Shown here piece after piece: positions 1 to 64,000 of a DNA stretch of 64,000 nt; the stretch's first letter is position 1; each line of letters begins with the position of its first letter. Both the position numbers and the translations under genes were made by a program. The stretch comes from Pseudomonas sp. ADAK13 (GTDB lineage Bacteria; Pseudomonadota; Gammaproteobacteria; Pseudomonadales; Pseudomonadaceae), in the NCBI RefSeq assembly GCF_012935715.1, contig NZ_CP052860.1:6758001-6822000 (forward strand), in the 5' to 3' direction. Under the pieces are notes generated by a model that was not told where the DNA came from, did not search any database, and worked only from the letters and a program-made list of their open reading frames with translations.

Positions 1-13
1 AAGGAACCTGGCG

Positions 14-1129
14 ATGCGCGAACTCGGAATCGGCCTGATTGGCACAGGCTTTATGGGGCGTGCCCACGCCCTGGCGTTCAATAACGCGCGGGCGGTGTTC
101 GAGCTGCCGGTGAAGCTCACCCTGGCCGCCCTGGCCGATGCCGATACCGAACGCGCGACCCGTTGCGCCGCGGACTGGGGGTTTGCCCGGGCCCATGGCG
201 ACTGGCAGCAATTGATCGACGACCCCAAGGTGGATGTGGTCGCCATCACCACCCCCAATCATCTGCACTACCCGATGGCCATGGCGGCGCTGGCGGCGGG
301 CAAGGCGGTGTATTGCGAGAAACCGCTGGCGGTCAGCCTGGAGCAGGCGAGCGCCATGCGTGATGCCGCACGCAAGGCCGGCGTGGTGACGCGGGTGGGT
401 TACAACTATCAGCACAACCCGATGATTGGCTTGGCCCGGCAGTTGATCGACAGCGGTGAGTTGGGGGAGATCATCAGTTTCCAGGGGGAATTCAGCGAGG
501 ATTTCATGGCGGATGCAGCGTCGCCCTGGTCGTGGCGCTGTGAGGTCGGGCATGCCGGCGGTGCGTTGGCGGATTTGGGCAGTCACTTGCTGTCCATGGC
601 GCGCTATTTGGTGGGGGATGTGCTGAGTGTGTGTGCCGATACGCAGACGGTGCATGGGCAGCGACCTGCCACCGCCGGGAGCGAGACGCTGCGGGAGATT
701 GCGGTGGATGATCAGGTGCATGCGTTGTTGCGGTTTGCCAACGGGGCGCGGGGGACGGTGAGCAGTAGTTGGCTTAAGCATGGGTATAAGAACCACCTGA
801 GCTTTGAGATCAGTGGCACGCGGGGCACGCTGTTGTTTGATCAGGAGCGGTTGAATGAATTGCAGTTGTTCCGGGTTGGGCAGGAGGGGTTTCAGCGGCT
901 GTTGGCGGGGCCTTCGTTGCCGGGGTACGCGGCGTTCAGCCCGGCGCCGGGGCATCAGCTGGGGTACAACGAGTTGAAGACCCTGGAGGTGCATGAGTTG
1001 TTGATGGCGTTGGCTGGCAAGGGCAGCGACGGGACGGATTTTGCGGCGGCGTGGGAGGTGGAGCGGCTGGCGACGGCGATTCGCCTGGCGGCTCGGGAGG
1101 AACGCTGGGTAAGGATTGAGGAGGTCTGA
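14..1129 (+). CDS. Gfo/Idh/MocA family NAD(P)-dependent oxidoreductase
   Basis: Predicted cytoplasmic dehydrogenase of 371 residues acting on a sugar, inositol or similar polyol; the exact substrate cannot be read. The N-terminus shows the Rossmann dinucleotide fold (GLIGTGFMGRAHA, residues 6-18), followed by the family hallmark EKPLAVS near residue 103 that carries the lysine used in catalysis, and a C-terminal alpha/beta substrate domain. Length is normal for the family. The ATG is preceded by AAGGA at the left edge of the window, so the gene is complete, though it may belong to an operon that begins outside. It faces the metal efflux operon and is separated from it by a palindromic repeat. 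Confidence 0.9.
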   Translation: MRELGIGLIGTGFMGRAHALAFNNARAVFELPVKLTLAALADADTERATRCAADWGFARAHGDWQQLIDDPKVDVVAITTPNHLHYPMAMAALAAGKAVYCEKPLAVSLEQASAMRDAARKAGVVTRVGYNYQHNPMIGLARQLIDSGELGEIISFQGEFSEDFMADAASPWSWRCEVGHAGGALADLGSHLLSMARYLVGDVLSVCADTQTVHGQRPATAGSETLREIAVDDQVHALLRFANGARGTVSSSWLKHGYKNHLSFEISGTRGTLLFDQERLNELQLFRVGQEGFQRLLAGPSLPGYAAFSPAPGHQLGYNELKTLEVHELLMALAGKGSDGTDFAAAWEVERLATAIRLAAREERWVRIEEV

Positions 1130-1146
1130 ACTTGTAGAGGATTAAA

Positions 1147-1239
1147 TGTGGCGAGGGAGCTTGCTCCCGCTGGGGCGCGAAGCGGCCCCAAAAAATGGGC
1201 CTGCTGCGCAGTCCAACGGGAGCAAGCTCCCTCGCCACA
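1147..1239. repeat. 93-bp palindromic repeat, copy 1
   Basis: Terminal inverted arms TGTGGCGAGGGAGCTTGCTC and their complement flank a central region with a second small hairpin. A second copy of exactly the same length lies at 62261-62353, differing at only about ten internal positions. It sits between the 3' ends of two convergent genes and could act as a bidirectional terminator or mRNA stabiliser. The repeat type is abundant in P. fluorescens genomes (established knowledge). Confidence 0.9.
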
Positions 1240-1255
1240 GGTTATGTGTAAGCCA

Positions 1256-4200
1256 TCAGGTTCGGGGGCGGCGCATCAGGCGGTACGCCGCCGGGATGAC
1301 GAAGAGGGATAACAGTGGCGCGGTGAGCATGCCGCCGATCATGGGCGCGGCAATCCGGCTCATGACTTCGCTACCGGTGCCGCCGCCCAACAGGATCGGC
1401 AACAACCCGGCGATGATCACGGCCACGGTCATCGCCTTGGGGCGCACGCGCAGTACGGCGCCTTCGGTGATGGCGTCCAGCAACGCCTGGTCCCCTTCTC
1501 CCTGGCGTTCAGCCCAGGCGTTTTTCAGGTACAGCAGCATGATCACGCCGAACTCCGCCGATACCCCCGCCAACGCAATAAACCCGACACCGGTGGCCAC
1601 CGACAAATTGAAGCCCAGCCAGTACAACAACCACACCCCACCCGTCAGCGCGAACGGCAACGTGGCGAGGATCAGCAGCGCTTCATCCACCCGGCGGAAC
1701 GTCAGGTACAGCAATACGAAGATGATCAGCAAAGTCGCCGGCACCACCAGTTTCAGGCGTTCATTGGCCCGCTCCAGGAACTCGAACTGCCCCGAATAGC
1801 TGAGGCTCATGCCCGGTTGCAACTGCACCTGCCGGTTGATCGCCTCACGCAAGTCCTTCACCACCGACGCCAGGTCGCGGTCGCGCACGTCGATGTACAC
1901 CCAACCGGAAGGCCGGGCGTTTTCGCTCTTGAGCATGGGCGGGCCTTCGGTGACCTTGATCCTCGCCACGGTGCCCAAGGTGATCTGGCTGCCCGACGGC
2001 GTATAGATCGGCAGGTTGCCCAATGCGCTCACCGAGTCGCGCCACTCCTTCGGGTAACGCAGGTTGATGGGAAACCGCGCCAGCCCTTCGACCGTCTCGC
2101 CGATGTTTTCACCGCCAATCGCCCCGGAAACGATGGACTGCACGTCGTTGATGTTCAGGCCATAACGGGCGGCCGCCGGGCGGTCGATATCCACGTCGAT
2201 GTAGCGCCCGCCCGTCAGGCGTTCAGCCAGGGCCGAGCTGACGCCGGGCACCGTCTTGGCGACCTTTTCCACGGCCTGGGTCACGGCGTCGATCTGCATC
2301 AGGCTGGTACCTGCGACCTTCACGCCAATCGGGCTCTTGACCCCGGTGGCGAGCATGTCGATGCGGTTGCGGATCGGCGGAATCCAAATGTTGGTCAGCC
2401 CCGGCACCTGCACCACTCGATCGAGTTCCTTCACCAGTTTTTCCGGGGTCATGCCCGGGCGCCATTGGTCTCGCGGCTTGAACTCAATGGTGGTTTCGAA
2501 CATTTCCAGCGGCGCCGGGTCGGTGGCGGTTTCCGCGCGCCCGGCCTTGCCGAACACATGGGAAACTTCCGGCACGCTCTTGATCAGGCGGTCGGTACGT
2601 TGCAACAAGGCACCGGCTGTTTGCGTCGACAACCCCGGCAGCGCCGAAGGCATGTACAGCAAGTCGCCCTCATCCAGCGGCGGCAGGAATTCACCGCCCA
2701 GGTGCGACACCGGCCACAGCGCACTGGCGACCATTAACAACGCCACCAGCAAGGTTATCCGCGGCCAGCGCAATACGGCTTCCAGGGCCGGCTGATAGAG
2801 CCTGATCAGGCCGCGATTCAGCGGGTTGCGTTGCTCGTCGGGAATGCGCCCGCGAATCCAGTAACCCATCAGCACCGGAATCAGGGTCACCGACAACCCC
2901 GCCGCTGCGGCCATGGCGTAGGTCTTGGTGTAGGCCAGCGGCCCGAACAACCGGCCTTCCTGGGCTTGAAGGGTGAACACCGGGATAAACGACAAGGTGA
3001 TGATCAGCAGGCAGAAAAACAGTGCCGGCCCCACTTCCACCGCTGCATCGGTGATGACTTTCCAGTGTTCTTCACCGTTCAATTCCTGGTTCGGATGCGC
3101 GTGGTGCCAGGCCTCGATCTTCTTGTGGGCGTTCTCGATCATCACCACCGCGCCATCGACCATCGCGCCGATGGCAATCGCAATCCCGCCCAGGGACATG
3201 ATGTTGGCGTTGATCCCCTGGAAACGCATCACGATAAAGGCCATCAACACCCCCACCGGCAACGAGATGATCGCCACCAGAGAGGAGCGCAGGTGCCACA
3301 GGAAGATCCCGCACACCAGCGCCACCACCAGGAACTCCTCCAGCAGCTTGTGGCTGAGGTTGTCCACGGCGCGGTCGATCAGTTTGCTGCGATCGTAAGT
3401 GGTGACGATTTCCACGCCGGGCGGCAGGCTGGTTTTCAGTTGCTCCAGCTTACTCTTCACCGCCGCGATGGCCTCGCGGGCGTTCTTGCCACTGCGCAGG
3501 ATCACCACGCCGCCCACCGCCTCGCCTTCACCGTCCAGCTCGCTGATGCCCCGGCGCATGTCCGGGCCCAGCTGGATCGTCGCCACGTCCCCGAGGGTCA
3601 CCGGCACGTTGTTGGCGTCGAGCCGCAGGGGAATGGCGCGGAAGTCCTCCAGGGTTTTCAGGTACCCGGAGGCGCGCACCATGTATTCCGACTCGCCCAT
3701 GTTCAGCACCGAGCCGCCGGTTTCCTGATTCGCCTTGCCGATGGCCTCCACCACTTGCGCCTGGGTGATACCGCGACTGGCCAGGGCCAGCGGGTCGATC
3801 TGCACCTGGTATTGCTTGACCTGGCCGCCAATGGTTGCCACTTCGGCGACGTTGGGCAGGGTCTTGAGTTCGAACTTGAGGAACCAGTCCTGCAACGAGC
3901 GCAACTGCGCCAGGTCATGTTTTCCGGTGCGGTCCACCAGGGCGTACTGGTAGATCCAGCCGACACCGGTGGCATCCGGGCCCAGCGCCGGCTTGGCTGA
4001 CGCCGGCAAGCGCGCCTGCAATTGGCTCAGGTATTCCAGTACCCGCGAGCGCGCCCAATACAGGTCGGTGCCTTCGTCAAACAGCACGTAGACGTAGCTG
4101 TCGCCGAAGAACGAAAAGCCCCGCACGGTCTTCGCCCCCGGCACCGAGAGCATGGTGGTGGTCATCGGGTAGGTGACCTGGTTCTCGACAATCTGCGGCG

Positions 4201-4369
4201 CCTGGCCCGGGTACGGCGTGCGGATGATCACCTGCACATCCGACAGGTCCGGCAAGGCGTCCACCGGCGTGTTCTGGATCGACCACAGACCCCAGGCCGT
4301 GACAAACAGCGTGGCCAGCAACACCAGAAAACGGTTGGCCACCGACCAGCGAATCAACAGGGCGATCAT
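1256..4369 (-). CDS. cusA: CusA/CzcA-type heavy-metal efflux RND pump
   Basis: Inner-membrane proton/metal antiporter of 1037 residues, the pump of a tripartite exporter probably for Cu(I)/Ag(I). It begins with the typical first transmembrane helix (residues about 10-30), then the porter domain with [15 protein letters not shown], and the heavy-metal-RND transmembrane signature with the charged residue in [17 protein letters not shown] around residue 410. A second porter half and C-terminal helices complete the usual length. It overlaps the adaptor gene upstream by 4 bases, so the two are translationally coupled. Copper/silver rather than zinc/cobalt is inferred from the closer CusA-like signature and from the Met-rich adaptor N-terminus. 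Confidence 0.92.
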
Positions 4370-5634
4370 GGCCGGGCTCCCGGTTGCAGGCTCATGCCGT
4401 CCATGGAGGCATCGTTTTTAAAACCGTCGGACGCCGGAGCGGTAATTCCCTTCAAACTTGCTTCAGAATCCAGCAGAAATTGACCCGAGGCGACCACCTG
4501 CTGGCCTTCCTGCAAGCCGGCGACGATCACGCTCTGGTCCTGGTTTTCCGCGCCCACCTGGACCTCCACCGGGCGGTAACGTCCGCCCTCCTCGGCCACC
4601 ATCACCAGCACGCGTTTGCCGGTGCGAATCAGTGCCTCGCTCGGCAGCAACAGCACCGATTGGCCGGTGGATTGGGCGAGGCGCACCTGGGCGGTCATGC
4701 CAGGCCGCAACCGGCCGTCAGGGTTGGGCAACTCGACCCGAACCTGCACGGTGCGGCTGTCCAGAGCGGTGGCCGGCAGAATCGCCGCGACGGTGCCTTT
4801 AACGACTTGCCCCGGCAACCCGACAAAACGGCTCTCGACGGTTTGCCCAACGGCCAGCTCTGCACCCTGGGCTTCAGGCACGGCGACTTGCAGCCACACG
4901 GTGCCCAGGCCATTGACCTGCGCCAGGGTTTGGCCGGCCGCGACGGTCATGCCTTCGCGCACGTCCAGGGTTTGCAACGCGCCGCCCAACGGGCTGGTAA
5001 TGGTCATCACCGATTGCACGCGGCCGCTGCGCTCCATTTGCGCGATCAACCCGGCGGGCATGCCGCTCAGGCGCAGGCGTTGGCGGGCGGCGGTCAACAG
5101 GCCGGGATCGCTGTGGCGCAGGGCCAGGAACTCTTCCTGAGCGGCGGCCCATTCCGGCACCAGAATGTCGGCGAGGGGCGCGTCAGCCTTAAGCACATCA
5201 CCCGGTGCGCGGGCGTAAACCCGCTCGACAAATCCCGCAGCGCGCGCCTGCACCACCGCCACATCGCGGTCGTTGAAGGCAAGAATCCCCGACAGTTCAA
5301 GGCTCGACGCCAACACGCCACGACTGACACTCGCCAGCCGTACGCCGATGTTCTGGGTCAGGCCCGGATCGATACTGATCGCCGCCGTATCCGCAGCCGC
5401 GCCCTGCTCGCCGCCATAACGCGGCACCAACTGCATGTCCATAAAGGGCGACTTGCCCGGCTTGTCGAACTTTTGCTGCGGGTACATCGGGTCGTACCAG
5501 TACAGCGCCTTTTTCTCGTCCGGCGCCTGCATCGCGCCGGTCATGGCCGGTTTCTGTGCCAGCCAGTAGCCGCCACCCAGCCCCAACAGCAACACACCGC
5601 CCAGCAGCGCCGCGTTCACGATTCGGTTATTCAT
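4366..5634 (-). CDS. cusB: Efflux RND periplasmic adaptor (membrane fusion protein), CusB type
   Basis: Periplasmic adaptor of 422 residues linking the RND pump to the outer-membrane channel. An N-terminal membrane anchor (residues about 7-26) is followed by a heavy-metal-binding segment, [20 protein letters not shown] then MDMQLVPRY near residues 46-75, typical of Cus/Czc adaptors. Then come the barrel-sandwich (lipoyl-like) domain, a helical hairpin and the beta-barrel domain. Its start overlaps the end of the channel gene by 8 bases and its end overlaps the pump gene by 4, so the three are one operon. Confidence 0.9.
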
Positions 5635-6865
5635 TGGCGGGTTCCCCGTAAGCGAAATACAGCTGGGCGCCGGTCAGGGCGCGCTGCTCAATGGCATCAA
5701 TCTGTTTGAAGCGTGCCTCGACCCACTCGCGGCGGGCGCTGACCACGTTCATCAGGTCGCCCTTGCCCGCGCGGTAACCCGCCAGGCTCAAGGCAACCTT
5801 CTCCTCGGCCAGCGGCACCAGGCTGTCCTGGCTGCGCTGCACGGCGCGGTCCAGGCGCTGATAGTTGGCCAGGTCGTCTTCGAGTTCCTGGGTGTGTTCA
5901 CGGGTCTTGGCTTCGCGCTCGGCGTCCAGTTGGTCGAGTTGAGCCTGCTTGGCGGCGATGCCGGGGTTCTGCCGGCGACCGGGGAAGATCGGTAGGTCGA
6001 AGGTGAATTGCAGGCTGACCATGTCACCGTATTCGCGGCCACGGTGCTGGTAGTCCACCTCCCAACTCCAGTCCGAAGTCTTCTGCGCCTTGGCCTCGTT
6101 CAGCCGGGCTTCGGCCTCGCGGGTACGCGGCACAAAGGCTTGCAGCTCCGGGTGCTGGTGCAGGTTGTGGGTGAAGCCGTGGGTGTCGATTGTCCAGTTC
6201 GGTAACTGGCCACTGGGGGCTTCGCTGGCGGCGGGTCCGATCCAGCGCTTGAGGGCGGCGCGGGCCTGGGCCCGTTGCTGGGTCAGCTCATCTTCGCGCT
6301 CGGCAAGGTCAGCGGCTTCCTGCCGGGGGATCACGGCGTCGGACGGCTGGCCACGGCCACCGGCCAATTGCGCCCGCACGGTGTCTTGCAGCAGGCGATT
6401 CTGCTGATAGAAGTCCTTGAACAGTGCTTCCTTGCGCTCCACCGCATAGGCGCGAATCCACGCCTGGGCAGTGGCCTGGCGCACGTTCAGGCGTTCGATC
6501 CGGCCTTCGGCGGCCGCCGTATCCACGCTGGCCGAGGCCAACTCCACCCGCGCCTTGCGCTTGTCGCGGCTGGGCACTTGTTGCTGGATACCGATCATTT
6601 GCTCGGTCATGTCATCGCCATACAGCGTGCCGCGATTGGGCCCGCCAATGGGGAAGTTTTGCAGGCCCACCACCAGTTTCGGGTCCGGCAGTTCGCCTGC
6701 CGGAATCGCCGCCTGGGTGGCAGCCTGCAATTTTGCGGATTCAGCCGCCAGCGACGGCGCGTTGTTCTGCGCCAGGCGCAGGGCTTCATCCAGGGTCAGC
6801 GCAGACGCCAGCGTCGGCCACGCCAGCACGCCCACCACCAGGGCACGCACGCATAGGGAATTCAT
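5627..6865 (-). CDS. cusC: TolC-family outer-membrane channel of the metal efflux system, CusC type
   Basis: Outer-membrane efflux channel of 412 residues. A cleavable signal peptide (residues 1-22, ending SALTLDEALRLA) is followed by two repeats of the OEP fold rich in long coiled-coil helices with Gln/Ala/Glu. There is no lipobox cysteine at the signal cleavage site. It is the first of the three efflux genes, 96 bases downstream of a small Met/Cys/His-rich exported protein on the same strand. Confidence 0.88.
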   Translation of the reverse strand: MNSLCVRALVVGVLAWPTLASALTLDEALRLAQNNAPSLAAESAKLQAATQAAIPAGELPDPKLVVGLQNFPIGGPNRGTLYGDDMTEQMIGIQQQVPSRDKRKARVELASASVDTAAAEGRIERLNVRQATAQAWIRAYAVERKEALFKDFYQQNRLLQDTVRAQLAGGRGQPSDAVIPRQEAADLAEREDELTQQRAQARAALKRWIGPAASEAPSGQLPNWTIDTHGFTHNLHQHPELQAFVPRTREAEARLNEAKAQKTSDWSWEVDYQHRGREYGDMVSLQFTFDLPIFPGRRQNPGIAAKQAQLDQLDAEREAKTREHTQELEDDLANYQRLDRAVQRSQDSLVPLAEEKVALSLAGYRAGKGDLMNVVSARREWVEARFKQIDAIEQRALTGAQLYFAYGEPANE

Positions 6866-6961
6866 CTTGAAGTTTCCTGTTCTGTTGCGCTGCGCACCGC
6901 TTTACGCGGCCCACAGCAAGGCCATCCCGGGTCAGGGACGAGTCTTCAGGTGCAACAGGAT

Positions 6962-7309
6962 TCAGGTACGGGGTGGGCGCCAGACGCCGGACGGCGTGCG
7001 GTCGGGGATGAAATCAGAACCCAGGCCGGCAACCACGGGCCTGGACACAGCAATGGGTGACTTGAGCACTGGCATGGACAGCTGCAGCATGCCGCCGGTC
7101 TTGCATTCCTGGCCGGGCTTGCAGCTTTTTCCGTGGTCGGCGTGGCCCGCACCGTCCGCGCAACAGTCCGGGGACATATCGCTCATCATCTGCATGTCGG
7201 ACATCTGCATCGGGCACGGCTCGGTGCTCGAAGGCACGCCCGCCATCCCGGTCAGGGGAAGCGCGAGACTCAACAGCAGGACCAGGAAAAAACGCAGATA
7301 GCGGCTCAT
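6962..7309 (-). CDS. Small exported Met/Cys/His-rich protein at the head of the efflux operon
   Basis: 115-residue protein with an N-terminal signal peptide (MSRYLRFFLVLLLSLALPLT) and a middle segment dense in metal-binding residues: CPMQMSDMQMMSDMSPDCC then HADHGKSCKPGQEC, about residues 31-70. The start was set at the ATG before SRYLRFF rather than the longer frame because the signal peptide begins there. No named family is certain; short Met/Cys/His-rich periplasmic proteins are common beside cus/cop genes and may carry copper to the exporter. It lies 96 bases upstream of cusC and is probably co-transcribed. Confidence 0.75.
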   Translation of the reverse strand: MSRYLRFFLVLLLSLALPLTGMAGVPSSTEPCPMQMSDMQMMSDMSPDCCADGAGHADHGKSCKPGQECKTGGMLQLSMPVLKSPIAVSRPVVAGLGSDFIPDRTPSGVWRPPRT

Positions 7310-7361
7310 GGGACGGGAGCTTAGCCAAAAGGCGGTTAAGCAACAATTAACAAACAACAAA

Positions 7362-7391
7362 AAGCCGCACCTGCTGGAGCAGGCGCGGCTT
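7362..7391 (-). terminator. Rho-independent terminator after the 24-residue gene
   Basis: Stem AAGCCGC...GCGGCTT with an inner CTGC/GCAG stem, followed on the minus strand by TTTTTGTTG. It separates the microprotein transcript from the efflux operon. Confidence 0.8.
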
Positions 7392-7411
7392 GGGTCAAAC
7401 AGACAGCAGGA

Positions 7412-7486
7412 TCAGTGCATGAAGATCGCGATCAGGATAATGACCGGGATAGGCACACCGAGGAAAAACAGCAGTAATGAGCGCAT
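7412..7486 (-). CDS. 24-residue hydrophobic membrane microprotein
   Basis: The ORF encodes MRSLLLFFLGVPIPVIILIA followed by IFMH. It has a strong ribosome binding site (AAGGAGAACGTC before ATG) and its own terminator just downstream, which argues that it is a real gene despite its size. The whole chain is one hydrophobic helix with a Pro-Ile-Pro kink. It starts 15 bases after the stop of the upstream membrane protein gene and is probably in the same transcript. Function unknown; the composition suggests a single-pass inner-membrane peptide. Confidence 0.7.
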   Translation of the reverse strand: MRSLLLFFLGVPIPVIILIAIFMH

Positions 7487-7501
7487 GACGTTCTCCTTGA
7501 A

Positions 7502-8422
7502 TTAACGAACAGGTGGCAGCGAAGTGGAAGTGGTGTACGCATCGGTTTCCAGATACACCACCGCGTCCCGGCGACGACCACCAAAGGTCGCAGCGAGGCT
7601 GGCAAAAAACGCACCGATCAACAGCGCCACGAAGGTCCACAGCGACGTATAGGCAGCGACCTTCGCAGCAGTGTCGGCGGCTTGCTTGGCTTTCAACTTG
7701 GCGTCTTCCAGTGTTTTCTGAGCCTGGCCGTAAACCTGGTCGACACGCGCCTCGGCATCAGCCTGGCTGAGGTTGGTGCGCTGGCTGATCAACTGCGCAA
7801 GGTACGCACGGTCTTCCGGTGCCAACTGACCGTTGTTGCTCACGGTACGGGCAAAGATGCGGGCGACCACACCGTGCAACGCGTCATCACTGACGGCTGC
7901 CGGGCGATCATCGCGGAACAGGCTGTCGACGTAATAGCCGAAGTCTTCACCCTTGGTCGCCGCACCCGCCACCTGGCTCATGCCACTGGCAGCACCCGAG
8001 GCCACACTGGCACCGGCCTTTACACCACCGCTGACCACACTGCTGACCGAACCGACGATCAGCACCGCCGTCACCAGTGTCGCCACGGCCCAGGCCAGGA
8101 AGCCATGGGCGGTATCGCGAAAGTACACCTCATCGCCGTGCATGTTGGCCCATTTCACCCGCAGGCGACCGGCGAGGTAACCGCCCATCCCTGACGCAAT
8201 GATTTGCGTAACCGCCAGCCAGACAATGGTGGAAATGCCAAGCCCCTTGGCGCTGATGCCACTGTCGGCCCACGGCGACACCGCCGAAAAGCCCAGGCCG
8301 AAGCCCAGCAGTACCAATATCAAGGACAGCGCAGCCGCAGCAGCGGCCCCGGCAAATATCGCCCCCCAGGAAACCCCGGAGAGCGCGCTCGACTCTTGCA
8401 GCGTGGATGAGGATGTGATCAT
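7502..8422 (-). CDS. Membrane protein of unknown function with TM segments at both ends
   Basis: 306 residues. Hydrophobic segments are seen at about residues 18-47, 62-85 and 107-131, and again at 262-288 (SLWTFVALLIGAFFASLAAT), with a long hydrophilic, partly helical region between them (about 135-260) rich in Ala, Asp and Gln. GGYLAGRL in the second segment is of the glycine-rich kind seen in many small membrane proteins. I do not recognise a named family. It is followed immediately by the 24-residue microprotein gene on the same strand. Confidence 0.75.
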   Translation of the reverse strand: MITSSSTLQESSALSGVSWGAIFAGAAAAAALSLILVLLGFGLGFSAVSPWADSGISAKGLGISTIVWLAVTQIIASGMGGYLAGRLRVKWANMHGDEVYFRDTAHGFLAWAVATLVTAVLIVGSVSSVVSGGVKAGASVASGAASGMSQVAGAATKGEDFGYYVDSLFRDDRPAAVSDDALHGVVARIFARTVSNNGQLAPEDRAYLAQLISQRTNLSQADAEARVDQVYGQAQKTLEDAKLKAKQAADTAAKVAAYTSLWTFVALLIGAFFASLAATFGGRRRDAVVYLETDAYTTSTSLPPVR

Positions 8423-8790
8423 TGTTGTTTTGCTCCAGGCATGAAAAATAGTGTTACAAGTCTCAAAAGGGACAGTGCAGGCGACGTGCCAGGAGCCATG
8501 AAATTAAAACTTCATATATTTCAACGATTTAAGTAATTTGAACTAATTTGAACCATGCAACTTGCAAGAAACGCCCCGGTGCGGCGGGCGTTATGCATTC
8601 CTCGTACGAAACAACCCGTGCGTCAGCGATGAAGTGCAAAAAATCCTGCGCCCACAGCATTCGTTCAGATTCACCGGGGTAAGGTGAATTGTGTCGTTTA
8701 TGCCTACATAAATTTTTATTTAGGAAGCGGGCTATCATTTCTTGGCAAAATGCCCGTACTTCAGTGTGAATCGCTCACCAGGTAATCCTT
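8423..8790. other. 368-bp divergent promoter region
   Basis: Lies between the membrane protein gene (minus) and the response regulator gene (plus). It is more AT-rich than its surroundings, especially 8700-8725 (TACATAAATTTTTATTTAGG). Open frames within it have no ribosome binding site or recognisable product. Promoters for both flanking operons must be here, but I cannot assign them. Confidence 0.5.
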
Positions 8791-9474
8791 ATGACCCGCA
8801 TTTTGACCATCGAGGACGACGCCGTAACGGCCCGCGAGATCGTTGCCGAGCTGAGTAGCCATGGACTGGACGTAGACTGGGTAGACAATGGCCGCGAAGG
8901 CCTGGTCCGTGCCGTCAGCGGTGATTACGACCTGATCACCCTCGACCGCATGCTCCCGGAACTGGATGGCCTGGCCATCGTCACCACCCTGCGCACCATT
9001 GGCGTGTCGACACCGATCCTGATGATCAGCGCCCTCTCCGACGTGGATGAACGGGTACGCGGCCTGCGGGCCGGTGGCGATGACTACCTGACCAAACCGT
9101 TCGCCTCCGACGAAATGGCCGCCCGCGTCGAAGTGCTGCTGCGGCGCAAAAGCACGGTCAAGGAGTTCGAAACCGCACTGCGCGTGGCCGATCTGGAACT
9201 GAACCTGATCAGCCGTGAAGCCAGCCGCGCCGAACAGCCCCTGAGCCTGTTGCCGACGGAATACAAACTGCTGGAATTCCTGATGCGCAACACCGGGCAA
9301 ATCCTGTCGCGGATGATGATCTTCGAGGAAGTCTGGGGGTATCACTTCGACCCGGGCACCAACCTGATCGATGTGCATATCGGTCGCCTGCGCAAAAAAA
9401 TCGACCCGCCGGGCCTCACGCCGCTGATCCGCACGGTACGAGGTTCCGGGTATGTCATTGCTGAACCCCTCTAA
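8791..9474 (+). CDS. OmpR-family response regulator
   Basis: 227 residues: receiver domain (residues 1-120) with the acidic pocket EDD at 8-10, the phospho-acceptor Asp in LITLDRMLP, Thr/Ser switch in LMISALSD and Lys in YLTKPF; then a winged-helix DNA-binding domain (about 130-225) with RLRKKI and TVRGSGYVI. It overlaps the sensor kinase gene by 23 bases. The signal is unknown; it is not a close match to CopR as I know that sequence, so control of the nearby efflux operon is possible but unproven. Confidence 0.93.
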   Translation: MTRILTIEDDAVTAREIVAELSSHGLDVDWVDNGREGLVRAVSGDYDLITLDRMLPELDGLAIVTTLRTIGVSTPILMISALSDVDERVRGLRAGGDDYLTKPFASDEMAARVEVLLRRKSTVKEFETALRVADLELNLISREASRAEQPLSLLPTEYKLLEFLMRNTGQILSRMMIFEEVWGYHFDPGTNLIDVHIGRLRKKIDPPGLTPLIRTVRGSGYVIAEPL

Positions 9475-10849
9475 AGGCTGGCGTTCCTCCAGCAGCCGGC
9501 TGCTGGCGCTCTACAGTTCGTTGTTCGTGGCCTGGAGCTGCATCCTCATGGGCGTGCTGTACTACGAGGTGTCCGGTTACCTGGGCGACCTCTCGCGCCA
9601 CTCGTTGATGCAGCGCCAACACTTGTTCCAGCGTTTTGACGGCGAAGAACTGGTGGAAGCCCTGACCACCAGCATGACCTTCGACATGAAGGGCGTGGAC
9701 GCCTACGGGCTGTTCGACGATCAGTTCAACCCTATCAGCGGCCCGATCCGCGTGATACCGCCGGACCTGCCGATGGACGGGCACATCCATGCCCTGGCCA
9801 ACTGCATCAACTCCGACGACCCGAAACTGCCCCGCGACAGCTGCGACGCCGTGGCCACCCACACCGAAGACGGGCGCTGGCTGATCCTGGTGCGCGCCAA
9901 CGGCTCGCTGTTTGGCGTGACGCGGATCATCCTGCATGCGTTGTTGTGGGGGATCACCCTGACGATCATTCCCGGCGCGGCCGGCTGGCACCTGCTCCGG
10001 CGACGCCCGTTACGGCGGATTCGCGGGATCCAGGCCAGCGCCGAAGCCATCGTGGCCGGCGACCTGACTCACCGCCTGCCGCTGTCGGACCGACGCGATG
10101 AACTGGACATGCTGGCGGCCATCGTCAACGCGATGCTCGATCGCATCGAGAAGCTGATGAACGAGGTCAAGGGCGTGTGCGACAACATCGCCCACGACCT
10201 GCGCACCCCGCTCACTCGCCTGCGGGCCCAGTTGTACCGGATCCAGCAGCAGGCCGATGAAGACGCGCCCCACGCCCTGCAACTGGACGCGGCCATTGCC
10301 GAGACCGACACCTTGATGGCGCGTTTTCGCGGTTTGCTGCGGATTTCCGAACTGGAAGACCACCAGCGCCGCTCCGGCTTCCTGGTGCTCGACCCCCTGC
10401 CCTTGCTGCAGGAACTCCACGACTTCTACCTGCCGCTGGCGGAAGAAGGCGAGATGGAATTGCTGCTGGAAGTACCGGCCTCGTTACCGTGGATCACCGG
10501 CGACCGCGCCTTGCTGTTCGAAGCCCTGGCCAACCTGCTGAGCAACTCAATCAAATTCACCCCACCGGGCGGTGAAGTGATCCTGCGGGGCGTGAACGAT
10601 GCCGGCAGCACCCGCATAGAAGTGCTCGACTCCGGACCCGGGATTCCGGCCGCAGAGCGTGCCGCAGTGTTCCAGCGCTTTTACCGAGTGGACGAAGGCA
10701 ATCAGCAACAAGGCGGGTTTGGGTTGGGGTTGTCGATTGTGGCCGCGATCATCAACCTGCACGGCTTCAAACTGGAAGTGGGCAGCAGCGAAAGTGGCGG
10801 CGCAAAGCTCATCCTCGAATGCCGCCAACAACTGATGCCAGAGGCCTGA
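9452..10849 (+). CDS. HAMP-domain sensor histidine kinase
   Basis: 465-residue inner-membrane kinase and partner of the preceding response regulator. Two membrane helices (about residues 17-38 and 163-183) bracket a periplasmic sensor domain of about 120 residues that contains two cysteines (NCINSDDPKLPRDSC). Then come HAMP, the H-box DNIAHDLRTPLTRL, N-box NLLSNSIKF, and G-boxes DSGPGIP and GFGLGLSIV. The start codon lies inside the regulator gene, giving translational coupling. Confidence 0.93.
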   Translation: MSLLNPSKGWRSSSSRLLALYSSLFVAWSCILMGVLYYEVSGYLGDLSRHSLMQRQHLFQRFDGEELVEALTTSMTFDMKGVDAYGLFDDQFNPISGPIRVIPPDLPMDGHIHALANCINSDDPKLPRDSCDAVATHTEDGRWLILVRANGSLFGVTRIILHALLWGITLTIIPGAAGWHLLRRRPLRRIRGIQASAEAIVAGDLTHRLPLSDRRDELDMLAAIVNAMLDRIEKLMNEVKGVCDNIAHDLRTPLTRLRAQLYRIQQQADEDAPHALQLDAAIAETDTLMARFRGLLRISELEDHQRRSGFLVLDPLPLLQELHDFYLPLAEEGEMELLLEVPASLPWITGDRALLFEALANLLSNSIKFTPPGGEVILRGVNDAGSTRIEVLDSGPGIPAAERAAVFQRFYRVDEGNQQQGGFGLGLSIVAAIINLHGFKLEVGSSESGGAKLILECRQQLMPEA

Positions 10850-10867
10850 AGAACACCACAAACCCAA

Positions 10868-10954
10868 TGTAGGAGCTGGCTGGCCGGCGATGCAGACACC
10901 TCGGTGCATCAGGTACACCGAGCTGATGCGATCGCCGGCAAGCCAGCTCCTACA
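10868..10954. repeat. 87-bp palindromic repeat of a second type
   Basis: Arms TGTAGGAGCTGGCT and AGCCAGCTCCTACA with an inner pair GCCGGCGAT/ATCGCCGGC. It sits between the convergent 3' ends of the kinase and SRPBCC genes, as the other large palindromes in this window do between theirs. Confidence 0.88.
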
Positions 10955-10965
10955 GTTGAGCCTTA

Positions 10966-11382
10966 TTAACCCGGGAAATTGCCCCGCAGCGCCTCAAGCC
11001 CACCGCTGTAGACACCGGCAAACAACTCCTCCACCGCCGCGTCCGTCACACCGGCCACCGGGGTAAACACGCCCGACCAGGTCACCTTGGCAGAACGGGC
11101 AGTCAGCCCTTCTACCTTCAAGGTCGCCAGGTATTCACTCACTGGAAACGGCGACTCGCTGATCGAGTAGCTGTAGGTGCGTGCGACGTTATCAAAGCTT
11201 TGCAACCGCTCCACCACCACACCGCCATCCGCAGTTTGCAGATGACGCACACGCCCGCCTTCGCTCGGCTCGCTCTTGACGATAAAGGGCAGCCAATCCG
11301 GCAGCGAATTGAAACCGCCCACCAATTGCCAGACCTGTTCGGCCGAAACCGGAATTTCAATAACAGCAGATGCTTTTGCCAC
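10966..11382 (-). CDS. SRPBCC (START/Bet v1-like) family protein
   Basis: 138 residues with the polyketide-cyclase/SRPBCC pattern: an N-terminal strand SAVIEIPVSAEQVWQLVGGF, a middle LPDWLPFIV, and a C-terminal helix AAVEELFAGVYSGGLEAL. These small hydrophobic-pocket proteins bind lipids or aromatic ligands. It is last in a three-gene operon after an SDR dehydrogenase and an aldo/keto reductase. The ligand is unknown. Confidence 0.85.
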   Translation of the reverse strand: MAKASAVIEIPVSAEQVWQLVGGFNSLPDWLPFIVKSEPSEGGRVRHLQTADGGVVVERLQSFDNVARTYSYSISESPFPVSEYLATLKVEGLTARSAKVTWSGVFTPVAGVTDAAVEELFAGVYSGGLEALRGNFPG

Positions 11383-11411
11383 GATTCACACTCCAAACCA
11401 TTCAAGAAAAA

Positions 11412-12209
11412 TCAGATTGCCATGCTGTCGACAACGCCGCCGTCGACCCGCAACGCGGCACCGGTGGTTGCAGAGGACAACGGTGAAGCAATGTACGCCA
11501 CCAGATTCGCCACTTCATCCACATTCGCTGCGCGCTGGATGATCGACGTCGGCCGCGCATTGCGCACAAACACATCGGCCTCGTCCCGCGCACTGCGGCC
11601 GGACTTGGCAACCGCGTCCTTGAGCATGTGCTCCAGGCCGTCGGTAAAGGTCGGGCCCGGCAGGATCGCGTTGACCGTCACCCCAGTGCCCGCCAGCCGT
11701 TTGGCCAGCCCGTGGGACACCGCCAGGTTGGCGCTTTTGGTGACGCCGTAGTTGATCATGTCGGCGGGGGTTGCCACGCCGGATTCAGACGATACGAAGA
11801 TCACCCGGCCCCAGCCCTGCTTGACCATGCCCGGCGTGTAATGCCGCGACAGCCGCACGCCGGAGATCACGTTGACCTCGTAGAAACGCGTCCACTCGCT
11901 GTCGGGTGCGTCGAAGAAATCGACGTCGTTGAAGATCCCGAGGTTGTTCACCAGGATGTCGGCCCGCGGCTCGGCGGCGAACAATTTTTCAGCGCCCTCC
12001 AGCGTGCCGAGGTCCGCCACCAATCCACGCAACTCGGCGCCGGGTACGGCCTGGCGAATCGTCGCCAGCGCCTCATCGACCTTGCCCGATTCACGCCCGA
12101 TCACCACCACCGTGGCGCCGGATTGGGCCAGGGCCTGGCTGATGCCCAGGCCGATCCCGGCGGTGCTGCCACTGACGATTGCGACTTTGCCACTGATATC
12201 AATTTTCAT
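11412..12209 (-). CDS. SDR-family NAD(P)-dependent oxidoreductase
   Basis: 265 residues starting at MKIDISGKVAIV. The cofactor motif is SGSTAGIGLG (about 15-24), the NNxG motif is NNLG, and the catalytic Tyr-x3-Lys is YGVTK. The longer open frame upstream of this ATG lacks family similarity, so the internal start was chosen. It sits 17 bases downstream of the aldo/keto reductase gene. Substrate unknown. Confidence 0.9.
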   Translation of the reverse strand: MKIDISGKVAIVSGSTAGIGLGISQALAQSGATVVVIGRESGKVDEALATIRQAVPGAELRGLVADLGTLEGAEKLFAAEPRADILVNNLGIFNDVDFFDAPDSEWTRFYEVNVISGVRLSRHYTPGMVKQGWGRVIFVSSESGVATPADMINYGVTKSANLAVSHGLAKRLAGTGVTVNAILPGPTFTDGLEHMLKDAVAKSGRSARDEADVFVRNARPTSIIQRAANVDEVANLVAYIASPLSSATTGAALRVDGGVVDSMAI

Positions 12210-12226
12210 CGTTCGCGTTCCTGTGG

Positions 12227-13231
12227 TTAGAGCGGCAGCGGTGCACGGGCCGAAATCAATCGGGCCTCGCGCAGGGCCTGCCAAAAGGCTGCGGGAATCT
12301 TCTCTGACAACGCCGCGACGTCTTCGGCAATTCGACCCGGACGACTGGCACCCGGAATCACTGCCGCCACCGCCGGGTGGGCCAGGGAGAATTGCAGGGC
12401 CGCGGCTTTCACGCTGACGCCATGGGCAGCGGCAATCGCCTTGATCTGCTCGACCTTGCTGATGATCGCCGGGCTGGCTTTCTGGTATTCAAAATGTGCA
12501 CCGCCGGCCAGGATCCCCGAGCTGTAAGGGCCGCCGACCACGATCTCGACGTCCTGCGCCAGGGCCGCGTCCATCAGGCGCTGCAAGGCACGTTCGTGGT
12601 CGAGCAAGGTGTAGCGACCCGCGAGCAGGAAGCCATCGGGCTGGGCTTCGGTCAGATCCAGGGTCAATTCGCACGGCTCGACGCGGTTGACGCCCAGGCC
12701 CCAGGCCTTGATCACGCCTTCTTCACGCAGGCGGGTCAGCACTTTGAAAGCCCCGGTGCGCGCCTGATTGAAGTAGTCCAGCCATTGGTCGCCGTAGAAG
12801 TCCTGGGCGATGTCGTGAATCCACACAATGTCGAGGCGATCGGTTTGCAGACGGTTGAGGCTGTCTTCGATGGAACGCAGGGTGGCGTCGGCGCTGTAGT
12901 CGTTGACCATCTTGTTCGGCCGGCCATGTTCGAACACGCCGCTTTTCTCGCCCAGGTCGCGGGCGCTTTCTTCCACTTCATCCAGGATCACCCGGCCGAC
13001 CTTGGTGCTGAGCACATAGTCGTCGCGGTTGTACTTCGACAGGGCCTGGCCCAGGCGAATTTCCGAGAGGCCCGAACCGTAGAACGGCGCGGTGTCGAAG
13101 TAGCGCACGCCCTGGTTCCAGGCCGCTTCGACAGTGGCTTGCGCCTCGTCTTCAGGAATTGCACGGAACATGTTCCCCAACGGGGCGGTGCCAAAACCCA
13201 GCACACCGGGCAGTTTGTCTTTCAAGCTCAT
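12227..13231 (-). CDS. Aldo/keto reductase (pyridoxal/D-threo-aldose dehydrogenase-like)
   Basis: 334-residue TIM-barrel oxidoreductase. The catalytic tetrad is visible: Asp and Tyr in FDTAPFYGSGLSE, Lys in VLSTKVGR, His in IVWIHD. The FDTAPFYGSGLSEIRLG form resembles the L-fucose/D-threo-aldose and pyridoxal 4-dehydrogenase branch, which is a family-level guess. First gene of the minus-strand operon and divergent from a LysR regulator that probably controls it. Confidence 0.88.
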   Translation of the reverse strand: MSLKDKLPGVLGFGTAPLGNMFRAIPEDEAQATVEAAWNQGVRYFDTAPFYGSGLSEIRLGQALSKYNRDDYVLSTKVGRVILDEVEESARDLGEKSGVFEHGRPNKMVNDYSADATLRSIEDSLNRLQTDRLDIVWIHDIAQDFYGDQWLDYFNQARTGAFKVLTRLREEGVIKAWGLGVNRVEPCELTLDLTEAQPDGFLLAGRYTLLDHERALQRLMDAALAQDVEIVVGGPYSSGILAGGAHFEYQKASPAIISKVEQIKAIAAAHGVSVKAAALQFSLAHPAVAAVIPGASRPGRIAEDVAALSEKIPAAFWQALREARLISARAPLPL

Positions 13232-13349
13232 GGGGTAAATCCTCAAGATTGTTCAAGGTCGCTGTGTTGACCGTTGAGCAGATCGTAGATTGCAGAGATC
13301 GGACCGTCCAAGACATACTGCGACCAACTTGAGTCCTTACAGGTCTGAC

Positions 13350-14309
13350 ATGATCGATTTTCGCCAACTGCGCTACTTCGTTGTAGTCGCTGAAGAAGAA
13401 CACGTGGGGCGTGCTGCCGAACGGTTGCACATCTCCCAATCGCCCCTGAGCCGACAAATCGCCCAACTGGAAGAACGCCTGGGCCTGACCCTGTTCGAGC
13501 GCAGCCAACAGCGCATCCGCCTGACCCGCGACGGCCAGACGTTCCTCGCCGAAACCAAGGCGCTGCTGACTCACGCCAACCGCCTGGAATCGTTGGGCCG
13601 GCGCCTGGGCAAAGGCGAAGAAGGCGGGTTGTGTATCGGCTACATCGAAAACGCCATGCACGCGGGCGTACTGCCCAACGCCCTGAAGGTACTGCGTGAC
13701 GCCCGGCCCAACGTGCATATCGCCCTGTACAACCTGCCCTCCATTGAGCAACTGGAAGGCTTGCGCCAGCGCAGCCTCGACATCGCCCTAGTAGGTGAAC
13801 CGCCGGCAGCAGATGACCCCGACCTGATTGCCTTGCAAGTGCTGGACGATCCGATGTTGCTGGCGCTGCCCGAGCAGCATCCGCTGGCCAGCCTCAGCGA
13901 ACTGCTGCCCGAACACCTCGCCGAGCAACAATGGATCGGCGTACAACGCAAACCCGGCGCAAACCCGGCGGATGACTTCGTCGCGGCGTGCATTCGGGCA
14001 GGTTTCACCCCGCAGATTCCGATGGAAGCCAGCGAGCCGTTTACCGCGCTGGGACTGGTGGCGTCGGGGTTGGGTGTGGCGATGGTGCAAAAGGGTTTGA
14101 GCCGCAATGCACCACCGGGCGTGGTGCTGCGGGAACTGCCGTGGCTGACCTACACCACACCGCTGTGGGCGGCGTGGCACCGGATCAATTTGCGGCCGTT
14201 GGTGGAGACGTTCAGGAAAGTGCTGACGGAGCCCCTACCACAGGTGGGAGCCGGTGTTGTTGCTGACAGTGGTGAAGGATCAATACCGCCAATGCCCCGG
14301 CACCCATAA
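13350..14309 (+). CDS. LysR-family transcriptional regulator
   Basis: 319 residues from the ATG of MIDFRQLRYFVVVAEE. The N-terminal winged helix (residues 1-60, AAERLHISQSPLSRQIAQLEE) is followed by the periplasmic-binding-like effector domain. It is divergent from the aldo/keto reductase operon with a 118-bp spacer, the usual arrangement for LysR and its target. The last 25 or so residues (after EPLPQVG) are unusual for the family and overlap the neighbouring lipoprotein gene on the other strand by 30 bases. Confidence 0.9.
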   Translation: MIDFRQLRYFVVVAEEEHVGRAAERLHISQSPLSRQIAQLEERLGLTLFERSQQRIRLTRDGQTFLAETKALLTHANRLESLGRRLGKGEEGGLCIGYIENAMHAGVLPNALKVLRDARPNVHIALYNLPSIEQLEGLRQRSLDIALVGEPPAADDPDLIALQVLDDPMLLALPEQHPLASLSELLPEHLAEQQWIGVQRKPGANPADDFVAACIRAGFTPQIPMEASEPFTALGLVASGLGVAMVQKGLSRNAPPGVVLRELPWLTYTTPLWAAWHRINLRPLVETFRKVLTEPLPQVGAGVVADSGEGSIPPMPRHP

Positions 14310-14489
14310 CCACTGCCCGTTCCCCCAGCGATAGTGCCCCCGCACCCACTGATACCCCGGCGCCGGTGCCACCGGCACCACTTCAACCAAGGGCGGCGGA
14401 CGACGCGGGTGAACAGGTTCGACAATACAACCGGATAACGCAGCCGCCATCAACGTGGCGGTCAGCGTGGCTTTGAATAGGCGGGACAT
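14280..14489 (-). CDS. Small lipoprotein with WxxGHW repeats
   Basis: 69 residues. Signal peptide and lipobox ALSGC put the acylated cysteine near residue 21; the mature part is Pro-rich (HPRRPPPL) and then carries WVRGHYRW and WVPGHW, the repeated Trp-Gly-His-Trp motif of the YXWGXW family of exported proteins. Function of that family is unknown. A promoter at 14543-14573 matches those of two other small exported-protein genes, so the nearby ECF sigma factor probably drives it. Its 3' end overlaps the LysR gene. Confidence 0.8.
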   Translation of the reverse strand: MSRLFKATLTATLMAAALSGCIVEPVHPRRPPPLVEVVPVAPAPGYQWVRGHYRWGNGQWLWVPGHWRY

Positions 14490-14542
14490 GGTGCGGTTCC
14501 CCAATGAGACTAGCCGTCGCCTGAGTGGCGGGCTTACCGGGG

Positions 14543-14573
14543 TTAAACGTCGTCAGCCGGGAAAATCCGTCGC
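14543..14573 (-). promoter_or_regulatory. ECF sigma promoter, copy B
   Basis: On the minus strand reads GCGACGGATTT, 13 bases, CGTTTAA. The same motif with the same spacing stands before the gene at 16261-16581 and before the gene at 16852-16995. The 5' leader to the ATG at 14489 would be roughly 45-50 bases. Confidence 0.7.
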
Positions 14574-14588
14574 CGGTCTCGTCAAACT

Positions 14589-14725
14589 CATTCCCACGCT
14601 CAGCGTGGGAATGCATCCCGTGACGCTCCGCGTCACCCCTGCGCAAGAGCTGATCCTTGCATCGCCAGTGGGACGCAGAGCGTCCGAGGCGGCATTCCCA
14701 CGCAGAGCGTGGGAACGATCAGCGT
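14589..14725. repeat. Composite of TTCCCACGC-type palindromes
   Basis: Three hairpins in tandem: ATTCCCACGCTCAGCGTGGG at the left, GTGACGCTCCGCGTCAC in the middle, and GGGACGCAGAGCGTCC followed by TTCCCACGCAGAGCGTGGG at the right. It lies directly 3' of the metal-sensor gene and upstream of promoter B, so it may end the sigma operon transcript. Confidence 0.82.
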
Positions 14726-14730
14726 CCGTC

Positions 14731-15207
14731 TCAGTTCTTTTTGGCGACCTGGCCCTTCGCCTGCCCCTTCAGATACAACGCTTCCACCAACCGCTGGCGC
14801 TCGTCCCGGGGCAAGGTGCTGGCGAACTGCGCAAGGGTGTTGTCCACCAACGCCCGGAGCGCCATGTCGGCTTCCCGGGCTTTGCCCAGGTCGGTCACCA
14901 ATGCCTCGCGGTCCAGGGTCGGCGCTTCCAGTTGCTTGATCACATCCAGCCGCGCCTCGCGCCCGGCCAGCACCAGCGGTTGACTGTCCGAGCGATTCTG
15001 ACGCAGCAGTTGGCGCAATTCCTTGCGCCGTTCCGGCGGCAGCTTGACCATCGCCTGGCGCAAGCCATGCTGGTTCACCACGGCCTCGGCGGGTTTGGTA
15101 TTCGCCAGCCAGTGGTACAGGCCACCGCCGACCCCGCCGATCAAAAACACGTTGAACAACACCGACACAACCAGCAGCGGCTTCAGGTATTTGGGTGACG
15201 GGGTCAT
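14731..15207 (-). CDS. Periplasmic heavy-metal sensor (CnrX/Spy-like)
   Basis: 158 residues: one N-terminal membrane anchor (residues about 10-32) then an all-helical periplasmic domain with LPPERRKELRQLLRQ and LPRDERQRLVEAL, the two repeats typical of the Metal_resist/CnrX fold. In CnrYXH systems such a protein senses metal and controls release of an ECF sigma from its membrane anti-sigma. The gene overlaps the anti-sigma gene by 4 bases, matching that arrangement. The metal or other signal is unknown. Confidence 0.8.
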   Translation of the reverse strand: MTPSPKYLKPLLVVSVLFNVFLIGGVGGGLYHWLANTKPAEAVVNQHGLRQAMVKLPPERRKELRQLLRQNRSDSQPLVLAGREARLDVIKQLEAPTLDREALVTDLGKAREADMALRALVDNTLAQFASTLPRDERQRLVEALYLKGQAKGQVAKKN

Positions 15208-15635
15208 TGCTCGCTTTCCTCGGCGTTGACGGTGAAGACGACTTCGGCGTCGCCCTGGTCGAAGACACTCGGCAAGACTTCAGGGCCGAGCATGGGCAGC
15301 GGCACGCTCAAGGACGCCACCAGGATTCCGGCGGCGATCCCGGCAATGCCCACGCCGACGAAACCGGCGGGCGACAGCCAGCCGGCGTAGCGGGCCCAGA
15401 AGGATGGGCGCTGGGGAAACGACTGGCGGATCTGCCGGGCCAGCGCCGGGTCGACCGGCGCCAGTTGATAGCTATCCAGTTGGCCATCGAGCCAGCGTGC
15501 CTGATGCAACACCTCCAGTGCGCCGTCATCGCCTGCGTCCAGCAGTGCCTGGGCCTCGGCCTGTTCGGCGCGGGGCCAACGGTGCAAGTGGCCGCCGTAA
15601 GCCTCGGCCAATTGGGCAAATCGTTCGGGCGTCAT
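15204..15635 (-). CDS. Probable membrane anti-sigma factor
   Basis: 143 residues. A cytoplasmic N-terminal half (MTPERFAQLAEAYGGHLHRW, then the PRAEQ...ALLDAG helix) is followed by one membrane helix (about 90-112, SPAGFVGVGIAGIAAGILVA) and a short periplasmic tail. The gene overlaps both the ECF sigma gene and the sensor gene by 4 bases. Anti-sigma function is inferred from topology and position rather than from a clear conserved motif. Confidence 0.72.
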   Translation of the reverse strand: MTPERFAQLAEAYGGHLHRWPRAEQAEAQALLDAGDDGALEVLHQARWLDGQLDSYQLAPVDPALARQIRQSFPQRPSFWARYAGWLSPAGFVGVGIAGIAAGILVASLSVPLPMLGPEVLPSVFDQGDAEVVFTVNAEESEQ

Positions 15636-16213
15636 GGTTTTCCCCTTCCTGGGCGGGCGGGCCCGGGTGTGTCGTCAAGGTAACTGCGCAAGTTGCGCCG
15701 GGCCCGTGACAGCAGGCTCTCCAGTGCCTCGACGCTGATGTTCATCAGCGCCGCGGCGTCGATATTCGACAGCTCTTGATAGTACTGCAGCACGATCGCC
15801 TCGCGCTGGCGATCAGGCAGCGACGCCAACGCCCGCGCCATATGCTCGCTGCGGGCAACCGCTTCGAGCTGCTCATCGGGCGCAGACGCGCTGTCGACCA
15901 CCTCGTTCATGGCCTCCTCGTCGTTCAACGGGCGCTCCTTGCGCCGACGCAAATGGTCATGGCACAGGTTGAGCACCACGCGGTGCAACCAGGTGTCGAA
16001 GCGCGCTTCGCCGCTGCGCCAGTTCGCAGCCTGGCGCCAGATACGCAGGAAGCTTTCCTGGGCCACGTCCCTGGCCTCGTCGGCATCCCCGAGGATCCGA
16101 CTGGCGAGCGCCAACAAACGTGGAAGTTTGCGCGTCACCATTTCGTTGATGGCCGCCGGTTCGTTGTTACCGATGCGGGCCAACAGCTCAACGTCCGGAT
16201 CAGTGTCTTTCAA
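15632..16213 (-). CDS. ECF-type RNA polymerase sigma factor
   Basis: 193 residues with region 2 (about 25-95: ILGDADEARDVAQESFLRIWRQ, then FDTWLHRVVLNLCHDHLRRR) and region 4 (about 125-175: LPDRQREAIVLQYYQELSNI, AALMNISVEALESLLSRARR). Co-transcribed with a putative anti-sigma and a CnrX-like sensor. The upstream gene at 16261-16581 is only 47 bases away and carries the shared promoter motif, so the module probably activates itself. Confidence 0.9.
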   Translation of the reverse strand: MKDTDPDVELLARIGNNEPAAINEMVTRKLPRLLALASRILGDADEARDVAQESFLRIWRQAANWRSGEARFDTWLHRVVLNLCHDHLRRRKERPLNDEEAMNEVVDSASAPDEQLEAVARSEHMARALASLPDRQREAIVLQYYQELSNIDAAALMNISVEALESLLSRARRNLRSYLDDTPGPARPGRGKP

Positions 16214-16260
16214 TAGGGCAAGTCTCGGTCCGGTGGCTAAGGGTCAGGTTGACGGGCGGG

Positions 16261-16581
16261 TCAGCGAATCCAGTGGCCTTCGATCCAGAACCAGTTGGGG
16301 CCGCGCGACTCCCAGTGGCCAGGTTCCCAACGGGCGTTGCGCATCACCGGCTGCCAATGGCCCGGCACCCACACGTAGCCACGCCCTTCGTAGCGCCAGT
16401 GCCCGCGGTCCCACACGTAGCCAGGACGCTCGACGGGAATCGCCTCGACGCGCATCGGCGGCGGCGCATCGCGGATGATCACTTCGGTCTGGGCAAAGGT
16501 CGGCGTGCTGACCAGGGCAGCCAGGGCCAGCGGGAGCAACAAGGCATAACGTAATGTGGCCAGCGGTCGTGCAACTCTCAT
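16261..16581 (-). CDS. Exported YXWGXW-repeat protein
   Basis: 106 residues. Signal peptide (about 1-30, ending TPTFAQ) then four Trp-rich repeats: YVWDRGHW, YVWVPGHWQP, ARWEPGHWES and WFWIEGHWIR. The ATG at 16581 has GGAG seven bases before it; the longer frame upstream crosses the promoter and was rejected. First gene of the ECF operon. Family function is unknown; a cell-surface or envelope role is inferred from export. Confidence 0.82.
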   Translation of the reverse strand: MRVARPLATLRYALLLPLALAALVSTPTFAQTEVIIRDAPPPMRVEAIPVERPGYVWDRGHWRYEGRGYVWVPGHWQPVMRNARWEPGHWESRGPNWFWIEGHWIR

Positions 16582-16625
16582 GACAACTCCTTCATCGGCG
16601 ATCGCCAGTGATCGCAGCTGCAGGG

Positions 16626-16656
16626 TTGAACGGCGGGTGCCGGGGAAATCCGTCGC
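16626..16656 (-). promoter_or_regulatory. ECF sigma promoter, copy A
   Basis: On the minus strand GCGACGGATTT, 13 bases, CGTTCAA. It would start transcription about 40 bases before the ATG of the YXWGXW gene and so lead into the sigma, anti-sigma and sensor genes. Confidence 0.72.
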
Positions 16657-16751
16657 GTCAAAAATGATTTTTTTTCGCGACGCGCGAGCACGCCAGACAG
16701 GGCCAGTATTGCCCAGGGTTTGCGGGGGTTTGATGAAATATGCAAAAAGCC

Positions 16752-16782
16752 GCGACGGATTTGGCCAGGCGGTCGCGTTCAA
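16752..16782 (+). promoter_or_regulatory. ECF sigma promoter, copy C
   Basis: Plus strand GCGACGGATTT, 13 bases, CGTTCAA, divergent from copy A about 100 bases away. It points at the small lipoprotein gene at 16852-16995. Confidence 0.7.
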
Positions 16783-16851
16783 GGGTTAACCGTTGGCGAT
16801 CCGCAGGCCTGCCTGTTGAGCGGCAACGTTCACTACCTTGAGGAAATCACC

Positions 16852-16995
16852 ATGTCTCGTCGAATTTCACTGCTGGTTGCCGCCGTCCTGCTCATGAACC
16901 TTGGCGGCTGCGTGTTCCTGCCGGGGCACCGCGAGCATTGCTGCTGGCGCGGTTACGGGGTAGTCACGACCCCGACGGCACAAGCGATCTCCTGA
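16852..16995 (+). CDS. 47-residue lipoprotein, probable ECF regulon member
   Basis: MSRRISLLVAAVLLMNLGGC is a signal peptide ending in a lipobox; the mature part is only about 28 residues and holds two adjacent cysteines and a histidine pair region (PGHREHCCWRGYG). TTGAGGAAATCACC before the ATG gives a good ribosome binding site, so this start was preferred over the longer frame. It has promoter copy C upstream. No family recognised. Confidence 0.7.
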   Translation: MSRRISLLVAAVLLMNLGGCVFLPGHREHCCWRGYGVVTTPTAQAIS

Positions 16996-16999
16996 TCGA

Positions 17000-17248
17000 C
17001 TAACTAACCGCCGCAAACCCCCTGCGCCCGGCCTTGATCTCGGTGCGCAGTTCGCCTATCAGGTTTGAGATGGAACGGATGCTGTCCAGACCCTGGGGCG
17101 AGACACGGGTCAACAGCAGGTCGACGCGGCCGGAGACCGGGTCGAAGATATTGATGCGCAGCGAACCGTCGCTGTTCAACGAGCAGTCACAGGCAAGGGG
17201 CAGGAAGCCCGACTCCATGATGTGGCGAAACTCGGCTATCGAGACCAT
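17000..17248 (-). CDS. DUF1652-family protein
   Basis: 82 residues starting at MVSIAEFRHIMESGFLPLACDC; the ATG has AAGGGTG upstream. The pattern of a small protein with FLPLxCxC and RVDLLLTRVSP matches DUF1652, a Pseudomonas-restricted family of unknown function. It ends 5 bases from the convergent 47-residue lipoprotein gene. Confidence 0.75.
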   Translation of the reverse strand: MVSIAEFRHIMESGFLPLACDCSLNSDGSLRINIFDPVSGRVDLLLTRVSPQGLDSIRSISNLIGELRTEIKAGRRGFAAVS

Positions 17249-17491
17249 GCGGGCACCCTTCGCTGGACCAGACTCGGTGGACGTGATCCGTCTAGGGTAG
17301 ATGAGCTTTTTCAACCTGCCGGGGAATTAAGTCAAAAGTGATACTCAGTGCTCATTTTGGCTAAAACCGCTGGCCGGCTGACGCCAGAAAAACCACACCA
17401 CGACCTCTCATCCGATGCCGCGCGAAGCACTTGATTCCTGTCGATGATGGCCAGATGCTCTGGGTTTTTGCCGCCATCAAGAGCGTCCCTT

Positions 17492-18436
17492 ATGAGCATC
17501 GAACCGCCGAGCGAACCCGACAGTGCCGTGTACAAGACCTTGCTGGAATCGACCAAGGCCATTCCCTGGCGCATCGACTGGGCAACCATGACCTTCAGCT
17601 ACATCGGCCCGCAAATCGAGACATTGCTGGGCTGGACCCCGCAGAGCTGGGCCACCGTCGATGACTGGGTGGAACGCATGCACCCGGACGACCGCGAATA
17701 CGTGGTCAACTTCTGCGTCTCGCAGTCCCGCGCCGGGGTCGACCACGAAGCCGATTACCGGGCCCTGACCGCCAGCGGCGAGTACGTGTGGATTCGCGAC
17801 GTGGTGCACGTGGAGCGCAAGGACGGCGAGGTGCAAGCGCTGATCGGCTTCATGTTCGATATCAGCGAGCGCAAGAAGACCGAAGAGCACTTGATCCGCC
17901 TGCAGAAACAGCTGGAGGAGTATTCCTTCCAGGACGGCCTGACCGGCATCGCCAACCGGCGCATGTTCGACACCGTGCTGGCGCGCGAATGGACCAGTGC
18001 CCAGCGCAGCCAATTGCCGCTGTCGTTGATCCTGCTGGATATCGATTATTTCAAGCAGTACAACGACCTCTACGGCCATATCAAGGGCGACGAGTGCCTG
18101 CGCCAGGTGGCACGCACGCTGTCGCAGGCGGCCAACCGGCCACGGGACTTCATTGCGCGCATCGGCGGTGAAGAGTTTGTGTGGTTGCTGCCGGAAACCG
18201 ATGCCGAATCCGCCCGGCGCGTGGCCGAACGCTGCCTGCACCTCATACGCCAGCAACAGATCGGGCATGGGCATTCGGCGGTGTCCGACCTGCTGACGCT
18301 GAGTCTTGGGGTAGGCACCTGCACGGTAAAACCGGGCAGCGCGGCGCTGGAGTTTGTCGAAGCGGTCGACAAGCTGCTGTACCAGGCCAAGCGCAATGGC
18401 CGGATGCGCGCGGAGTTTGCCGACGTGGCGAATTGA
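17492..18436 (+). CDS. PAS-GGEEF diguanylate cyclase
   Basis: 314 residues. A PAS domain with PAC tail (about 15-130, ending FMFDISERKKTEEH) is joined by a short coiled coil to a GGEEF domain. The active-site motif is RIGGEEF, and an RxxD inhibitory site (RPRD) sits five residues before it, so product inhibition by c-di-GMP is expected. It makes c-di-GMP from GTP in the cytoplasm; there is no membrane segment. A terminator follows. Confidence 0.92.
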   Translation: MSIEPPSEPDSAVYKTLLESTKAIPWRIDWATMTFSYIGPQIETLLGWTPQSWATVDDWVERMHPDDREYVVNFCVSQSRAGVDHEADYRALTASGEYVWIRDVVHVERKDGEVQALIGFMFDISERKKTEEHLIRLQKQLEEYSFQDGLTGIANRRMFDTVLAREWTSAQRSQLPLSLILLDIDYFKQYNDLYGHIKGDECLRQVARTLSQAANRPRDFIARIGGEEFVWLLPETDAESARRVAERCLHLIRQQQIGHGHSAVSDLLTLSLGVGTCTVKPGSAALEFVEAVDKLLYQAKRNGRMRAEFADVAN

Positions 18437-18462
18437 TACAAAGGTCAAATCGCGGGCAAAAA

Positions 18463-18495
18463 AAATCCCAAGTAGCTGATGGAAACTTGGGATTT
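18463..18495 (+). terminator. Terminator of the diguanylate cyclase gene
   Basis: 10-bp stem AAATCCCAAG/CTTGGGATTT with a 13-base loop, followed by AAAAATGC. A-rich on the left and T-rich on the right arm. The following stretch to 18723 is AT-rich and contains nothing I can assign. Confidence 0.65.
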
Positions 18496-18723
18496 AAAAA
18501 TGCATAAACCGTGGGAGGTGAACGCCCGGCTATATTACCCAGCGGGAAAACTTGTAACAAGATAATTTTCAACCTTTCGTCGGATTAAAACAGCGCTAAG
18601 TCATTCAATAACCACACATTTTTAATGGATCCGATTATTAAAAATGCCACTTTTTGGTGCAATAACTCCCTAAATTAAACAAACTTGCGCTGTTTAATTC
18701 CGCGATAAAAATAAGGTTATTAA

Positions 18724-18984
18724 TTAAAAGTGTGTGGGCTTCTTCAGGTAATGCTCACTCAAGTGTCTGCACGGATCCACCAGCACCAATTCGTCCTGAG
18801 GAGAGGCACGCGAAACGGCGGCCGCCTGACGACACAACGCCAGGCGCTCAGCCGCTTCTTCCCGCTGCCGATCAACCTGGGCATTGAGCCGTACGAAATA
18901 GGCCCCCAGCATCACCGCCACACACAGAACCCCGACAACAAAATAGCGGAAGGCGTTGGATGGAGGGGGTTCCAGCTCACTCAT
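18724..18984 (-). CDS. Small single-pass membrane protein
   Basis: 86 residues from MSELEPPPSNAFRYFVVGVL. One hydrophobic helix at about 13-33 and a polar C-terminal part with a helix RQREEAAERLALCRQAAA and two further cysteines region (VDPCRHL). AAGGTGCAATGAGTG precedes the ATG. A longer start at 19050 is possible. No family recognised. Confidence 0.6.
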   Translation of the reverse strand: MSELEPPPSNAFRYFVVGVLCVAVMLGAYFVRLNAQVDRQREEAAERLALCRQAAAVSRASPQDELVLVDPCRHLSEHYLKKPTHF

Positions 18985-19113
18985 ACACTCATTGCACCTT
19001 GTGTTTCTGATAGCGAACGTCGTCGCCCAGCTTCTCACCGAGACGCTCAATTGTATGTAAATTGAAACACATGGGTTGTGTTGGATTTGTAAAACAGTCA
19101 GCCGAATGACGCG

Positions 19114-20013
19114 TTAATCCTGCTCACGCCGCCTGAACTGCCCCGGCGCCAGCCCGTGGGCCTTGCGGAAACACCGGGAAAAATACGCTTCATCGGTAAA
19201 CCCGCAACGGTCGGCGATCGCGCCGATCCTCTGCGGGCTGTTGAGCAGCAGCGTGCGCGCCAGTTGCATGCGCCGGTCGAGCACCAGTTGGGAAAACGGC
19301 TTGCCGGTTTCCTTGCGCAGCAGGTGGGTCAGGTAGTTGGGCGACAGAAAGGCGGCCGCCGCCGCTTCGGTGAGGTTCAGCGACGGTTCGTGCAGATGCT
19401 CACGGATGTAGCCTTGCACCCGCGCCAGGGCGTCCTTGCGGCCACGGCGGGTGGCGTTGTTGGCGGCGAAGGCCTGGAGCGGTTCGGCGTACTGTTGGCA
19501 CACCAGCCCGATCAACTGGAACAGGTAACCCTTGAGCCGCTCCCGGGCGCCGAAGCTGCGGTGGGCGTCGAGGGTGCGCATGTGTTCCAGCCAGGTTTTG
19601 ACTTCCTCGAATGCCGCGTCTTCAAGGATGAAATCCAGTTGTTCCTGGAAACGGAACGGCGACAGCTCAGGGGCCTGGCCGATGGGAATGTCTTCCAGGT
19701 CCAGCGGGTCGCAGGTCAGTTGCGGCAGGAAAAAACCCTGGCTGAAATTGATCAGCATGAAGTCGCCGTCTTCGGGATGGGGGATCACGTGCAGGCGATG
19801 AGGCAGGATAAAGGCCAGGGCCTTTTTCGGGAACGGGCGCACCGCACCGCCGATGTGCTGCACGGTGTCGCCGCCGAGGTTGATCTGGATCTGGAAGTAT
19901 TCGTGGCGATGGGGACTGGTCAGCGCCGCCCTGCCCCGCTTGTCGCGGATATAGAAGTCGGAGCGGTCGCTGCGCTGTTCCATGCCGTAGGTGGTGATGC
20001 GGGTGCCGGGCAT
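19114..20013 (-). CDS. AraC-family transcriptional regulator
   Basis: 299 residues: an N-terminal cupin-like sensor domain (PHRHEYFQIQINLGG around 34-48) and a C-terminal pair of helix-turn-helices (about 200-298, LTEAAAAAFLSPNYLTHLLRK and IGAIADRCGFTDEAYFSRCF). It follows the fumarylacetoacetate-hydrolase-like gene by 36 bases on the same strand and may be co-transcribed and regulate it. Confidence 0.9.
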   Translation of the reverse strand: MPGTRITTYGMEQRSDRSDFYIRDKRGRAALTSPHRHEYFQIQINLGGDTVQHIGGAVRPFPKKALAFILPHRLHVIPHPEDGDFMLINFSQGFFLPQLTCDPLDLEDIPIGQAPELSPFRFQEQLDFILEDAAFEEVKTWLEHMRTLDAHRSFGARERLKGYLFQLIGLVCQQYAEPLQAFAANNATRRGRKDALARVQGYIREHLHEPSLNLTEAAAAAFLSPNYLTHLLRKETGKPFSQLVLDRRMQLARTLLLNSPQRIGAIADRCGFTDEAYFSRCFRKAHGLAPGQFRRREQD

Positions 20014-20049
20014 ACGTCATTCTCGGGAAGCCTGGGCACCACTGTAGCG

Positions 20050-20745
20050 TCAACCCTGGCCGAGGGTGAAGCCCAGCTCGGCCAGGCCGTCGATTCCGGC
20101 GGTCACGACATCCCCCGGTTGCAAGGTGCCGACGCCCGCCGGAGTACCGGTGAAGATCAGGTCGCCAGCCTTCAGCGCCACGGATTGGGACGCATGGCTG
20201 ATCACCTCGGCCACCGACCAGATCTGGTCCGCCAGGTCGCCCACCTGGCGTTGTTCACCATTGACCTTCAGCCAGATTCGCCCAGTGCCCGGGTGGCCGA
20301 CGGCGCTCACCGGCTGCAACGCCGTGCAAGGTGCCGACGCATCGAAGGCCTTGGCCCATTCCCAGGGACGCGACTGTTTTTTCGCCTGGGCCTGGAGGTC
20401 GCGGCGGGTCAGGTCGATGCCCAGGCCGTAACCCCAGACATGCGCGAGGGCATCTTCCGGGGCAATGTCCACCCCGCCCTTGCCGATGGCTACCACCAAC
20501 TCGACTTCATGGTGCAGGTCGGCGGTCAGCGGCGGATAGGCGATCACGCCCTCGGCGGGCACCACGGCATCGGCCGGTTTCATGAAAAAGAACGGCGGCT
20601 CGCGGTCGGGGTCGTGGCCCATTTCACGGGTATGTTCGCCGTAGTTGCGCCCCACACAGAACACCCGGCGCAGCGGGAAGCGAGCGTCGTCGTCCTGGAT
20701 GGCGAGGGACGGGATTTCGTTGGGAGTGATGACGTAGCGGGTCAT
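20050..20745 (-). CDS. Fumarylacetoacetate hydrolase family protein (fumarylpyruvate hydrolase-like)
   Basis: 231 residues with FCVGRNYGEH at the N-terminus and the metal ligands Glu-x-Glu and Asp in HHEVELVVAIGKGG and GYGLGIDLTRRDLQ; C-terminal GDLIFTGTPAGVG is the family signature. Its single-domain size and RFPLRRVFCVGRNYGEHTRE resemble fumarylpyruvate hydrolase of the gentisate pathway, but no gentisate dioxygenase is adjacent, so the substrate is open. Confidence 0.85.
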   Translation of the reverse strand: MTRYVITPNEIPSLAIQDDDARFPLRRVFCVGRNYGEHTREMGHDPDREPPFFFMKPADAVVPAEGVIAYPPLTADLHHEVELVVAIGKGGVDIAPEDALAHVWGYGLGIDLTRRDLQAQAKKQSRPWEWAKAFDASAPCTALQPVSAVGHPGTGRIWLKVNGEQRQVGDLADQIWSVAEVISHASQSVALKAGDLIFTGTPAGVGTLQPGDVVTAGIDGLAELGFTLGQG

Positions 20746-20917
20746 GGCAGGTGCCTCTTCGTTTACCTGGGGCCAGTATGCGCACTGGCGCCAGGGCGAA
20801 GTTGGACAGCCTTACGCAGATTTTGCACTGAGCGGTGCATCGATCACTTTGCCGACCGAACCCAACGCTGCTAGCCTCATCGCGCTTTCACCCAACGATC
20901 CCGCAGAAAGGACTCTG

Positions 20918-21469
20918 ATGAACATCATTCGCGCCGTCGCCCTCTTCGCCGCCTCATTGTTCTCGATGAACACGTCGGCCAAGGCCCCGCTCCCGGGATT
21001 CCAGTTGCCCAAGGCAGATTCGGAGTACGACGAACAGGTATTGGCGGATATCAAGAAAATCGGCTGGCATCATGTACATGTGCGTGCCGAAGACGGGGAG
21101 CCGTCGTTTGCCTACTCGCTGGGGTTCTACGCAAATTTCGGCCAGCCGGAAATCATCGTATTCGGGCTGCCACCGCAGATTGCACAGCAGTTGCTGAACA
21201 TCACCGCGATCCGCTTTGCCGGCGCGAAAGCCGCCTATGAAACCTACACGCCCTATGACGATATTGCCGAAGGCATGCGCATCGCGTTCATTCCTGTCGC
21301 CCGCCAGCACTACCGCGAATACCTCGGTTATGCCGGCTGGTTCTACGGTTCGGTCCAGGCGGATTTCCCCGCGCTGCAAATGGTCTGGCCGGACAAGCAA
21401 GGGCGCTTTCCGTGGGAGCCGACCTACGACCAGTCGTTCTCACGGCTCCAGCCGCTGCTGGACAAGTAG
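20918..21469 (+). CDS. Exported DUF4262 domain protein
   Basis: 183 residues starting at MNIIRAVALFAASLFSMNTS, a signal peptide, with AGAAAGGA upstream of the ATG. The DUF4262 pattern is clear: DIKKIGWHHVHVRAEDGEPSFAYSLGFYANFGQPEIIVFGLP. Most DUF4262 proteins I know of lack a signal peptide, so export is a small oddity. Function unknown. Confidence 0.82.
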   Translation: MNIIRAVALFAASLFSMNTSAKAPLPGFQLPKADSEYDEQVLADIKKIGWHHVHVRAEDGEPSFAYSLGFYANFGQPEIIVFGLPPQIAQQLLNITAIRFAGAKAAYETYTPYDDIAEGMRIAFIPVARQHYREYLGYAGWFYGSVQADFPALQMVWPDKQGRFPWEPTYDQSFSRLQPLLDK

Positions 21470-21472
21470 GGG

Positions 21473-21808
21473 TTACTTGCGCGCAAGCTTGTAGCGCACA
21501 CAATCCTGATAAAAACTCTGGCGAATCACCTCGGGCTTGACCCGCGAGCGGCTGTCATAGGTCTGCTCGGTGATGCCCATGGCCATCATGTGCATCCAGG
21601 GTTTCTTGAACTGGTAGGTCTTCAGTTTCTGGCGCGCGGCATACAGCGACACCCCCGACAACTTCAATTCCTGCGCCCGGGCCGCCGTGCCCGCGCCCCA
21701 GCTGCACATGTATTTGTCGTTGTCCCGCAGCTCCCGTGCCTGAACCGAAACTGCCCCACCCGCCAGGGAACAGGCGATCAGCATGATTCCAACCTTGCGC
21801 ATTTGCAT
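21473..21808 (-). CDS. Exported protein of unknown function
   Basis: 111 residues from MQMRKVGIMLIACSLAGGAV with cleavage probably after VSVQA. The mature part has three regularly placed features: CSWGAGTAARAQELKLSGVS, KTYQFKKPW and the C-terminal FYQDCVRY; its two cysteines could pair. The start inside the longer TTG-initiated frame was chosen for the signal peptide. It ends 4 bases from the convergent DUF4262 gene. No family recognised. Confidence 0.68.
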   Translation of the reverse strand: MQMRKVGIMLIACSLAGGAVSVQARELRDNDKYMCSWGAGTAARAQELKLSGVSLYAARQKLKTYQFKKPWMHMMAMGITEQTYDSRSRVKPEVIRQSFYQDCVRYKLARK

Positions 21809-22015
21809 CCCGCCTAACCACCTGAAAATAAAAGTGATTTTGGCGAGGATTTTGTTACAAAGGGGCCAGCAAATTGCCTTCTCGATGATTTTTCCGGCAG
21901 GGAAGCGGGTCAAGCGCCTACGCAAGTTTTAAGGCCTTTTGCCACTATTTGTTGCCGCCCGGCCATTGCCTGACGATAATCGCGGCGCTCTCCCACACTC
22001 ACGCAAGGAAACGCC

Positions 22016-22561
22016 GTGAAAAAGCTTCTACTGTTGACCCCATTGCTCGCGCTGCTGTTGCAAGGTTGCGGCGTCACCATGACGCAATACGAGCCGAACT
22101 TCGACAACGTCCAGATCCTCAAGCAAAAAGCCCCGCTGCAACCCGTCAGCAATGCCCAAGTCACTGCTGCGTCGGGCGAAGGTTCGCTGACGGTACGTGC
22201 CAATCCAATCCGCTCACCCAGCGGCAGTATCCCGGCGCATATCCAGGCCGCAATCACTCAGGAACTGCAATTGGCAGGCCTGCTGAACCCGCAAGCCGAA
22301 CGTCATCTGCAAGTGTTGGTGGTGAAGAATTCGCTGACGGCAGGCATGGGCTCCGGCAACGGCACGCTGGCCGCACGGTTTACGCTGCTCAAGGGGACTG
22401 ACGTGGTGTACGACGCGACCAAGGAAGTGAATCACACCTGGTCCAGTTCGTTCTTCGGGTTCATTGCGATCCCGAATGCTGCCAATGCCTACAACCCGAT
22501 GGTGCGGGATTTGCTCAAGTCGCTGTACAGCGACCCGCTGTTTATCCAGGCGCTGAAGTAA
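22016..22561 (+). CDS. Outer-membrane lipoprotein of unknown function
   Basis: 181 residues with lipobox LLLQGCGV (Cys18), MTQYEPNF after it, and a C-terminal domain with helices IPAHIQAAITQELQLAGLL, ARFTLLKGTDVVYDATKEVNHTW that resembles lipoproteins that bind other envelope components. GGAAACGCC before the ATG. A hairpin terminator follows. Convergent with another lipoprotein gene of similar style. Confidence 0.75.
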   Translation: MKKLLLLTPLLALLLQGCGVTMTQYEPNFDNVQILKQKAPLQPVSNAQVTAASGEGSLTVRANPIRSPSGSIPAHIQAAITQELQLAGLLNPQAERHLQVLVVKNSLTAGMGSGNGTLAARFTLLKGTDVVYDATKEVNHTWSSSFFGFIAIPNAANAYNPMVRDLLKSLYSDPLFIQALK

Positions 22562-22568
22562 GGCCTGG

Positions 22569-22600
22569 GCTGCGAGGGCCGTTCACCCTGCCCTCGCAGC
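22569..22600. terminator. Hairpin between two convergent lipoprotein genes
   Basis: 10-bp stem GCTGCGAGGG/CCCTCGCAGC with a 12-base loop, then TGTTT. Likely a bidirectional terminator. Confidence 0.6.
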
Positions 22601-22626
22601 TGTTTCAGCTTATTGCTTGCAACGTG

Positions 22627-23265
22627 TCACGCCCGTGGCACGCCGGCATCCAGTGCCGAGTACTTCAGGTTATTACCGTCGACCATTTGCTTGAGCAAGG
22701 CATTGACCTGGCGGGTGAAGGTGTCGGTCACCGCGTCTTTTGGCGTGTTGGCCATCAGCGGGATAAACCAGATACCCATCCAGGTATTGATCGCGTCATG
22801 GTTGGTGCCGGTGCTCAGCGTCTGGCCTTGTGCGTCCACCGACTCCAGCTTCATGGTGTACTGATCAGTCCCCAGCGCCGGGATGATGGTGAAGGTAAAG
22901 CCGCTGATAAACGCCAGGGCCAGTTGGCCGCCACCCGGTGGATGGTTGTAGACCTTCAGGCGCAGGTTGTAATCGCCCGGCTGCTTCTGGAATTCATCCA
23001 GGGTAACGCGACCAAACAGGCCGGAGTCGGTCAAGACTTTCTGCAGCTGAGGCTTGAGCATTTCCCGCGCTTGCGGAACCTCGGCGGCGGCGGCGTTGGT
23101 CGGCTCGCCCTGGTAGAACTTGAAGTCTACGTAGACGTTAGGTTTGTTGGCGTAGCTGGCCTTCGACGGCAGCGTGACCGGTGCTACTTCGTCCTTCGTG
23201 AAACTGGCGCAGCCGCTCATCGACAACGTGATCAGGGCCAACCCCAGCATTTTTCCAATGTGCAT
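22627..23265 (-). CDS. Lipoprotein of unknown function
   Basis: 212 residues from MHIGKMLGLALITLSMSGCA (lipobox SMSGC, Cys19), preceded by CTAAGGAAGTCGTA. The mature part contains LKVYNHPPGGGQLALAFISG and a hydrophobic stretch FISGFTFTIIPALGTDQY, suggesting a membrane-inserted or pore-adjacent part. No family I can name with certainty. Confidence 0.75.
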   Translation of the reverse strand: MHIGKMLGLALITLSMSGCASFTKDEVAPVTLPSKASYANKPNVYVDFKFYQGEPTNAAAAEVPQAREMLKPQLQKVLTDSGLFGRVTLDEFQKQPGDYNLRLKVYNHPPGGGQLALAFISGFTFTIIPALGTDQYTMKLESVDAQGQTLSTGTNHDAINTWMGIWFIPLMANTPKDAVTDTFTRQVNALLKQMVDGNNLKYSALDAGVPRA

Positions 23266-23379
23266 TACGACTTCCTTAGTGAATGGAGCGTCTCCATGGC
23301 CGGAGTGCTGGGGCGGATGATAAAGAGTGAGCCGCAATGTTAAAAGGCCATCTCTGATAAATACCTGCTCATACCGGCA

Positions 23380-23700
23380 CTAATTGGCCGAGACCAGCTT
23401 GAGGCCGATCACGCCTGCCAGGATCAGCACGATGCACAGCACCCGCAACGGCGCGGTGGAGTCGCCCAGCAACGCCATGCCGAGGATCGCGGTGCCGGCG
23501 GCGCCGATTCCCGTCCAGACCGCATAGGCGCTGCCCACTGGAAGGGTGCGCAGCGACATCGAAAGCAGGATCACGCTGGAAACGCCGGTCACCACGGTGA
23601 GCAGTCCGGGGGTAAATCGGGTGAAGCCATCCGAGGCCTTCATCGCGAACGCGAAGGCGATTTCAAGGATGCCGGCCAAGCCGAGGAGTAGCCATGCCAT
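23380..23700 (-). CDS. sugE: SMR-family guanidinium exporter, SugE/Gdx type
   Basis: 106 residues, four membrane helices. The first helix carries the essential Glu (LLLGLAGILEIAFAFAMKAS, Glu13), and TLPVGSAYAVWTGIGAAGTA in helix 3 is the SugE signature. Closely matches E. coli SugE as I know it. Members of this subfamily export guanidinium in exchange for protons. No guanidine riboswitch was recognised upstream. Ribosome binding site GAGGG eight bases before the ATG. Confidence 0.88.
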   Translation of the reverse strand: MAWLLLGLAGILEIAFAFAMKASDGFTRFTPGLLTVVTGVSSVILLSMSLRTLPVGSAYAVWTGIGAAGTAILGMALLGDSTAPLRVLCIVLILAGVIGLKLVSAN

Positions 23701-23731
23701 GGGGTGAACCCTCAGGAAACTCATTGGGTGT

Positions 23732-23759
23732 GTGGCGAGGGGCCCAGCCGCCTCGCCAC
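23732..23759. repeat. Short GTGGCGAGG palindrome
   Basis: GTGGCGAGG and CCTCGCCAC with a 10-base loop between the AhpD-like gene and sugE. It matches the outer arms of the 93-bp repeats and is probably a fragment of that family. Confidence 0.65.
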
Positions 23760-23776
23760 CGCGAATCCGCTTCGGC

Positions 23777-24223
23777 TTAGGCCTTGGCGGCAGCCGCTGG
23801 CGTGGTGCGGAAGGTGATGCCCAGCCGGTTGAAGGCATTCATCAAGGCGATGCCGTAGGTAAGATCAGCCAGCTCCTTGTCACTGAACTCGGCGGCCGCC
23901 GCCGCGTAGTCCGCGTCGGAAACATCACTGGCGGTAACGGCTTCGGCAAAGGCCAGCGCCACGCGCTCACGCTGGGTGAAGACAGCGCCAGCGTCATGCC
24001 ACACCGGCACCAGCACCAGCTTGTCCACGGCCAGGCCTTGCTTGAGCAGGTCCCGCGAGTGCATGTCGATGCAAAAGGCGCAGCCGTTGACCTGGGAAAC
24101 CCGCAGGTAGACTAGGTCGATCAGCTCCTTGGACAGGCCACTGTTCTGCAGGTAGACGTAAACCCCGCCGAACGCTTTGTAACCTTCAGGGGAAGCTTTG
24201 GAGTAGTCGAGACGCGTTGTCAT
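23777..24223 (-). CDS. Carboxymuconolactone decarboxylase/AhpD-like protein
   Basis: 148 residues from MTTRLDYSKASPEGYKAFGG. The redox site is NGCAFCIDMH (Cys48, Cys51, His55), the AhpD-core pattern CxxCxxxH for peroxidase or thiol-disulfide chemistry. Divergent from azoR, with which it shares a 195-bp control region holding two direct repeats. May help in an oxidative or electrophile response. Confidence 0.88.
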   Translation of the reverse strand: MTTRLDYSKASPEGYKAFGGVYVYLQNSGLSKELIDLVYLRVSQVNGCAFCIDMHSRDLLKQGLAVDKLVLVPVWHDAGAVFTQRERVALAFAEAVTASDVSDADYAAAAAEFSDKELADLTYGIALMNAFNRLGITFRTTPAAAAKA

Positions 24224-24268
24224 GGTGAAATCCTGTAGCAGTGGGATGAAGCCGCCATCTTGCGGCGC

Positions 24269-24339
24269 CATGGCCTACTCCAAAAGATCCATGATCTGGC
24301 TTGAACACCAGGCCATGAATGCGCCGGCATGGCCTACTC
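24269..24339. promoter_or_regulatory. Twin CATGGCCTACTC direct repeats between divergent genes
   Basis: CATGGCCTACTC occurs at 24269-24280 and 24328-24339, 59 bases apart in the same direction, with the palindrome AGATCCATGATCT between them. MocR-type regulators often bind direct repeats, and a MocR gene lies just downstream of azoR, so these are candidate operators. Confidence 0.5.
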
Positions 24340-24418
24340 TGAATCTTGATTCTTGGCCCTTTGGCATGGGTCATGGGGTTCGTAGACTGAGGGCCATCCA
24401 TCCAGGAAGCACCGCCCC

Positions 24419-25021
24419 ATGAATATTCTGCATGTCAGTGCCAGCCCTCGCGGGCAAGCGTCGGAGAGCACCGCGCTCTCCCACAAGATCATTGAATGCC
24501 TGCGCCAGCGGCACCCGGCTGCCGAGGTGACCCGGCGCGTTATCGCCGGGAATGCGCTGGCGCCGCTGGACGAGCCTTATGCAACGTCCCAGCAGTCGCC
24601 GGTGGATGTCTCATCAGAGGGTTCGATGGCCCAGTCCGAGCAGCTTGTTCGCGAAGTGGAACTGGCCGATATCGTGGTGATTGCCACCCCCATGCATAAC
24701 TACTCGGTGCCCGCAGCCCTCAAGCTATGGCTCGATCACATCGCGCGGGTGCGCCGCACCTTCGATATCTCCGCCCAGGGCAAGGTCGGCTTGTTGCAGG
24801 ACCGGCCCGTGTTCGTCGCCGTGGCCTCGGGCGGGCGATTTTCCGGGGAGCGTGCGCACCAGCCGGACTTCCTGACGCCGTACCTGAAAACCATCCTGGG
24901 CATGATCGGCCTGCATGACGTGACCTTCTTCACCGTCGAAGGCACCGCTTCACGCCCGGAAACCCTGGCCCAGACCCGCCTCCAGACCGACCAGGCGCTG
25001 CACGACTACTTCGCCACCTGA
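24419..25021 (+). CDS. azoR: FMN-dependent NADH-azoreductase
   Basis: 200-residue flavodoxin-like quinone/azo reductase. The FMN-binding loop is HVSASPRGQASEST, and TPMHNYSVPAALKLWLDHI is the AzoR signature at about residues 92-110. Reduces azo dyes and quinones by two-electron transfer from NADH. Divergent from the AhpD-like gene and 17 bases upstream of a MocR regulator on the same strand. Confidence 0.92.
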   Translation: MNILHVSASPRGQASESTALSHKIIECLRQRHPAAEVTRRVIAGNALAPLDEPYATSQQSPVDVSSEGSMAQSEQLVREVELADIVVIATPMHNYSVPAALKLWLDHIARVRRTFDISAQGKVGLLQDRPVFVAVASGGRFSGERAHQPDFLTPYLKTILGMIGLHDVTFFTVEGTASRPETLAQTRLQTDQALHDYFAT

Positions 25022-25038
25022 ACAGGACTCGCCGCCGG

Positions 25039-26451
25039 ATGAGCACTTCGATCAAGGCCTTTTCGCCGCTGGACGCCGGCTCTGCCGAGCCGATCTACCG
25101 GCAACTTTACTGGCGGTTCCGCAGCGCGATTGCCGACGGTCTGCTCAAGCCGGGGGAACGCATACCGGCGGCCCGGGCCCTGGCCAAGGAGCTGGGTCTG
25201 GCCCGGGGCACCATCGACACGGCGTATTCGCTGCTGGCAGCCGAAGGCTATATCCAGGCGCGTGGCCAGGCCGGCACCGTGGTGGCGGAAGGGATCAAGT
25301 CCAGCCTGCCGGAGCGCCCCGCCACCGCCAGCGATCACAACGCCGTGAGGCAAAAGGCCGCCGTGCTGCCGTTTCAAATGGGCCTGCCGGCACTCGATGC
25401 GTTCCCGCGCAAGATCTGGTCGAAAATCGCCGCCCGCTGCGTGCGTGCCACCCAGGTCGCAGACATGGCCAACCCCTGCGTCTATGGCCTGAACTCCCTG
25501 CGCACGGCGATTGCCAGCTACCTGCAGGTCGCCCGGGGTATCCATTGCTCGCCTGCGCAAGTCTTCGTCACCTCGGGCTACCGCAACACCCTGGGCCTGA
25601 TCGCCCATGCGCTGCTGGAACCGGGCGACCGGGTGCTGGTGGAAGACCCGGGCTACCTGTTCACCCGACCGTTGCTGGATTACCTGAATATCCACGCCAT
25701 ACCGGTACCGGTGGACCAGGACGGCATGCAGGTGTCCCAGGCCGTGCAACCGGGCAAAGGCGCCCGCGCCGTTGTGGTCACGCCGGCCCATCAAAGCCCG
25801 CTGTGCGTCTCGCTGTCGTTGCCCCGGCGCCTGGAACTGCTGGATTGGGCCAGCCGCCAGCAGGCCTGGATCATCGAGGACGACTACGACGGCGAATACC
25901 GCTACGTGAGCCGCCCGCTGCCGGCCCTCAAGAGCCTGGACCGCGACGGCCGGGTGCTTTACGCCGGGACGTTCAGCAAGGTGTTGTTTCCCGGTATCCG
26001 CCTCGCTTATCTGGTGGTGCCGGCGGCGCAGGTGGAACGCTTCGAACACGTCAGCCAGACCTTCCTCGGCGGTTGCCCGGAATTGACCCAGGCGATCGTC
26101 GCGACGTTTATGGCCGAAGGGCATTTTGCGCGGCATATCCAGCGTATGCGCAAACTCTACGGTGAGCGTCGGGAAGCCACCGCCAGGGGCCTGCGCAAGG
26201 CCTTGGGCGCGCATATTTCGATTGATGCCCAACCGGGCGGAATGCACCTGATCCTGCGCCTGAACGCGCAACAGTCAGACCGCCTGTGCGTGGTGCGCCT
26301 GGCGCAGGCCGGGATTTATGCAGAAGCCTTGAGCGACTGGAATATTCAAGGGCAGACCGGCCCCGGCCTGCTGCTGGGCTTTGCCAATATCGAATCCGAG
26401 GCCGTCGCCGAGGCCCTTGGGAAACGCATCCTGGATACGCTCATGGCCTGA
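25039..26451 (+). CDS. MocR/GntR-type PLP-dependent transcriptional regulator
   Basis: 470 residues: a GntR winged helix (about 15-80, LARGTIDTAYSLLAAEGYIQ) fused to an aminotransferase-like domain with the PLP lysine in YAGTFSKVLFPGIRLAYLV (near residue 315) and EDDYDGEY. Probably senses an amino compound or PLP and controls azoR and the AhpD-like gene. Starts 17 bases after azoR and ends at a strong terminator shared with the facing TonB receptor gene. Confidence 0.92.
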   Translation: MSTSIKAFSPLDAGSAEPIYRQLYWRFRSAIADGLLKPGERIPAARALAKELGLARGTIDTAYSLLAAEGYIQARGQAGTVVAEGIKSSLPERPATASDHNAVRQKAAVLPFQMGLPALDAFPRKIWSKIAARCVRATQVADMANPCVYGLNSLRTAIASYLQVARGIHCSPAQVFVTSGYRNTLGLIAHALLEPGDRVLVEDPGYLFTRPLLDYLNIHAIPVPVDQDGMQVSQAVQPGKGARAVVVTPAHQSPLCVSLSLPRRLELLDWASRQQAWIIEDDYDGEYRYVSRPLPALKSLDRDGRVLYAGTFSKVLFPGIRLAYLVVPAAQVERFEHVSQTFLGGCPELTQAIVATFMAEGHFARHIQRMRKLYGERREATARGLRKALGAHISIDAQPGGMHLILRLNAQQSDRLCVVRLAQAGIYAEALSDWNIQGQTGPGLLLGFANIESEAVAEALGKRILDTLMA

Positions 26452-26472
26452 TCGGCGAACGCTCTGTTTTTT

Positions 26473-26518
26473 GGCCTTGGCGCTGCTGCTCCCGAATCCT
26501 TTCGCCAAGGCCTTTTTT
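26473..26518. terminator. Bidirectional terminator
   Basis: Perfect 10-bp stem GGCCTTGGCG/CGCCAAGGCC, 20-base loop, then TTTTTT on the right and AAAAAA on the left, between the convergent MocR and TonB receptor genes. Confidence 0.88.
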
Positions 26519-26520
26519 AT

Positions 26521-29010
26521 TTACCACTGATACGTGGCACTCGCCTGCACGGTGCGCTGTGAGCCATACCAGCACCACGAGTAGGAATAGCACGACGCGA
26601 CGTACTCTTTGTTCGCCAGGTTGGTGGCGTTCACCGCCAGGCGCAGGTTGTCACCCTGGCGGTTGATGTGCGGAATGTCGTAGTGCACCGCCGCATCAAA
26701 CAAGGTGTAGCCCGGCACTTTCAGGGTGTTGGCGGTATCGCCCCACGACGAACCGACATACCGCGCACCCGCCCCGACACCGAAGCCTTTCAGCGTGCCG
26801 TCGTGCAGGGTGTAGTCCGCCCAGGCCGAGGCGGTATGGCGCGGTACGGCGTAGGTGGTGGTGCCTTCGGCCGCGATGGCCGGGCCGACGCCGATGTCGC
26901 TGATGGGCGCATAACGCACGGTGTTGTTGGACTTGCTGATGCGGTTATCCAGGTAGGCATAGGCCGCGGTAATGTCCAGGTTATCGTTCAGGCTGGCCTT
27001 GCCTTCCAGTTCGAAGCCACGGGACTGCACTTCACCGTCCTGCACTTGGCAGCGCGAGCCGTTGCACAGGTGGGAAGCGTCCGGGTCCAGTGTCGGCACG
27101 TTGGTCTGGCGCAGGTCGAAAATGGCCGCAGTGATGAAGCTGTTGCTGCCCGGCGGCTGGTACTTGATGCCGATTTCCGTCTGTTTGCCTTCGGTAGGCT
27201 GGAACGTCGAACCGCCGTAGCCCGTGCCGGATTGCGGCTGGAAGGATTCCGAGTAGCTGACATACGGCGCCAGGCCGTTATCGAACAGGTAGACCAGGCC
27301 CAGGCGGCCGGTGAAGGCTTTGCTGTCCTGGGACGACTTGGTCTTTTTCTGGGTGGTCATGGCCAGGGTGCTGTTGTCGGTGGTGGCCCAGTCATAGCGC
27401 CCGCCCATCAACAACACCCACTTGTCCCACTTCATCTGTTCCTGCAGGTACACGCCGGTTTGCTCACTGCGCGAGGTGGCGTCGCTGGTGTAGGCCGGCA
27501 CCGGCACTGCTGCTCCGTAGACCGGGTCGAAAATATCCAGCGTAGGCCCGGCGGTGTACACACCGCTGCCCGACTTGGTGTCGGTGCTGGTGTTCTGGTA
27601 ATCGGCGCCCATCAGCACGGTGTGCTGCAACGGCCCGGTGTCGAATTTGGCCTGCAACTGGTTGTCGAGGGCGTAGGCGTCGATGTTCACGTCGCTGGCA
27701 GTGGTCGAGCGCCGAATGGTGCGGTAGTCGCTCTCCAGGTAGTTGCTGTAGAGGCTGCGGTACTGCCCTTCGCTGCGCAGGTACCGGGCGTTCTGGCGCA
27801 CGGTCCAGACATCGTTGAAGTGATGTTCGAAGGCGTAGCCGATGGAATAATACTCGCGGTCACTCTTCTCGAAGCTTTTCTCGCCGTCGTAGAAATCCAC
27901 GTCGATCTTGCGCCCGGTCGGGCTGTGCAGCACCGAGCCCCAGGCCGGCATCGAACCGTAGGACGCGCCCTTGGGGTCCTTCTGGAAATGCCCGAGCAAG
28001 GTCAGCGAGGTGTTGTCGTCCGGGCGCCAGGTAAAGGCGGTGGACAGGGACTGGCGACGGGTTTCGGTGTGGTCGATCTGCCCGTCGGCATCGTCGAACA
28101 AGCCGGCGACGCGGTAGGAATACACGCCTTGATCGTCCAGCGGGCCACTCAAGTCGAAGGTGGTGCGCTTCTTGTTGAAGGTGCCGTACTCCACGCCGAC
28201 CTCATGGAACGGCGTGTCCAGCGGGCGCTTGCTGACCATGTTGATCACACCGCTGGGCGTGCCCTGCCCGTACAGCACCGACGCCGGCCCGCGCAGCACT
28301 TCGACGCGCTCTAGGTCAAAGGCGTCTTTTTGCGGCAAGGCGTCCCGGCTCGAGGGCATGCGCAGGCCGTCGAGGTAGGTGGCCGGGGCGAAGCCACGGA
28401 TGGTCAACTGGTCGAGGCGCGAGGCGGTGGAGCCACGGGTTTCCGGAATCACGGCGGCGCTGTAGCGCAAAATCTGGTTGAGGCTTTCGGCGTTCTGCGC
28501 GCGCATCTGGTCTTTGGTGACCACGGAGATCGACTGCGGGGTTTCGATCAGCGCGGTGTCGGTCTTGGTGCCCGACAGGCTGCGGGTGGCCACGTAGCCG
28601 GACACCGGGCCGGTGGGGCTTTCCGACTGATAGGCGCCGCTGATGGTGGTGGCCTGCAATTCCATGGCGCCATCGCTGGGCGGGATGGCTTCGAGGCGGT
28701 AGCGGTTGTCGGCAATCTTCAGGGCTTGCAAGCCGCTGCCGGCCAACAATTGGGCCAGGGCGGCGTCGGTGCTGTACTGCCCGTTCAGGCCATTGCTGTG
28801 CTTGCCACGGGTCAGGCTGGAATCAAACGCCAACACCAGGCCTGCCTGTTCGGCGAGACTGTTGAGGGCCCGGCTCAGGTCGCCGGCGGGAATGGAGAAC
28901 GCAGCGCTTTGCGCCGCGTAGGACGCTTGAGGGGTCAGCAGGGGTACGGCGGCAAATGCCATCGCCACTGAAAGGGCCAGTGGCGGTAAGGGACGAGCAA
29001 GGCGCGACAT
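26521..29010 (-). CDS. TonB-dependent siderophore receptor with N-terminal signalling domain
   Basis: 829-residue outer-membrane receptor. Signal peptide (about 1-32), an STN signalling domain (about 35-105: FSIPAGDLSRALNSLAEQAG, LLAGSGLQALKIADNRYRLE), the plug, and a 22-strand barrel ending in W. The plug has TDTALIETPQSISVVTKDQM as TonB-box region. The STN domain marks it as a FecA/FpvA-type transducer that signals ligand binding to FecR. Ligand unknown, likely a ferric siderophore. RBS AGGACTTCTC. Confidence 0.92.
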   Translation of the reverse strand: MSRLARPLPPLALSVAMAFAAVPLLTPQASYAAQSAAFSIPAGDLSRALNSLAEQAGLVLAFDSSLTRGKHSNGLNGQYSTDAALAQLLAGSGLQALKIADNRYRLEAIPPSDGAMELQATTISGAYQSESPTGPVSGYVATRSLSGTKTDTALIETPQSISVVTKDQMRAQNAESLNQILRYSAAVIPETRGSTASRLDQLTIRGFAPATYLDGLRMPSSRDALPQKDAFDLERVEVLRGPASVLYGQGTPSGVINMVSKRPLDTPFHEVGVEYGTFNKKRTTFDLSGPLDDQGVYSYRVAGLFDDADGQIDHTETRRQSLSTAFTWRPDDNTSLTLLGHFQKDPKGASYGSMPAWGSVLHSPTGRKIDVDFYDGEKSFEKSDREYYSIGYAFEHHFNDVWTVRQNARYLRSEGQYRSLYSNYLESDYRTIRRSTTASDVNIDAYALDNQLQAKFDTGPLQHTVLMGADYQNTSTDTKSGSGVYTAGPTLDIFDPVYGAAVPVPAYTSDATSRSEQTGVYLQEQMKWDKWVLLMGGRYDWATTDNSTLAMTTQKKTKSSQDSKAFTGRLGLVYLFDNGLAPYVSYSESFQPQSGTGYGGSTFQPTEGKQTEIGIKYQPPGSNSFITAAIFDLRQTNVPTLDPDASHLCNGSRCQVQDGEVQSRGFELEGKASLNDNLDITAAYAYLDNRISKSNNTVRYAPISDIGVGPAIAAEGTTTYAVPRHTASAWADYTLHDGTLKGFGVGAGARYVGSSWGDTANTLKVPGYTLFDAAVHYDIPHINRQGDNLRLAVNATNLANKEYVASCYSYSWCWYGSQRTVQASATYQW

Positions 29011-29099
29011 GAGAAGTCCTGGGAAATGGGGGTTCTATTAGTCATGACGGTCATGTCGGAAAATCGGGTATGAATGAGAGCGGTTTTTATTCAGATTTT

Positions 29100-30044
29100 T
29101 TACAGCGGCTTGATCACCACCACCAAATCGGTGAAGTACTCCACCTTGATTGGCAGGTTATCCGCCAGTGACGCCAGCGCTGCGCCGGTGTCGTCGAGCT
29201 TGAATACCCCCGACACGCGCAGCCCTTGCAGTGCCTGCGGGTCAAAGCGCACCAGGCCATGGCGGTAACCGGCGAGGGTTTGCAGCACCTCGCTCAAGGG
29301 TTGGTCATCGACCTTGAGCAGGCCGCGGGTCCAGGCATCCGGGTCGGCATTGCCGATGGCGTGCGGCTCGCCGGCCTGTCCGTCACGGAGCGTGGACGTC
29401 TGCCCCGCCGGCACTTTCACCTCGCCTGCACGGTTGCCTTTGACGGCCACGGTGGACTCGATCACGGTGACCACGGTCGATCCGTCTTCGGCCTTGCGCA
29501 CCAGGAATCGCGTGCCCAACGCCGTGGCCGTGCCCTGGTCGGTGTGCACCACGAACGGCCGTTGCGCGTCCTTGGCCACCTCGACCCACATCTCGCCCTG
29601 CAACAGGTCGATCACCCGTTGATGGCCATCAAACTTCACGTCCAGCGCCGAGTTGCTGTTGAGTTGCACCTGGCTGCCGTCCGTCAATGCCACCTGGCGC
29701 CGCTCCCCCACGCTGGTGCGCTGGTCGGCCATCCACACCGGCATCCGCTCAAAGCCGGCCCAGCCGCACAACAACACACCCAGCAGCGCGACGGCCTGGG
29801 TACCACGGGCGGCAAACCTGGTTTTCTGCGGTGCAAATGCACGGTTCAGGGCCATGCGCGCCGGCGCAGCGGGCAGTTCGTCGAGGCTGCCCCACAGGCT
29901 GCGCATACGCTTGATGGCGACGGCATGCCGTGGGTCGGCCTGGCGCCAACGCTCGAAGGCCGCGCGGTCGGCCTCGGTCACGGGGTCGTCGTGCAACAAC
30001 GTCAGCCAGCGGGCGGCTTCACTGATGATCTGCTCGGAACTCAC
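29100..30044 (-). CDS. FecR-type anti-sigma/sigma regulator
   Basis: 314 residues: cytoplasmic N-terminal domain (EAARWLTLLHDDPVTEADRA, about 9-28), one membrane helix near 78-96 (QAVALLGVLLCGWAGF), then a periplasmic FecR domain ending in a short STN-like segment. It relays the receptor signal to the ECF sigma. Overlaps the sigma gene by 4 bases; the receptor gene starts 89 bases downstream. Confidence 0.92.
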   Translation of the reverse strand: MSSEQIISEAARWLTLLHDDPVTEADRAAFERWRQADPRHAVAIKRMRSLWGSLDELPAAPARMALNRAFAPQKTRFAARGTQAVALLGVLLCGWAGFERMPVWMADQRTSVGERRQVALTDGSQVQLNSNSALDVKFDGHQRVIDLLQGEMWVEVAKDAQRPFVVHTDQGTATALGTRFLVRKAEDGSTVVTVIESTVAVKGNRAGEVKVPAGQTSTLRDGQAGEPHAIGNADPDAWTRGLLKVDDQPLSEVLQTLAGYRHGLVRFDPQALQGLRVSGVFKLDDTGAALASLADNLPIKVEYFTDLVVVIKPL

Positions 30045-30586
30045 GACAGCGGGTCCGCCCCGTGCAGGGTGTGATAGCAGTGCACCAGCGCGCTGGAAAT
30101 GTAGTTCTTCACGGTGCTGGGTGACACCTGCAGTTGTGCGGCGATTTCGCTGTAGGTCAGCCCGTCGAGACGGCTGAGCAAGAAGGCTTCGCGGGCCTTG
30201 GCGGGCAAGCCGGTGAGCATCTCGGCGATGCGCTCCAGGGCCTGGAGCGCCACATGAATCGCCGCCGGGTCGGGCATGCCGGCGTCTTCACTCTGAATCG
30301 CCAGGGCTTCCATATAGGCCTTTTCGATCCGCCGCCGCCGCGCGCCATCAATCATCAGGCGCCCCGCCGTCGTTGCCAGAAACGCCCGTGGTTCCTTGAT
30401 GGTGTGGGGTTCGGCCAGCAGCAGGATGCGGATAAAAGCGTCGTGGGCCAGGTCTGCCGCATGTTGCGAACAGCCAAGTTTCTTGCGCAGCCAACCGTGC
30501 AACCAGGAATGGTGGTCGCTGTAGAGGGTGGCGATGGTCTGCTGGCGACGGGCTGTATCACCCTCAGCTACAGGAAAGTCATGCAT
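30041..30586 (-). CDS. FecI-type ECF sigma factor
   Basis: 181 residues from MHDFPVAEGDTARR; the TTG-initiated frame adds seven residues without a better ribosome site. Region 2 has LYSDHHSWLHGWLRKKLGC and DLAHDAFIRILL, region 4 has FLLSRLDGLTYSEIAAQLQV and STVKNYISSALVHC. Belongs to the iron-starvation sigma group and should direct transcription of the downstream receptor. I did not find a convincing Fur box upstream. Confidence 0.9.
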   Translation of the reverse strand: MHDFPVAEGDTARRQQTIATLYSDHHSWLHGWLRKKLGCSQHAADLAHDAFIRILLLAEPHTIKEPRAFLATTAGRLMIDGARRRRIEKAYMEALAIQSEDAGMPDPAAIHVALQALERIAEMLTGLPAKAREAFLLSRLDGLTYSEIAAQLQVSPSTVKNYISSALVHCYHTLHGADPLS

Positions 30587-30757
30587 GCGCAAAAATTTCT
30601 CAAACAAGAAAGATTACCAATTGCGCGAACGATGACAGTAAAACGAAGGGGGAGCAAGAGGCCCGGCGACCGAAGCCACCGTGTGTGAGGTGCAGCGAGC
30701 CGGCTGCGGGTAGACGATAACGGGCTGTTAATACCTTACTTGGTTAAAACAATCCTT

Positions 30758-30787
30758 AGTTGGCAGGCACTCCCGCGCCTGCCAACT
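30758..30787 (-). terminator. Hairpin terminator after the nuclease gene
   Basis: 11-bp stem AGTTGGCAGGC/GCCTGCCAACT with an 8-base loop and, on the minus strand, AAGGATTGTTTT after it. Confidence 0.6.
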
Positions 30788-30832
30788 TAATAGGTGGATG
30801 ATAACAATCGACTAACGTCTATAACACTGCGC

Positions 30833-31678
30833 TTACTTGCAGCCAATTCTCTGAGGCAGTTGCCCCTGCTTTGACTTAAGTGCAGTTTGCACCGCTTGCG
30901 GCAACGTGCTCCAGAATGTCAGCCCGGAACGTTGCTCAATCTGTTCGACCGTTGCGCGGTAGTCACAGAAGTTGGCGCCCTTGGGTGTGTCCTGATTCAT
31001 GATGAACGAGGCATAAAGACCGTCTTGCGGCGACTTGCCCACGGAAACAATCTTCCAGTAACCACTGGGAATCGTGTGGACCTTATTAGTCCCCGGCAAG
31101 CTGCCGATGAATTTCTCATACAGTGGGCCGGTCATCACATACACCTCATCCACTGCGGCGTCCTGGCTCAGGTTGCGCTCCTGATCCTCCAGGCGTGCCC
31201 ACGGCCCCTGGTTCAGATCGGACTTTTGCGGAGTGATGTTGGATAGGTAATTGAGGGTCTGCCAGTCGGCGACGCCGGCCATCGACGCGAGGTTTGCCTG
31301 GTGCCCGCGATCGACCTTCAGTGCCACGTTGGCGCCATTATAGTCAACCGGGTCAAGGGTTTCGCCCGCAGGAATGTCCGGATCGGTCTGCCAATTGCGC
31401 GGTTTTCCGCTGGCTGGCGTGGACTTGGTAATCCGGTAGGCCACCCAGTTGGCGAACTTGGTCGAGGCATTGTTATTGAGGGTGTAGGCCTGGCGATTCA
31501 ACGTCAGCGGCCCACCGCCGGAAGGGCAGCCCTGGGAGCAGTTATCGACTGCGGCGGCCTGCTCCACGGGCGCCTGGATGGCGCGCTCCGGCACCCGTGA
31601 AGGCTGGGTGCTGATACAGCCCGCCATCAGCGGCACCCACAACAACGCGACGTATTTGAACAGTGCTTTCCTTTGCAT
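30833..31678 (-). CDS. DNA/RNA non-specific endonuclease, lipoprotein
   Basis: 281 residues with lipobox VPLMAGC (Cys21) and the NUC/ENDO3-type catalytic motif DRGHQANLA with His126, followed by an Asn-containing helix LNYLSNITPQKSDLNQGPW. The metal-dependent beta-beta-alpha nuclease would be anchored to the outer membrane, facing either side. It may feed on environmental DNA or act in defence; nothing nearby fixes the role. Two cysteine pairs may form disulfides (NCSQGC). Confidence 0.85.
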   Translation of the reverse strand: MQRKALFKYVALLWVPLMAGCISTQPSRVPERAIQAPVEQAAAVDNCSQGCPSGGGPLTLNRQAYTLNNNASTKFANWVAYRITKSTPASGKPRNWQTDPDIPAGETLDPVDYNGANVALKVDRGHQANLASMAGVADWQTLNYLSNITPQKSDLNQGPWARLEDQERNLSQDAAVDEVYVMTGPLYEKFIGSLPGTNKVHTIPSGYWKIVSVGKSPQDGLYASFIMNQDTPKGANFCDYRATVEQIEQRSGLTFWSTLPQAVQTALKSKQGQLPQRIGCK

Positions 31679-32053
31679 GGTAATACTCCATTTACAACCG
31701 ATTAATTAAGTTTAAAGCGATAAAACGAGCGCAATTGATCCCGGCAGTGCGAAAGCCACTTCGTGATGAAATGACAACACTATCAAGTTGATTGCTGACA
31801 GTTGGATAACTGTGTTTGCGCGTACGGCGACATTCCATGTGCGTACCCGCTTAAGTACCCACGCCGGTGGCGCAAGGAACTAACTGCTCCTGAAGAAGCA
31901 TCTTTCAGTGGAGCAGGCTTTATCTTATACAGGTAATTGTTACAAAAAAACTAGCACTAAAAGCAAAAAAACCGGCTCGTGGACGGGGGCGCTGAACTTG
32001 AAACCCCTTCTCGGGAACGCGACACTGCACGCCCCCGAAAAAGGCTGATTTTC
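31679..32053. other. 375-bp AT-rich divergent intergenic region
   Basis: Between the nuclease (minus) and a small protein gene (plus). It has AT-rich runs (TTAATTAAGTTTAAAG at 31703-31718) and a weak palindrome but no ORF with a plausible start. No riboswitch recognised. Confidence 0.45.
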
Positions 32054-32353
32054 ATGACTCCATCCCCCTCGACCGTCTCTGCGCGGGAGGCTTACCAGTT
32101 GCTCAAGGACATCGCCCTTGGCACCCGCACCGTGCAGGTTGCAGCGTCCCCGATCGAGATCGAGGGAACACTGTTTCGCGCCGATGGCTGGCAGATCACC
32201 CTGCTGGCGCACGATGGCGTACTTCGCGGCTGTCTCTCCTGCGAATCCCCCGACGGCAGGACCGGCAGCCCCGAGAACTGGCAGCGTTTCGGCACCGATC
32301 CGGTCAGCTTGCTGAGTGCCTGGGAGCAGGCGCAAATCGAGGCCCTGCTTTAA
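32054..32353 (+). CDS. Small cytoplasmic protein of unknown function
   Basis: 99 residues from MTPSPSTVSAREAYQLLKDI; no signal or membrane segment. Contains GTLFRADGWQITLLAHDG and CLSCESPDGR, a compact alpha/beta pattern. Overlaps the 3' end of the second TonB receptor by 4 bases on the opposite strand. I do not recognise the family. Confidence 0.65.
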   Translation: MTPSPSTVSAREAYQLLKDIALGTRTVQVAASPIEIEGTLFRADGWQITLLAHDGVLRGCLSCESPDGRTGSPENWQRFGTDPVSLLSAWEQAQIEALL

Positions 32354-34497
32354 CGCCAGCTCCAGGAAACGCCGGTGTACACGCCCATGCCATCCCCCGG
32401 CGTCGACCGCGCCACGTCCATCCCTTTGTCGTCATAACCCGGCGTGACCGTATTCGCGTAGCGCCGGTTGGTCAGGTTGCGCAGGTCGACCCAGGCTTGC
32501 CAGTCATGCTTCGGCGCGTCATACCCGAGCGTCGCACCGAGTAAGGTGTAGGCGGCCGCGTAGTAGGAATTGGCGTAGTCCACAGCCACCCGCGATGAAT
32601 GCTCGCCGTTGAGGCTGGTGTAGAAGCCGCTCGGGTGGCTGTAGCGCAGTTGCGCCTGGTAGTAGTGCTTGGGAATGCCGGGCAAGGTGTTGTCGCCGAA
32701 GCGGTCGTCGTTGCGGTAGTGGAAGTCGCTGTAAGTGTAGGCCTGACGCAAGTCGAACCGGCCAGTGCGGCCACCCTCCCACAGCGGGCTGATCAGGCTC
32801 AGTTCCACGCCTTGGTGCACGGTAGGGCTGGCGTTGGATTCGGCGATGATCGCAGACGTGGTGGACGTTGCGGCCTGGGTTTCAACGCTGAGCAGTTCGT
32901 GGCGCACCTCGGAACGGTACAGCGCCAGGTCCCACTGGCCGAACCACGCTTCACCGCGCCCACCGACTTCCAGGGTGGTGGCGGTCTGGTTTTTCAGTTT
33001 CACGCCTTCACGTTGCAGGCCGCTCGCCGGGCCGCTGCCCTTGGGGAAATACAGATTGGAACCCCAGATCATCGACCACGCATGGGGCGGCTCAACCGAA
33101 CGGCTCAGGTTGCCGTACACCTGCAGTTGCGGGCTGAAGTCATAACGCAGGCCCACCCGTGGCGCGTAATCCCAATCGTGCTGGCTGACCGGTGTGTGGG
33201 TCTCTGGGTAGCTGACTTCGGTTTCGCGACGGGTGTAGATCGCCGCCAGGCCGGTGGTCAGCCAAAGGTCCGGCACCAACTCAAGGTCATTGCCGATATG
33301 CAGCACGCTGTCGGAACCCAGGTAGCTGTAGTCGCGGGTCTTGGTGCCGGGCGCGTAGCCGGCCGTATTGCCGGTCGGGATCCGTACGAACTCCGAGCCA
33401 CCGTTATTCGGCATCGCCTGGGTGGTGCGCAGGCCGAGGGTGGTCTTGCTGTCGCGCCCGAACAACGTGTCCTGGCGGATGTAATTCACGGTGCCACTGA
33501 CGTCGGTGTACGCGACCTTCAGGCGGTTGGTGCCCTCGCGCAGGTCCATCGGGTAATCGTGATACGCCAGCCCGACCTCGACCCGGGCGTTGTCGTCCAG
33601 GTGCAAGGTGGTTTTGTTGGCGATCCAGGTCGAGCCCGGCTGCGTGCGTTTCGAATCCCGCGCCACGTTGAGGGCGGCAGCGGCGCGTGGATCGTGGCTG
33701 ATCTGGTCGCGGGTCAGCTTGCCGGGGGAATCGTTGTCGGTTTCGCGGTAGCGGAAGTAGAAGCGGGTTTCCAGGTCGGGGTTGAAGCGGTAGCCAAAAT
33801 TGGCCGCCATGCCTTTGCCGCTGCCGGCGCTGTGGTTCTGGAAGCCGTCGTAGTGCGAGTCGGTAAGGCTGATGTAGTAGTCGGCGTCCCCCAGCACCTG
33901 CCCCGAGCTGATTTCCCGCTGGCCGTAGCCATGGCTGCCGGCTTCGTAGCGCACCTGCAACGTGGGGGCGTCGTAGCCGGTATGGGTCACGTAGTTGACC
34001 GCCCCGCCCAGGGCCAAGGCGCCCTGGTCAAACCCGTTGGCGCCGCGCAGCACTTCAACGCGGCTGAGCCACAACGGGTCCTTGAGCTCGTAGGGCGTGC
34101 CACCCGGGCCGGTCAGCGGCAGGCCGTCGAAGGTCTCGTACAGGCCGGAAGCGTGGGCACCCGGGCCACGGTTGATGCCCGAGCCACGGATCGAAAGCTT
34201 CACCCCTTCGTTGTTCGCCGCCTTGGCGTACACGCCAGCCTGGTATTTGAACACGTCCTCGTTGGTGCTCACCCGCCCCTGGTCGACGCTGCCCATGTCG
34301 ATGTAGTTGGTGGCGCCGGGCACGCTTTTAAGTTGAGCCTGAGCCAGTTCATCGGCGCTGAGTTCGGCGCTGCTGACTTCGACGGGTGCCAGTTGCAGCG
34401 TGTCGTCGGCCTGGGAGACCGGGCTGAAGCTCAGGGCAGCGCCAAAGCCGAGCAAGGGCCAGGCTTTTCGGGCGGGGAACAGAAACGCGGGGGGCAT
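32350..34497 (-). CDS. TonB-dependent receptor without signalling domain
   Basis: 715 residues: signal peptide (about 1-30), TonB box region LAPVEVSS, plug with SIRGSGINRGPGAHASGLYE and RGANGFDQGALALGGAVNYV, then a barrel. There is no STN domain, so this receptor does not signal by itself. The C-terminus is SWSWR rather than the usual aromatic terminal residue. Ligand unknown; neighbours do not identify it. The 216-bp space to the divergent small ORF/XRE genes would hold its promoter. Confidence 0.88.
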   Translation of the reverse strand: MPPAFLFPARKAWPLLGFGAALSFSPVSQADDTLQLAPVEVSSAELSADELAQAQLKSVPGATNYIDMGSVDQGRVSTNEDVFKYQAGVYAKAANNEGVKLSIRGSGINRGPGAHASGLYETFDGLPLTGPGGTPYELKDPLWLSRVEVLRGANGFDQGALALGGAVNYVTHTGYDAPTLQVRYEAGSHGYGQREISSGQVLGDADYYISLTDSHYDGFQNHSAGSGKGMAANFGYRFNPDLETRFYFRYRETDNDSPGKLTRDQISHDPRAAAALNVARDSKRTQPGSTWIANKTTLHLDDNARVEVGLAYHDYPMDLREGTNRLKVAYTDVSGTVNYIRQDTLFGRDSKTTLGLRTTQAMPNNGGSEFVRIPTGNTAGYAPGTKTRDYSYLGSDSVLHIGNDLELVPDLWLTTGLAAIYTRRETEVSYPETHTPVSQHDWDYAPRVGLRYDFSPQLQVYGNLSRSVEPPHAWSMIWGSNLYFPKGSGPASGLQREGVKLKNQTATTLEVGGRGEAWFGQWDLALYRSEVRHELLSVETQAATSTTSAIIAESNASPTVHQGVELSLISPLWEGGRTGRFDLRQAYTYSDFHYRNDDRFGDNTLPGIPKHYYQAQLRYSHPSGFYTSLNGEHSSRVAVDYANSYYAAAYTLLGATLGYDAPKHDWQAWVDLRNLTNRRYANTVTPGYDDKGMDVARSTPGDGMGVYTGVSWSWR

Positions 34498-34713
34498 GGG
34501 GGTAAATCCTTGGAATTCGTTTTTGCGACGGGCTTGGTCCGGCGCAAGGTCTGTGGTGTGATGCCGGTGAGGCTCTCCGGGTCACCCCTAATGAACGGAC
34601 AGCCGTGATTCGGCGTTAAGTCCAAAATCGAATTACCAAATGCAAACTCAGTATTTATGGAAATAAGTAGTACGGATTACTGTAGGGCCATTGAGTCCCC
34701 AGAGATTTACGTC

Positions 34714-34872
34714 ATGCAAGCATCTGCCACCGTCATCGATTTCACCCTCCACCGCAAACGCCGCCAGGCTCGCGCAGCGGCTGAGTTGATGTGGGCGATG
34801 TACGCGGCACGGGCCGGGGTCGCGGTGTTTACCGCACACGTCACCTCCTCCAGCGATACCCGCCGGGCGTGA
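34714..34872 (+). CDS. 52-residue small protein upstream of the XRE-cupin gene
   Basis: Basic, helical protein (MQASATVIDFTLHRKRRQAR then AAAELMWAMYAARAGVAV) with a hydrophobic middle. It ends 4 bases before the regulator ATG, so the two are almost certainly one transcript and translation of the regulator may depend on this ORF. No family recognised; could be a leader peptide or a genuine protein. Confidence 0.5.
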   Translation: MQASATVIDFTLHRKRRQARAAAELMWAMYAARAGVAVFTAHVTSSSDTRRA

Positions 34873-34876
34873 GGCG

Positions 34877-35515
34877 ATGAATTTCCTGCATGCGATTCCC
34901 GAAGTGCCCGACCTCCCCTCCAAATCCAAAGACTGCAACAGCGGCGACGACGACGCCATCGGCCAGTGCGTCGCCCATAACCTGCAACGCCTGCGCAGTA
35001 AACGCTACCTGTCGCTGGATGCCCTGGCACGCAACTGCGGCGTGAGCCGGGCGATGTTGGCGCAGATTGAATCCGGGCGCAGCGTGCCGTCGATCAAAGT
35101 GCTGTGCAAGATTGCCAAGGGTTTGAAAGTGTCGGTGGCGGCCTTCCTGGAAAACCGTGCGTTCGAAGGGGTTGAACTGCTGCCGGCGCAACAGAGCAAA
35201 CGCCTGGTGAGTGCCGATGGCACCTTTATCAGTCGCGCGCTGTTTCCCTACGATATGGCGCGCCAGTCGGAGTTCTACGAGATACGCCTGAAGGCCCTCG
35301 GCGAGGAGATTTCAGAGGGCCATGGGCCAGGCATCCAGGAAAACCTGGTGGTGGCCCAGGGCGTGCTGGAAGTCAGCGTGAACGAGGAACGCTACCTGCT
35401 TTCCACCGGTGACTCGATCCTGTTCTACGCCGACCAGCCCCACCGCTACCGAAACCCCGCAGACAGTGAGGCGGTGGCGTTCCTGGTGATCACCTACCCG
35501 GAACGGCTGGACTGA
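34877..35515 (+). CDS. XRE-family regulator with C-terminal cupin
   Basis: 212 residues: helix-turn-helix (about 45-95, LSLDALARNCGVSRAMLAQI) and a cupin sensor domain (about 130-205, with GHGPGIQENLVVAQGVLEVS and FYADQPHRYRNP). Such regulators bind a small ligand in the cupin. Target unknown; the divergent TonB receptor is a candidate. A terminator shared with the Met-rich gene follows. Confidence 0.88.
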   Translation: MNFLHAIPEVPDLPSKSKDCNSGDDDAIGQCVAHNLQRLRSKRYLSLDALARNCGVSRAMLAQIESGRSVPSIKVLCKIAKGLKVSVAAFLENRAFEGVELLPAQQSKRLVSADGTFISRALFPYDMARQSEFYEIRLKALGEEISEGHGPGIQENLVVAQGVLEVSVNEERYLLSTGDSILFYADQPHRYRNPADSEAVAFLVITYPERLD

Positions 35516-35522
35516 AACGCAA

Positions 35523-35548
35523 AAAGCCCCGGCACTCGCCGGGGCTTT
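35523..35548. terminator. Bidirectional terminator
   Basis: 11-bp stem AAAGCCCCGGC/GCCGGGGCTTT with a 4-base loop, serving the XRE-cupin gene and the facing Met-rich gene. Confidence 0.88.
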
Positions 35549-35568
35549 CTGGTTTCACGCCAAACGAA

Positions 35569-36081
35569 TCAGCAGGTGCAGCACATCATCGGCATGCCGT
35601 TGCAGCTCATCATCATCGGCATGGCGCAGTCGTTCATCATTTTCATCATCAGCATGCAGCAGTTGTTCATCATGTCCATGCTCATGCCCGGCATCGGCAT
35701 CATCTTGCAGGTCACGCAATCTGCTTCCATCTTGCATTCCATGACGCACTTCATCATCGGCATAGGCATGCCCATCGGCATCATCATCGGCATGTTCATG
35801 GCAGACATGCTGCTCATCATCGCCATGCCGTCTTCAGACATGCACATCATCGACATGTTGGCGCACTGCATCATCATCGGCATGCCGCAGTTCATCATCA
35901 TCGCCATCATTTCGGCGTTGTTCTTGAACATCGCCATGTCCATGCCCGCGGCCGGCTTCATGGTGCACATCATGGCCTCGTCGGTCATCTTGCAGGTCAT
36001 GGTGGCCATCATCATCGGCATGCCCATCATCGGCATCATAGGCATCGCGTTGTTCATTGGCATCTGCATGGCGTTCATCAT
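35569..36081 (-). CDS. Extremely Met- and Cys-rich small protein
   Basis: 170 residues, of which 70 are Met (41%) and 16 Cys (9%); there is no His, Arg, Trp or Tyr. Met clusters alternate with single Cys, e.g. MPMMPMMGMPMMM at about 13-25, NCGMPMMMQC at 64-73 and CVMECKMEADCVTC at 112-125, CC near 141 and CCTC at the end. GGAG lies at a normal distance before the ATG, the non-Met codons have GC-rich third positions, and a terminator follows, so this is a real gene. No signal peptide. Dense thioether and thiol ligands suggest a Cu(I) or Ag(I) store or an oxidant sink. The complementary strand is also open, an effect of composition. Confidence 0.78.
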   Translation of the reverse strand: MMNAMQMPMNNAMPMMPMMGMPMMMATMTCKMTDEAMMCTMKPAAGMDMAMFKNNAEMMAMMMNCGMPMMMQCANMSMMCMSEDGMAMMSSMSAMNMPMMMPMGMPMPMMKCVMECKMEADCVTCKMMPMPGMSMDMMNNCCMLMMKMMNDCAMPMMMSCNGMPMMCCTC

Positions 36082-36195
36082 GTTCGAAACTCCGTAATCG
36101 ACAGGAAATGAGTAAGTTCTGGGGCCGATTCTAGAGATGCCGTACAACGGCGCAAGGCGCTGGCCCAGCAGCAAGAATAGATGCTGGATGGGGAT

Positions 36196-36272
36196 TTATC
36201 GGAGCGAGGCAGCCGATAATTCCGTGATAACAGACCCTATGACGCGATCACGCCGGACAGCTCCGTTATCGG
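36196..36272. promoter_or_regulatory. TTATCGG repeats upstream of the Met-rich gene
   Basis: TTATCGG at 36196, its complement CCGATAA at 36213, and TTATCGG again at 36266, within the space upstream of the Met-rich gene. The first pair forms a 7-bp inverted repeat. Possible operator for a regulator of the Met-rich gene or of the divergent region; not assigned. Confidence 0.35.
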
Positions 36273-36359
36273 GGCTGAACCGGCGCGATGGATATGCGTT
36301 TGGGGAATGGCCTCCAATCAGAAGGAAATAAACGATCTAACCACGGTAAAAATACCCGT

Positions 36360-37688
36360 TCACCCGGCGAAGAATCGGTTCGCCGGACGCGGCAACCCGA
36401 GGTTTTCCCGCAGGGTAGAGCCTTCGTACTCCCGCCGGAAGATCCCGCGCCCCTGTAACTCGGGCACTACCTTAGCGACAAAATCATCGAGGCCGCCCGG
36501 CAGCCACGGGAACATGATGTTGAAGCCATCGCTGCCCTCTTCCTCCAGCCACTGCTGCATCTCATCGGCAATGCTGTGGGCCGTGCCGACAAACGACAAG
36601 CCGGCATACCCGCCGAGGCGCTGGGCCAGTTGGCGCACCGTCAGTTGCTCCCGATCAGCCAGCGCCAGCACCCGCTCCCGGGAGCTTTGGCTACCGTTGG
36701 TTTCGGGAATCGCCGGCAGGTAGTGGTCAGGATCAAACTGGGTTGCGTCGGTACCCAGTGCTATCGACAGCGAGGCAATCGCACTTTCGTAATGCACCAG
36801 GCTGTCGAGGTGAGCACGAATTCGGCGGGCCTCTTCCGGTGTATCGCCGACCACCACAAACGCCCCGGGCAGAATCTTCAGGTGGTCGGGATGCCGCCCC
36901 ACCGCCCGCATCCGGCGCTTGATATCGGCATAGAACCTGCGCCCCTCCTCGAGCGTGCCCGGCGCGACAAAAATCACCTCGGCGGTTTCTGCCGCCAGTT
37001 GCCGCCCGGGCTCCGAGGCACCGGCCTGCACGATCACCGGCCAGCCCTGCACCGGCCGGGCAATGTGCAGCGGGCCGCGCACGTTGAGGTAGCGGCCCTG
37101 GTGATTGAGGGTGTGCAGCTTGTTGGGGTCGAAGTACACGCCGCTGTCGGCATCGCGGATGAAGGCGTCATCGGCCCAACTGTCCCAGAGGCCGGTCACC
37201 ACATCGTAGAACTCCCGCGCCCGGGCGTAACGTTCGTCGTGGGCGTAGGCCTGTTCCAGGCCAAAATTCTGCGCGGCATCCGGGTTGGCGGTGGTGACGA
37301 TGTTCCAGCCGGCGCGACCGTTGCTCAAATGGTCCAGGGACGCGAAGCGCCGGGCGATGTGGAACGGTTCGTCGTACGTGGTCGAGGCCGTGGCCACCAG
37401 GCCGATGTGCTCGGTGACCTGGCTCAGGGCCGACAACAGGGTGAACGGTTCAAATGAGGTGGCCGTGTGGCTGCGCTTCAACGCCTCGATGGGCATGTTG
37501 AGCAGGGCCAGGTGGTCGGCCATGAAGAAGGCATCGAAACGCGCCTTCTCCAGGGTCTGCGCAAACTGCTTGAGGTGCGTGAAGTTGAAGTTGGCGTCGC
37601 GGTAAGCGCCGGGATAGCGCCAGGCGCCGGTGTGGATGCTGACCGGGCGCATGAACGCGCCCAGTTTCAGTTGGCGTGGAGTGGTCAT
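36360..37688 (-). CDS. LLM-class flavin-dependent monooxygenase (NtaA/SnaA/DszA type)
   Basis: 442-residue luciferase-like TIM barrel that uses FMNH2 and oxygen. N-terminal KLGAFMRPVSIHTGAWRYPG and the family's GWNIVTTANPDAAQNFGLE near 130 are clear. Such enzymes cleave organosulfur compounds, nitrilotriacetate or similar molecules; the substrate cannot be told. No flavin reductase gene is adjacent. Confidence 0.88.
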   Translation of the reverse strand: MTTPRQLKLGAFMRPVSIHTGAWRYPGAYRDANFNFTHLKQFAQTLEKARFDAFFMADHLALLNMPIEALKRSHTATSFEPFTLLSALSQVTEHIGLVATASTTYDEPFHIARRFASLDHLSNGRAGWNIVTTANPDAAQNFGLEQAYAHDERYARAREFYDVVTGLWDSWADDAFIRDADSGVYFDPNKLHTLNHQGRYLNVRGPLHIARPVQGWPVIVQAGASEPGRQLAAETAEVIFVAPGTLEEGRRFYADIKRRMRAVGRHPDHLKILPGAFVVVGDTPEEARRIRAHLDSLVHYESAIASLSIALGTDATQFDPDHYLPAIPETNGSQSSRERVLALADREQLTVRQLAQRLGGYAGLSFVGTAHSIADEMQQWLEEEGSDGFNIMFPWLPGGLDDFVAKVVPELQGRGIFRREYEGSTLRENLGLPRPANRFFAG

Positions 37689-37762
37689 GGAAAGCCCCTG
37701 ATCGAGAGGGGCTCAGCATCGGATGGGCGAACGGCGTCTGTCTAATAACGAAAGGATCTGGC

Positions 37763-38287
37763 TTATGCCGGGACTGACCGGCTGTGGTAGTCCGCCAGAA
37801 ACTCTTCGGAGGCAACATGATCCGCCATGCCCCGCAGTTGCGCCGCCGAATCATGCCCCAACACGTCCTCCACCCGGTTATTGGCTGAGGCCCAGTACAC
37901 CAGCGCCTCACTGAAAAGCGCCTGGCCCTTGGGTGTGAGTACGCAACGTTTGGTGCGCTTGTCCAGAGCGTCCGGGCGCAGCTCGACAATCCCGTCGCGC
38001 ACCAGCGGCTTCATGGCATGGGTCAGCGCAGACATCAGGATCGCCAGGCGTCCGGCCAGTTCCTGCAACGTCGGCCCACCCTGCTCATCCACCGCCGCCA
38101 ACCGCGTGATTTCACCCAGCAAGCCGACCTGCGTGGCCTTCAGGCCAATCGGCGCCAGCGCTTCGTCATACAGCTGCCCCAAGCGCCTGGCGGCACGGCG
38201 CAGGGCGTTGTTGGTGCACGCCACGTCGCCCAGTAAATCCAAAAGGTCGGCGCGTGCTTTATCGGTGTTGATCTTCTCTGTTGGCAT
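37763..38287 (-). CDS. MarR-family transcriptional regulator
   Basis: 174 residues from MPTEKINTDKARADLLDLLG, with GGAGCTGAAA before the ATG; the longer upstream frame was rejected. The winged helix is at about 75-150 (EQGGPTLQELAGRLAILMSA, LDKRTKRCVLTPKGQALF). Divergent from an SDR gene, with near-palindromic TGAGTACT sites in between. Confidence 0.9.
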   Translation of the reverse strand: MPTEKINTDKARADLLDLLGDVACTNNALRRAARRLGQLYDEALAPIGLKATQVGLLGEITRLAAVDEQGGPTLQELAGRLAILMSALTHAMKPLVRDGIVELRPDALDKRTKRCVLTPKGQALFSEALVYWASANNRVEDVLGHDSAAQLRGMADHVASEEFLADYHSRSVPA

Positions 38288-38316
38288 TTTCAGCTCCTCC
38301 ATGCCGCTAGAATGAT

Positions 38317-38391
38317 TGAGTACTAAACCATTGACAAGGACAAATCCCAAGCTTATAACTTGAGCCCTCAACAATATTGGTTGAGTACTCA
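38317..38391. promoter_or_regulatory. SDR promoter flanked by two TGAGTACT operators
   Basis: TTGACA (38331-38336), 17 bases, TATAAC (38354-38359) is a strong sigma-70 promoter for the SDR gene at 38408. The perfect palindrome TGAGTACTCA is at 38382-38391, downstream of the start site, and TGAGTACTAA is at 38317-38326, upstream of the promoter and toward the MarR gene. These fit MarR operators controlling both directions. Confidence 0.65.
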
Positions 38392-38407
38392 TCTATTGGA
38401 GCCGTTC

Positions 38408-39208
38408 ATGTCGACCCCCGCTTCCACAAAAATTACCCTCATCACGGGCGCGTCCTCCGGTATTGGTGCGGTGTATGCCGACCGACTGGCGGCTCGCGGC
38501 TACGATTTGATCCTGGTCGCCCGCCGTGAAGACCGTTTGAAAGCCCTGGCGGCGAAGATCACCCAGGCCCACGGACGTCAGGTGCAGACGATCGGCGCCG
38601 ACCTGGTCAACCCTGCGGACCTGGCCCGCGTAGAAAGCCTGCTCGCCGGCAACCCGGCGATTCAGGTGCTGGTGAATAACGCCGGCCTGGCCCGCCTGCA
38701 CCCGCTGGCACAGTCCTCGGTCGAGGACTCCATGACCCAGATTGCCCTGAACATCACCGCCCTCACCCGCCTGACCCACGCAGCGCTGCCCGGCATGCTG
38801 GTGCGTAATGAAGGTGTGATCATCAACGTGGCGTCGGTATTGGGCGTGCACTCGCTGCCGGTCAGTTCCGTATACAGCGGCACCAAGAGCTATGTCCTGG
38901 CGTTCAGCCGTGGCTTGCAGGCAGAGCTGGCAGAAACCGGAGTGAAGGTGCAGATCGTGTTGCCGGCGTCCACCGCCACCGAGATTTGGGACGAGTCGGG
39001 CATTCCGCTTTCCGCACTGCAAAAAGAGTCGGTCATGACCACTGAAAATCTGGTGGACGCGGCATTGGCCGGGCTTGACCAGGGCGAGTCGATCACCTGG
39101 CCGTCGGTGGCCGATGGCGGGTTGTGGGATACCTACGATGCCGCACGCGGCGCGTTGTTTGCGGCCACGCAGACGGGTAAACCGGCACCTCGGTACGGGA
39201 TTGTCTGA
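38408..39208 (+). CDS. SDR-family oxidoreductase
   Basis: 266 residues from the ATG before TPASTKITLITGASSGIGAV. NNAG, the catalytic YSGTK and the cofactor motif TGASSGIG are all intact. It is the probable target of the divergent MarR regulator; substrate unknown, likely an aldehyde or ketone relevant to whatever the regulator senses. Confidence 0.9.
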   Translation: MSTPASTKITLITGASSGIGAVYADRLAARGYDLILVARREDRLKALAAKITQAHGRQVQTIGADLVNPADLARVESLLAGNPAIQVLVNNAGLARLHPLAQSSVEDSMTQIALNITALTRLTHAALPGMLVRNEGVIINVASVLGVHSLPVSSVYSGTKSYVLAFSRGLQAELAETGVKVQIVLPASTATEIWDESGIPLSALQKESVMTTENLVDAALAGLDQGESITWPSVADGGLWDTYDAARGALFAATQTGKPAPRYGIV

Positions 39209-39222
39209 GGCGCCCGCAGGTC

Positions 39223-39498
39223 TTACTGAATACCGATGGAAATGCGCCGCACAGTCTGCTCCTCACGGGGCAGGCTGATGTCGCCTTCGTAGGTGCACTC
39301 GCGGCCGGTGCAGCTGTTTTCCACGGTCACCGGCGCAAGGCTTTTGACCGGGAAACGCGGCTTGGGCTCAGCCTGCGGCGTGAGGGGTACAGCGCTGAGG
39401 ACGGGGGCCTCGTAGGTCAGGTCCAGGTTGGACGCGTGGGCCTGGGTGGCCAGAACGGCGAGCAGTGCGCTCGCCATGACAGTCCTTGTAAACAACAT
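39223..39498 (-). CDS. Small exported protein of unknown function
   Basis: 91 residues from MLFTRTVMASALLAVLATQA, a signal peptide. The mature part is Pro-rich and then holds two cysteines in NSCTGRECTYEGDISLPREE, which could form a disulfide. Overlaps nothing; lies 15 bases from the convergent SDR gene. No family recognised. Confidence 0.6.
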   Translation of the reverse strand: MLFTRTVMASALLAVLATQAHASNLDLTYEAPVLSAVPLTPQAEPKPRFPVKSLAPVTVENSCTGRECTYEGDISLPREEQTVRRISIGIQ

Positions 39499-39563
39499 CG
39501 AAATCTTTCCGGGCAGCAAAAAATGAAGGGGCCATGATAAACCCTTGAGCCACCGGATTGAAG

Positions 39564-39869
39564 TCAGAGCGTCTGGACGGCGGGTTCCAGCACCAGAACG
39601 TTGGAGGGGCCGGCACGAAATGTCGGGTTGTGCTTCGCGGCTTCCAGCATGTGGGGCGCTGCGTGGTGATCCTTGAGCGCCGCCTTTGACGCCCACGTCT
39701 CGATCAACACAAAACTGTCGCTGTTGCCTTCCACCGGATGCAGGTCGTACTGGATGCAACCCGCTTCGGCCCGCACCAGCGGAGCGAGCCCGGCAAACGC
39801 GTTCAACTGGTCCGCGCCCCGCCCAGGCTGGGTATTGATGATGACGACAAGCCGCACTTCATCGGACAT
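39564..39869 (-). CDS. ABM (antibiotic biosynthesis monooxygenase) domain protein
   Basis: 101 residues from MSDEVRLVVIINTQPGRGAD. Single ferredoxin-like dimeric alpha/beta barrel domain: VRAEAGCIQYDLHPVEGNSD, FVLIETWASKAALKDHHAAP. Such proteins act on quinones or similar small molecules or have no known role. Start chosen at the ATG after MLF. Confidence 0.85.
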   Translation of the reverse strand: MSDEVRLVVIINTQPGRGADQLNAFAGLAPLVRAEAGCIQYDLHPVEGNSDSFVLIETWASKAALKDHHAAPHMLEAAKHNPTFRAGPSNVLVLEPAVQTL

Positions 39870-40020
39870 AAACAGCACCGTTATCGATAAGGGAATTGAG
39901 GGGCCACAGTAAGGGATGCCATGCTCTGGCGCTACGAAAAATCTATCAGTAAGCTACTTTCACTGAATGGATTGAGTCAGCACTCAAGCCCTCCCCTTTT
40001 CTGCACCCGGCGATAACCAC

Positions 40021-41736
40021 GTGATCGAAGTAACCGAAGTTTCCATTGCCCAACTGCGCGCCGCGCTCGAGTCCGGCCAGACCACGGCGGTGGAGCTGGT
40101 AGAGGCCTACCTCGCCAGGATCGACGCCTACGACGTGCCCAACACGCCTACCGCCCTCAACGCAGTAGTGGTGCGCAACCCGCAAGCGCTGGAGGAAGCC
40201 CGGGCAGCCGATGCTCGCCGGGCCAGCGGCACAACTCTGGGGCCGCTCGACGGCATTCCCTATACGGCTAAGGACAGTTATCTGGTCAAGGGCCTCACCG
40301 CCGCTTCCGGCAGCCCGGCGTTCGCGAACCTGACCGCTTACCGCGATGCGTTCACCATCGAACGGCTGCGCGCAGCGGGCGCCATTTGCCTGGGCAAGAC
40401 CAACATGCCGCCCATGGCCAACGGCGGCATGCAGCGCGGCGTGTATGGCCGGGCCGAGAGCCCGTACAACGCCGACTACCTCACCGCACCGTTCGCCTCG
40501 GGCTCCTCCAACGGCGCCGGCACCGCCACCGCGGCGAGCTTCGCGGCATTTGGCCTGGCGGAAGAAACCTGGTCCAGCGGACGCGGCCCGGCCTCCAACA
40601 ACGGCCTGTGTGCCTACACCCCGTCCCGTGGCGTGATCTCGGTGCGCGGCAACTGGCCGCTGACCCCGACCATGGACGTCGTCGTGCCCTATGCCCGGAC
40701 CATGGCCGACCTGCTTGAAGTGCTCGACGTAGTAGTCGCAGAAGACCCCGACACACGCGGCGACCTGTGGCGGATGCAACCCTGGGTGCCGATCCCCGGC
40801 GTGGCCTCGGTACGCCCCGAGTCCTATGGCGCCCTGGCCGCGACCGGCGATGCACTCGCCGGCAAACGCTTCGGCGTGCCGCGCATGTACATCAACGCCG
40901 ACCCCGAAGCAGGCACCAGCGACGACCCGGGAATCGGCGGCCCCACCGGCCAGCAAATCAAAACCCGTGCCTCGGTGATTGACCTCTGGGAAGCCGCGCG
41001 CAAATCCCTCGAAGCGGCGGGCGCAGAAGTGATCGAGGTGGATTTCCCGCTGGTCTCCAATTGCGAAGGCGACCGCCCCGGCGCGCCGAAAGTGTTTACC
41101 CGTGGCCTGGTGTCCAAGGAATTTCTCCACGATGAATTGTGGGAACTGTCGGCCTGGGCGTTCGATGATTTCCTGCGCGCCAACAACGACCCCACGCTGA
41201 ACCGCCTGGCCGATGTCGACGGCCCGAAAATCTTCCCCCACGACCCCGGCACCCTGCCCAACCGCGAAGATGACCTGGCCGCCGGCATGGACGAGTATGT
41301 GCGCATGGCGGAGCGCGGCATCACGCCATGGGACAAGATCAGCACCGTGCCCGACGGCCTGCGCGGCCTGGAACAGACACGACGCATCGACCTTGAAGAC
41401 TGGATGGACACGCTGGGGCTGGACGCCGTGATCTTCCCGACCGTCGCCGACGTGGGTCCGGCGGATGCGGATGTGAACCCGGCCTCGGCGGATATCGCCT
41501 GGAGCAACGGGGTGTGGGTGGCCAACGGCAACCTCGCCATCCGCCACCTCGGTGTGCCGACCGTGACGGTGCCCATGGGCGTTATGGCGGATATCGGCAT
41601 GCCGGTGGGGCTGACCTTTGCCGGCCGTGCGTATGACGATTCGGCGCTGCTGCAATTGGCGTCGGCGTATGAGTCGACAGGGAGCAAGCGTCTTGTGCCG
41701 CCGCGCACGCCGAAGCTGGTGGCGGGCACGCCGTAA
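40021..41736 (+). CDS. Amidase signature family enzyme
   Basis: 571 residues starting at GTG (MIEVTEVSIAQLRAALESGQ), a weakly marked start. The catalytic Lys is in PYTAKDSYLVKG, the cis Ser in SGSSNGAGTATAA, and the position of the nucleophile is filled by TWSSGRGPAS in place of the usual TGGSIRxPA. The Ser-Ser-Lys triad therefore seems intact, but the glycine-rich loop is altered, so it may act on an unusual amide. Terminator at 41742-41776. Confidence 0.82.
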   Translation: MIEVTEVSIAQLRAALESGQTTAVELVEAYLARIDAYDVPNTPTALNAVVVRNPQALEEARAADARRASGTTLGPLDGIPYTAKDSYLVKGLTAASGSPAFANLTAYRDAFTIERLRAAGAICLGKTNMPPMANGGMQRGVYGRAESPYNADYLTAPFASGSSNGAGTATAASFAAFGLAEETWSSGRGPASNNGLCAYTPSRGVISVRGNWPLTPTMDVVVPYARTMADLLEVLDVVVAEDPDTRGDLWRMQPWVPIPGVASVRPESYGALAATGDALAGKRFGVPRMYINADPEAGTSDDPGIGGPTGQQIKTRASVIDLWEAARKSLEAAGAEVIEVDFPLVSNCEGDRPGAPKVFTRGLVSKEFLHDELWELSAWAFDDFLRANNDPTLNRLADVDGPKIFPHDPGTLPNREDDLAAGMDEYVRMAERGITPWDKISTVPDGLRGLEQTRRIDLEDWMDTLGLDAVIFPTVADVGPADADVNPASADIAWSNGVWVANGNLAIRHLGVPTVTVPMGVMADIGMPVGLTFAGRAYDDSALLQLASAYESTGSKRLVPPRTPKLVAGTP

Positions 41737-41741
41737 ACCAA

Positions 41742-41776
41742 AAAGGGATTGGAACCGTTCAGGCTCCAATCCCTTT
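41742..41776. terminator. Bidirectional terminator overlapping a gene end
   Basis: 12-bp stem AAAGGGATTGGA/TCCAATCCCTTT, 11-base loop, between the amidase gene and the facing gene, whose last codons lie inside it. Confidence 0.8.
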
Positions 41777-42052
41777 CGTTGCAGCATCAGCATCATCGCC
41801 CAGTTTGCGCATCAACTGATCGGCTTCCGACCCGGGCTCAAAGCGAAAGCCGCGCATCTCGTCGAGCAGCAACGTGTCGCTGATTGCCCCCCACAACTGC
41901 TCCGGGCTCGGCTTGTTGCGCAGCAGGATGTAAGAAAGCAACAGCCGCTCGATGGGAACGCCTCGATGGCAGGCGGTTTCAATAATTGCCAGCAGGATAA
42001 AGCGCAGTCGAACTTCCCGCTCCGTGGGCCAAACCGTTTTTCGCTTACCCAC
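41759..42052 (-). CDS. Small cytoplasmic protein of unknown function
   Basis: 97 residues (MGKRKTVWPTEREVRLRFIL, then ETACHRGVPIERLLLSYILL), helical, no signal peptide. The last six residues are encoded by the terminator arm. No family recognised. Confidence 0.65.
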   Translation of the reverse strand: MGKRKTVWPTEREVRLRFILLAIIETACHRGVPIERLLLSYILLRNKPSPEQLWGAISDTLLLDEMRGFRFEPGSEADQLMRKLGDDADAATKGIGA

Positions 42053-42173
42053 TGCAGGGCCTCAGTTTCAGGAAAAGCGTGAGGCTATGGCCGAGTGGTT
42101 TTTGTTTCAAGCGCTGCAGGGGGAGAAAGCCCTGCTCCTACGAGAAACAGAGAAAGGGCTTACGAAATCGCCC

Positions 42174-44324
42174 TTACCCACGCTTACCCATCAACGGATC
42201 GCTGATACTGTGCGCGCCGGTTTCAATCCGCCCCGCCACCCGCCGCACCCAACCGTGTTCGTCACGCAACTTGAAGTCGTACCAACCACCGTTCGGCTGG
42301 CACGAGAACGTGCGCTGCACGGTGCTGCCGCCGGCAATCTCAAGCAACCAGGGCCCTTGTTTGGTGTAGGGGCAGCGCTCGATGGTCACCGACGCGGTGC
42401 GCTTACCAGGGTTGACCAGGGTCAGCAGCAACGTATCGCCGTGATAGGCCAGGGATAACTCGGGCTCACGTCGCAGCAGATTCCCCTTGAATGCACGGTG
42501 GAAGCCGTTCGGCCCCAACAGCCAGAGCTTGTAGGCCCCGGCGACTTGCCAGGTGTCGCTGAGGTGCTTGCCGGCCTCCACGGTGTAGCGCCGGGGTATG
42601 TCATCCAGGTGCAGGCGGTCGTAGACGTGGAACACCACCCCTTGTTCGCCATGGTTGAAGAAGTCCAGGCTCACGGAACTGGCGCGACGGTCAACTGAAC
42701 CCTCGACATTCAATTGGTACGGCAGCGCCCGGGAGGGCCGCGCCATGCGGGCCTGGAACGGTGCCTGTTGCTGGCCCACGGTTGGCACGGCGACCTGGGG
42801 GAGTTGTTCCTGGCGTTGGCGCAGGGTGTCGGCGGCCTGGCGACTGATGGTGTGCAGCGGCGGCAGGGTTTCGGTGTTGGGGTTGACGAAGTTGAAGGCT
42901 GATGTGAGGTCGCCGCATACGGCCCGGCGCCAGGCGCTGATATTGGGTTCGCGCACGTGGAAGCGCTTTTCCAGAAATTGCAGCACAGAGGTGTGGTCGA
43001 ACGCCTGGGAGTTGACCCAACCACCCCGGCTCCACGGCGACAGCACCAGCATCGGCACCCGTGGGCCGGGCCCGTACACCCCGCCGTCGGGCGCGGGTTG
43101 CTCGGTTGAACCGGGTGGCGCCGGATGGGTGAAGATCTCGCTGTCGAACTTCACCGTGGACTTGCCGGCAAAACTGCCGTCCAGCCGTTTGGACGGTGCG
43201 GATGGTGACGGCACGTGGTCGAAGAAACCATCGTTTTCATCGTAGTTGACCAGCAACACGGTCTTGCTCCAGACCTCCGGGTTGGCGGTCAACGCCTTGA
43301 GGATTTCCTGGGTGAACCAGCCACCCTGCACCGGGCTGGAAGGCCCGGGGTGTTCGGAGTAATCGGCCGGGGCCACCAGCCAGCTCACCTGCGGCAGGCG
43401 ACCGTCGTTCACGTCCTTGCGAAAGCCCTGGATGATCGCTTCCAGGTCGCTGCCGCTGACCGCCGGCAGTGTGTTGCCGTTGCCCTTGTACAGCGGCACG
43501 CGGGCATTCAATGGGTCGCTGTAGGGCACGAAGTCCTTGAAGTCCTTCGGTGGCACCGCGGGGTTGCCAGCCGCAACGCTGGCCGCACGAAATTGCCGAA
43601 AACCGGCCAGGGGATTGTCGCCAAAGTTATCCGGCAAGTACTGATAAACCTTCCAGCTCACGCCCGCCTCTTCAAGGCGTTCGGGGTAGGTTTTCCAGGT
43701 GTAGCCCACGCTTACCGCACCGGGGCCGTCCCACTCGTTGACCACCGCCGCGACGTTCGCACCGGTCGGGCCGTTGGTGCCGGTCCAGTGGAACAGCCGG
43801 TTGGGATTAGTGCCGGCGTGCACCGAACAATGGTAGGCATCGCACAAGGTGAAGGTGTTGGCCAGGGCAAACTGGAACGGCACTTCCTGCTCGCGGTAGT
43901 AGCCCATCGACGTGGGCGTCTTGAATGTCGGCCAGGCATGCATCCGGCCACTGCCCCAGGCAGCGTGCTCGTCCACCCAGGAATGAGGCGTGCCGCTGAC
44001 CCGCTGGGCGTTGCCACGGGAACTGTCCAGGTGATAGGGCAAAATCCGCCGCCCCACGCCCTGCTGTTCCCACACCCGGTGCCCGCCCGGCAGTGGAATG
44101 GTGAAGCGGTCACTGAACCCGCGCACGCCGGGCAAGGTGCCGAAGTAGTGATCGAACGAGCGGTTTTCCTGCATCAGGATCACCACATGCTCGACGTCCA
44201 TGAGGGTGCCGGTGCGGTTGTTGGCGGGGATCGCCAGGGCCTGGCGAATGGAGTCGGGCAACAGGGTGTAGGCGGATCCGATAGCGGCGGCTTGCAGCAG
44301 TGTCCTGCGTGTAAGAGTCGGCAT
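42174..44324 (-). CDS. Phosphocholine-specific phospholipase C, Tat-exported
   Basis: 716 residues. The Tat motif TRRTLLQAAA is at the N-terminus (start set at MPTLTRRTLL, not the TTG upstream). The phosphoesterase domain has MQENRSFDHYFGTLPGVRGF (about 50-70) and CDAYHCSVHAGTNPNRL, then HVPSPSAPSKRL; two C-terminal beta domains complete the usual size of PlcH/PlcN proteins. Hydrolyses phosphatidylcholine outside the cell. Whether it is haemolytic cannot be told; no plcR-like chaperone gene follows. Confidence 0.92.
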   Translation of the reverse strand: MPTLTRRTLLQAAAIGSAYTLLPDSIRQALAIPANNRTGTLMDVEHVVILMQENRSFDHYFGTLPGVRGFSDRFTIPLPGGHRVWEQQGVGRRILPYHLDSSRGNAQRVSGTPHSWVDEHAAWGSGRMHAWPTFKTPTSMGYYREQEVPFQFALANTFTLCDAYHCSVHAGTNPNRLFHWTGTNGPTGANVAAVVNEWDGPGAVSVGYTWKTYPERLEEAGVSWKVYQYLPDNFGDNPLAGFRQFRAASVAAGNPAVPPKDFKDFVPYSDPLNARVPLYKGNGNTLPAVSGSDLEAIIQGFRKDVNDGRLPQVSWLVAPADYSEHPGPSSPVQGGWFTQEILKALTANPEVWSKTVLLVNYDENDGFFDHVPSPSAPSKRLDGSFAGKSTVKFDSEIFTHPAPPGSTEQPAPDGGVYGPGPRVPMLVLSPWSRGGWVNSQAFDHTSVLQFLEKRFHVREPNISAWRRAVCGDLTSAFNFVNPNTETLPPLHTISRQAADTLRQRQEQLPQVAVPTVGQQQAPFQARMARPSRALPYQLNVEGSVDRRASSVSLDFFNHGEQGVVFHVYDRLHLDDIPRRYTVEAGKHLSDTWQVAGAYKLWLLGPNGFHRAFKGNLLRREPELSLAYHGDTLLLTLVNPGKRTASVTIERCPYTKQGPWLLEIAGGSTVQRTFSCQPNGGWYDFKLRDEHGWVRRVAGRIETGAHSISDPLMGKRG

Positions 44325-44378
44325 AAGACGATTCAATCCCTTGAAGTTCTGGAGCGAGGCTCAGGACAAAATAGGGAC

Positions 44379-45587
44379 TCAAGGCGACAAAGAAATGACA
44401 TCGCTCGAATCGCGTTCAACCTGCCCCACTTGATACTCCCTCGGCGTACACCCGAACTCGCGCTTGAACACCGTGTGCAGGTACTGCGCCGATTTGAAGC
44501 CGCAGTCGTAGGCGATATCCGCGATGCCCGCCCCGGTATTTTCCAGGCTGGCCACCGCCGCCGCGAGTTTGAAGCGCAGGATTTCGTCGTGGACGCTGCG
44601 GTTCAGTTCGCTGCGAAAATGCGCTTCCAGGGATGAGCGCGACACCCCGACGTAGTTGGCGACCTGGGCGGTCTTGATGCCCTGGCAGGCGTACTGGCGA
44701 ATGAAGTGCAACGCCTGCATCACGTAGGGATGGCCGAGGGGTTGGTGCAGGCTTGAGGTCTGCACGTTGACGGCTTCCGGCGGCACCAGGATCTGGCTGC
44801 CTGCCGAGGGCATGCCGTGCAGCATCTGATGCAGCAGGCGCGCGGCGGTGCGGCCCATTTTTTCGGTGCCCTGGATCACCGAGCTCAGCGGCACGCGGGT
44901 CAGGGTGCGGGTCAGCGGGTCGTTGTCGATGCCGATCAGTGCCACTTGCTCCGGCACCGGGATGCCCGCCGTGAGGCAGGCTTGCAGCAACTGCCGGGCG
45001 CGGGCGTCGCTGACCGCGATGATGCCGATGGGCTTGGGCAGGCTGTGCAGCCAGGCGATCTGCTGCTCCACCGCCGAGTCCCACAGCGGTGCGCTGGTAC
45101 CCAACCCGCGATACACCTCCACGGGCAAACCATCGCGCTCCAGCAGGCGGCGGAAGGCTTTTTCGCGCTCCTGGGCCCAGCGGTTGATATCCGCTTCCGG
45201 CAGGCTGAAGCAGGCGAAGCGCGTCAGCCCGGCTTCGATCAGGTGTTCATAGGCCAGCCTGATCAGGGCGAAATTGTCGGTGGCCACGTACGGGATATGC
45301 CGGGGGTAAGCGCGCTCATCCTCGTAAGACCCGCCCACCGCTACCACCGGTAAATGCACCCCCGCCAACGCCGGGCCCATCGCCGGGTCATCAAAGTCGG
45401 CAATGATGCCGTCGCCATGCCAACGCTCGATGCCCTTGAGCCGGCACACAAAATCCTCCTCCAGAAACAGATCCCACGACACCCGCGTGCTGCTCAGGTA
45501 GTTGCCGATCCCGGTGATGATGCCGCGATCGTAGATCTTGTTGCCATTGAACAGCAGGGCGATCCGGTGCACAGGCGGGACAGTTTT
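44379..45587 (-). CDS. xylR: Xylose operon regulator XylR
   Basis: 402 residues. A LacI-like D-xylose-binding domain (about 5-280: [32 protein letters not shown]) is fused to a C-terminal AraC helix-turn-helix (about 300-395: [40 protein letters not shown]). AGGAG eight bases before GTG supports the GTG start ([14 protein letters not shown]). Divergent from xylA and expected to activate it with xylose. Confidence 0.93.
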
Positions 45588-45743
45588 CACAGGGGCGGCT
45601 CCTGGCGAGGTATCGCCCAACTATGCGCCCAAAGCCACTCAAAATCGAACCCCGCTCTGGTGATTTTCATAATCGATTGGCCGGAGGCCGTTGCTAGTAT
45701 CGAGGCAAGGTTAACGTGTACTCATAACAACAAGGATCTGGCG
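45588..45743 (+). promoter_or_regulatory. xylR-xylA divergent control region
   Basis: A TAGTAT -10-like box at 45695-45700 has no good -35, consistent with a promoter that needs an activator such as XylR. Imperfect repeats ATCGA lie at about 45646-45677 just upstream and might be XylR half-sites. GGATCTGGCG precedes the xylA ATG. Confidence 0.45.
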
Positions 45744-47060
45744 ATGCCCTACTTTCCCGCTGTCGAAAAAATCCTCTACGAAGGCCCTGATAGCACCTCT
45801 CCCCTGGCCTTCCGGCACTACGATGCGAACAAGCTGATCCTCGGCAAACCGATGCGCGAGCACCTGCGGATGGCCGCGTGTTATTGGCACACGTTCGTCT
45901 GGCCCGGCAGTGACATGTTCGGCTCCGGCACCTTCCAGCGGCCCTGGCAGCAACCGGGGGAAGCGCTGCAGGTGGCGCGCGGCAAGGCCGAGGCGGCGTT
46001 CGAGTTTTTCTCCAAGCTGGGCATCGATTACTACAGCTTCCACGACACCGACGTTGCCCCCGAAGGCGCAAGCCTGGCGGAATACCGCGACAACTTTGCA
46101 CGGATGGTCGACCAACTCGAACACCATCAGGAACAGACCGGCATCCAGCTGCTGTGGGGCACCGCCAACTGCTTCAGCAACCCGCGCTTTGCCGCCGGTG
46201 CCGCCAGTAATCCGAACCCTGAAGTGTTTGCCTATGCGGCAGCCCAGGTGTTCAGCGCGATGAACGCCACTCACCGCCTCAAGGGCTCCAGCTATGTACT
46301 GTGGGGCGGCCGCGAAGGCTACGAGACGCTGCTCAACACCGACCTCAAGCGCGAGCGCGAGCAACTCGGGCGCTTCATGCGCATGGTGGTCGAGCACAAA
46401 TACAAAATCGGCTTCACCGGCGAGCTGTTTATCGAGCCCAAGCCGCAGGAGCCGACCAAGCACCAGTACGACTACGACACCGCCACCGTGTTTGGCTTCC
46501 TGCACCAGTTCGGCCTGGAGAAAGAGATCAAGGTCAACATCGAGGCCAACCACGCCACCCTCGCTGGCCACAGCTTCCACCATGAAATCGCCACCGCCGC
46601 TTCCCTGGGCATTTTCGGCAGTATCGACGCCAACCGTGGCGACCCGCAGAACGGCTGGGACACCGACCAGTTTCCCAACAGCGTCGAGGAACTGACCCTG
46701 GTGACCTACGAGGTGCTCAAGGCCGGTGGCTTCAAAGGCGGCGGCTACAACTTCGACTCCAAGGTGCGTCGCCAAAGCCTCGACGAAGTGGACCTGTTCC
46801 ATGGCCACGTGGCCGCGATGGATGTGCTGGCGCTGTCTCTGGAGCGCGCAGCCGCCATGGTGCAGAACGATGCCCTTGAGCAGTTCAAGGCCCAGCGTTA
46901 TGCCGGCTGGGACAAATCGTTCGGGCGCGCCGTGCTCGGCGGCGACTTCAGCCTGGAGTCGCTGGCCGAGCATGCCTTCAGCCACCAACTCAACCCGCAA
47001 GCGGTCAGCGGCCGCCAGGAGATGCTCGAAGGCGTGGTGAATCGCTTTATCTACCCATGA
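45744..47060 (+). CDS. xylA: Xylose isomerase
   Basis: 438-residue type II (long) xylose isomerase converting D-xylose to D-xylulose. Metal and substrate motifs are visible: [20 protein letters not shown] near 93-112, [32 protein letters not shown] and [18 protein letters not shown] near 297-320. The long open frame upstream of this ATG was excluded. First gene of the xylose operon; no xylB kinase gene is nearby. Confidence 0.95.
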
Positions 47061-47141
47061 CCGCTACGCTCTAGCGTTTCGTGTGCAACACGCTCCAGGT
47101 CCAGAAGTGCGTCTAAACAACAATAAAAGGGACTCACCATC

Positions 47142-48143
47142 ATGAAACACCTGAAAACTGTCTTATTCACCAGCGTTCTGGCACTGCTCTCCCATTCGGT
47201 CATGGCCGATCCTGCCCATCCGAAAATCGGCTTTTCCATCGACGACCTGCGCCTTGAGCGCTGGGCCCGCGACCGTGATTACTTCACCGCCGCCGCCGAG
47301 CAACTGGGGGCCAAGGTCTATGTGCAGTCGGCGGATGCCAACGAGCAGCGGCAGATCTCGCAGATCGAAAACCTGATCTCCCGGGGCGTCGATGTGATTG
47401 TGATCGTGCCGTTCAACGCCACGGTGCTGAACAACGTGGTGGCCGAGGCGAAGAAAGCCGGGGTGAAAGTGCTGTCCTATGACCGGCTGATTTTGAATGC
47501 CGATATCGACGCCTACATCTCCTTCGATAACGAAAAAGTCGGCGAGATGCAGGCCCAGGGTGTGTTGAACGCGCAGCCTAAAGGCAATTACTTCCTGCTC
47601 GGCGGCGCCCCTACCGACAACAACGCGAAGATCCTGCGCCAGGGTCAGATGAAAGTGCTGCAGCCTGCCATCGACAAGGGCGACATCAAGATCGTCGGCC
47701 AGCAATGGGTCAAGGAATGGAACCCCACCGAAGCCCTGAGCATTGTCGAAAACGCCCTGACCGCCAACAGCAACAAGATCGACGGCATCGTCGCCTCCAA
47801 CGACGCCACCGCCGGCGGCGCGATCCAGGCCCTGGCCGCACAAAAACTGGCGGGCAAGGTGCCGGTCTCCGGGCAGGACGCCGACCTCGCCGCGATCAAA
47901 CGCGTGATCGCCGGCACCCAGACCATGACCGTCTACAAGCCCCTGAAGCTGCTGGCGTCCGAGGCGGCCAAGCTCTCGGTGCAACTGGTGCGGGACGAGA
48001 AGCCGGCCTACAACTCGCAGTACGACAACGGCAGCAAACAGGTCTCGAGCATCCTGCTCAAGCCGACCGCGTTGACCAAAGACAACGTCAACGTGCTGGA
48101 AGAAGACGGGTTCTACACCAAAGCGCAAATCGCCGGGCAGTAA
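47142..48143 (+). CDS. xylF: D-xylose ABC transporter substrate-binding protein
   Basis: 333 residues with signal peptide MKHLKTVLFTSVLALLSHSV, then a periplasmic sugar-binding fold (KIGFSIDDLRLERWARDRDY, QADLAAIKRVIAGTQTMTVY). Delivers D-xylose to the XylGH membrane complex. Followed by a strong hairpin before xylG, probably to give more XylF than transporter. Confidence 0.95.
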   Translation: MKHLKTVLFTSVLALLSHSVMADPAHPKIGFSIDDLRLERWARDRDYFTAAAEQLGAKVYVQSADANEQRQISQIENLISRGVDVIVIVPFNATVLNNVVAEAKKAGVKVLSYDRLILNADIDAYISFDNEKVGEMQAQGVLNAQPKGNYFLLGGAPTDNNAKILRQGQMKVLQPAIDKGDIKIVGQQWVKEWNPTEALSIVENALTANSNKIDGIVASNDATAGGAIQALAAQKLAGKVPVSGQDADLAAIKRVIAGTQTMTVYKPLKLLASEAAKLSVQLVRDEKPAYNSQYDNGSKQVSSILLKPTALTKDNVNVLEEDGFYTKAQIAGQ

Positions 48144-48156
48144 GCGCACGGCTCAC

Positions 48157-48185
48157 TGCAGGAGCGGCTTGAGGCCGCTCCTGCA
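48157..48185. repeat. 12-bp hairpin between xylF and xylG
   Basis: Perfect stem TGCAGGAGCGGC/GCCGCTCCTGCA with a 5-base loop. It has no T-run, so it is more likely an mRNA stability or attenuation element of the REP kind than a full terminator. Confidence 0.75.
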
Positions 48186-48223
48186 TGCCACCCCGCCTTT
48201 TCGCTGTGGAATGAGTGCCCGCC

Positions 48224-49783
48224 ATGTCCGACTACTTGCTGGAAATGAACAACATCGTCAAAACCTTCGGTGGCGTCAAAGCCCTGAACGGTATCGACAT
48301 CAAGGTAAAACCCGGGGAATGCGTGGGGTTGTGCGGCGAGAATGGCGCCGGCAAATCGACCCTGATGAAAGTGCTGTCGGCGGTGTATCCCCATGGCACC
48401 TGGGACGGCGAAATCCTTTGGGATGGCCAACCGTTGCGCGCGCATTCCATCGCCGAAACCGAAGCCTGCGGCATCGTGATCATCCACCAGGAACTGACCC
48501 TGGTGCCCGACCTCTCGGTGGCCGAAAACATCTTCATGGGTCACGAGCTGACGCTGCCCGGCGGGCGCATGAACTACCCCGCCATGATGCACCGCGCCGA
48601 AGCCCTGATGCGCGAACTGAAAGTGCCGGACATGAACGTCGCCCTGCCCGTCTCGCAATACGGTGGCGGCTATCAGCAACTGGTGGAAATCGCCAAGGCG
48701 CTGAACAAGCAGGCGCGCCTGCTGATCCTGGATGAACCCTCCTCGGCCCTCACCCGCTCGGAAATCGAGGTGCTGCTGGACATCATCCGTGGCCTCAAGG
48801 CCAAAGGCGTTGCCTGCGTGTACATCTCCCACAAGCTCGATGAAGTCTCGGCCATCTGCGACACCATCGCGGTGATCCGCGACGGCAAACACATCGCGAC
48901 CACTCCCATGGCCGACATGGACGTGTCGCGCATCATCACCCAGATGGTCGGCCGTGAGATGAGCAACCTCTACCCCACCGAACCTCACACGGTGGGCGAG
49001 GTGCTGTTCGAGGCGTGCAACATCACCTGCTATGACGTCGACAACCCGGGCCGCAAGCGCGTGGACGATGTCTCGTTCAGCCTGCGCCGGGGCGAGATCC
49101 TCGGTATCGCCGGGCTGGTGGGCGCGGGCCGCACGGAGTTGGTGTCGGCGCTGTTCGGCAGTTATCCCGGGCGCTATGAAGGCGAGGTGTGGCTGGAGGG
49201 CAAACCCATCGATACCCGCACGCCGCTGAAGTCGATTCGCGCGGGGTTGTGCATGGTCCCGGAAGACCGCAAGCGCCAGGGCATCGTCCCGGATTTGGGC
49301 GTGGGGCAAAACATTACCCTGGCGGTGCTGGACAGCTTCTCGCACCTGACACGTATCGACGCCGAGGCAGAACTGGGCAGCGTCGAGCAGGAAATCAAAC
49401 GCATGCACCTGAAGACCGCCAACCCGTTCCTGCCGATCACCAGCCTCTCCGGCGGCAACCAGCAGAAAGCCGTATTGGCGAAAATGCTCCTGACCCAACC
49501 CCGGGTACTGATTCTCGACGAACCTACCCGTGGCGTGGACGTGGGCGCCAAATATGAGATCTACAAACTGATGGGCGCGCTGGCGGCCGAAGGCGTGTCG
49601 ATCATCATGGTGTCCTCGGAACTGGCCGAAGTGCTGGGCGTATCCGACCGGGTGCTGGTGATCGGCGAAGGCCAGTTGCGCGGCGACTTCATCAACCAGG
49701 GCCTGACCCAGGAACAGGTGCTCGCCGCCGCCCTCAGCCAACCGAACGGGCATGACAATAATAATGATCGGAAGTCCGCGTAA
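48224..49783 (+). CDS. xylG: D-xylose ABC transporter ATP-binding protein
   Basis: 519 residues with two ABC ATPase domains. First: Walker [10 protein letters not shown], signature [16 protein letters not shown] (degenerate, as in other XylG), Walker [12 protein letters not shown]. Second: [39 protein letters not shown]. Powers D-xylose uptake with XylH. Ends at the base before the xylH ATG. Confidence 0.95.
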
Positions 49784-50920
49784 ATGAATCAGGTCAAACA
49801 GCTTTTCACCCGCTACAAAATGCTCGCCCTGCTGATCGCCGTGGTGCTGATCTGGGTGTTTTTCAGCTGGCAGACCGAAGGCGGTTTCCTGACCCCGCGC
49901 AACCTGTCGAACCTGCTGCGGCAGATGTCCATCACCGGCATCCTGGCCTGTGGCATGGTGCTGGTGATCATCAGTGGCGAGATCGACCTGTCGGTGGGCT
50001 CGATGCTCGGTTTGCTCGGCGGCGTCGCGGCGATCCTGGATGTGGTCTATCACATTCCGCTGCCGCTCAACCTGGCCATCGTCGCTCTCTGCGGCTTGCT
50101 GATCGGCCTGGGTAACGGCTACATGACCGCGTACCTGCGCATCCCCTCGTTCATCGTCGGGCTGGGCGGCATGCTCGCGTTTCGCGGGGTGCTGCTGGGC
50201 ATTACCGGCGGCACCACGATTGCACCGGTATCGCCCGAGTTGGTGTACATCGGCCAGGGCTATCTGCCGACGGTGGTGGGGGTGATTCTTGGCGTGTTGC
50301 TGTTCGGGCTGGCGGTATTCCTGACCTGGCGCCAACGCCACAACCGCGCCCTGCACGGGCTGGCGCTGCCGTCGATGCTGCGCGACAGCGTGCGCGTGGT
50401 GCTGATCGGTTTCGTACTGGCCGGCTTCGTCTACACCCTCAACAGCTACGACGGGATTCCCGTGCCGGTGCTGCTCCTGCTGGTGCTGCTGGGCGTGTTC
50501 AGCTACGTCACCAGCCAGACCGTGTTTGGCCGCCGCATCTACTCGGTGGGCAGCAACATGGAAGCCACGCGCCTGTCGGGGATCAACGTGCAGGCGGTCA
50601 AGCTGTGGATCTTCGGAATCATGGGCGTGATGTGCGCCCTCGCCGGCCTGGTCAACACTGCACGCCTGGCGGCCGGCTCACCTTCGGCGGGCAACATGGG
50701 CGAACTGGATGCTATCGCGGCGTGCTTTATCGGCGGCACGTCGATGCGCGGCGGTTCGGGCACCGTGTACGGCGCCCTGCTCGGCGCGCTGGTGATCAGC
50801 AGTCTGGATAACGGCATGTCGATGCTCGACGTGGACAGTTATTGGCAGATGATCGTCAAGGGCAGCATCCTGGTGCTGGCGGTGTGGGTGGATGTGAGCA
50901 CACGGACCGGGCGTCGTTGA
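49784..50920 (+). CDS. xylH: D-xylose ABC transporter permease
   Basis: 378 residues with about ten membrane helices; GSMLGLLGGVAAILD and RIPSFIVGLGGMLAFRGVLL are typical of sugar permeases. Starts immediately after the xylG stop, so the two are coupled. Last gene of the xylose operon. Confidence 0.95.
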   Translation: MNQVKQLFTRYKMLALLIAVVLIWVFFSWQTEGGFLTPRNLSNLLRQMSITGILACGMVLVIISGEIDLSVGSMLGLLGGVAAILDVVYHIPLPLNLAIVALCGLLIGLGNGYMTAYLRIPSFIVGLGGMLAFRGVLLGITGGTTIAPVSPELVYIGQGYLPTVVGVILGVLLFGLAVFLTWRQRHNRALHGLALPSMLRDSVRVVLIGFVLAGFVYTLNSYDGIPVPVLLLLVLLGVFSYVTSQTVFGRRIYSVGSNMEATRLSGINVQAVKLWIFGIMGVMCALAGLVNTARLAAGSPSAGNMGELDAIAACFIGGTSMRGGSGTVYGALLGALVISSLDNGMSMLDVDSYWQMIVKGSILVLAVWVDVSTRTGRR

Positions 50921-50932
50921 GTACGCGGCGCG

Positions 50933-51682
50933 TTACTGCACCGGCAGGAAATTCATCAGCAACAGGCTCTGCGCGTAGTTGAGGCCAATGCGTCGATAGC
51001 GTTCGTCGAGCATCTGGGTCAACAGGTCGAGACGCGCGACGATCTTGCCGAACTCGACCGCGAAACTGAGGTTGCTGCCCGCCTCCGAGATCTCGTTGGA
51101 GAACAGCAACAGCGAGCCATTGGCATCCTGGCGCTGGCTGAGCAGCCAGGTTGCCTTCTCGATGTTACGCGCGGCATTGCTGACGAACTGTGGGTTGATC
51201 GAGTCCGTTATATAGAACTCGGTGCGCCCGCCGTGTGCAGTCACGAGCATGCTGCCAATCGCGTAGATAAAGGCGCCCACCCGATCGCCGCGAAACTCCG
51301 GGCTCAAGGAGTAACTCAGCGCCACCAGGTCACGGCGATCCCCAAGGGCGGGCAGCGGCTGGCGAAGTTCGATGGCCTGACGGATTTGCCGGGCGGCGGT
51401 TACAGCGTCCGTGTAACCCGATTGACGCCATTGGTTGGGGTTGCGCAGGTAGAGCTTGCTCATCAGCAAATACAGGCTTTGCAGATTGTCGCGCATGCTC
51501 AGTGTTGCCATGCGATCGACGCTGGTCTGGAAGAATTCATCGGGCTTGCCGTTGCTGAACTGCTTGGCAATATCACGCCCCTGTTGCTGGCTGCAACCGT
51601 TGGCGCACAGCATCAAAACCGCCGCCAGCAACAGCGGCTGGCGCATCCATCGGGTGATAAAAACAAGTAACGTGCGATCCAT
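50933..51682 (-). CDS. Lipoprotein of unknown function
   Basis: 249 residues. An N-terminal hydrophobic helix ends in LCANGC, a lipobox; an ATG at 51646 would give a shorter signal peptide and is an alternative start. The rest is mainly helical (DNLQSLYLLMSKLYLRNPNQ, SFAVEFGKIVARLDLLTQML). Facing the xylose operon. No family recognised. Confidence 0.72.
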   Translation of the reverse strand: MDRTLLVFITRWMRQPLLLAAVLMLCANGCSQQQGRDIAKQFSNGKPDEFFQTSVDRMATLSMRDNLQSLYLLMSKLYLRNPNQWRQSGYTDAVTAARQIRQAIELRQPLPALGDRRDLVALSYSLSPEFRGDRVGAFIYAIGSMLVTAHGGRTEFYITDSINPQFVSNAARNIEKATWLLSQRQDANGSLLLFSNEISEAGSNLSFAVEFGKIVARLDLLTQMLDERYRRIGLNYAQSLLLMNFLPVQ

Positions 51683-51829
51683 CGGCACCAGGTCTGGGTC
51701 TGCTGTCCACGCGGGAATTAGTGTGGTCGGGACAAAGATAGATCGGAAGAATGGGAAAAAGTGCGGTGGGGGCGGCAGGAATGTTGACGACAGCAGAGCC
51801 CGACACTGGGGTCGGGCTTGTCTGGGACA

Positions 51830-52027
51830 TCAGTTGTCGGGGTGTTCACTCGCGACAGAATCGGCGGCGTCTACGTCCGACATGTCCTCTTCCAAAGGGG
51901 CGTCGTCGTCCGGGGGTAGAGGCGCCTCGGCGTGGTCCCGCCGAGGTTCATGACCGGTTTCATTGTCTGTACCGCGCGTTACGCCCTGCTGGGATTGATT
52001 CCCTGGGGCCTTCTCGTCAATTTCCAT
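51830..52027 (-). CDS. Small acidic, probably disordered protein
   Basis: 65 residues from MEIDEKAPGNQSQQGVTRGT, rich in Asp, Glu, Pro and Ala (PPDDDAPLEEDMSDVDAADS) and without hydrophobic core or cysteine. GGAGA eight bases before the ATG supports the start. Function unknown. Confidence 0.55.
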   Translation of the reverse strand: MEIDEKAPGNQSQQGVTRGTDNETGHEPRRDHAEAPLPPDDDAPLEEDMSDVDAADSVASEHPDN

Positions 52028-52128
52028 GCTGGCTCTCCGTTCTGCAGCACGGGGTGTCCGTGCTTGAACATGAGAAACGGTGCGGGGTTGGGAAGTGCCG
52101 GGTGGTGGACGAACGGTGGGGCTCAATT

Positions 52129-52455
52129 TCATAACGGCCCTAACGATCCCAGAGTCTCCATCAAGCGCAAGATCCGTGGTTTTTCGGCGGGCTTTTCGCC
52201 GATACAGCACACGCCCGGGTCGGTGAGAGAGCACCAGACCGACACGCGGTCGCCTACCTGCAGGCCGTCGGTGGCTTTACGAAGCGTTGCTGTTGACCAA
52301 GCGTCAACCGTCTCATTGAGAGACTTGTGAAAATGCTGACCATTGACGCTATAGCTGAAGCTCATGAATTGCCCTGTGGCCCACGATGCCTCACTCCCGA
52401 CAAAGGTGACGTAGCCCTGGACCACTTGCCCTTCAGGTATGTCCTTGGCACTCAT
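52129..52455 (-). CDS. Small protein of unknown function
   Basis: 108 residues from MSAKDIPEGQVVQGYVTFVG with AGGAGAG before the ATG. A beta-rich fold is likely (FSYSVNGQHFHKSLNETVD, VGDRVSVWCSLTDPGVCCIG) with three cysteines near the end. Divergent from the ArsR gene. No family recognised. Confidence 0.6.
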   Translation of the reverse strand: MSAKDIPEGQVVQGYVTFVGSEASWATGQFMSFSYSVNGQHFHKSLNETVDAWSTATLRKATDGLQVGDRVSVWCSLTDPGVCCIGEKPAEKPRILRLMETLGSLGPL

Positions 52456-52595
52456 GGGTTCTCTCCTGAGATACAGCGCTGCATGGACGATCCTCGCGGT
52501 GAAATCTTCAGAAAGATTAGCAAGGGTTCGAGAAAGCGCTTTTACACCCGCGGGACTGAGAGTGGACACCCATGACAACGGTAAGCAACTGCGCA

Positions 52596-52623
52596 TTGAC
52601 ATATCGGTAAATCTCGATATTCT
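52596..52623 (+). promoter_or_regulatory. arsR-type promoter with an embedded ATATCG-N8-CGATAT operator
   Basis: TTGACA at 52596-52601, 16 bases, TATTCT at 52618-52623, overlapping the inverted repeat ATATCG (52601-52606)/CGATAT (52615-52620). The predicted start site falls on or next to the ATG at 52630 and no ribosome binding site is seen, so the mRNA could be leaderless. The same inverted repeat with the same spacing occurs at 52947-52966 before the oxidoreductase gene. Confidence 0.62.
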
Positions 52624-52629
52624 CACCTC

Positions 52630-52932
52630 ATGGACTTACTCGAAATATTCAAAGCCCTCTCAAACCAGACACGCCTCGAAATCCTGAAAGGTTTGAAAGA
52701 CCCCGAAAAGAACTTCCCTCCACAAGATGAAGGTGATGTTCACACGGTGGGCGTGTGCGTCAGCAGTATTCAGGAAGGCATCGGACTGTCGCAGTCGACG
52801 GTGTCCGGTTATCTCGCAACCCTGCAACGAGTGGGTCTAGTGGAAGTCAGGCGTATCGGCCAGTGGACCTACTACAAGCGCAATGAAGCAACCATCAGCA
52901 AGCTTGCCGAGATCCTCGGGAAAGAGCTGTAA
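52630..52932 (+). CDS. ArsR-family transcriptional regulator
   Basis: 100 residues: winged helix with [20 protein letters not shown] at the N-terminus and [20 protein letters not shown] as recognition region. The single cysteine (VGVCVSS) could be redox-active but metal-binding motifs of classic ArsR are absent. Probably represses itself and the next gene through the shared ATATCG-N8-CGATAT sites. Confidence 0.9.
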
Positions 52933-52946
52933 TTTTTTATCCCATA

Positions 52947-52966
52947 ATATCGAGATTTCGCGATAT
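52947..52966. promoter_or_regulatory. ArsR operator upstream of the oxidoreductase gene
   Basis: ATATCG, 8 bases, CGATAT, the same inverted repeat and spacing as in the arsR promoter, lying 27 bases before the oxidoreductase ATG. Confidence 0.62.
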
Positions 52967-52993
52967 CCCTTTTTATCGAAACGAGGAGATACA

Positions 52994-53986
<993 letters not shown>

Positions 53987-54015
53987 GCTGACGGCACTGA
54001 AGGGAGCACGGGTAA

Positions 54016-54261
54016 ATGGCATCACTGATAGAAAGGCTCGACGGCCCAAGGACCGCACAGCAGGAGCTGTTCTACGACCTCGAGGATGCAATGGCCGTGA
54101 TCGCCTGGTCGGTGAATGAGCTGGCCACTATCGCCGGGGTCGCCAACTCACCAGATGAAGCGATCGCCCTGATGAAGATGGGCGCATTGCTCGCAGCCCA
54201 GCAGAAAAAGCTCAGCGGCTATGCGGATGAGGTGAAGGCGGGAAAGATTGTACGAGCGTGA
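54016..54261 (+). CDS. Small helical protein of unknown function
   Basis: 81 residues from MASLIERLDGPRTAQQELFY with GGGAGCACGG before the ATG. All-helical, cytoplasmic, no cysteine; EEAIALMKMGALLAAQQKKL-like amphipathic helix. It follows the oxidoreductase by 29 bases and a terminator ends the operon. Family not recognised. Confidence 0.65.
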   Translation: MASLIERLDGPRTAQQELFYDLEDAMAVIAWSVNELATIAGVANSPDEAIALMKMGALLAAQQKKLSGYADEVKAGKIVRA

Positions 54262-54269
54262 ATACCTTT

Positions 54270-54294
54270 AAGCCCGCTCCCATCGCGGGCTTTT
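54270..54294 (+). terminator. Terminator
   Basis: 8-bp stem AAGCCCGC/GCGGGCTT with a 7-base loop, then TTATTT. Ends the oxidoreductase operon. Confidence 0.82.
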
Positions 54295-54409
54295 ATTTGC
54301 CCGGGATTCAGCAAAAGGGATATCAAAACATTCATCCAGTTTCATTTGTTGATGGCCTGGGCTGTCGCCTTAATGCTCCAACACGAACTCGTGCACAGGA
54401 GCAAAAATA

Positions 54410-55738
54410 ATGAAAAAACGTCAACCGCTACTTCAGCTCAATACCTTGGCAGTGGCACTGGCATTTGCCTTGCCGGCCATGAGCTATGCAAGCGACCAGT
54501 CCGACTCGAAGGGTTTTGTCGCCGACAGCAGTTTGAATATCCTCAACCGCAACCTGTTCTGGAACCAGAACGGCAACGGCAGCCATACCCGTGACTGGAG
54601 CCAGGCGCTGATGGCGACCTACAGCTCGGGCTTTACCCAAGGCACCGTCGGCATCGGCATCGATGCGTTTGCCGACCTGGCGCTGCGCATCGACGGGAAC
54701 ACCGACCGTGCCGGCGGCCCGAACATTCCATCCGACGCCAATGGCAACCCGGACCATGGCCTCGCCAAGGCCGGCGGAGACATCAAGTTGCGTATTTCCA
54801 ACACCACCCTCAAGGTCGGCGACTTGCAGCCCACCTCGCCCGTGTTCGCCACTGCCGATAACTACCTGATGCCACAGACCGCATCGGGCTTCCAGATCGA
54901 CAGTCATGAAATCACCGGCCTGAACCTGGAAGCCGGCCATTACACCTCCGGCACGGGTACCACCACCACGTCGCGCAGCGGCGACATTCTCGCCAGCTAT
55001 GCAGGTGTGAGTGCGCCGTCGGCCAGCTTCGCGGGGGGCAAGTACCAGTTCAGCAAGGAATTCACTGCGTCGCTGTACGGGGCGCACCTGGAAGACGTCT
55101 GGAATCAGTACTACGTCAACTTGAACCTGGTTCATCCACTGACCGCTGACCAATCCGTCGCGGTGGACTTCAACCTCTATCGCACACTGGACGACGGCAG
55201 CGCCAAGGCCGGGACCATCGACACCACCGCAGCCTCGCTGGCGGCGGCCTACACCCTGGGTGCACAGACCTTCACCCTGGCCGGACAGAAGGTGCATGGT
55301 GACGAGCCGTTCGACTATGTCGGTTTTGGGGAGACCAATGCCGGTGTCGGCGCGGGCCGCTATGGCAACTCGATCAACCTGGCTGACTCGGTGCAGTACT
55401 CCGACTTCAACGGCCCGGGCGAGAAGTCCTGGCAGATGCGTTACGACCTGGACATGAGCACCTTTGGCGCCCCCGGCCTGAGCTTCATGGCCCGTCATAT
55501 CCGCGGTTCCGGCATCGACGGAACGCATACGCCCGGCAATTCGGCCTACACCGGGTTCTATGGTGCCAACGACCAGGAACACGAAACCGACGCCGAAGTG
55601 AAATACGTCGTACAGAGTGGTCCGGCCAAGAAACTGTCCTTCCGCCTGCGCGAAGCCTGGCACGATGGCGATGCGTCCACCGGGGGGCATTTGGTGCAGA
55701 CGCGGCTGATTACCGAGTATCCGTTGAATATCTTCTAA
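54410..55738 (+). CDS. OprD-family outer-membrane porin
   Basis: 442 residues. Signal peptide (1-26, ending SYASDQ), then the OprD pattern of short beta strands: FVADSSLNILNRNLFWNQNG, SRSGDILASYAGVSAP, LSFMARHIRGSGIDGTHTPG. Terminal residues NIF close the barrel. OprD porins take up small anionic or aromatic molecules or amino acids; substrate unknown. RBS GGAG before the ATG. Confidence 0.93.
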   Translation: MKKRQPLLQLNTLAVALAFALPAMSYASDQSDSKGFVADSSLNILNRNLFWNQNGNGSHTRDWSQALMATYSSGFTQGTVGIGIDAFADLALRIDGNTDRAGGPNIPSDANGNPDHGLAKAGGDIKLRISNTTLKVGDLQPTSPVFATADNYLMPQTASGFQIDSHEITGLNLEAGHYTSGTGTTTTSRSGDILASYAGVSAPSASFAGGKYQFSKEFTASLYGAHLEDVWNQYYVNLNLVHPLTADQSVAVDFNLYRTLDDGSAKAGTIDTTAASLAAAYTLGAQTFTLAGQKVHGDEPFDYVGFGETNAGVGAGRYGNSINLADSVQYSDFNGPGEKSWQMRYDLDMSTFGAPGLSFMARHIRGSGIDGTHTPGNSAYTGFYGANDQEHETDAEVKYVVQSGPAKKLSFRLREAWHDGDASTGGHLVQTRLITEYPLNIF

Positions 55739-55750
55739 ACAGACGGGCTT

Positions 55751-55774
55751 GCCCGGTTGATGGATCAACCGGGC
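55751..55774 (+). terminator. Hairpin after the porin gene
   Basis: Stem GCCCGGTTGA/TCAACCGGGC with a TGGA loop. No clear T-run, so terminator activity is only likely. Confidence 0.5.
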
Positions 55775-55852
55775 ACAGCGTAGCTCGGCACACCCATCAG
55801 TCGAGCAGCATTCTTCTTAAAAAGATGTGCAATGCAAAGCCAGTAAGTTTTC

Positions 55853-56347
55853 TTACTTCGACGAGTTCCTCGGATCGTCATGGCTATCGATATATTCAAG
55901 GCCCAGCGGGCCTGTCCCATAAACTTGAGAGATATATTCTCCCGACTTGGCCCAATGGAAATGTGGAGTATTGGCCGGAAGTACGACTACGCTGCCAGGG
56001 CCATAGGCAACCAGCTTGGTCGAATCAAAAACAGTACCAAAGCCAATATAAAACACACCCGACATCACGGTGTATATACGATCTTCGGGGTGCGTATGAG
56101 GCATTAATTTGGTGCCGTTCGGGACTTTAACCCGCACGACGTAGGGTGCTGGTTTACTCGGATCTCCAACCAGAACAGACAACTTCACCTCTTTCGGGAA
56201 GGCTGGAAAGCTACGCCATTCCACATCTTCATTGTGTAAAGCCCCGGTACTTCCCAGTGGCAGTGGTTGTGCCTGGACTAATGGCGCAACAGCGCTCGCG
56301 ACTATAAACGTGGTCAAGCAAGCAGCTTTAACAATGCTTTGAATCAT
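55853..56347 (-). CDS. Exported cupin-domain protein
   Basis: 164 residues from MIQSIVKAACLTTFIVASAV, a signal peptide. The cupin motif has the metal ligands in MPHTHPEDRIYTVMSGVFYI (His, His, Glu near 82-92) and ANTPHFHWAKSG. Metal-binding beta barrel in the periplasm, possibly a dioxygenase or a binding protein; substrate unknown. The longer frame upstream lacks a start signal. Confidence 0.82.
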   Translation of the reverse strand: MIQSIVKAACLTTFIVASAVAPLVQAQPLPLGSTGALHNEDVEWRSFPAFPKEVKLSVLVGDPSKPAPYVVRVKVPNGTKLMPHTHPEDRIYTVMSGVFYIGFGTVFDSTKLVAYGPGSVVVLPANTPHFHWAKSGEYISQVYGTGPLGLEYIDSHDDPRNSSK

Positions 56348-56783
56348 GAAAGACACCTTAGATACGCAATAACAGACCGGTATTGCCACCCGCATTACCG
56401 ATAAATCCGGCGAGCGAAGCGTGGCAGTAGCCGCTGGCGACAGAATATTTGGGGCACTATATTTGGGTGCAACGTTTTCGATAATGGCGTCCATGCGTAT
56501 TTCAGTTGATACATAATGTAATCAATACGATACGCCGCCGAGTATTCACCCTCCTCCGATACGGTTTGGCGCACGCATGCCACGGTTGTCCAGTCGTAGG
56601 GTGCATGGACCTGGGCGAAGCGAGTCAACTGCTGGGACACACGGAAAAGCGGTCAATTGGTGAATCGGTGAGATAGGGAAACCGACCCGCTGACCCCGCT
56701 TGCAACGAGTTGCGGAAACGGCCTGAAATGATGCGGAGACGATCAGCCGTCAGGCTGCCAGCTTTGCCGAATGCCAGAAACGC
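56348..56783. other. 436-bp region without a confident gene
   Basis: Minus-strand frames here (56395-56640 and the upstream extension of the cupin ORF) lack ribosome binding sites and known domains. The right-hand part, from 56707, belongs to a 168-bp direct repeat with the tRNA-Ser region. Confidence 0.5.
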
Positions 56784-56874
56784 AAAAGCCCCGCAATAGC
56801 GGGGCTCTTGAGTCAATCTTGGCGGGAAAGCAGGGATTCGAACCCTCGGAACGCTATTAACGTTCGCCGGTTTT
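56707..56874. repeat. 168-bp direct repeat, left copy
   Basis: Matches 57684-57851 with a constant offset of 977 bases and no net indels. Contains a GCCCCGC/GCGGGG terminator and the 3' half of a degenerate tRNA-Ser. Identity stops in the anticodon loop of the tRNA, a typical integration boundary, but it also extends about 113 bases beyond the tRNA 3' end. Confidence 0.8.
56784..56806 (-). terminator. Terminator of the degenerate tRNA copy
   Basis: CCCCGC, AATA, GCGGGG with A-rich left flank, identical in the core to the terminator after the intact tRNA-Ser. Confidence 0.6.
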
Positions 56875-56908
56875 CCAGAGCTCCTAGCTACCCACCAAGC
56901 TACAGGTC
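56820..56908 (-). pseudogene. Degenerate tRNA-Ser copy
   Basis: The 3' half (T arm, variable arm, 3' anticodon stem) is nearly identical to the tRNA-Ser at 57797-57887, but the T stem has a mismatch (GGTTCGAA with CCGAGG) and the 5' half is unrelated and cannot pair in the acceptor or anticodon stems. It is not expected to be charged. May mark the far end of an old insertion or a decayed tandem copy. Confidence 0.7.
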
Positions 56909-56952
56909 TTATTCTGCAAGGGGTGCGCTTTTGCGTGGAAATCTGCGAGAGA

Positions 56953-57267
56953 CTAAGCGTCTGAAACTTCTTTCTCGAGGGTAAGCTTTGGATCAGCCAC
57001 TTCTACCCAGCCCTTCTTCAAATACTCAGCTGCCACAATTTTACGTATCAAGAAACAGTAGGTGATTGGCAGTCCGGCAATAGGTATGGCTGCCCAAGGT
57101 GGGCCTGCAAGCACCCCCAAACCTATAGCAATAGCCCAGATTAACAAATGGCGCCAAAGGCCGGCGAAGCAAAGATAGAGGGGGCCCAGGAACAATATTG
57201 CCAGAACCTGAAACGCATCGACCTCTTCAACTTGGTCACTGTCTGGACTTTTGAAGTATTGGGTCAT
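56953..57267 (-). CDS. Small membrane protein, possible DUF2628-like
   Basis: 104 residues from MTQYFKSPDSDQVEEVDAFQ; GGAGAG before the ATG. Two or three hydrophobic helices (LAILFLGPLYLCFAGLW, LLIWAIAIGLGVLAGPP, AAIPIAGLPITYCFLIRK) followed by YLKKGWVEV. The layout resembles DUF2628 proteins, but this is tentative. Lower GC than its surroundings and enclosed between the direct repeats, so probably acquired. Confidence 0.6.
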   Translation of the reverse strand: MTQYFKSPDSDQVEEVDAFQVLAILFLGPLYLCFAGLWRHLLIWAIAIGLGVLAGPPWAAIPIAGLPITYCFLIRKIVAAEYLKKGWVEVADPKLTLEKEVSDA

Positions 57268-57364
57268 TGCACTCTCCATGCGTGTGTCGGGGGGTAACTC
57301 GGCAAATTAGGACTGGAAAATCCAGATCTGGCGAATCAGTGAAGCTGAAAAGCGTGATTCAAGA

Positions 57365-57571
57365 CTACTTATCGGGCTCGAATTTCGCGAACATCATGCC
57401 GAAGAAAAAACCTCCGACCATGGCCAGATAGACAGATTTATAGCCGGAGACGTTATAGGCCAGCCAGTAGTTGACTGCGGTGACTACGACGAAAGCCAAG
57501 AAAAACTGCCTACGAGAAAATCGACTGAAAAAGCGATTTGCGGCCGCATTTATGGCCTTGAGTTTGTTCAT
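57365..57571 (-). CDS. Small membrane protein of unknown function
   Basis: 68 residues (MNKLKAINAAANRFFSRFSR) with two hydrophobic helices (FFLAFVVVTAVNYWLAY and VYLAMVGGFFFGMMFA). TTCAAGGATGAG lies before the start. Lies between the direct repeats with the preceding gene. No family recognised. Confidence 0.55.
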   Translation of the reverse strand: MNKLKAINAAANRFFSRFSRRQFFLAFVVVTAVNYWLAYNVSGYKSVYLAMVGGFFFGMMFAKFEPDK

Positions 57572-57683
57572 TGCGCCTCATCCTTGAAAAACGCGGAGAT
57601 CCTAACTCAAACACCTTTCGCCCGCCACGCAGTACCGTGCATGGCGCTGCTTGCAGCCATGATTTCCGGGCTCCAGTTTTGCG

Positions 57684-57851
57684 GAGTTGCGGAAACTGCC
57701 AGAAATGATGCGGAAACGATTAGATGTTTCACTATCACCATTCCTGAACCCCAGAAACGCAAAAACCCCGCAATAGCGGGGCTCTTGAGTCAATCTTGGC
57801 GGGAAACCAGGGATTCGAACCCTGGGAACGCTATTAACGTTCGCCGGTTTT
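57684..57851. repeat. 168-bp direct repeat, right copy
   Basis: Contains the 3' half of the intact tRNA-Ser and the region downstream of it. The sequence between the two copies holds two small genes of unknown function. Confidence 0.8.
57761..57781 (-). terminator. Terminator of tRNA-Ser
   Basis: CCCCGC, AATA, GCGGGG with a run of A on the left (T on the transcribed strand), immediately downstream of the tRNA on the minus strand. Confidence 0.8.
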
Positions 57852-57887
57852 CAAGACCGGTGCATTCAACCACTCTGCCAATTTCCC
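57797..57887 (-). tRNA. tRNA-Ser (anticodon UGA)
   Basis: Minus strand GGGAAATTGGCAGAGTGGTT start, anticodon loop CTTGAAA giving UGA, long variable arm, TTCGAAT T loop and encoded CCA end. The 7-bp acceptor pairs GGGAAAT... with ...TTTCCC. 91 bases including CCA. Confidence 0.95.
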
Positions 57888-58039
57888 TTGTGCAACACAG
57901 GATTAGCGTAGCCCATCCTGTCTCAGCGGGCGCCATAATACCCGAATGAAACACACTGTCAAACTCTCGCCATAGCTTGTTACAGAGCGTCTGTTATGAT
58001 CCTTGCGACTGAATGTTTCAAAACTGAAGGAGTGTCGCC

Positions 58040-58711
58040 ATGCGCGAACAGAATTACGCAGTGAATGGAAACGCGCAGGCTGAGCAGCTAGAGGTTAGCC
58101 GCGTCCTGCGCAATACGTACGGCTTGCTCGCTCTCACCCTCGCGTTCAGCGGCGTGATGGCCTTCGTCGCCCAGCAGATGCGCGTCGGCTACCCGAACAT
58201 CTTTGTGGTGCTGATCGGCTTCTACGGTCTTTTCTTCCTGACCAACAAGCTGCGCGACTCGGCCTGGGGCCTGGTGTCGGCGTTTGCCTTGACCGGTTTC
58301 ATGGGCTTTATTCTCGGCCCGATCCTTAACCGTTACCTCGGCATGGCCGGCGGCGCGGAAGTGGTCAGCTCGGCATTTGCCATGACCGCCCTGGTATTTG
58401 GCGGCCTGTCGGCTTACGTGCTGATCTCCCGCAAGGACATGAGCTTCCTGGGTGGCTTCATCACCGCCGGTTTCTTCGTGTTGCTGGCCGCCGTACTGGC
58501 AAGCATGTTCTTCCAGATCAGCGGCCTGCAACTGGCGATCAGCGCCGGCTTCGTGCTGTTCTCCTCGGCCTGCATCCTGTTCCAGACCAGCGCGATCATC
58601 CAGGGTGGCGAGCGTAACTACATCATGGCTACCATCAGCCTGTATGTATCGATCTACAACCTGTTTATCAGCCTGTTGCAGATCTTCGGCATCATGGGCC
58701 GCGACGACTGA
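58040..58711 (+). CDS. Bax inhibitor-1/YccA-family membrane protein
   Basis: 223 residues with about seven membrane helices (GLLALTLAFSGVMAFVAQQM, FMGFILGPILNRYLG, AISAGFVLFSSACILFQTSA and IFGIMGRDD at the end). The C-terminal Asp pair is a family trait. In the inner membrane; YccA relatives modulate FtsH. RBS TGAAGGAGTG before the ATG. Confidence 0.92.
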   Translation: MREQNYAVNGNAQAEQLEVSRVLRNTYGLLALTLAFSGVMAFVAQQMRVGYPNIFVVLIGFYGLFFLTNKLRDSAWGLVSAFALTGFMGFILGPILNRYLGMAGGAEVVSSAFAMTALVFGGLSAYVLISRKDMSFLGGFITAGFFVLLAAVLASMFFQISGLQLAISAGFVLFSSACILFQTSAIIQGGERNYIMATISLYVSIYNLFISLLQIFGIMGRDD

Positions 58712-58725
58712 TCGCAGCCACATGC

Positions 58726-58751
58726 AAAAAGCCCGCTTCGGCGGGCTTTTT
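58726..58751 (+). terminator. Strong terminator
   Basis: 11-bp stem AAAAAGCCCGC/GCGGGCTTTTT, TTCG loop, then TGTTG. Confidence 0.9.
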
Positions 58752-58800
58752 GTTGCCTGCGGCTTTATCATTGCCACAGGTTTTGCCTTCAGAGTGTTCC

Positions 58801-59193
58801 ATGAAGTTTGCGATTGCGCTTTTCGAAGCCCCCCATGCGCCCTGCTCGCGCCGTGCCTTGCTGTTCGCCCAGGCAGCGCTGGCGGGCGGGCATGAGATTG
58901 TGCGGCTGTTTTTCTATCAGGATGGCGTCTACAGCGCGTCCAATAACATTGTTGCGCCACAGGACGAGCAGGACATCGCCCGCCAGTGGCGTGAGTTTGT
59001 CAGCGAGCATCAGCTCGATGGCGTGGTGTGCATCGCTGCGGCCCTGCGCCGTGGGGTATTGAATGCCGAAGAGGCCACCCGCTATCAACGCAGCGCGGTG
59101 AACCTGGAGGCGCCCTGGGCGCTGTCCGGGCTTGGGCAACTGCATGACGCCGCCCAGGTCGCTGACCGCTTGATCTGCTTCGGAGGCCCGTGA
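58801..59193 (+). CDS. tusD: Sulfur relay protein TusD
   Basis: 130 residues from MKFAIALFEAPHAPCSRRAL. DsrE-like fold with the sulfur-carrying cysteine in DGVVCIAAALRRGVLNAEEA (near residue 79). Part of the TusBCD complex that passes sulfur from TusA to TusE for 2-thiouridine in tRNA. One base before tusC. Confidence 0.92.
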   Translation: MKFAIALFEAPHAPCSRRALLFAQAALAGGHEIVRLFFYQDGVYSASNNIVAPQDEQDIARQWREFVSEHQLDGVVCIAAALRRGVLNAEEATRYQRSAVNLEAPWALSGLGQLHDAAQVADRLICFGGP

Positions 59194-59194
59194 C

Positions 59195-59545
59195 ATGTCG
59201 AAATCCTTGCTGGTGATCAGCCGACAGGCACCGTGGTCCGGCCCCAGCGCCCGCGAAGCGCTGGATATCGTGCTGGCGGGCGGCGCGTTTGATTTGCCGA
59301 TTGGCCTGTTGTTTCTGGATGACGGCGTGTTTCAACTGGCCGCGAGCCAGGATGCCAAGGCCGTGCAACAGAAAGACCTCAGTGCCAACCTCCAGGCGCT
59401 GGAGTTGTTTGGCGTTGAAGATGTGTTTGCCTGCAGCCACAGCCTCTCGGCACGCGGCCTGACCGCCTCCGGTAGCGCACAGTCGCTGAGCAGCGAACAG
59501 ATCTCACAGATGATTGACCGTTACGACCAGGTGATTACCCTCTGA
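59195..59545 (+). CDS. tusC: Sulfur relay protein TusC
   Basis: 116 residues, DsrF-like fold (SLLVISRQAPWSGPSAREAL, GAFDLPIGLLFLDDGVFQLA). Overlaps tusB by one base. Confidence 0.9.
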   Translation: MSKSLLVISRQAPWSGPSAREALDIVLAGGAFDLPIGLLFLDDGVFQLAASQDAKAVQQKDLSANLQALELFGVEDVFACSHSLSARGLTASGSAQSLSSEQISQMIDRYDQVITL

Positions 59546-59838
59546 TGTCGACTTTGCATGTGGTGTCCCACTCTCCTTTTACCGATAGCCGGCTGGACAG
59601 CTGCCTGCGCCTCTGTGGCACCCGGGACGCAATCCTGCTGTGCGGCGATGGCGCCTACGCCCTGCAACCCGCCAGCGCACCCTGCCAGGCCCTGCAAGCC
59701 AAGGGCCTGAAGGTGTTTGTGCTGGCCGAAGACCACCAGGCGCGTAATCTTGCGGTGCCTGACTGGGCCGCCAGCGTCGATTACCCGGCCTTCGTCCAGC
59801 TGTCGATCGATTACGACAAGGTCAACACCTGGCTATGA
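59545..59838 (+). CDS. tusB: Sulfur relay protein TusB
   Basis: 97 residues, DsrH-like (TLHVVSHSPFTDSRLDSCLR, DAILLCGDGAYAL). Overlaps the TusE gene by 4 bases. Confidence 0.9.
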   Translation: MSTLHVVSHSPFTDSRLDSCLRLCGTRDAILLCGDGAYALQPASAPCQALQAKGLKVFVLAEDHQARNLAVPDWAASVDYPAFVQLSIDYDKVNTWL

Positions 59839-60170
59839 ACACCCTGACCGTAGGCGAACGCACCCTTGAACTGGACAAGGACGGCTACCTCGCCGACCTG
59901 AGCGACTGGTCCAGCGACGTGGCCAACGCCCTCGCCACCGCCGAAGAGCTGGAGCTGACCCCGGAACACTGGGAAATCCTCGAGCTGCTGCGGGGCTTCT
60001 ACAGCGAATTCCAGCTGTCGCCGGCCACCCGCCCGCTGATCAAGTACACCGCCTTGAAGCTGGGCCCGGAAAAGGGCAACAGCCTGCACCTCAACCGACT
60101 GTTCAAAGGCACTCCCGCCAAACTCGCCGCCAAGCTGGCGGGCCTGCCCAGGCCGACGAATTGCTTATGA
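59835..60170 (+). CDS. tusE: TusE/DsrC-family sulfur carrier
   Basis: 111 residues ending in PTNCL with the conserved penultimate cysteine. DGYLADLSDWSSDVANALAT and HWEILELLRGFYSEFQLSP are the DsrC signature. Receives sulfur from TusBCD and passes it to MnmA. Overlaps the following gene by 4 bases. Confidence 0.93.
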   Translation: MNTLTVGERTLELDKDGYLADLSDWSSDVANALATAEELELTPEHWEILELLRGFYSEFQLSPATRPLIKYTALKLGPEKGNSLHLNRLFKGTPAKLAAKLAGLPRPTNCL

Positions 60171-61168
60171 CTGATTTTGCCCCGTTGATCACTGAAACAC
60201 CCGCCGAACACCCGTTTGCGCCGTTCGTGCGGATCCTCGGCAAAGGCAAGCGCGGCGCCCGCAACCTCACTCGTGAGGAAGCTCGTGAGGCGATGGGCAT
60301 GCTGCTGGATGAGAAGGTCGAAGACACCCAGCTCGGCGCCTTCCTGATGCTGTTGCGGCACAAGGAAGAAAGCCCGGAAGAGCTGGCGGGTTTCACCGAA
60401 GCCGTGCGCGAGCGCTTGAATGCGCCGTCGCTCAACGTGGACGTCGACTGGCCTACCTACGCCGGCAAGAAACGCCACCTGCCGTGGTACCTGCTGGCAG
60501 CCAAGTGCCTCGCGCAGAACGGCGTGCGCATCTTGATGCACGGCGGCGGCGCGCATACCGCGGGCCGGCTCTATACCGAGCAGTTGCTGGAAGGCTTGCA
60601 GATTCCGCTGTGCCGCAATTGGCAACAGGTCGAGGCCGCCCTTGAACAGGGCAGCCTGGCGTTTATTCCCCTGGGAGATTGGGCGCCGCAACTGCAGCGC
60701 ATGATCGACCTGCGTAACACCCTGGGCCTGCGTTCGCCGATCCACTCACTGGCGCGCATCCTCAACCCGTTGAGCGCCCGCTGCGGCCTGCAAAGCATCT
60801 TCCATCCGGGCTACCAGGGTGTGCATCGCGATGCCAGCGGCCTGCTCGGCGACAACACCATTGTGGTCAAGGGCGATGGCGGCGAGATCGAGATCAACCC
60901 GGACACCATCAGCCACCTATACGGCACCACCGGCGGCGAAAGCTGGGATGAAGAGTGGCCTGCCCTCTCCGCCCAGCGCCACGTCAAGCCTGCCGCCCTG
61001 GAGCCCGAGCACCTCAAGGCGCTATGGCGCGGCGACGTGCAGGACAGCTACCCGCAACTGGCACTGATCGCCACCATGGCGTTGGCCTTGCGTGGCCTTG
61101 GTCACCCGCGGGAGCAGGCGTTCGAACTGGCCCAGCAGTACTGGGACGCCCGGGACAGATCGATTTAG
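60167..61168 (+). CDS. TrpD2/YbiB-like glycosyl transferase family protein
   Basis: 333 residues from MTDFAPLITETPAEHPFAPF. An N-terminal helical domain and a phosphoribosyltransferase-like fold related to anthranilate phosphoribosyltransferase (LMHGGGAHTAGRLYTEQLLE, IFHPGYQGVHRDASGLLGDN). YbiB/TrpD2 proteins bind nucleic acid rather than catalyse tryptophan synthesis. Coupled to the Tus operon. Confidence 0.85.
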   Translation: MTDFAPLITETPAEHPFAPFVRILGKGKRGARNLTREEAREAMGMLLDEKVEDTQLGAFLMLLRHKEESPEELAGFTEAVRERLNAPSLNVDVDWPTYAGKKRHLPWYLLAAKCLAQNGVRILMHGGGAHTAGRLYTEQLLEGLQIPLCRNWQQVEAALEQGSLAFIPLGDWAPQLQRMIDLRNTLGLRSPIHSLARILNPLSARCGLQSIFHPGYQGVHRDASGLLGDNTIVVKGDGGEIEINPDTISHLYGTTGGESWDEEWPALSAQRHVKPAALEPEHLKALWRGDVQDSYPQLALIATMALALRGLGHPREQAFELAQQYWDARDRSI

Positions 61169-61256
61169 TCGATCATTAACCCCCAGCCTTTGCGCTTTTT
61201 GTTCGAACCCAGACCTTTAGACTGCACTCCAACGCTTATTAGCCAAGGAGTCAGTC

Positions 61257-62252
61257 ATGGGTTTGCTGATCGAAGGACGCTGGCATGACCAGTGGTACGA
61301 AAGTAGCGCAGACGGCGCCTTCCAACGGGAACAGGCGCAACGCCGCAACTGGGTAACCGCCGATGGCGAGCCCGGCCCAACCGGTGAAGGCGGATTCAAA
61401 GCCGAAGCCGGCCGCTATCACCTGTACGTTTCCCTCGCCTGCCCCTGGGCACACCGCACACTGATCCTGCGCAAGCTCAAAGGCCTTGAAAGCCTGATAG
61501 ATGTATCCGTAGTCAGCTGGCTGATGCTGGAAAACGGCTGGACCTTCGACAAGGCTCATGGCTCCAGCGGCGACAAGCTCGACGACTTCACCTACATGCA
61601 CCAACGCTACACGGCTGACACCGCCAGCTACACCGGGCGCGTGACGGTGCCGGTGTTGTGGGACAAGAAGCTCAAACGGATTGTCAGCAATGAATCGGCG
61701 GAGATTATTCGCATGTTCAACAGTGCGTTTAATGAACTGACGGGCAATCAGCTGGATTTCTATCCCGAGGCCCTGCGCTCAACCATCGACGCACTGAACG
61801 AGCGGATTTATCCCGCCGTGAACAACGGCGTGTACCGCGCAGGTTTCGCCACATCGCAGAAGGCCTATGAAGCGGCATTTGATGATGTGTTTGCCGAGCT
61901 GGATCACCTTGAACAGCATCTGGGTGAGCATCGTTACTTGGCGGGGGAATACCTGACCGAAGCCGATGTAAGGCTTTTCACAACGGCGATCCGGTTTGAT
62001 GCGGTGTACTACAGCCACTTCAAATGCAACCTGCGGCGGATTGCGGATTATCCGAACCTGTCGAATTGGCTACGGGAACTGTATCAGTGGCCGGGGATTG
62101 CCGAGACGGTGGATTTTGCCCACATCAAGGGGCACTACTACGCCAGTCACCGCACGATTAATCCGACGGGGATTGTGCCGAAGGGGCCGTTGCAGAGGTT
62201 TGAGGCGGAGCATGATCGGGCGAGGTTGAGCGGGAAAGGCATCTTGAGCTGA
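61257..62252 (+). CDS. Glutathionyl-hydroquinone reductase (GST family)
   Basis: 331 residues, Xi-class glutathione transferase with catalytic Cys62 in LYVSLACPWAHRTLILRKL. Reduces glutathionyl-hydroquinones to hydroquinones using glutathione. ATG preceded by CAAGGAGTCAGTC. Confidence 0.9.
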   Translation: MGLLIEGRWHDQWYESSADGAFQREQAQRRNWVTADGEPGPTGEGGFKAEAGRYHLYVSLACPWAHRTLILRKLKGLESLIDVSVVSWLMLENGWTFDKAHGSSGDKLDDFTYMHQRYTADTASYTGRVTVPVLWDKKLKRIVSNESAEIIRMFNSAFNELTGNQLDFYPEALRSTIDALNERIYPAVNNGVYRAGFATSQKAYEAAFDDVFAELDHLEQHLGEHRYLAGEYLTEADVRLFTTAIRFDAVYYSHFKCNLRRIADYPNLSNWLRELYQWPGIAETVDFAHIKGHYYASHRTINPTGIVPKGPLQRFEAEHDRARLSGKGILS

Positions 62253-62260
62253 AAACACCC

Positions 62261-62353
62261 TGTGGCGAGGGAGCTTGCTCCCGCTGGGTTGCGAAGCGAC
62301 CCCAAAAGAGCGGACTGCTGCGCAGTCCAGCGGGAGCAAGCTCCCTCGCCACA
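62261..62353. repeat. 93-bp palindromic repeat, copy 2
   Basis: Same arms and length as 1147-1239, with about ten differences in the centre. Again lies between convergent genes (glutathionyl-hydroquinone reductase and cysG). Confidence 0.9.
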
Positions 62354-62362
62354 GGATTGGTG

Positions 62363-63757
62363 TCAGACCTCGGACTGAGCGCCTTCAAACCACTTCAGCT
62401 TCTCACGCAACTGCACCACTTCTCCCACGATTACCAGGGTCGGCGCATGCACTTCATGCTCCGCCACCATACGTGGCAGATCAGCCAGGGTGCCGGTAAA
62501 CACCCGCTGGTTGGACGTAGTGCCCTGCTGGATCAACGCCGCCGGCGTATCTGCCGAACGGCCATGCTGGATCAGCTGTTCGCAGATGATCGGCAACCCG
62601 ATCAAGCCCATGTAGAACACCAGGGTCTGCGAAGGTCCTACCAGATCACTCCACGGCAGGTCCGAAGTCCCGTCCTTCAAGTGCCCGGTAATGAAGCGAA
62701 CCGATTGCGCATAGTCGCGGTGGGTCAGCGGAATACCGGCATACGCCGCGCAGCCGCTGGCCGCGGTAATGCCCGGCACCACCTGGAACGGGATGCCATG
62801 GGCCGCCAGTTCTTCGATCTCTTCACCACCACGACCAAAGATAAACGGATCGCCACCTTTCAGACGCAGCACGCGCTTGCCCTGCTTGGCCAGGTCAACC
62901 AGTTGCTGGTTGATCTGGTCTTGCGGCACCGCGTGGTCGGCGCGACGCTTGCCGACATACACCCGCTCGGCATCGCGACGGCACAGCTCAAGAATCGCCG
63001 GCGCCACCAAACGGTCGTATAGCACCACATCGGCCTGTTGCATCAAGCGCAAGGCGCGAAAGGTCAGCAGGTCGGGATCACCCGGGCCAGCGCCCACCAG
63101 GTAGACTTCGCCCGGCGCATGCGGCGGCGCGCCATTGATTTTCTCTACCAGCAGTCGCTCGGCTTCATCGCCCTGCCCGGCCAGTTGCCGATCAGCGATC
63201 GGGCCCTGGAACACGTCTTCCCAGAACGCCCGACGCTGCTGCACATCCGGAAACAAGCCTTTGACCTGGCTACGAAACCGCGCCGCCAACCCGGCCAATT
63301 GGCCGTAAGTCGATGGAATCCAGGTTTCCAGCTTGGCGCGAATCAAGCGTGCCAGCACCGGCGCATCGCCACCGCTGGACACTGCGATCACCAATGGTGA
63401 ACGGTCGACAATCGCCGGGAAGATCACGCTGCACAAGGCCGGCGCGTCCACCACATTCACCGGTACGCAACGACGCCGAGCGTCACTGGACACTTGCGCG
63501 TTCAGCGGCTCGTCGTCGGTCGCGGCGATGATCAGGGTGCAGCCGTCGAGGTCAGCCTCCTGATAACCGCGCAAAATCAGTTCACCGCCACTGCCCTGCA
63601 CCAGTTCACGCAACTGGTCTTCAATCTGGGGAGCAACCACCCGCAACAACGCGCCGGCGTCGGCCAGCAGCCGGGATTTGCGCAAGGCAATCTCCCCGCC
63701 ACCGACGACCAACACACGACTGCCGCGCAGGTTATGAAACAGCGGCAGAAATTCCAT
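62363..63757 (-). CDS. cysG: Siroheme synthase, trifunctional
   Basis: 464 residues. N-terminal precorrin-2 dehydrogenase/ferrochelatase domain ([20 protein letters not shown], about 15-34) and C-terminal uroporphyrinogen III methyltransferase ([40 protein letters not shown]). Makes siroheme for sulfite and nitrite reductases. Adjacent to serS with no gap. Confidence 0.95.

Positions 63758-64000
<243 letters not shown>

Follow-up and report, generated by a model that had tools for sequence, protein, structure and literature searches.

An earlier note, made from the letters alone, had drawn attention to a 170-residue protein of extreme methionine content encoded within the window, i.e., the whole stretch of 64,000 nucleotides of Pseudomonas sp. 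ADAK13 analyzed here. The corresponding gene is located on the minus strand (the earlier note gave no strand) and lies tail to tail with the adjoining gene at 34877-35515, which encodes a conserved XRE-cupin regulator, a partner that had not been named. The following features were assigned to this locus:

34714..34872, plus strand: open frame of 52 amino acids, ending 4 nt 5' of the regulator start (pattern match)
34877..35515, plus strand: XRE-cupin transcriptional regulator (HTH_3 and Cupin_2), the convergent partner (Pfam, clustering, PDB match, locus counts)
about 35525..35546, no strand given: GC-rich hairpin between the convergent genes, likely a shared terminator (read from the sequence by eye)
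35569..36081, minus strand: gene of the Met/Cys-rich protein, 170 amino acids and stop (translation, homologues, substitution pattern, codon usage)
35575..35754, minus strand: predicted second beta-beta-alpha-beta-beta domain, residues 110-169 (AlphaFold2, block pLDDT 86-91)
35839..36012, minus strand: predicted first beta-beta-alpha-beta-beta domain, residues 24-81 (AlphaFold2, block pLDDT 85-91)
36090..36093, minus strand: GGAG ribosome binding site, 8 nt 5' of the ATG (read from the sequence)
36128..36133, minus strand: TAGAAT, conserved -10-like hexamer (pattern match)
36150..36155, minus strand: TTGCGC, conserved -35-like hexamer, 16 nt from the -10 (position read from the sequence)
36221..36234, no strand given: candidate operator TCCGTGATAACAGA (two mismatches to TCCGTTnnAACGGA; no other site in the 64 kb window matches as well)

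Composition, selection and codon usage of the methionine-rich gene

Translation of positions 36081..35569 on the minus strand confirmed the reported composition of the protein: with 70 Met and 16 Cys, 86 of its 170 residues are Met or Cys, and His, Arg, Trp and Tyr are all absent. The GC-rich third positions described for the non-Met codons were equally found (GC3 of 0.88 over 100 codons), and the GGAG listed above fits the good ribosome binding site noted before. The N-terminus (MMNAMQMPMN) has no basic residue and, judged by eye, no typical export segment.

Selection on the reading frame was assessed in 76 distinct coding sequences (85 before identical ones were dropped). Only sequences that end in CTC were used, and these came from genomes of the same genus, contigs of Pseudomonas or the locus L083. 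The frame stays open across all of them. In non-ATG codons, differences per codon pair amounted to 0.238 at position 3 versus 0.095 and 0.113 at positions 1 and 2, and in codon pairs with ATG the third position was the most constant one. Single-base differences were synonymous in 64% of the cases (43,337 of 67,343; the pairs are not independent) compared to a random expectation of 22%, so that the substitution pattern is that of coding and not of non-coding DNA, a distinction on which the earlier note had made its proposal depend. The open reading frame is a real gene under purifying selection, neither a chance frame nor a simple repeat. Two long frames are open on the opposite strand at 35470-36111 (+) and 35516-36097 (+), one His-rich and one Ile-rich, and one of them is likewise open in 76 of 76 coding sequences; we read these frames as a by-product of the ATG/CAT composition.

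The codon adaptation index (CAI) of the gene, determined with 18 ribosomal/EF-Tu genes as reference, was 0.81 and falls within the range of the reference set itself (0.62-0.88). This value tops all of 163 background genes (median 0.56; next highest values 0.81 and 0.80). The background genes were obtained by a simple GC3-based caller from the window plus ten further stretches of this genome and do not include the methionine-rich gene. The CAI also exceeds all 2000 same-amino-acid draws from background codons. Due to this extreme, ribosomal-protein-like codon choice, strong expression of the gene is to be expected. Of 73 upstream regions, taken from the window, the Pseudomonas loci and L083, 72 contain a promoter pattern of the type TTG-N16-21-TA[G/T]AAT, for which the chance expectation is 0.006.

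The regulator partner and the spread of the pair

The regulator consists of an HTH_3 domain (PF01381, E 5.4e-12 at 36-88) and a Cupin_2 domain (PF07883, E 8.3e-12 at 151-205), both above cut-off. In the alignment, the regulators retain H, E and H at positions which we take to be those of the cupin motif. The best PDB match was 1Y9Q from Vibrio cholerae (E 2.3e-26, residues 31-210), and two weaker PDB chains matched parts of the regulator. 1Y9Q and E. coli SutR share the domain architecture of the window regulator, but show only 39% (over 171 columns) and 31% identity to it, respectively, while SutR is 44% identical to 1Y9Q. As described by Trouillon et al. (2021; PMC7901475), 1Y9Q carries D-methionine in its cupin pocket. 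The paper on SutR, cited in PMC8464067, links this protein to sulfur utilization in its title. In an unrooted tree, which carried long-branch warnings, SutR, 1Y9Q and eight others formed a separate branch (100/99), and the regulators paired with the methionine-rich gene fell outside. The ligand therefore need not be the same, and a shared ligand is a lead rather than a result.

According to the same source (PMC7901475), XRE-cupins inhibit neighboring genes, and in Pseudomonas local units such as those of PsdR, PauR and ErfA the regulator is situated beside its likely target and exchanged with it by horizontal transfer. The pair described here resembles these units; however, enzymes or transporters make up the great majority of their reported neighbors, whereas here the regulator is convergent with a protein packed with sulfur.

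Pfam and NCBIfam hold no model for the methionine-rich family, and no description was found among the listed matches of the open-licence literature, in agreement with the earlier note, which knew of no described family of this composition; a conserved family of odd composition can thus escape every Pfam and NCBIfam model. At E 0.01, a search of 5.8 billion proteins yielded 42 relatives; a profile built from 11 relatives, most of them single-domain, returned 325 at E 1e-5 among 7992 candidates scored, 120 of which were listed. Sources named among the listed matches are Devosia, Sorangium, Polyangium, Rhizobium, Tianweitania and Pseudomonas tohonis, and the family reaches across Pseudomonas, Alphaproteobacteria and Myxococcota. 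The homologues expected by the earlier note in related genomes do exist: the gene occurs in 17 of 144 relative genomes, and in 8 of 398 genomes of the phylum. Its spread is patchy, with changing neighbors.

In a scan of 84,980 species genomes, 188 of 487 stretches were confirmed, and the best 80 of these 188 loci were analyzed further (by title 71 Pseudomonas, one 'gamma proteobacterium', six Myxococcota, one Magnetospirillum and one Phyllobacterium). A relative of the regulator was located downstream on the opposite strand in 76 of these 80 loci; among the remaining four, two (L047, L055) end shortly past the gene and two (L057, L078) have no regulator in the stretch covered. When 894 neighboring frames were called by a simple rule and clustered, the regulator cluster was found in 75 loci, and every other cluster in at most 20. 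The tail-to-tail order also occurs in Myxococcota and Alphaproteobacteria. Regulators of 73-100% identity were present in exactly the 17 of 144 relatives that possess the methionine-rich gene, the next best being 36% identical. At the level of the phylum, a regulator at least 49% identical was detected in 11 of 398 genomes, i.e., in all 8 with the methionine-rich gene and in three others (G384, G456, G458), in which the regulator is 55-58% identical and no methionine-rich gene was detected, also with a second profile. The existence of three genomes with the regulator alone means that the pairing is strong, but not absolute.

Two further observations concern the surroundings of the regulator. 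In three genomes of one family (L145, L146 and L147; f58), regulators of 55-58% identity lacking the methionine-rich gene are located upstream of a ribB-like gene (gene names by eye). In addition, a narrow pattern detected relatives of the 52-residue frame (..VIDFTLHRKRRQAR..LMWAMYAARAG..) in the equivalent position in 14 of 75 loci.

Predicted fold and conserved residues

The methionine-rich proteins of Pseudomonas contain one unit in two copies, and many other relatives possess a single copy after a Met-rich tail. The AlphaFold2 model of the window protein (35 sequences; pLDDT 76.9, pTM 0.67) shows two beta-beta-alpha-beta-beta domains, with a pLDDT below 50 for residues 1-19 and 95-107. For the single-domain relative P0029 a similar unit was predicted (pLDDT 82-89) after a low-confidence Met-rich tail (mean pLDDT 69.0, pTM 0.42). 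Among 40 single-domain relatives this N-terminal tail comprises 6 to 95 residues, and 32-65% of these are Met in the 36 relatives with tails of 15 or more. No convincing match to the protein was found among solved structures.

Within the same 40 relatives, C64, C81 and C98 (P0029 numbering) are 97-100% conserved, bearing out the conserved Cys positions anticipated by the earlier note. Four further positions are Cys in 53-80%, with C51, C55 and C106 at 75-80%, and 18 columns hold Met in at least 90%. In 35 two-domain relatives, the first-domain positions 30 and 73 are Cys in only 51-54%. Strand pairing and hairpin register in the models suggest that the conserved Cys and Met residues point towards the helix.

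The earlier note had seen a loose resemblance to the Csp (DUF326) copper storage proteins, which are helical bundles with a Cys-lined interior. This resemblance was not supported, as beta-beta-alpha-beta-beta domains and no helical bundle are predicted and Met exceeds Cys fourfold; what both may have in common is the idea of a thiol-rich cytoplasmic store. There was no match to the Pfam model DUF326 at E 1 or better, and the only Pfam match obtained was FHIPEP (E 0.027), below its cut-off.

Neighboring genes and possible roles of the protein

To compare the surroundings of the pair, nine E. coli sulfur proteins (SsuA/C/D/E, TauA/C/D, MetQ and MetI), nine copper proteins and seven Msr/peroxide proteins were used as queries against the 80 loci with up to 6 kb on each side (935,872 bases). 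The 40 control stretches, each 12,181 bases long, were taken at round-number positions from seven genomes of the same genus that possess the methionine-rich gene; they represent one genus and accessory and other regions alike, whereas nine of the 80 loci lie outside that genus. The sulfonate, taurine or methionine transport set, which was picked after the neighbors had been seen, matched in 25 of 80 loci versus 1 of 40 controls (p 1e-4). After merging loci with two or more common neighbors, a sulfur gene occurred in 6 of 18 contexts (p 0.003), and in 3 of 11 contexts when loci were linked on one common neighbor. Copper genes (2 of 80 loci versus 7 of 40 controls) and Msr/peroxide genes (4 of 80 versus 1 of 40, p 0.46) were not enriched; MsrP matched in 2 and MsrQ in none of the 80 loci, and around the window gene the 6 kb on either side contained no match to either.

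MetI or SsuA was located at most 600 bp upstream in 11 loci. In family scans of representative neighbors, SsuA and an NlpA/MetQ lipoprotein scored above cut-off, and the names SsuB, SsuC, SsuD and MetI stand for best matches below the NCBIfam cut-offs. The Magnetospirillum pair is flanked by a cystathionine beta-synthase/cysteine synthase-like gene (below cut-off) and by cysK (above). TonB receptors, FecR and further unrelated genes were also frequent neighbors. At the window gene itself, the same query test gave no sulfur transport gene within 6 kb on either side, and no such match in its context group of 12 loci either. A gene for an NtaA/DmoA-family FMN-dependent monooxygenase (36363-37688, minus strand; TIGR03860, E 1.3e-172) adjoins the pair and is outside the matches of the SsuD query; it is possibly sulfur-related. 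Relatives of CusA, CusB, CusR and CusS are encoded in the 64 kb window, none of them within about 6 kb of the methionine-rich gene (about 29.7-41.9 kb).

Since composition, codon usage, regulator kinship and neighbors agree on sulfur physiology, we commit, tentatively, to the reading that the protein may well be soluble and abundant in the cytoplasm, serving as a methionine/sulfur reserve under the control of an XRE-cupin repressor that senses a sulfur metabolite. This reading builds on the gene with its composition, purifying selection and high-expression codons, the predicted fold, the regulator partnership and the sulfur-gene neighborhoods in about a third of the loci. The dedicated repressor, encoded tail to tail with the methionine-rich gene, would sense methionine or a related organosulfur metabolite and is predicted to leave the promoter when this metabolite is plentiful. 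Surplus Met and Cys would then be parked in a compact folded protein of two beta-beta-alpha-beta-beta domains and a Met-rich tail, presumably located in the cytoplasm, and proteolysis would give them back upon sulfur shortage. Against such a reserve, the conservation of Cys and Met is more position-specific than bulk storage needs, there are genomes with the regulator and no methionine-rich gene and two loci with the reverse in the stretch covered, and the neighborhood evidence comprises a sulfur set chosen post hoc, several names below cut-off and no sulfur transport gene near the window pair.

The near-invariant Cys are the best argument for a different role and keep it a live, if rather unlikely, rival: a cytoplasmic soft-metal store, in which a Cu(I) or Ag(I) cluster would be bound by the Cys and Met that line each domain on the inside, i.e., a Csp-like role in another fold. 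The predicted orientation of the conserved residues towards the helix is consistent with this role, and the cupin motif retained in the regulators makes a metal sensor conceivable. However, copper genes are not enriched around the pair, the two XRE-cupin signals called known in PMC7901475 are dipeptides and polyamines, Cys is present at two first-domain positions in only about half of the two-domain relatives, and the searched collections, with a low-complexity filter on, yielded no copy on a plasmid or phage. Of the earlier proposal of a cytoplasmic metal store or oxidant sink, the general part is supported, in line with the apparent lack of a signal peptide and the ribosomal-protein-like codons, whereas the copper and oxidant roles received no support from the neighbors, among which sulfur-nutrition genes are enriched instead.

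The second of these roles, a sacrificial sink whose surface and tail Met would be oxidized by hypochlorite, chloramines or peroxide and re-reduced by MsrA/MsrB, as proposed for the periplasmic MrpX/BcrX, appears improbable, as there is little support beyond composition. The extreme Met content and the high-expression codons would suit it, and other Met-rich proteins are oxidized by peroxide and reduced by Msr in vitro according to PMC3514235. MrpX of Azospira suillum and BcrX of Brucella melitensis are likewise small Met-rich bacterial proteins with a dedicated regulator. However, MrpX is periplasmic according to the title of its paper, whereas the window protein has no signal peptide by eye and would be less exposed to oxidants in the cytoplasm. 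BcrX contains MXKDX repeats, and msrPQ-like genes and an ECF sigma/anti-sigma pair accompany its gene (PMC8315932); the window protein has, by eye, no M-x-K-D-x repeat and is paired with an XRE-cupin regulator instead of an ECF sigma factor, and the folded core with its conserved Cys would be superfluous for a sink. The missing enrichment of Msr/peroxide genes also argues against this role. The nearest published composition found (PMC3514235, Table 1) is that of MRP1/FeNos (ZP_00345849), a hypothetical protein of Nostoc sp. PCC 73102 with 33% Met and 12% Cys used as a reagent, which, compared by composition alone, could be a relative of the family.

The patchy spread, the changing neighbors and the lack of a convincing structural match might also suggest another role: the protein could be a folded partner that binds a protein or a hydrophobic organosulfur compound, or the two genes could form a selfish unit of an unrecognized kind. 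We consider this equally improbable, as the high codon adaptation and the sulfur-gene neighborhoods point to bulk sulfur physiology and Pfam and NCBIfam indicated no toxin-like feature.

In plants, seed proteins such as delta-zein provide Met-rich protein as a sulfur reserve. The methionine/sulfur reserve favored above would share this proposed principle only, with no kinship suggested. Extended to several lineages, and held with somewhat more reserve, the pair is possibly a mobile two-gene methionine bank, in which a methionine-status repressor controls a folded, half-sulfur protein made at ribosomal-protein-like levels that stores and returns sulfur amino acids, a counterpart of the sulfur-rich seed proteins. 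No bacterial protein reserve for sulfur amino acids was found among the listed matches of the open-licence literature. If it exists, such a reserve would account for the way in which soil bacteria even out their methionine supply between times of plenty and of shortage, and the small size of the two-gene unit and its presence in plant-associated laboratory species, such as Pseudomonas protegens and P. chlororaphis, make it directly testable. A folded protein with a Met/Cys-rich core would also be useful for studies on Cu(I) binding, methionine oxidation and protein design.

Two elements upstream of the methionine-rich gene may be related to its control. The palindrome TCCGTTnnAACGGA was drawn by eye from Myxococcota loci, and its counterpart in the window, TCCGTGATAACAGA, about 140 bp 5' of the gene, is only suggestive of an operator. 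In eight loci (L018, L019, L020, L023, L048, L051, L089 and L093) a conserved GGAG[G/C]AAA block is present about 96-116 nt upstream of the gene (chance 0.003 per locus), in most of them preceded by TCC-N8, which is a possible operator or promoter element outside Pseudomonas.
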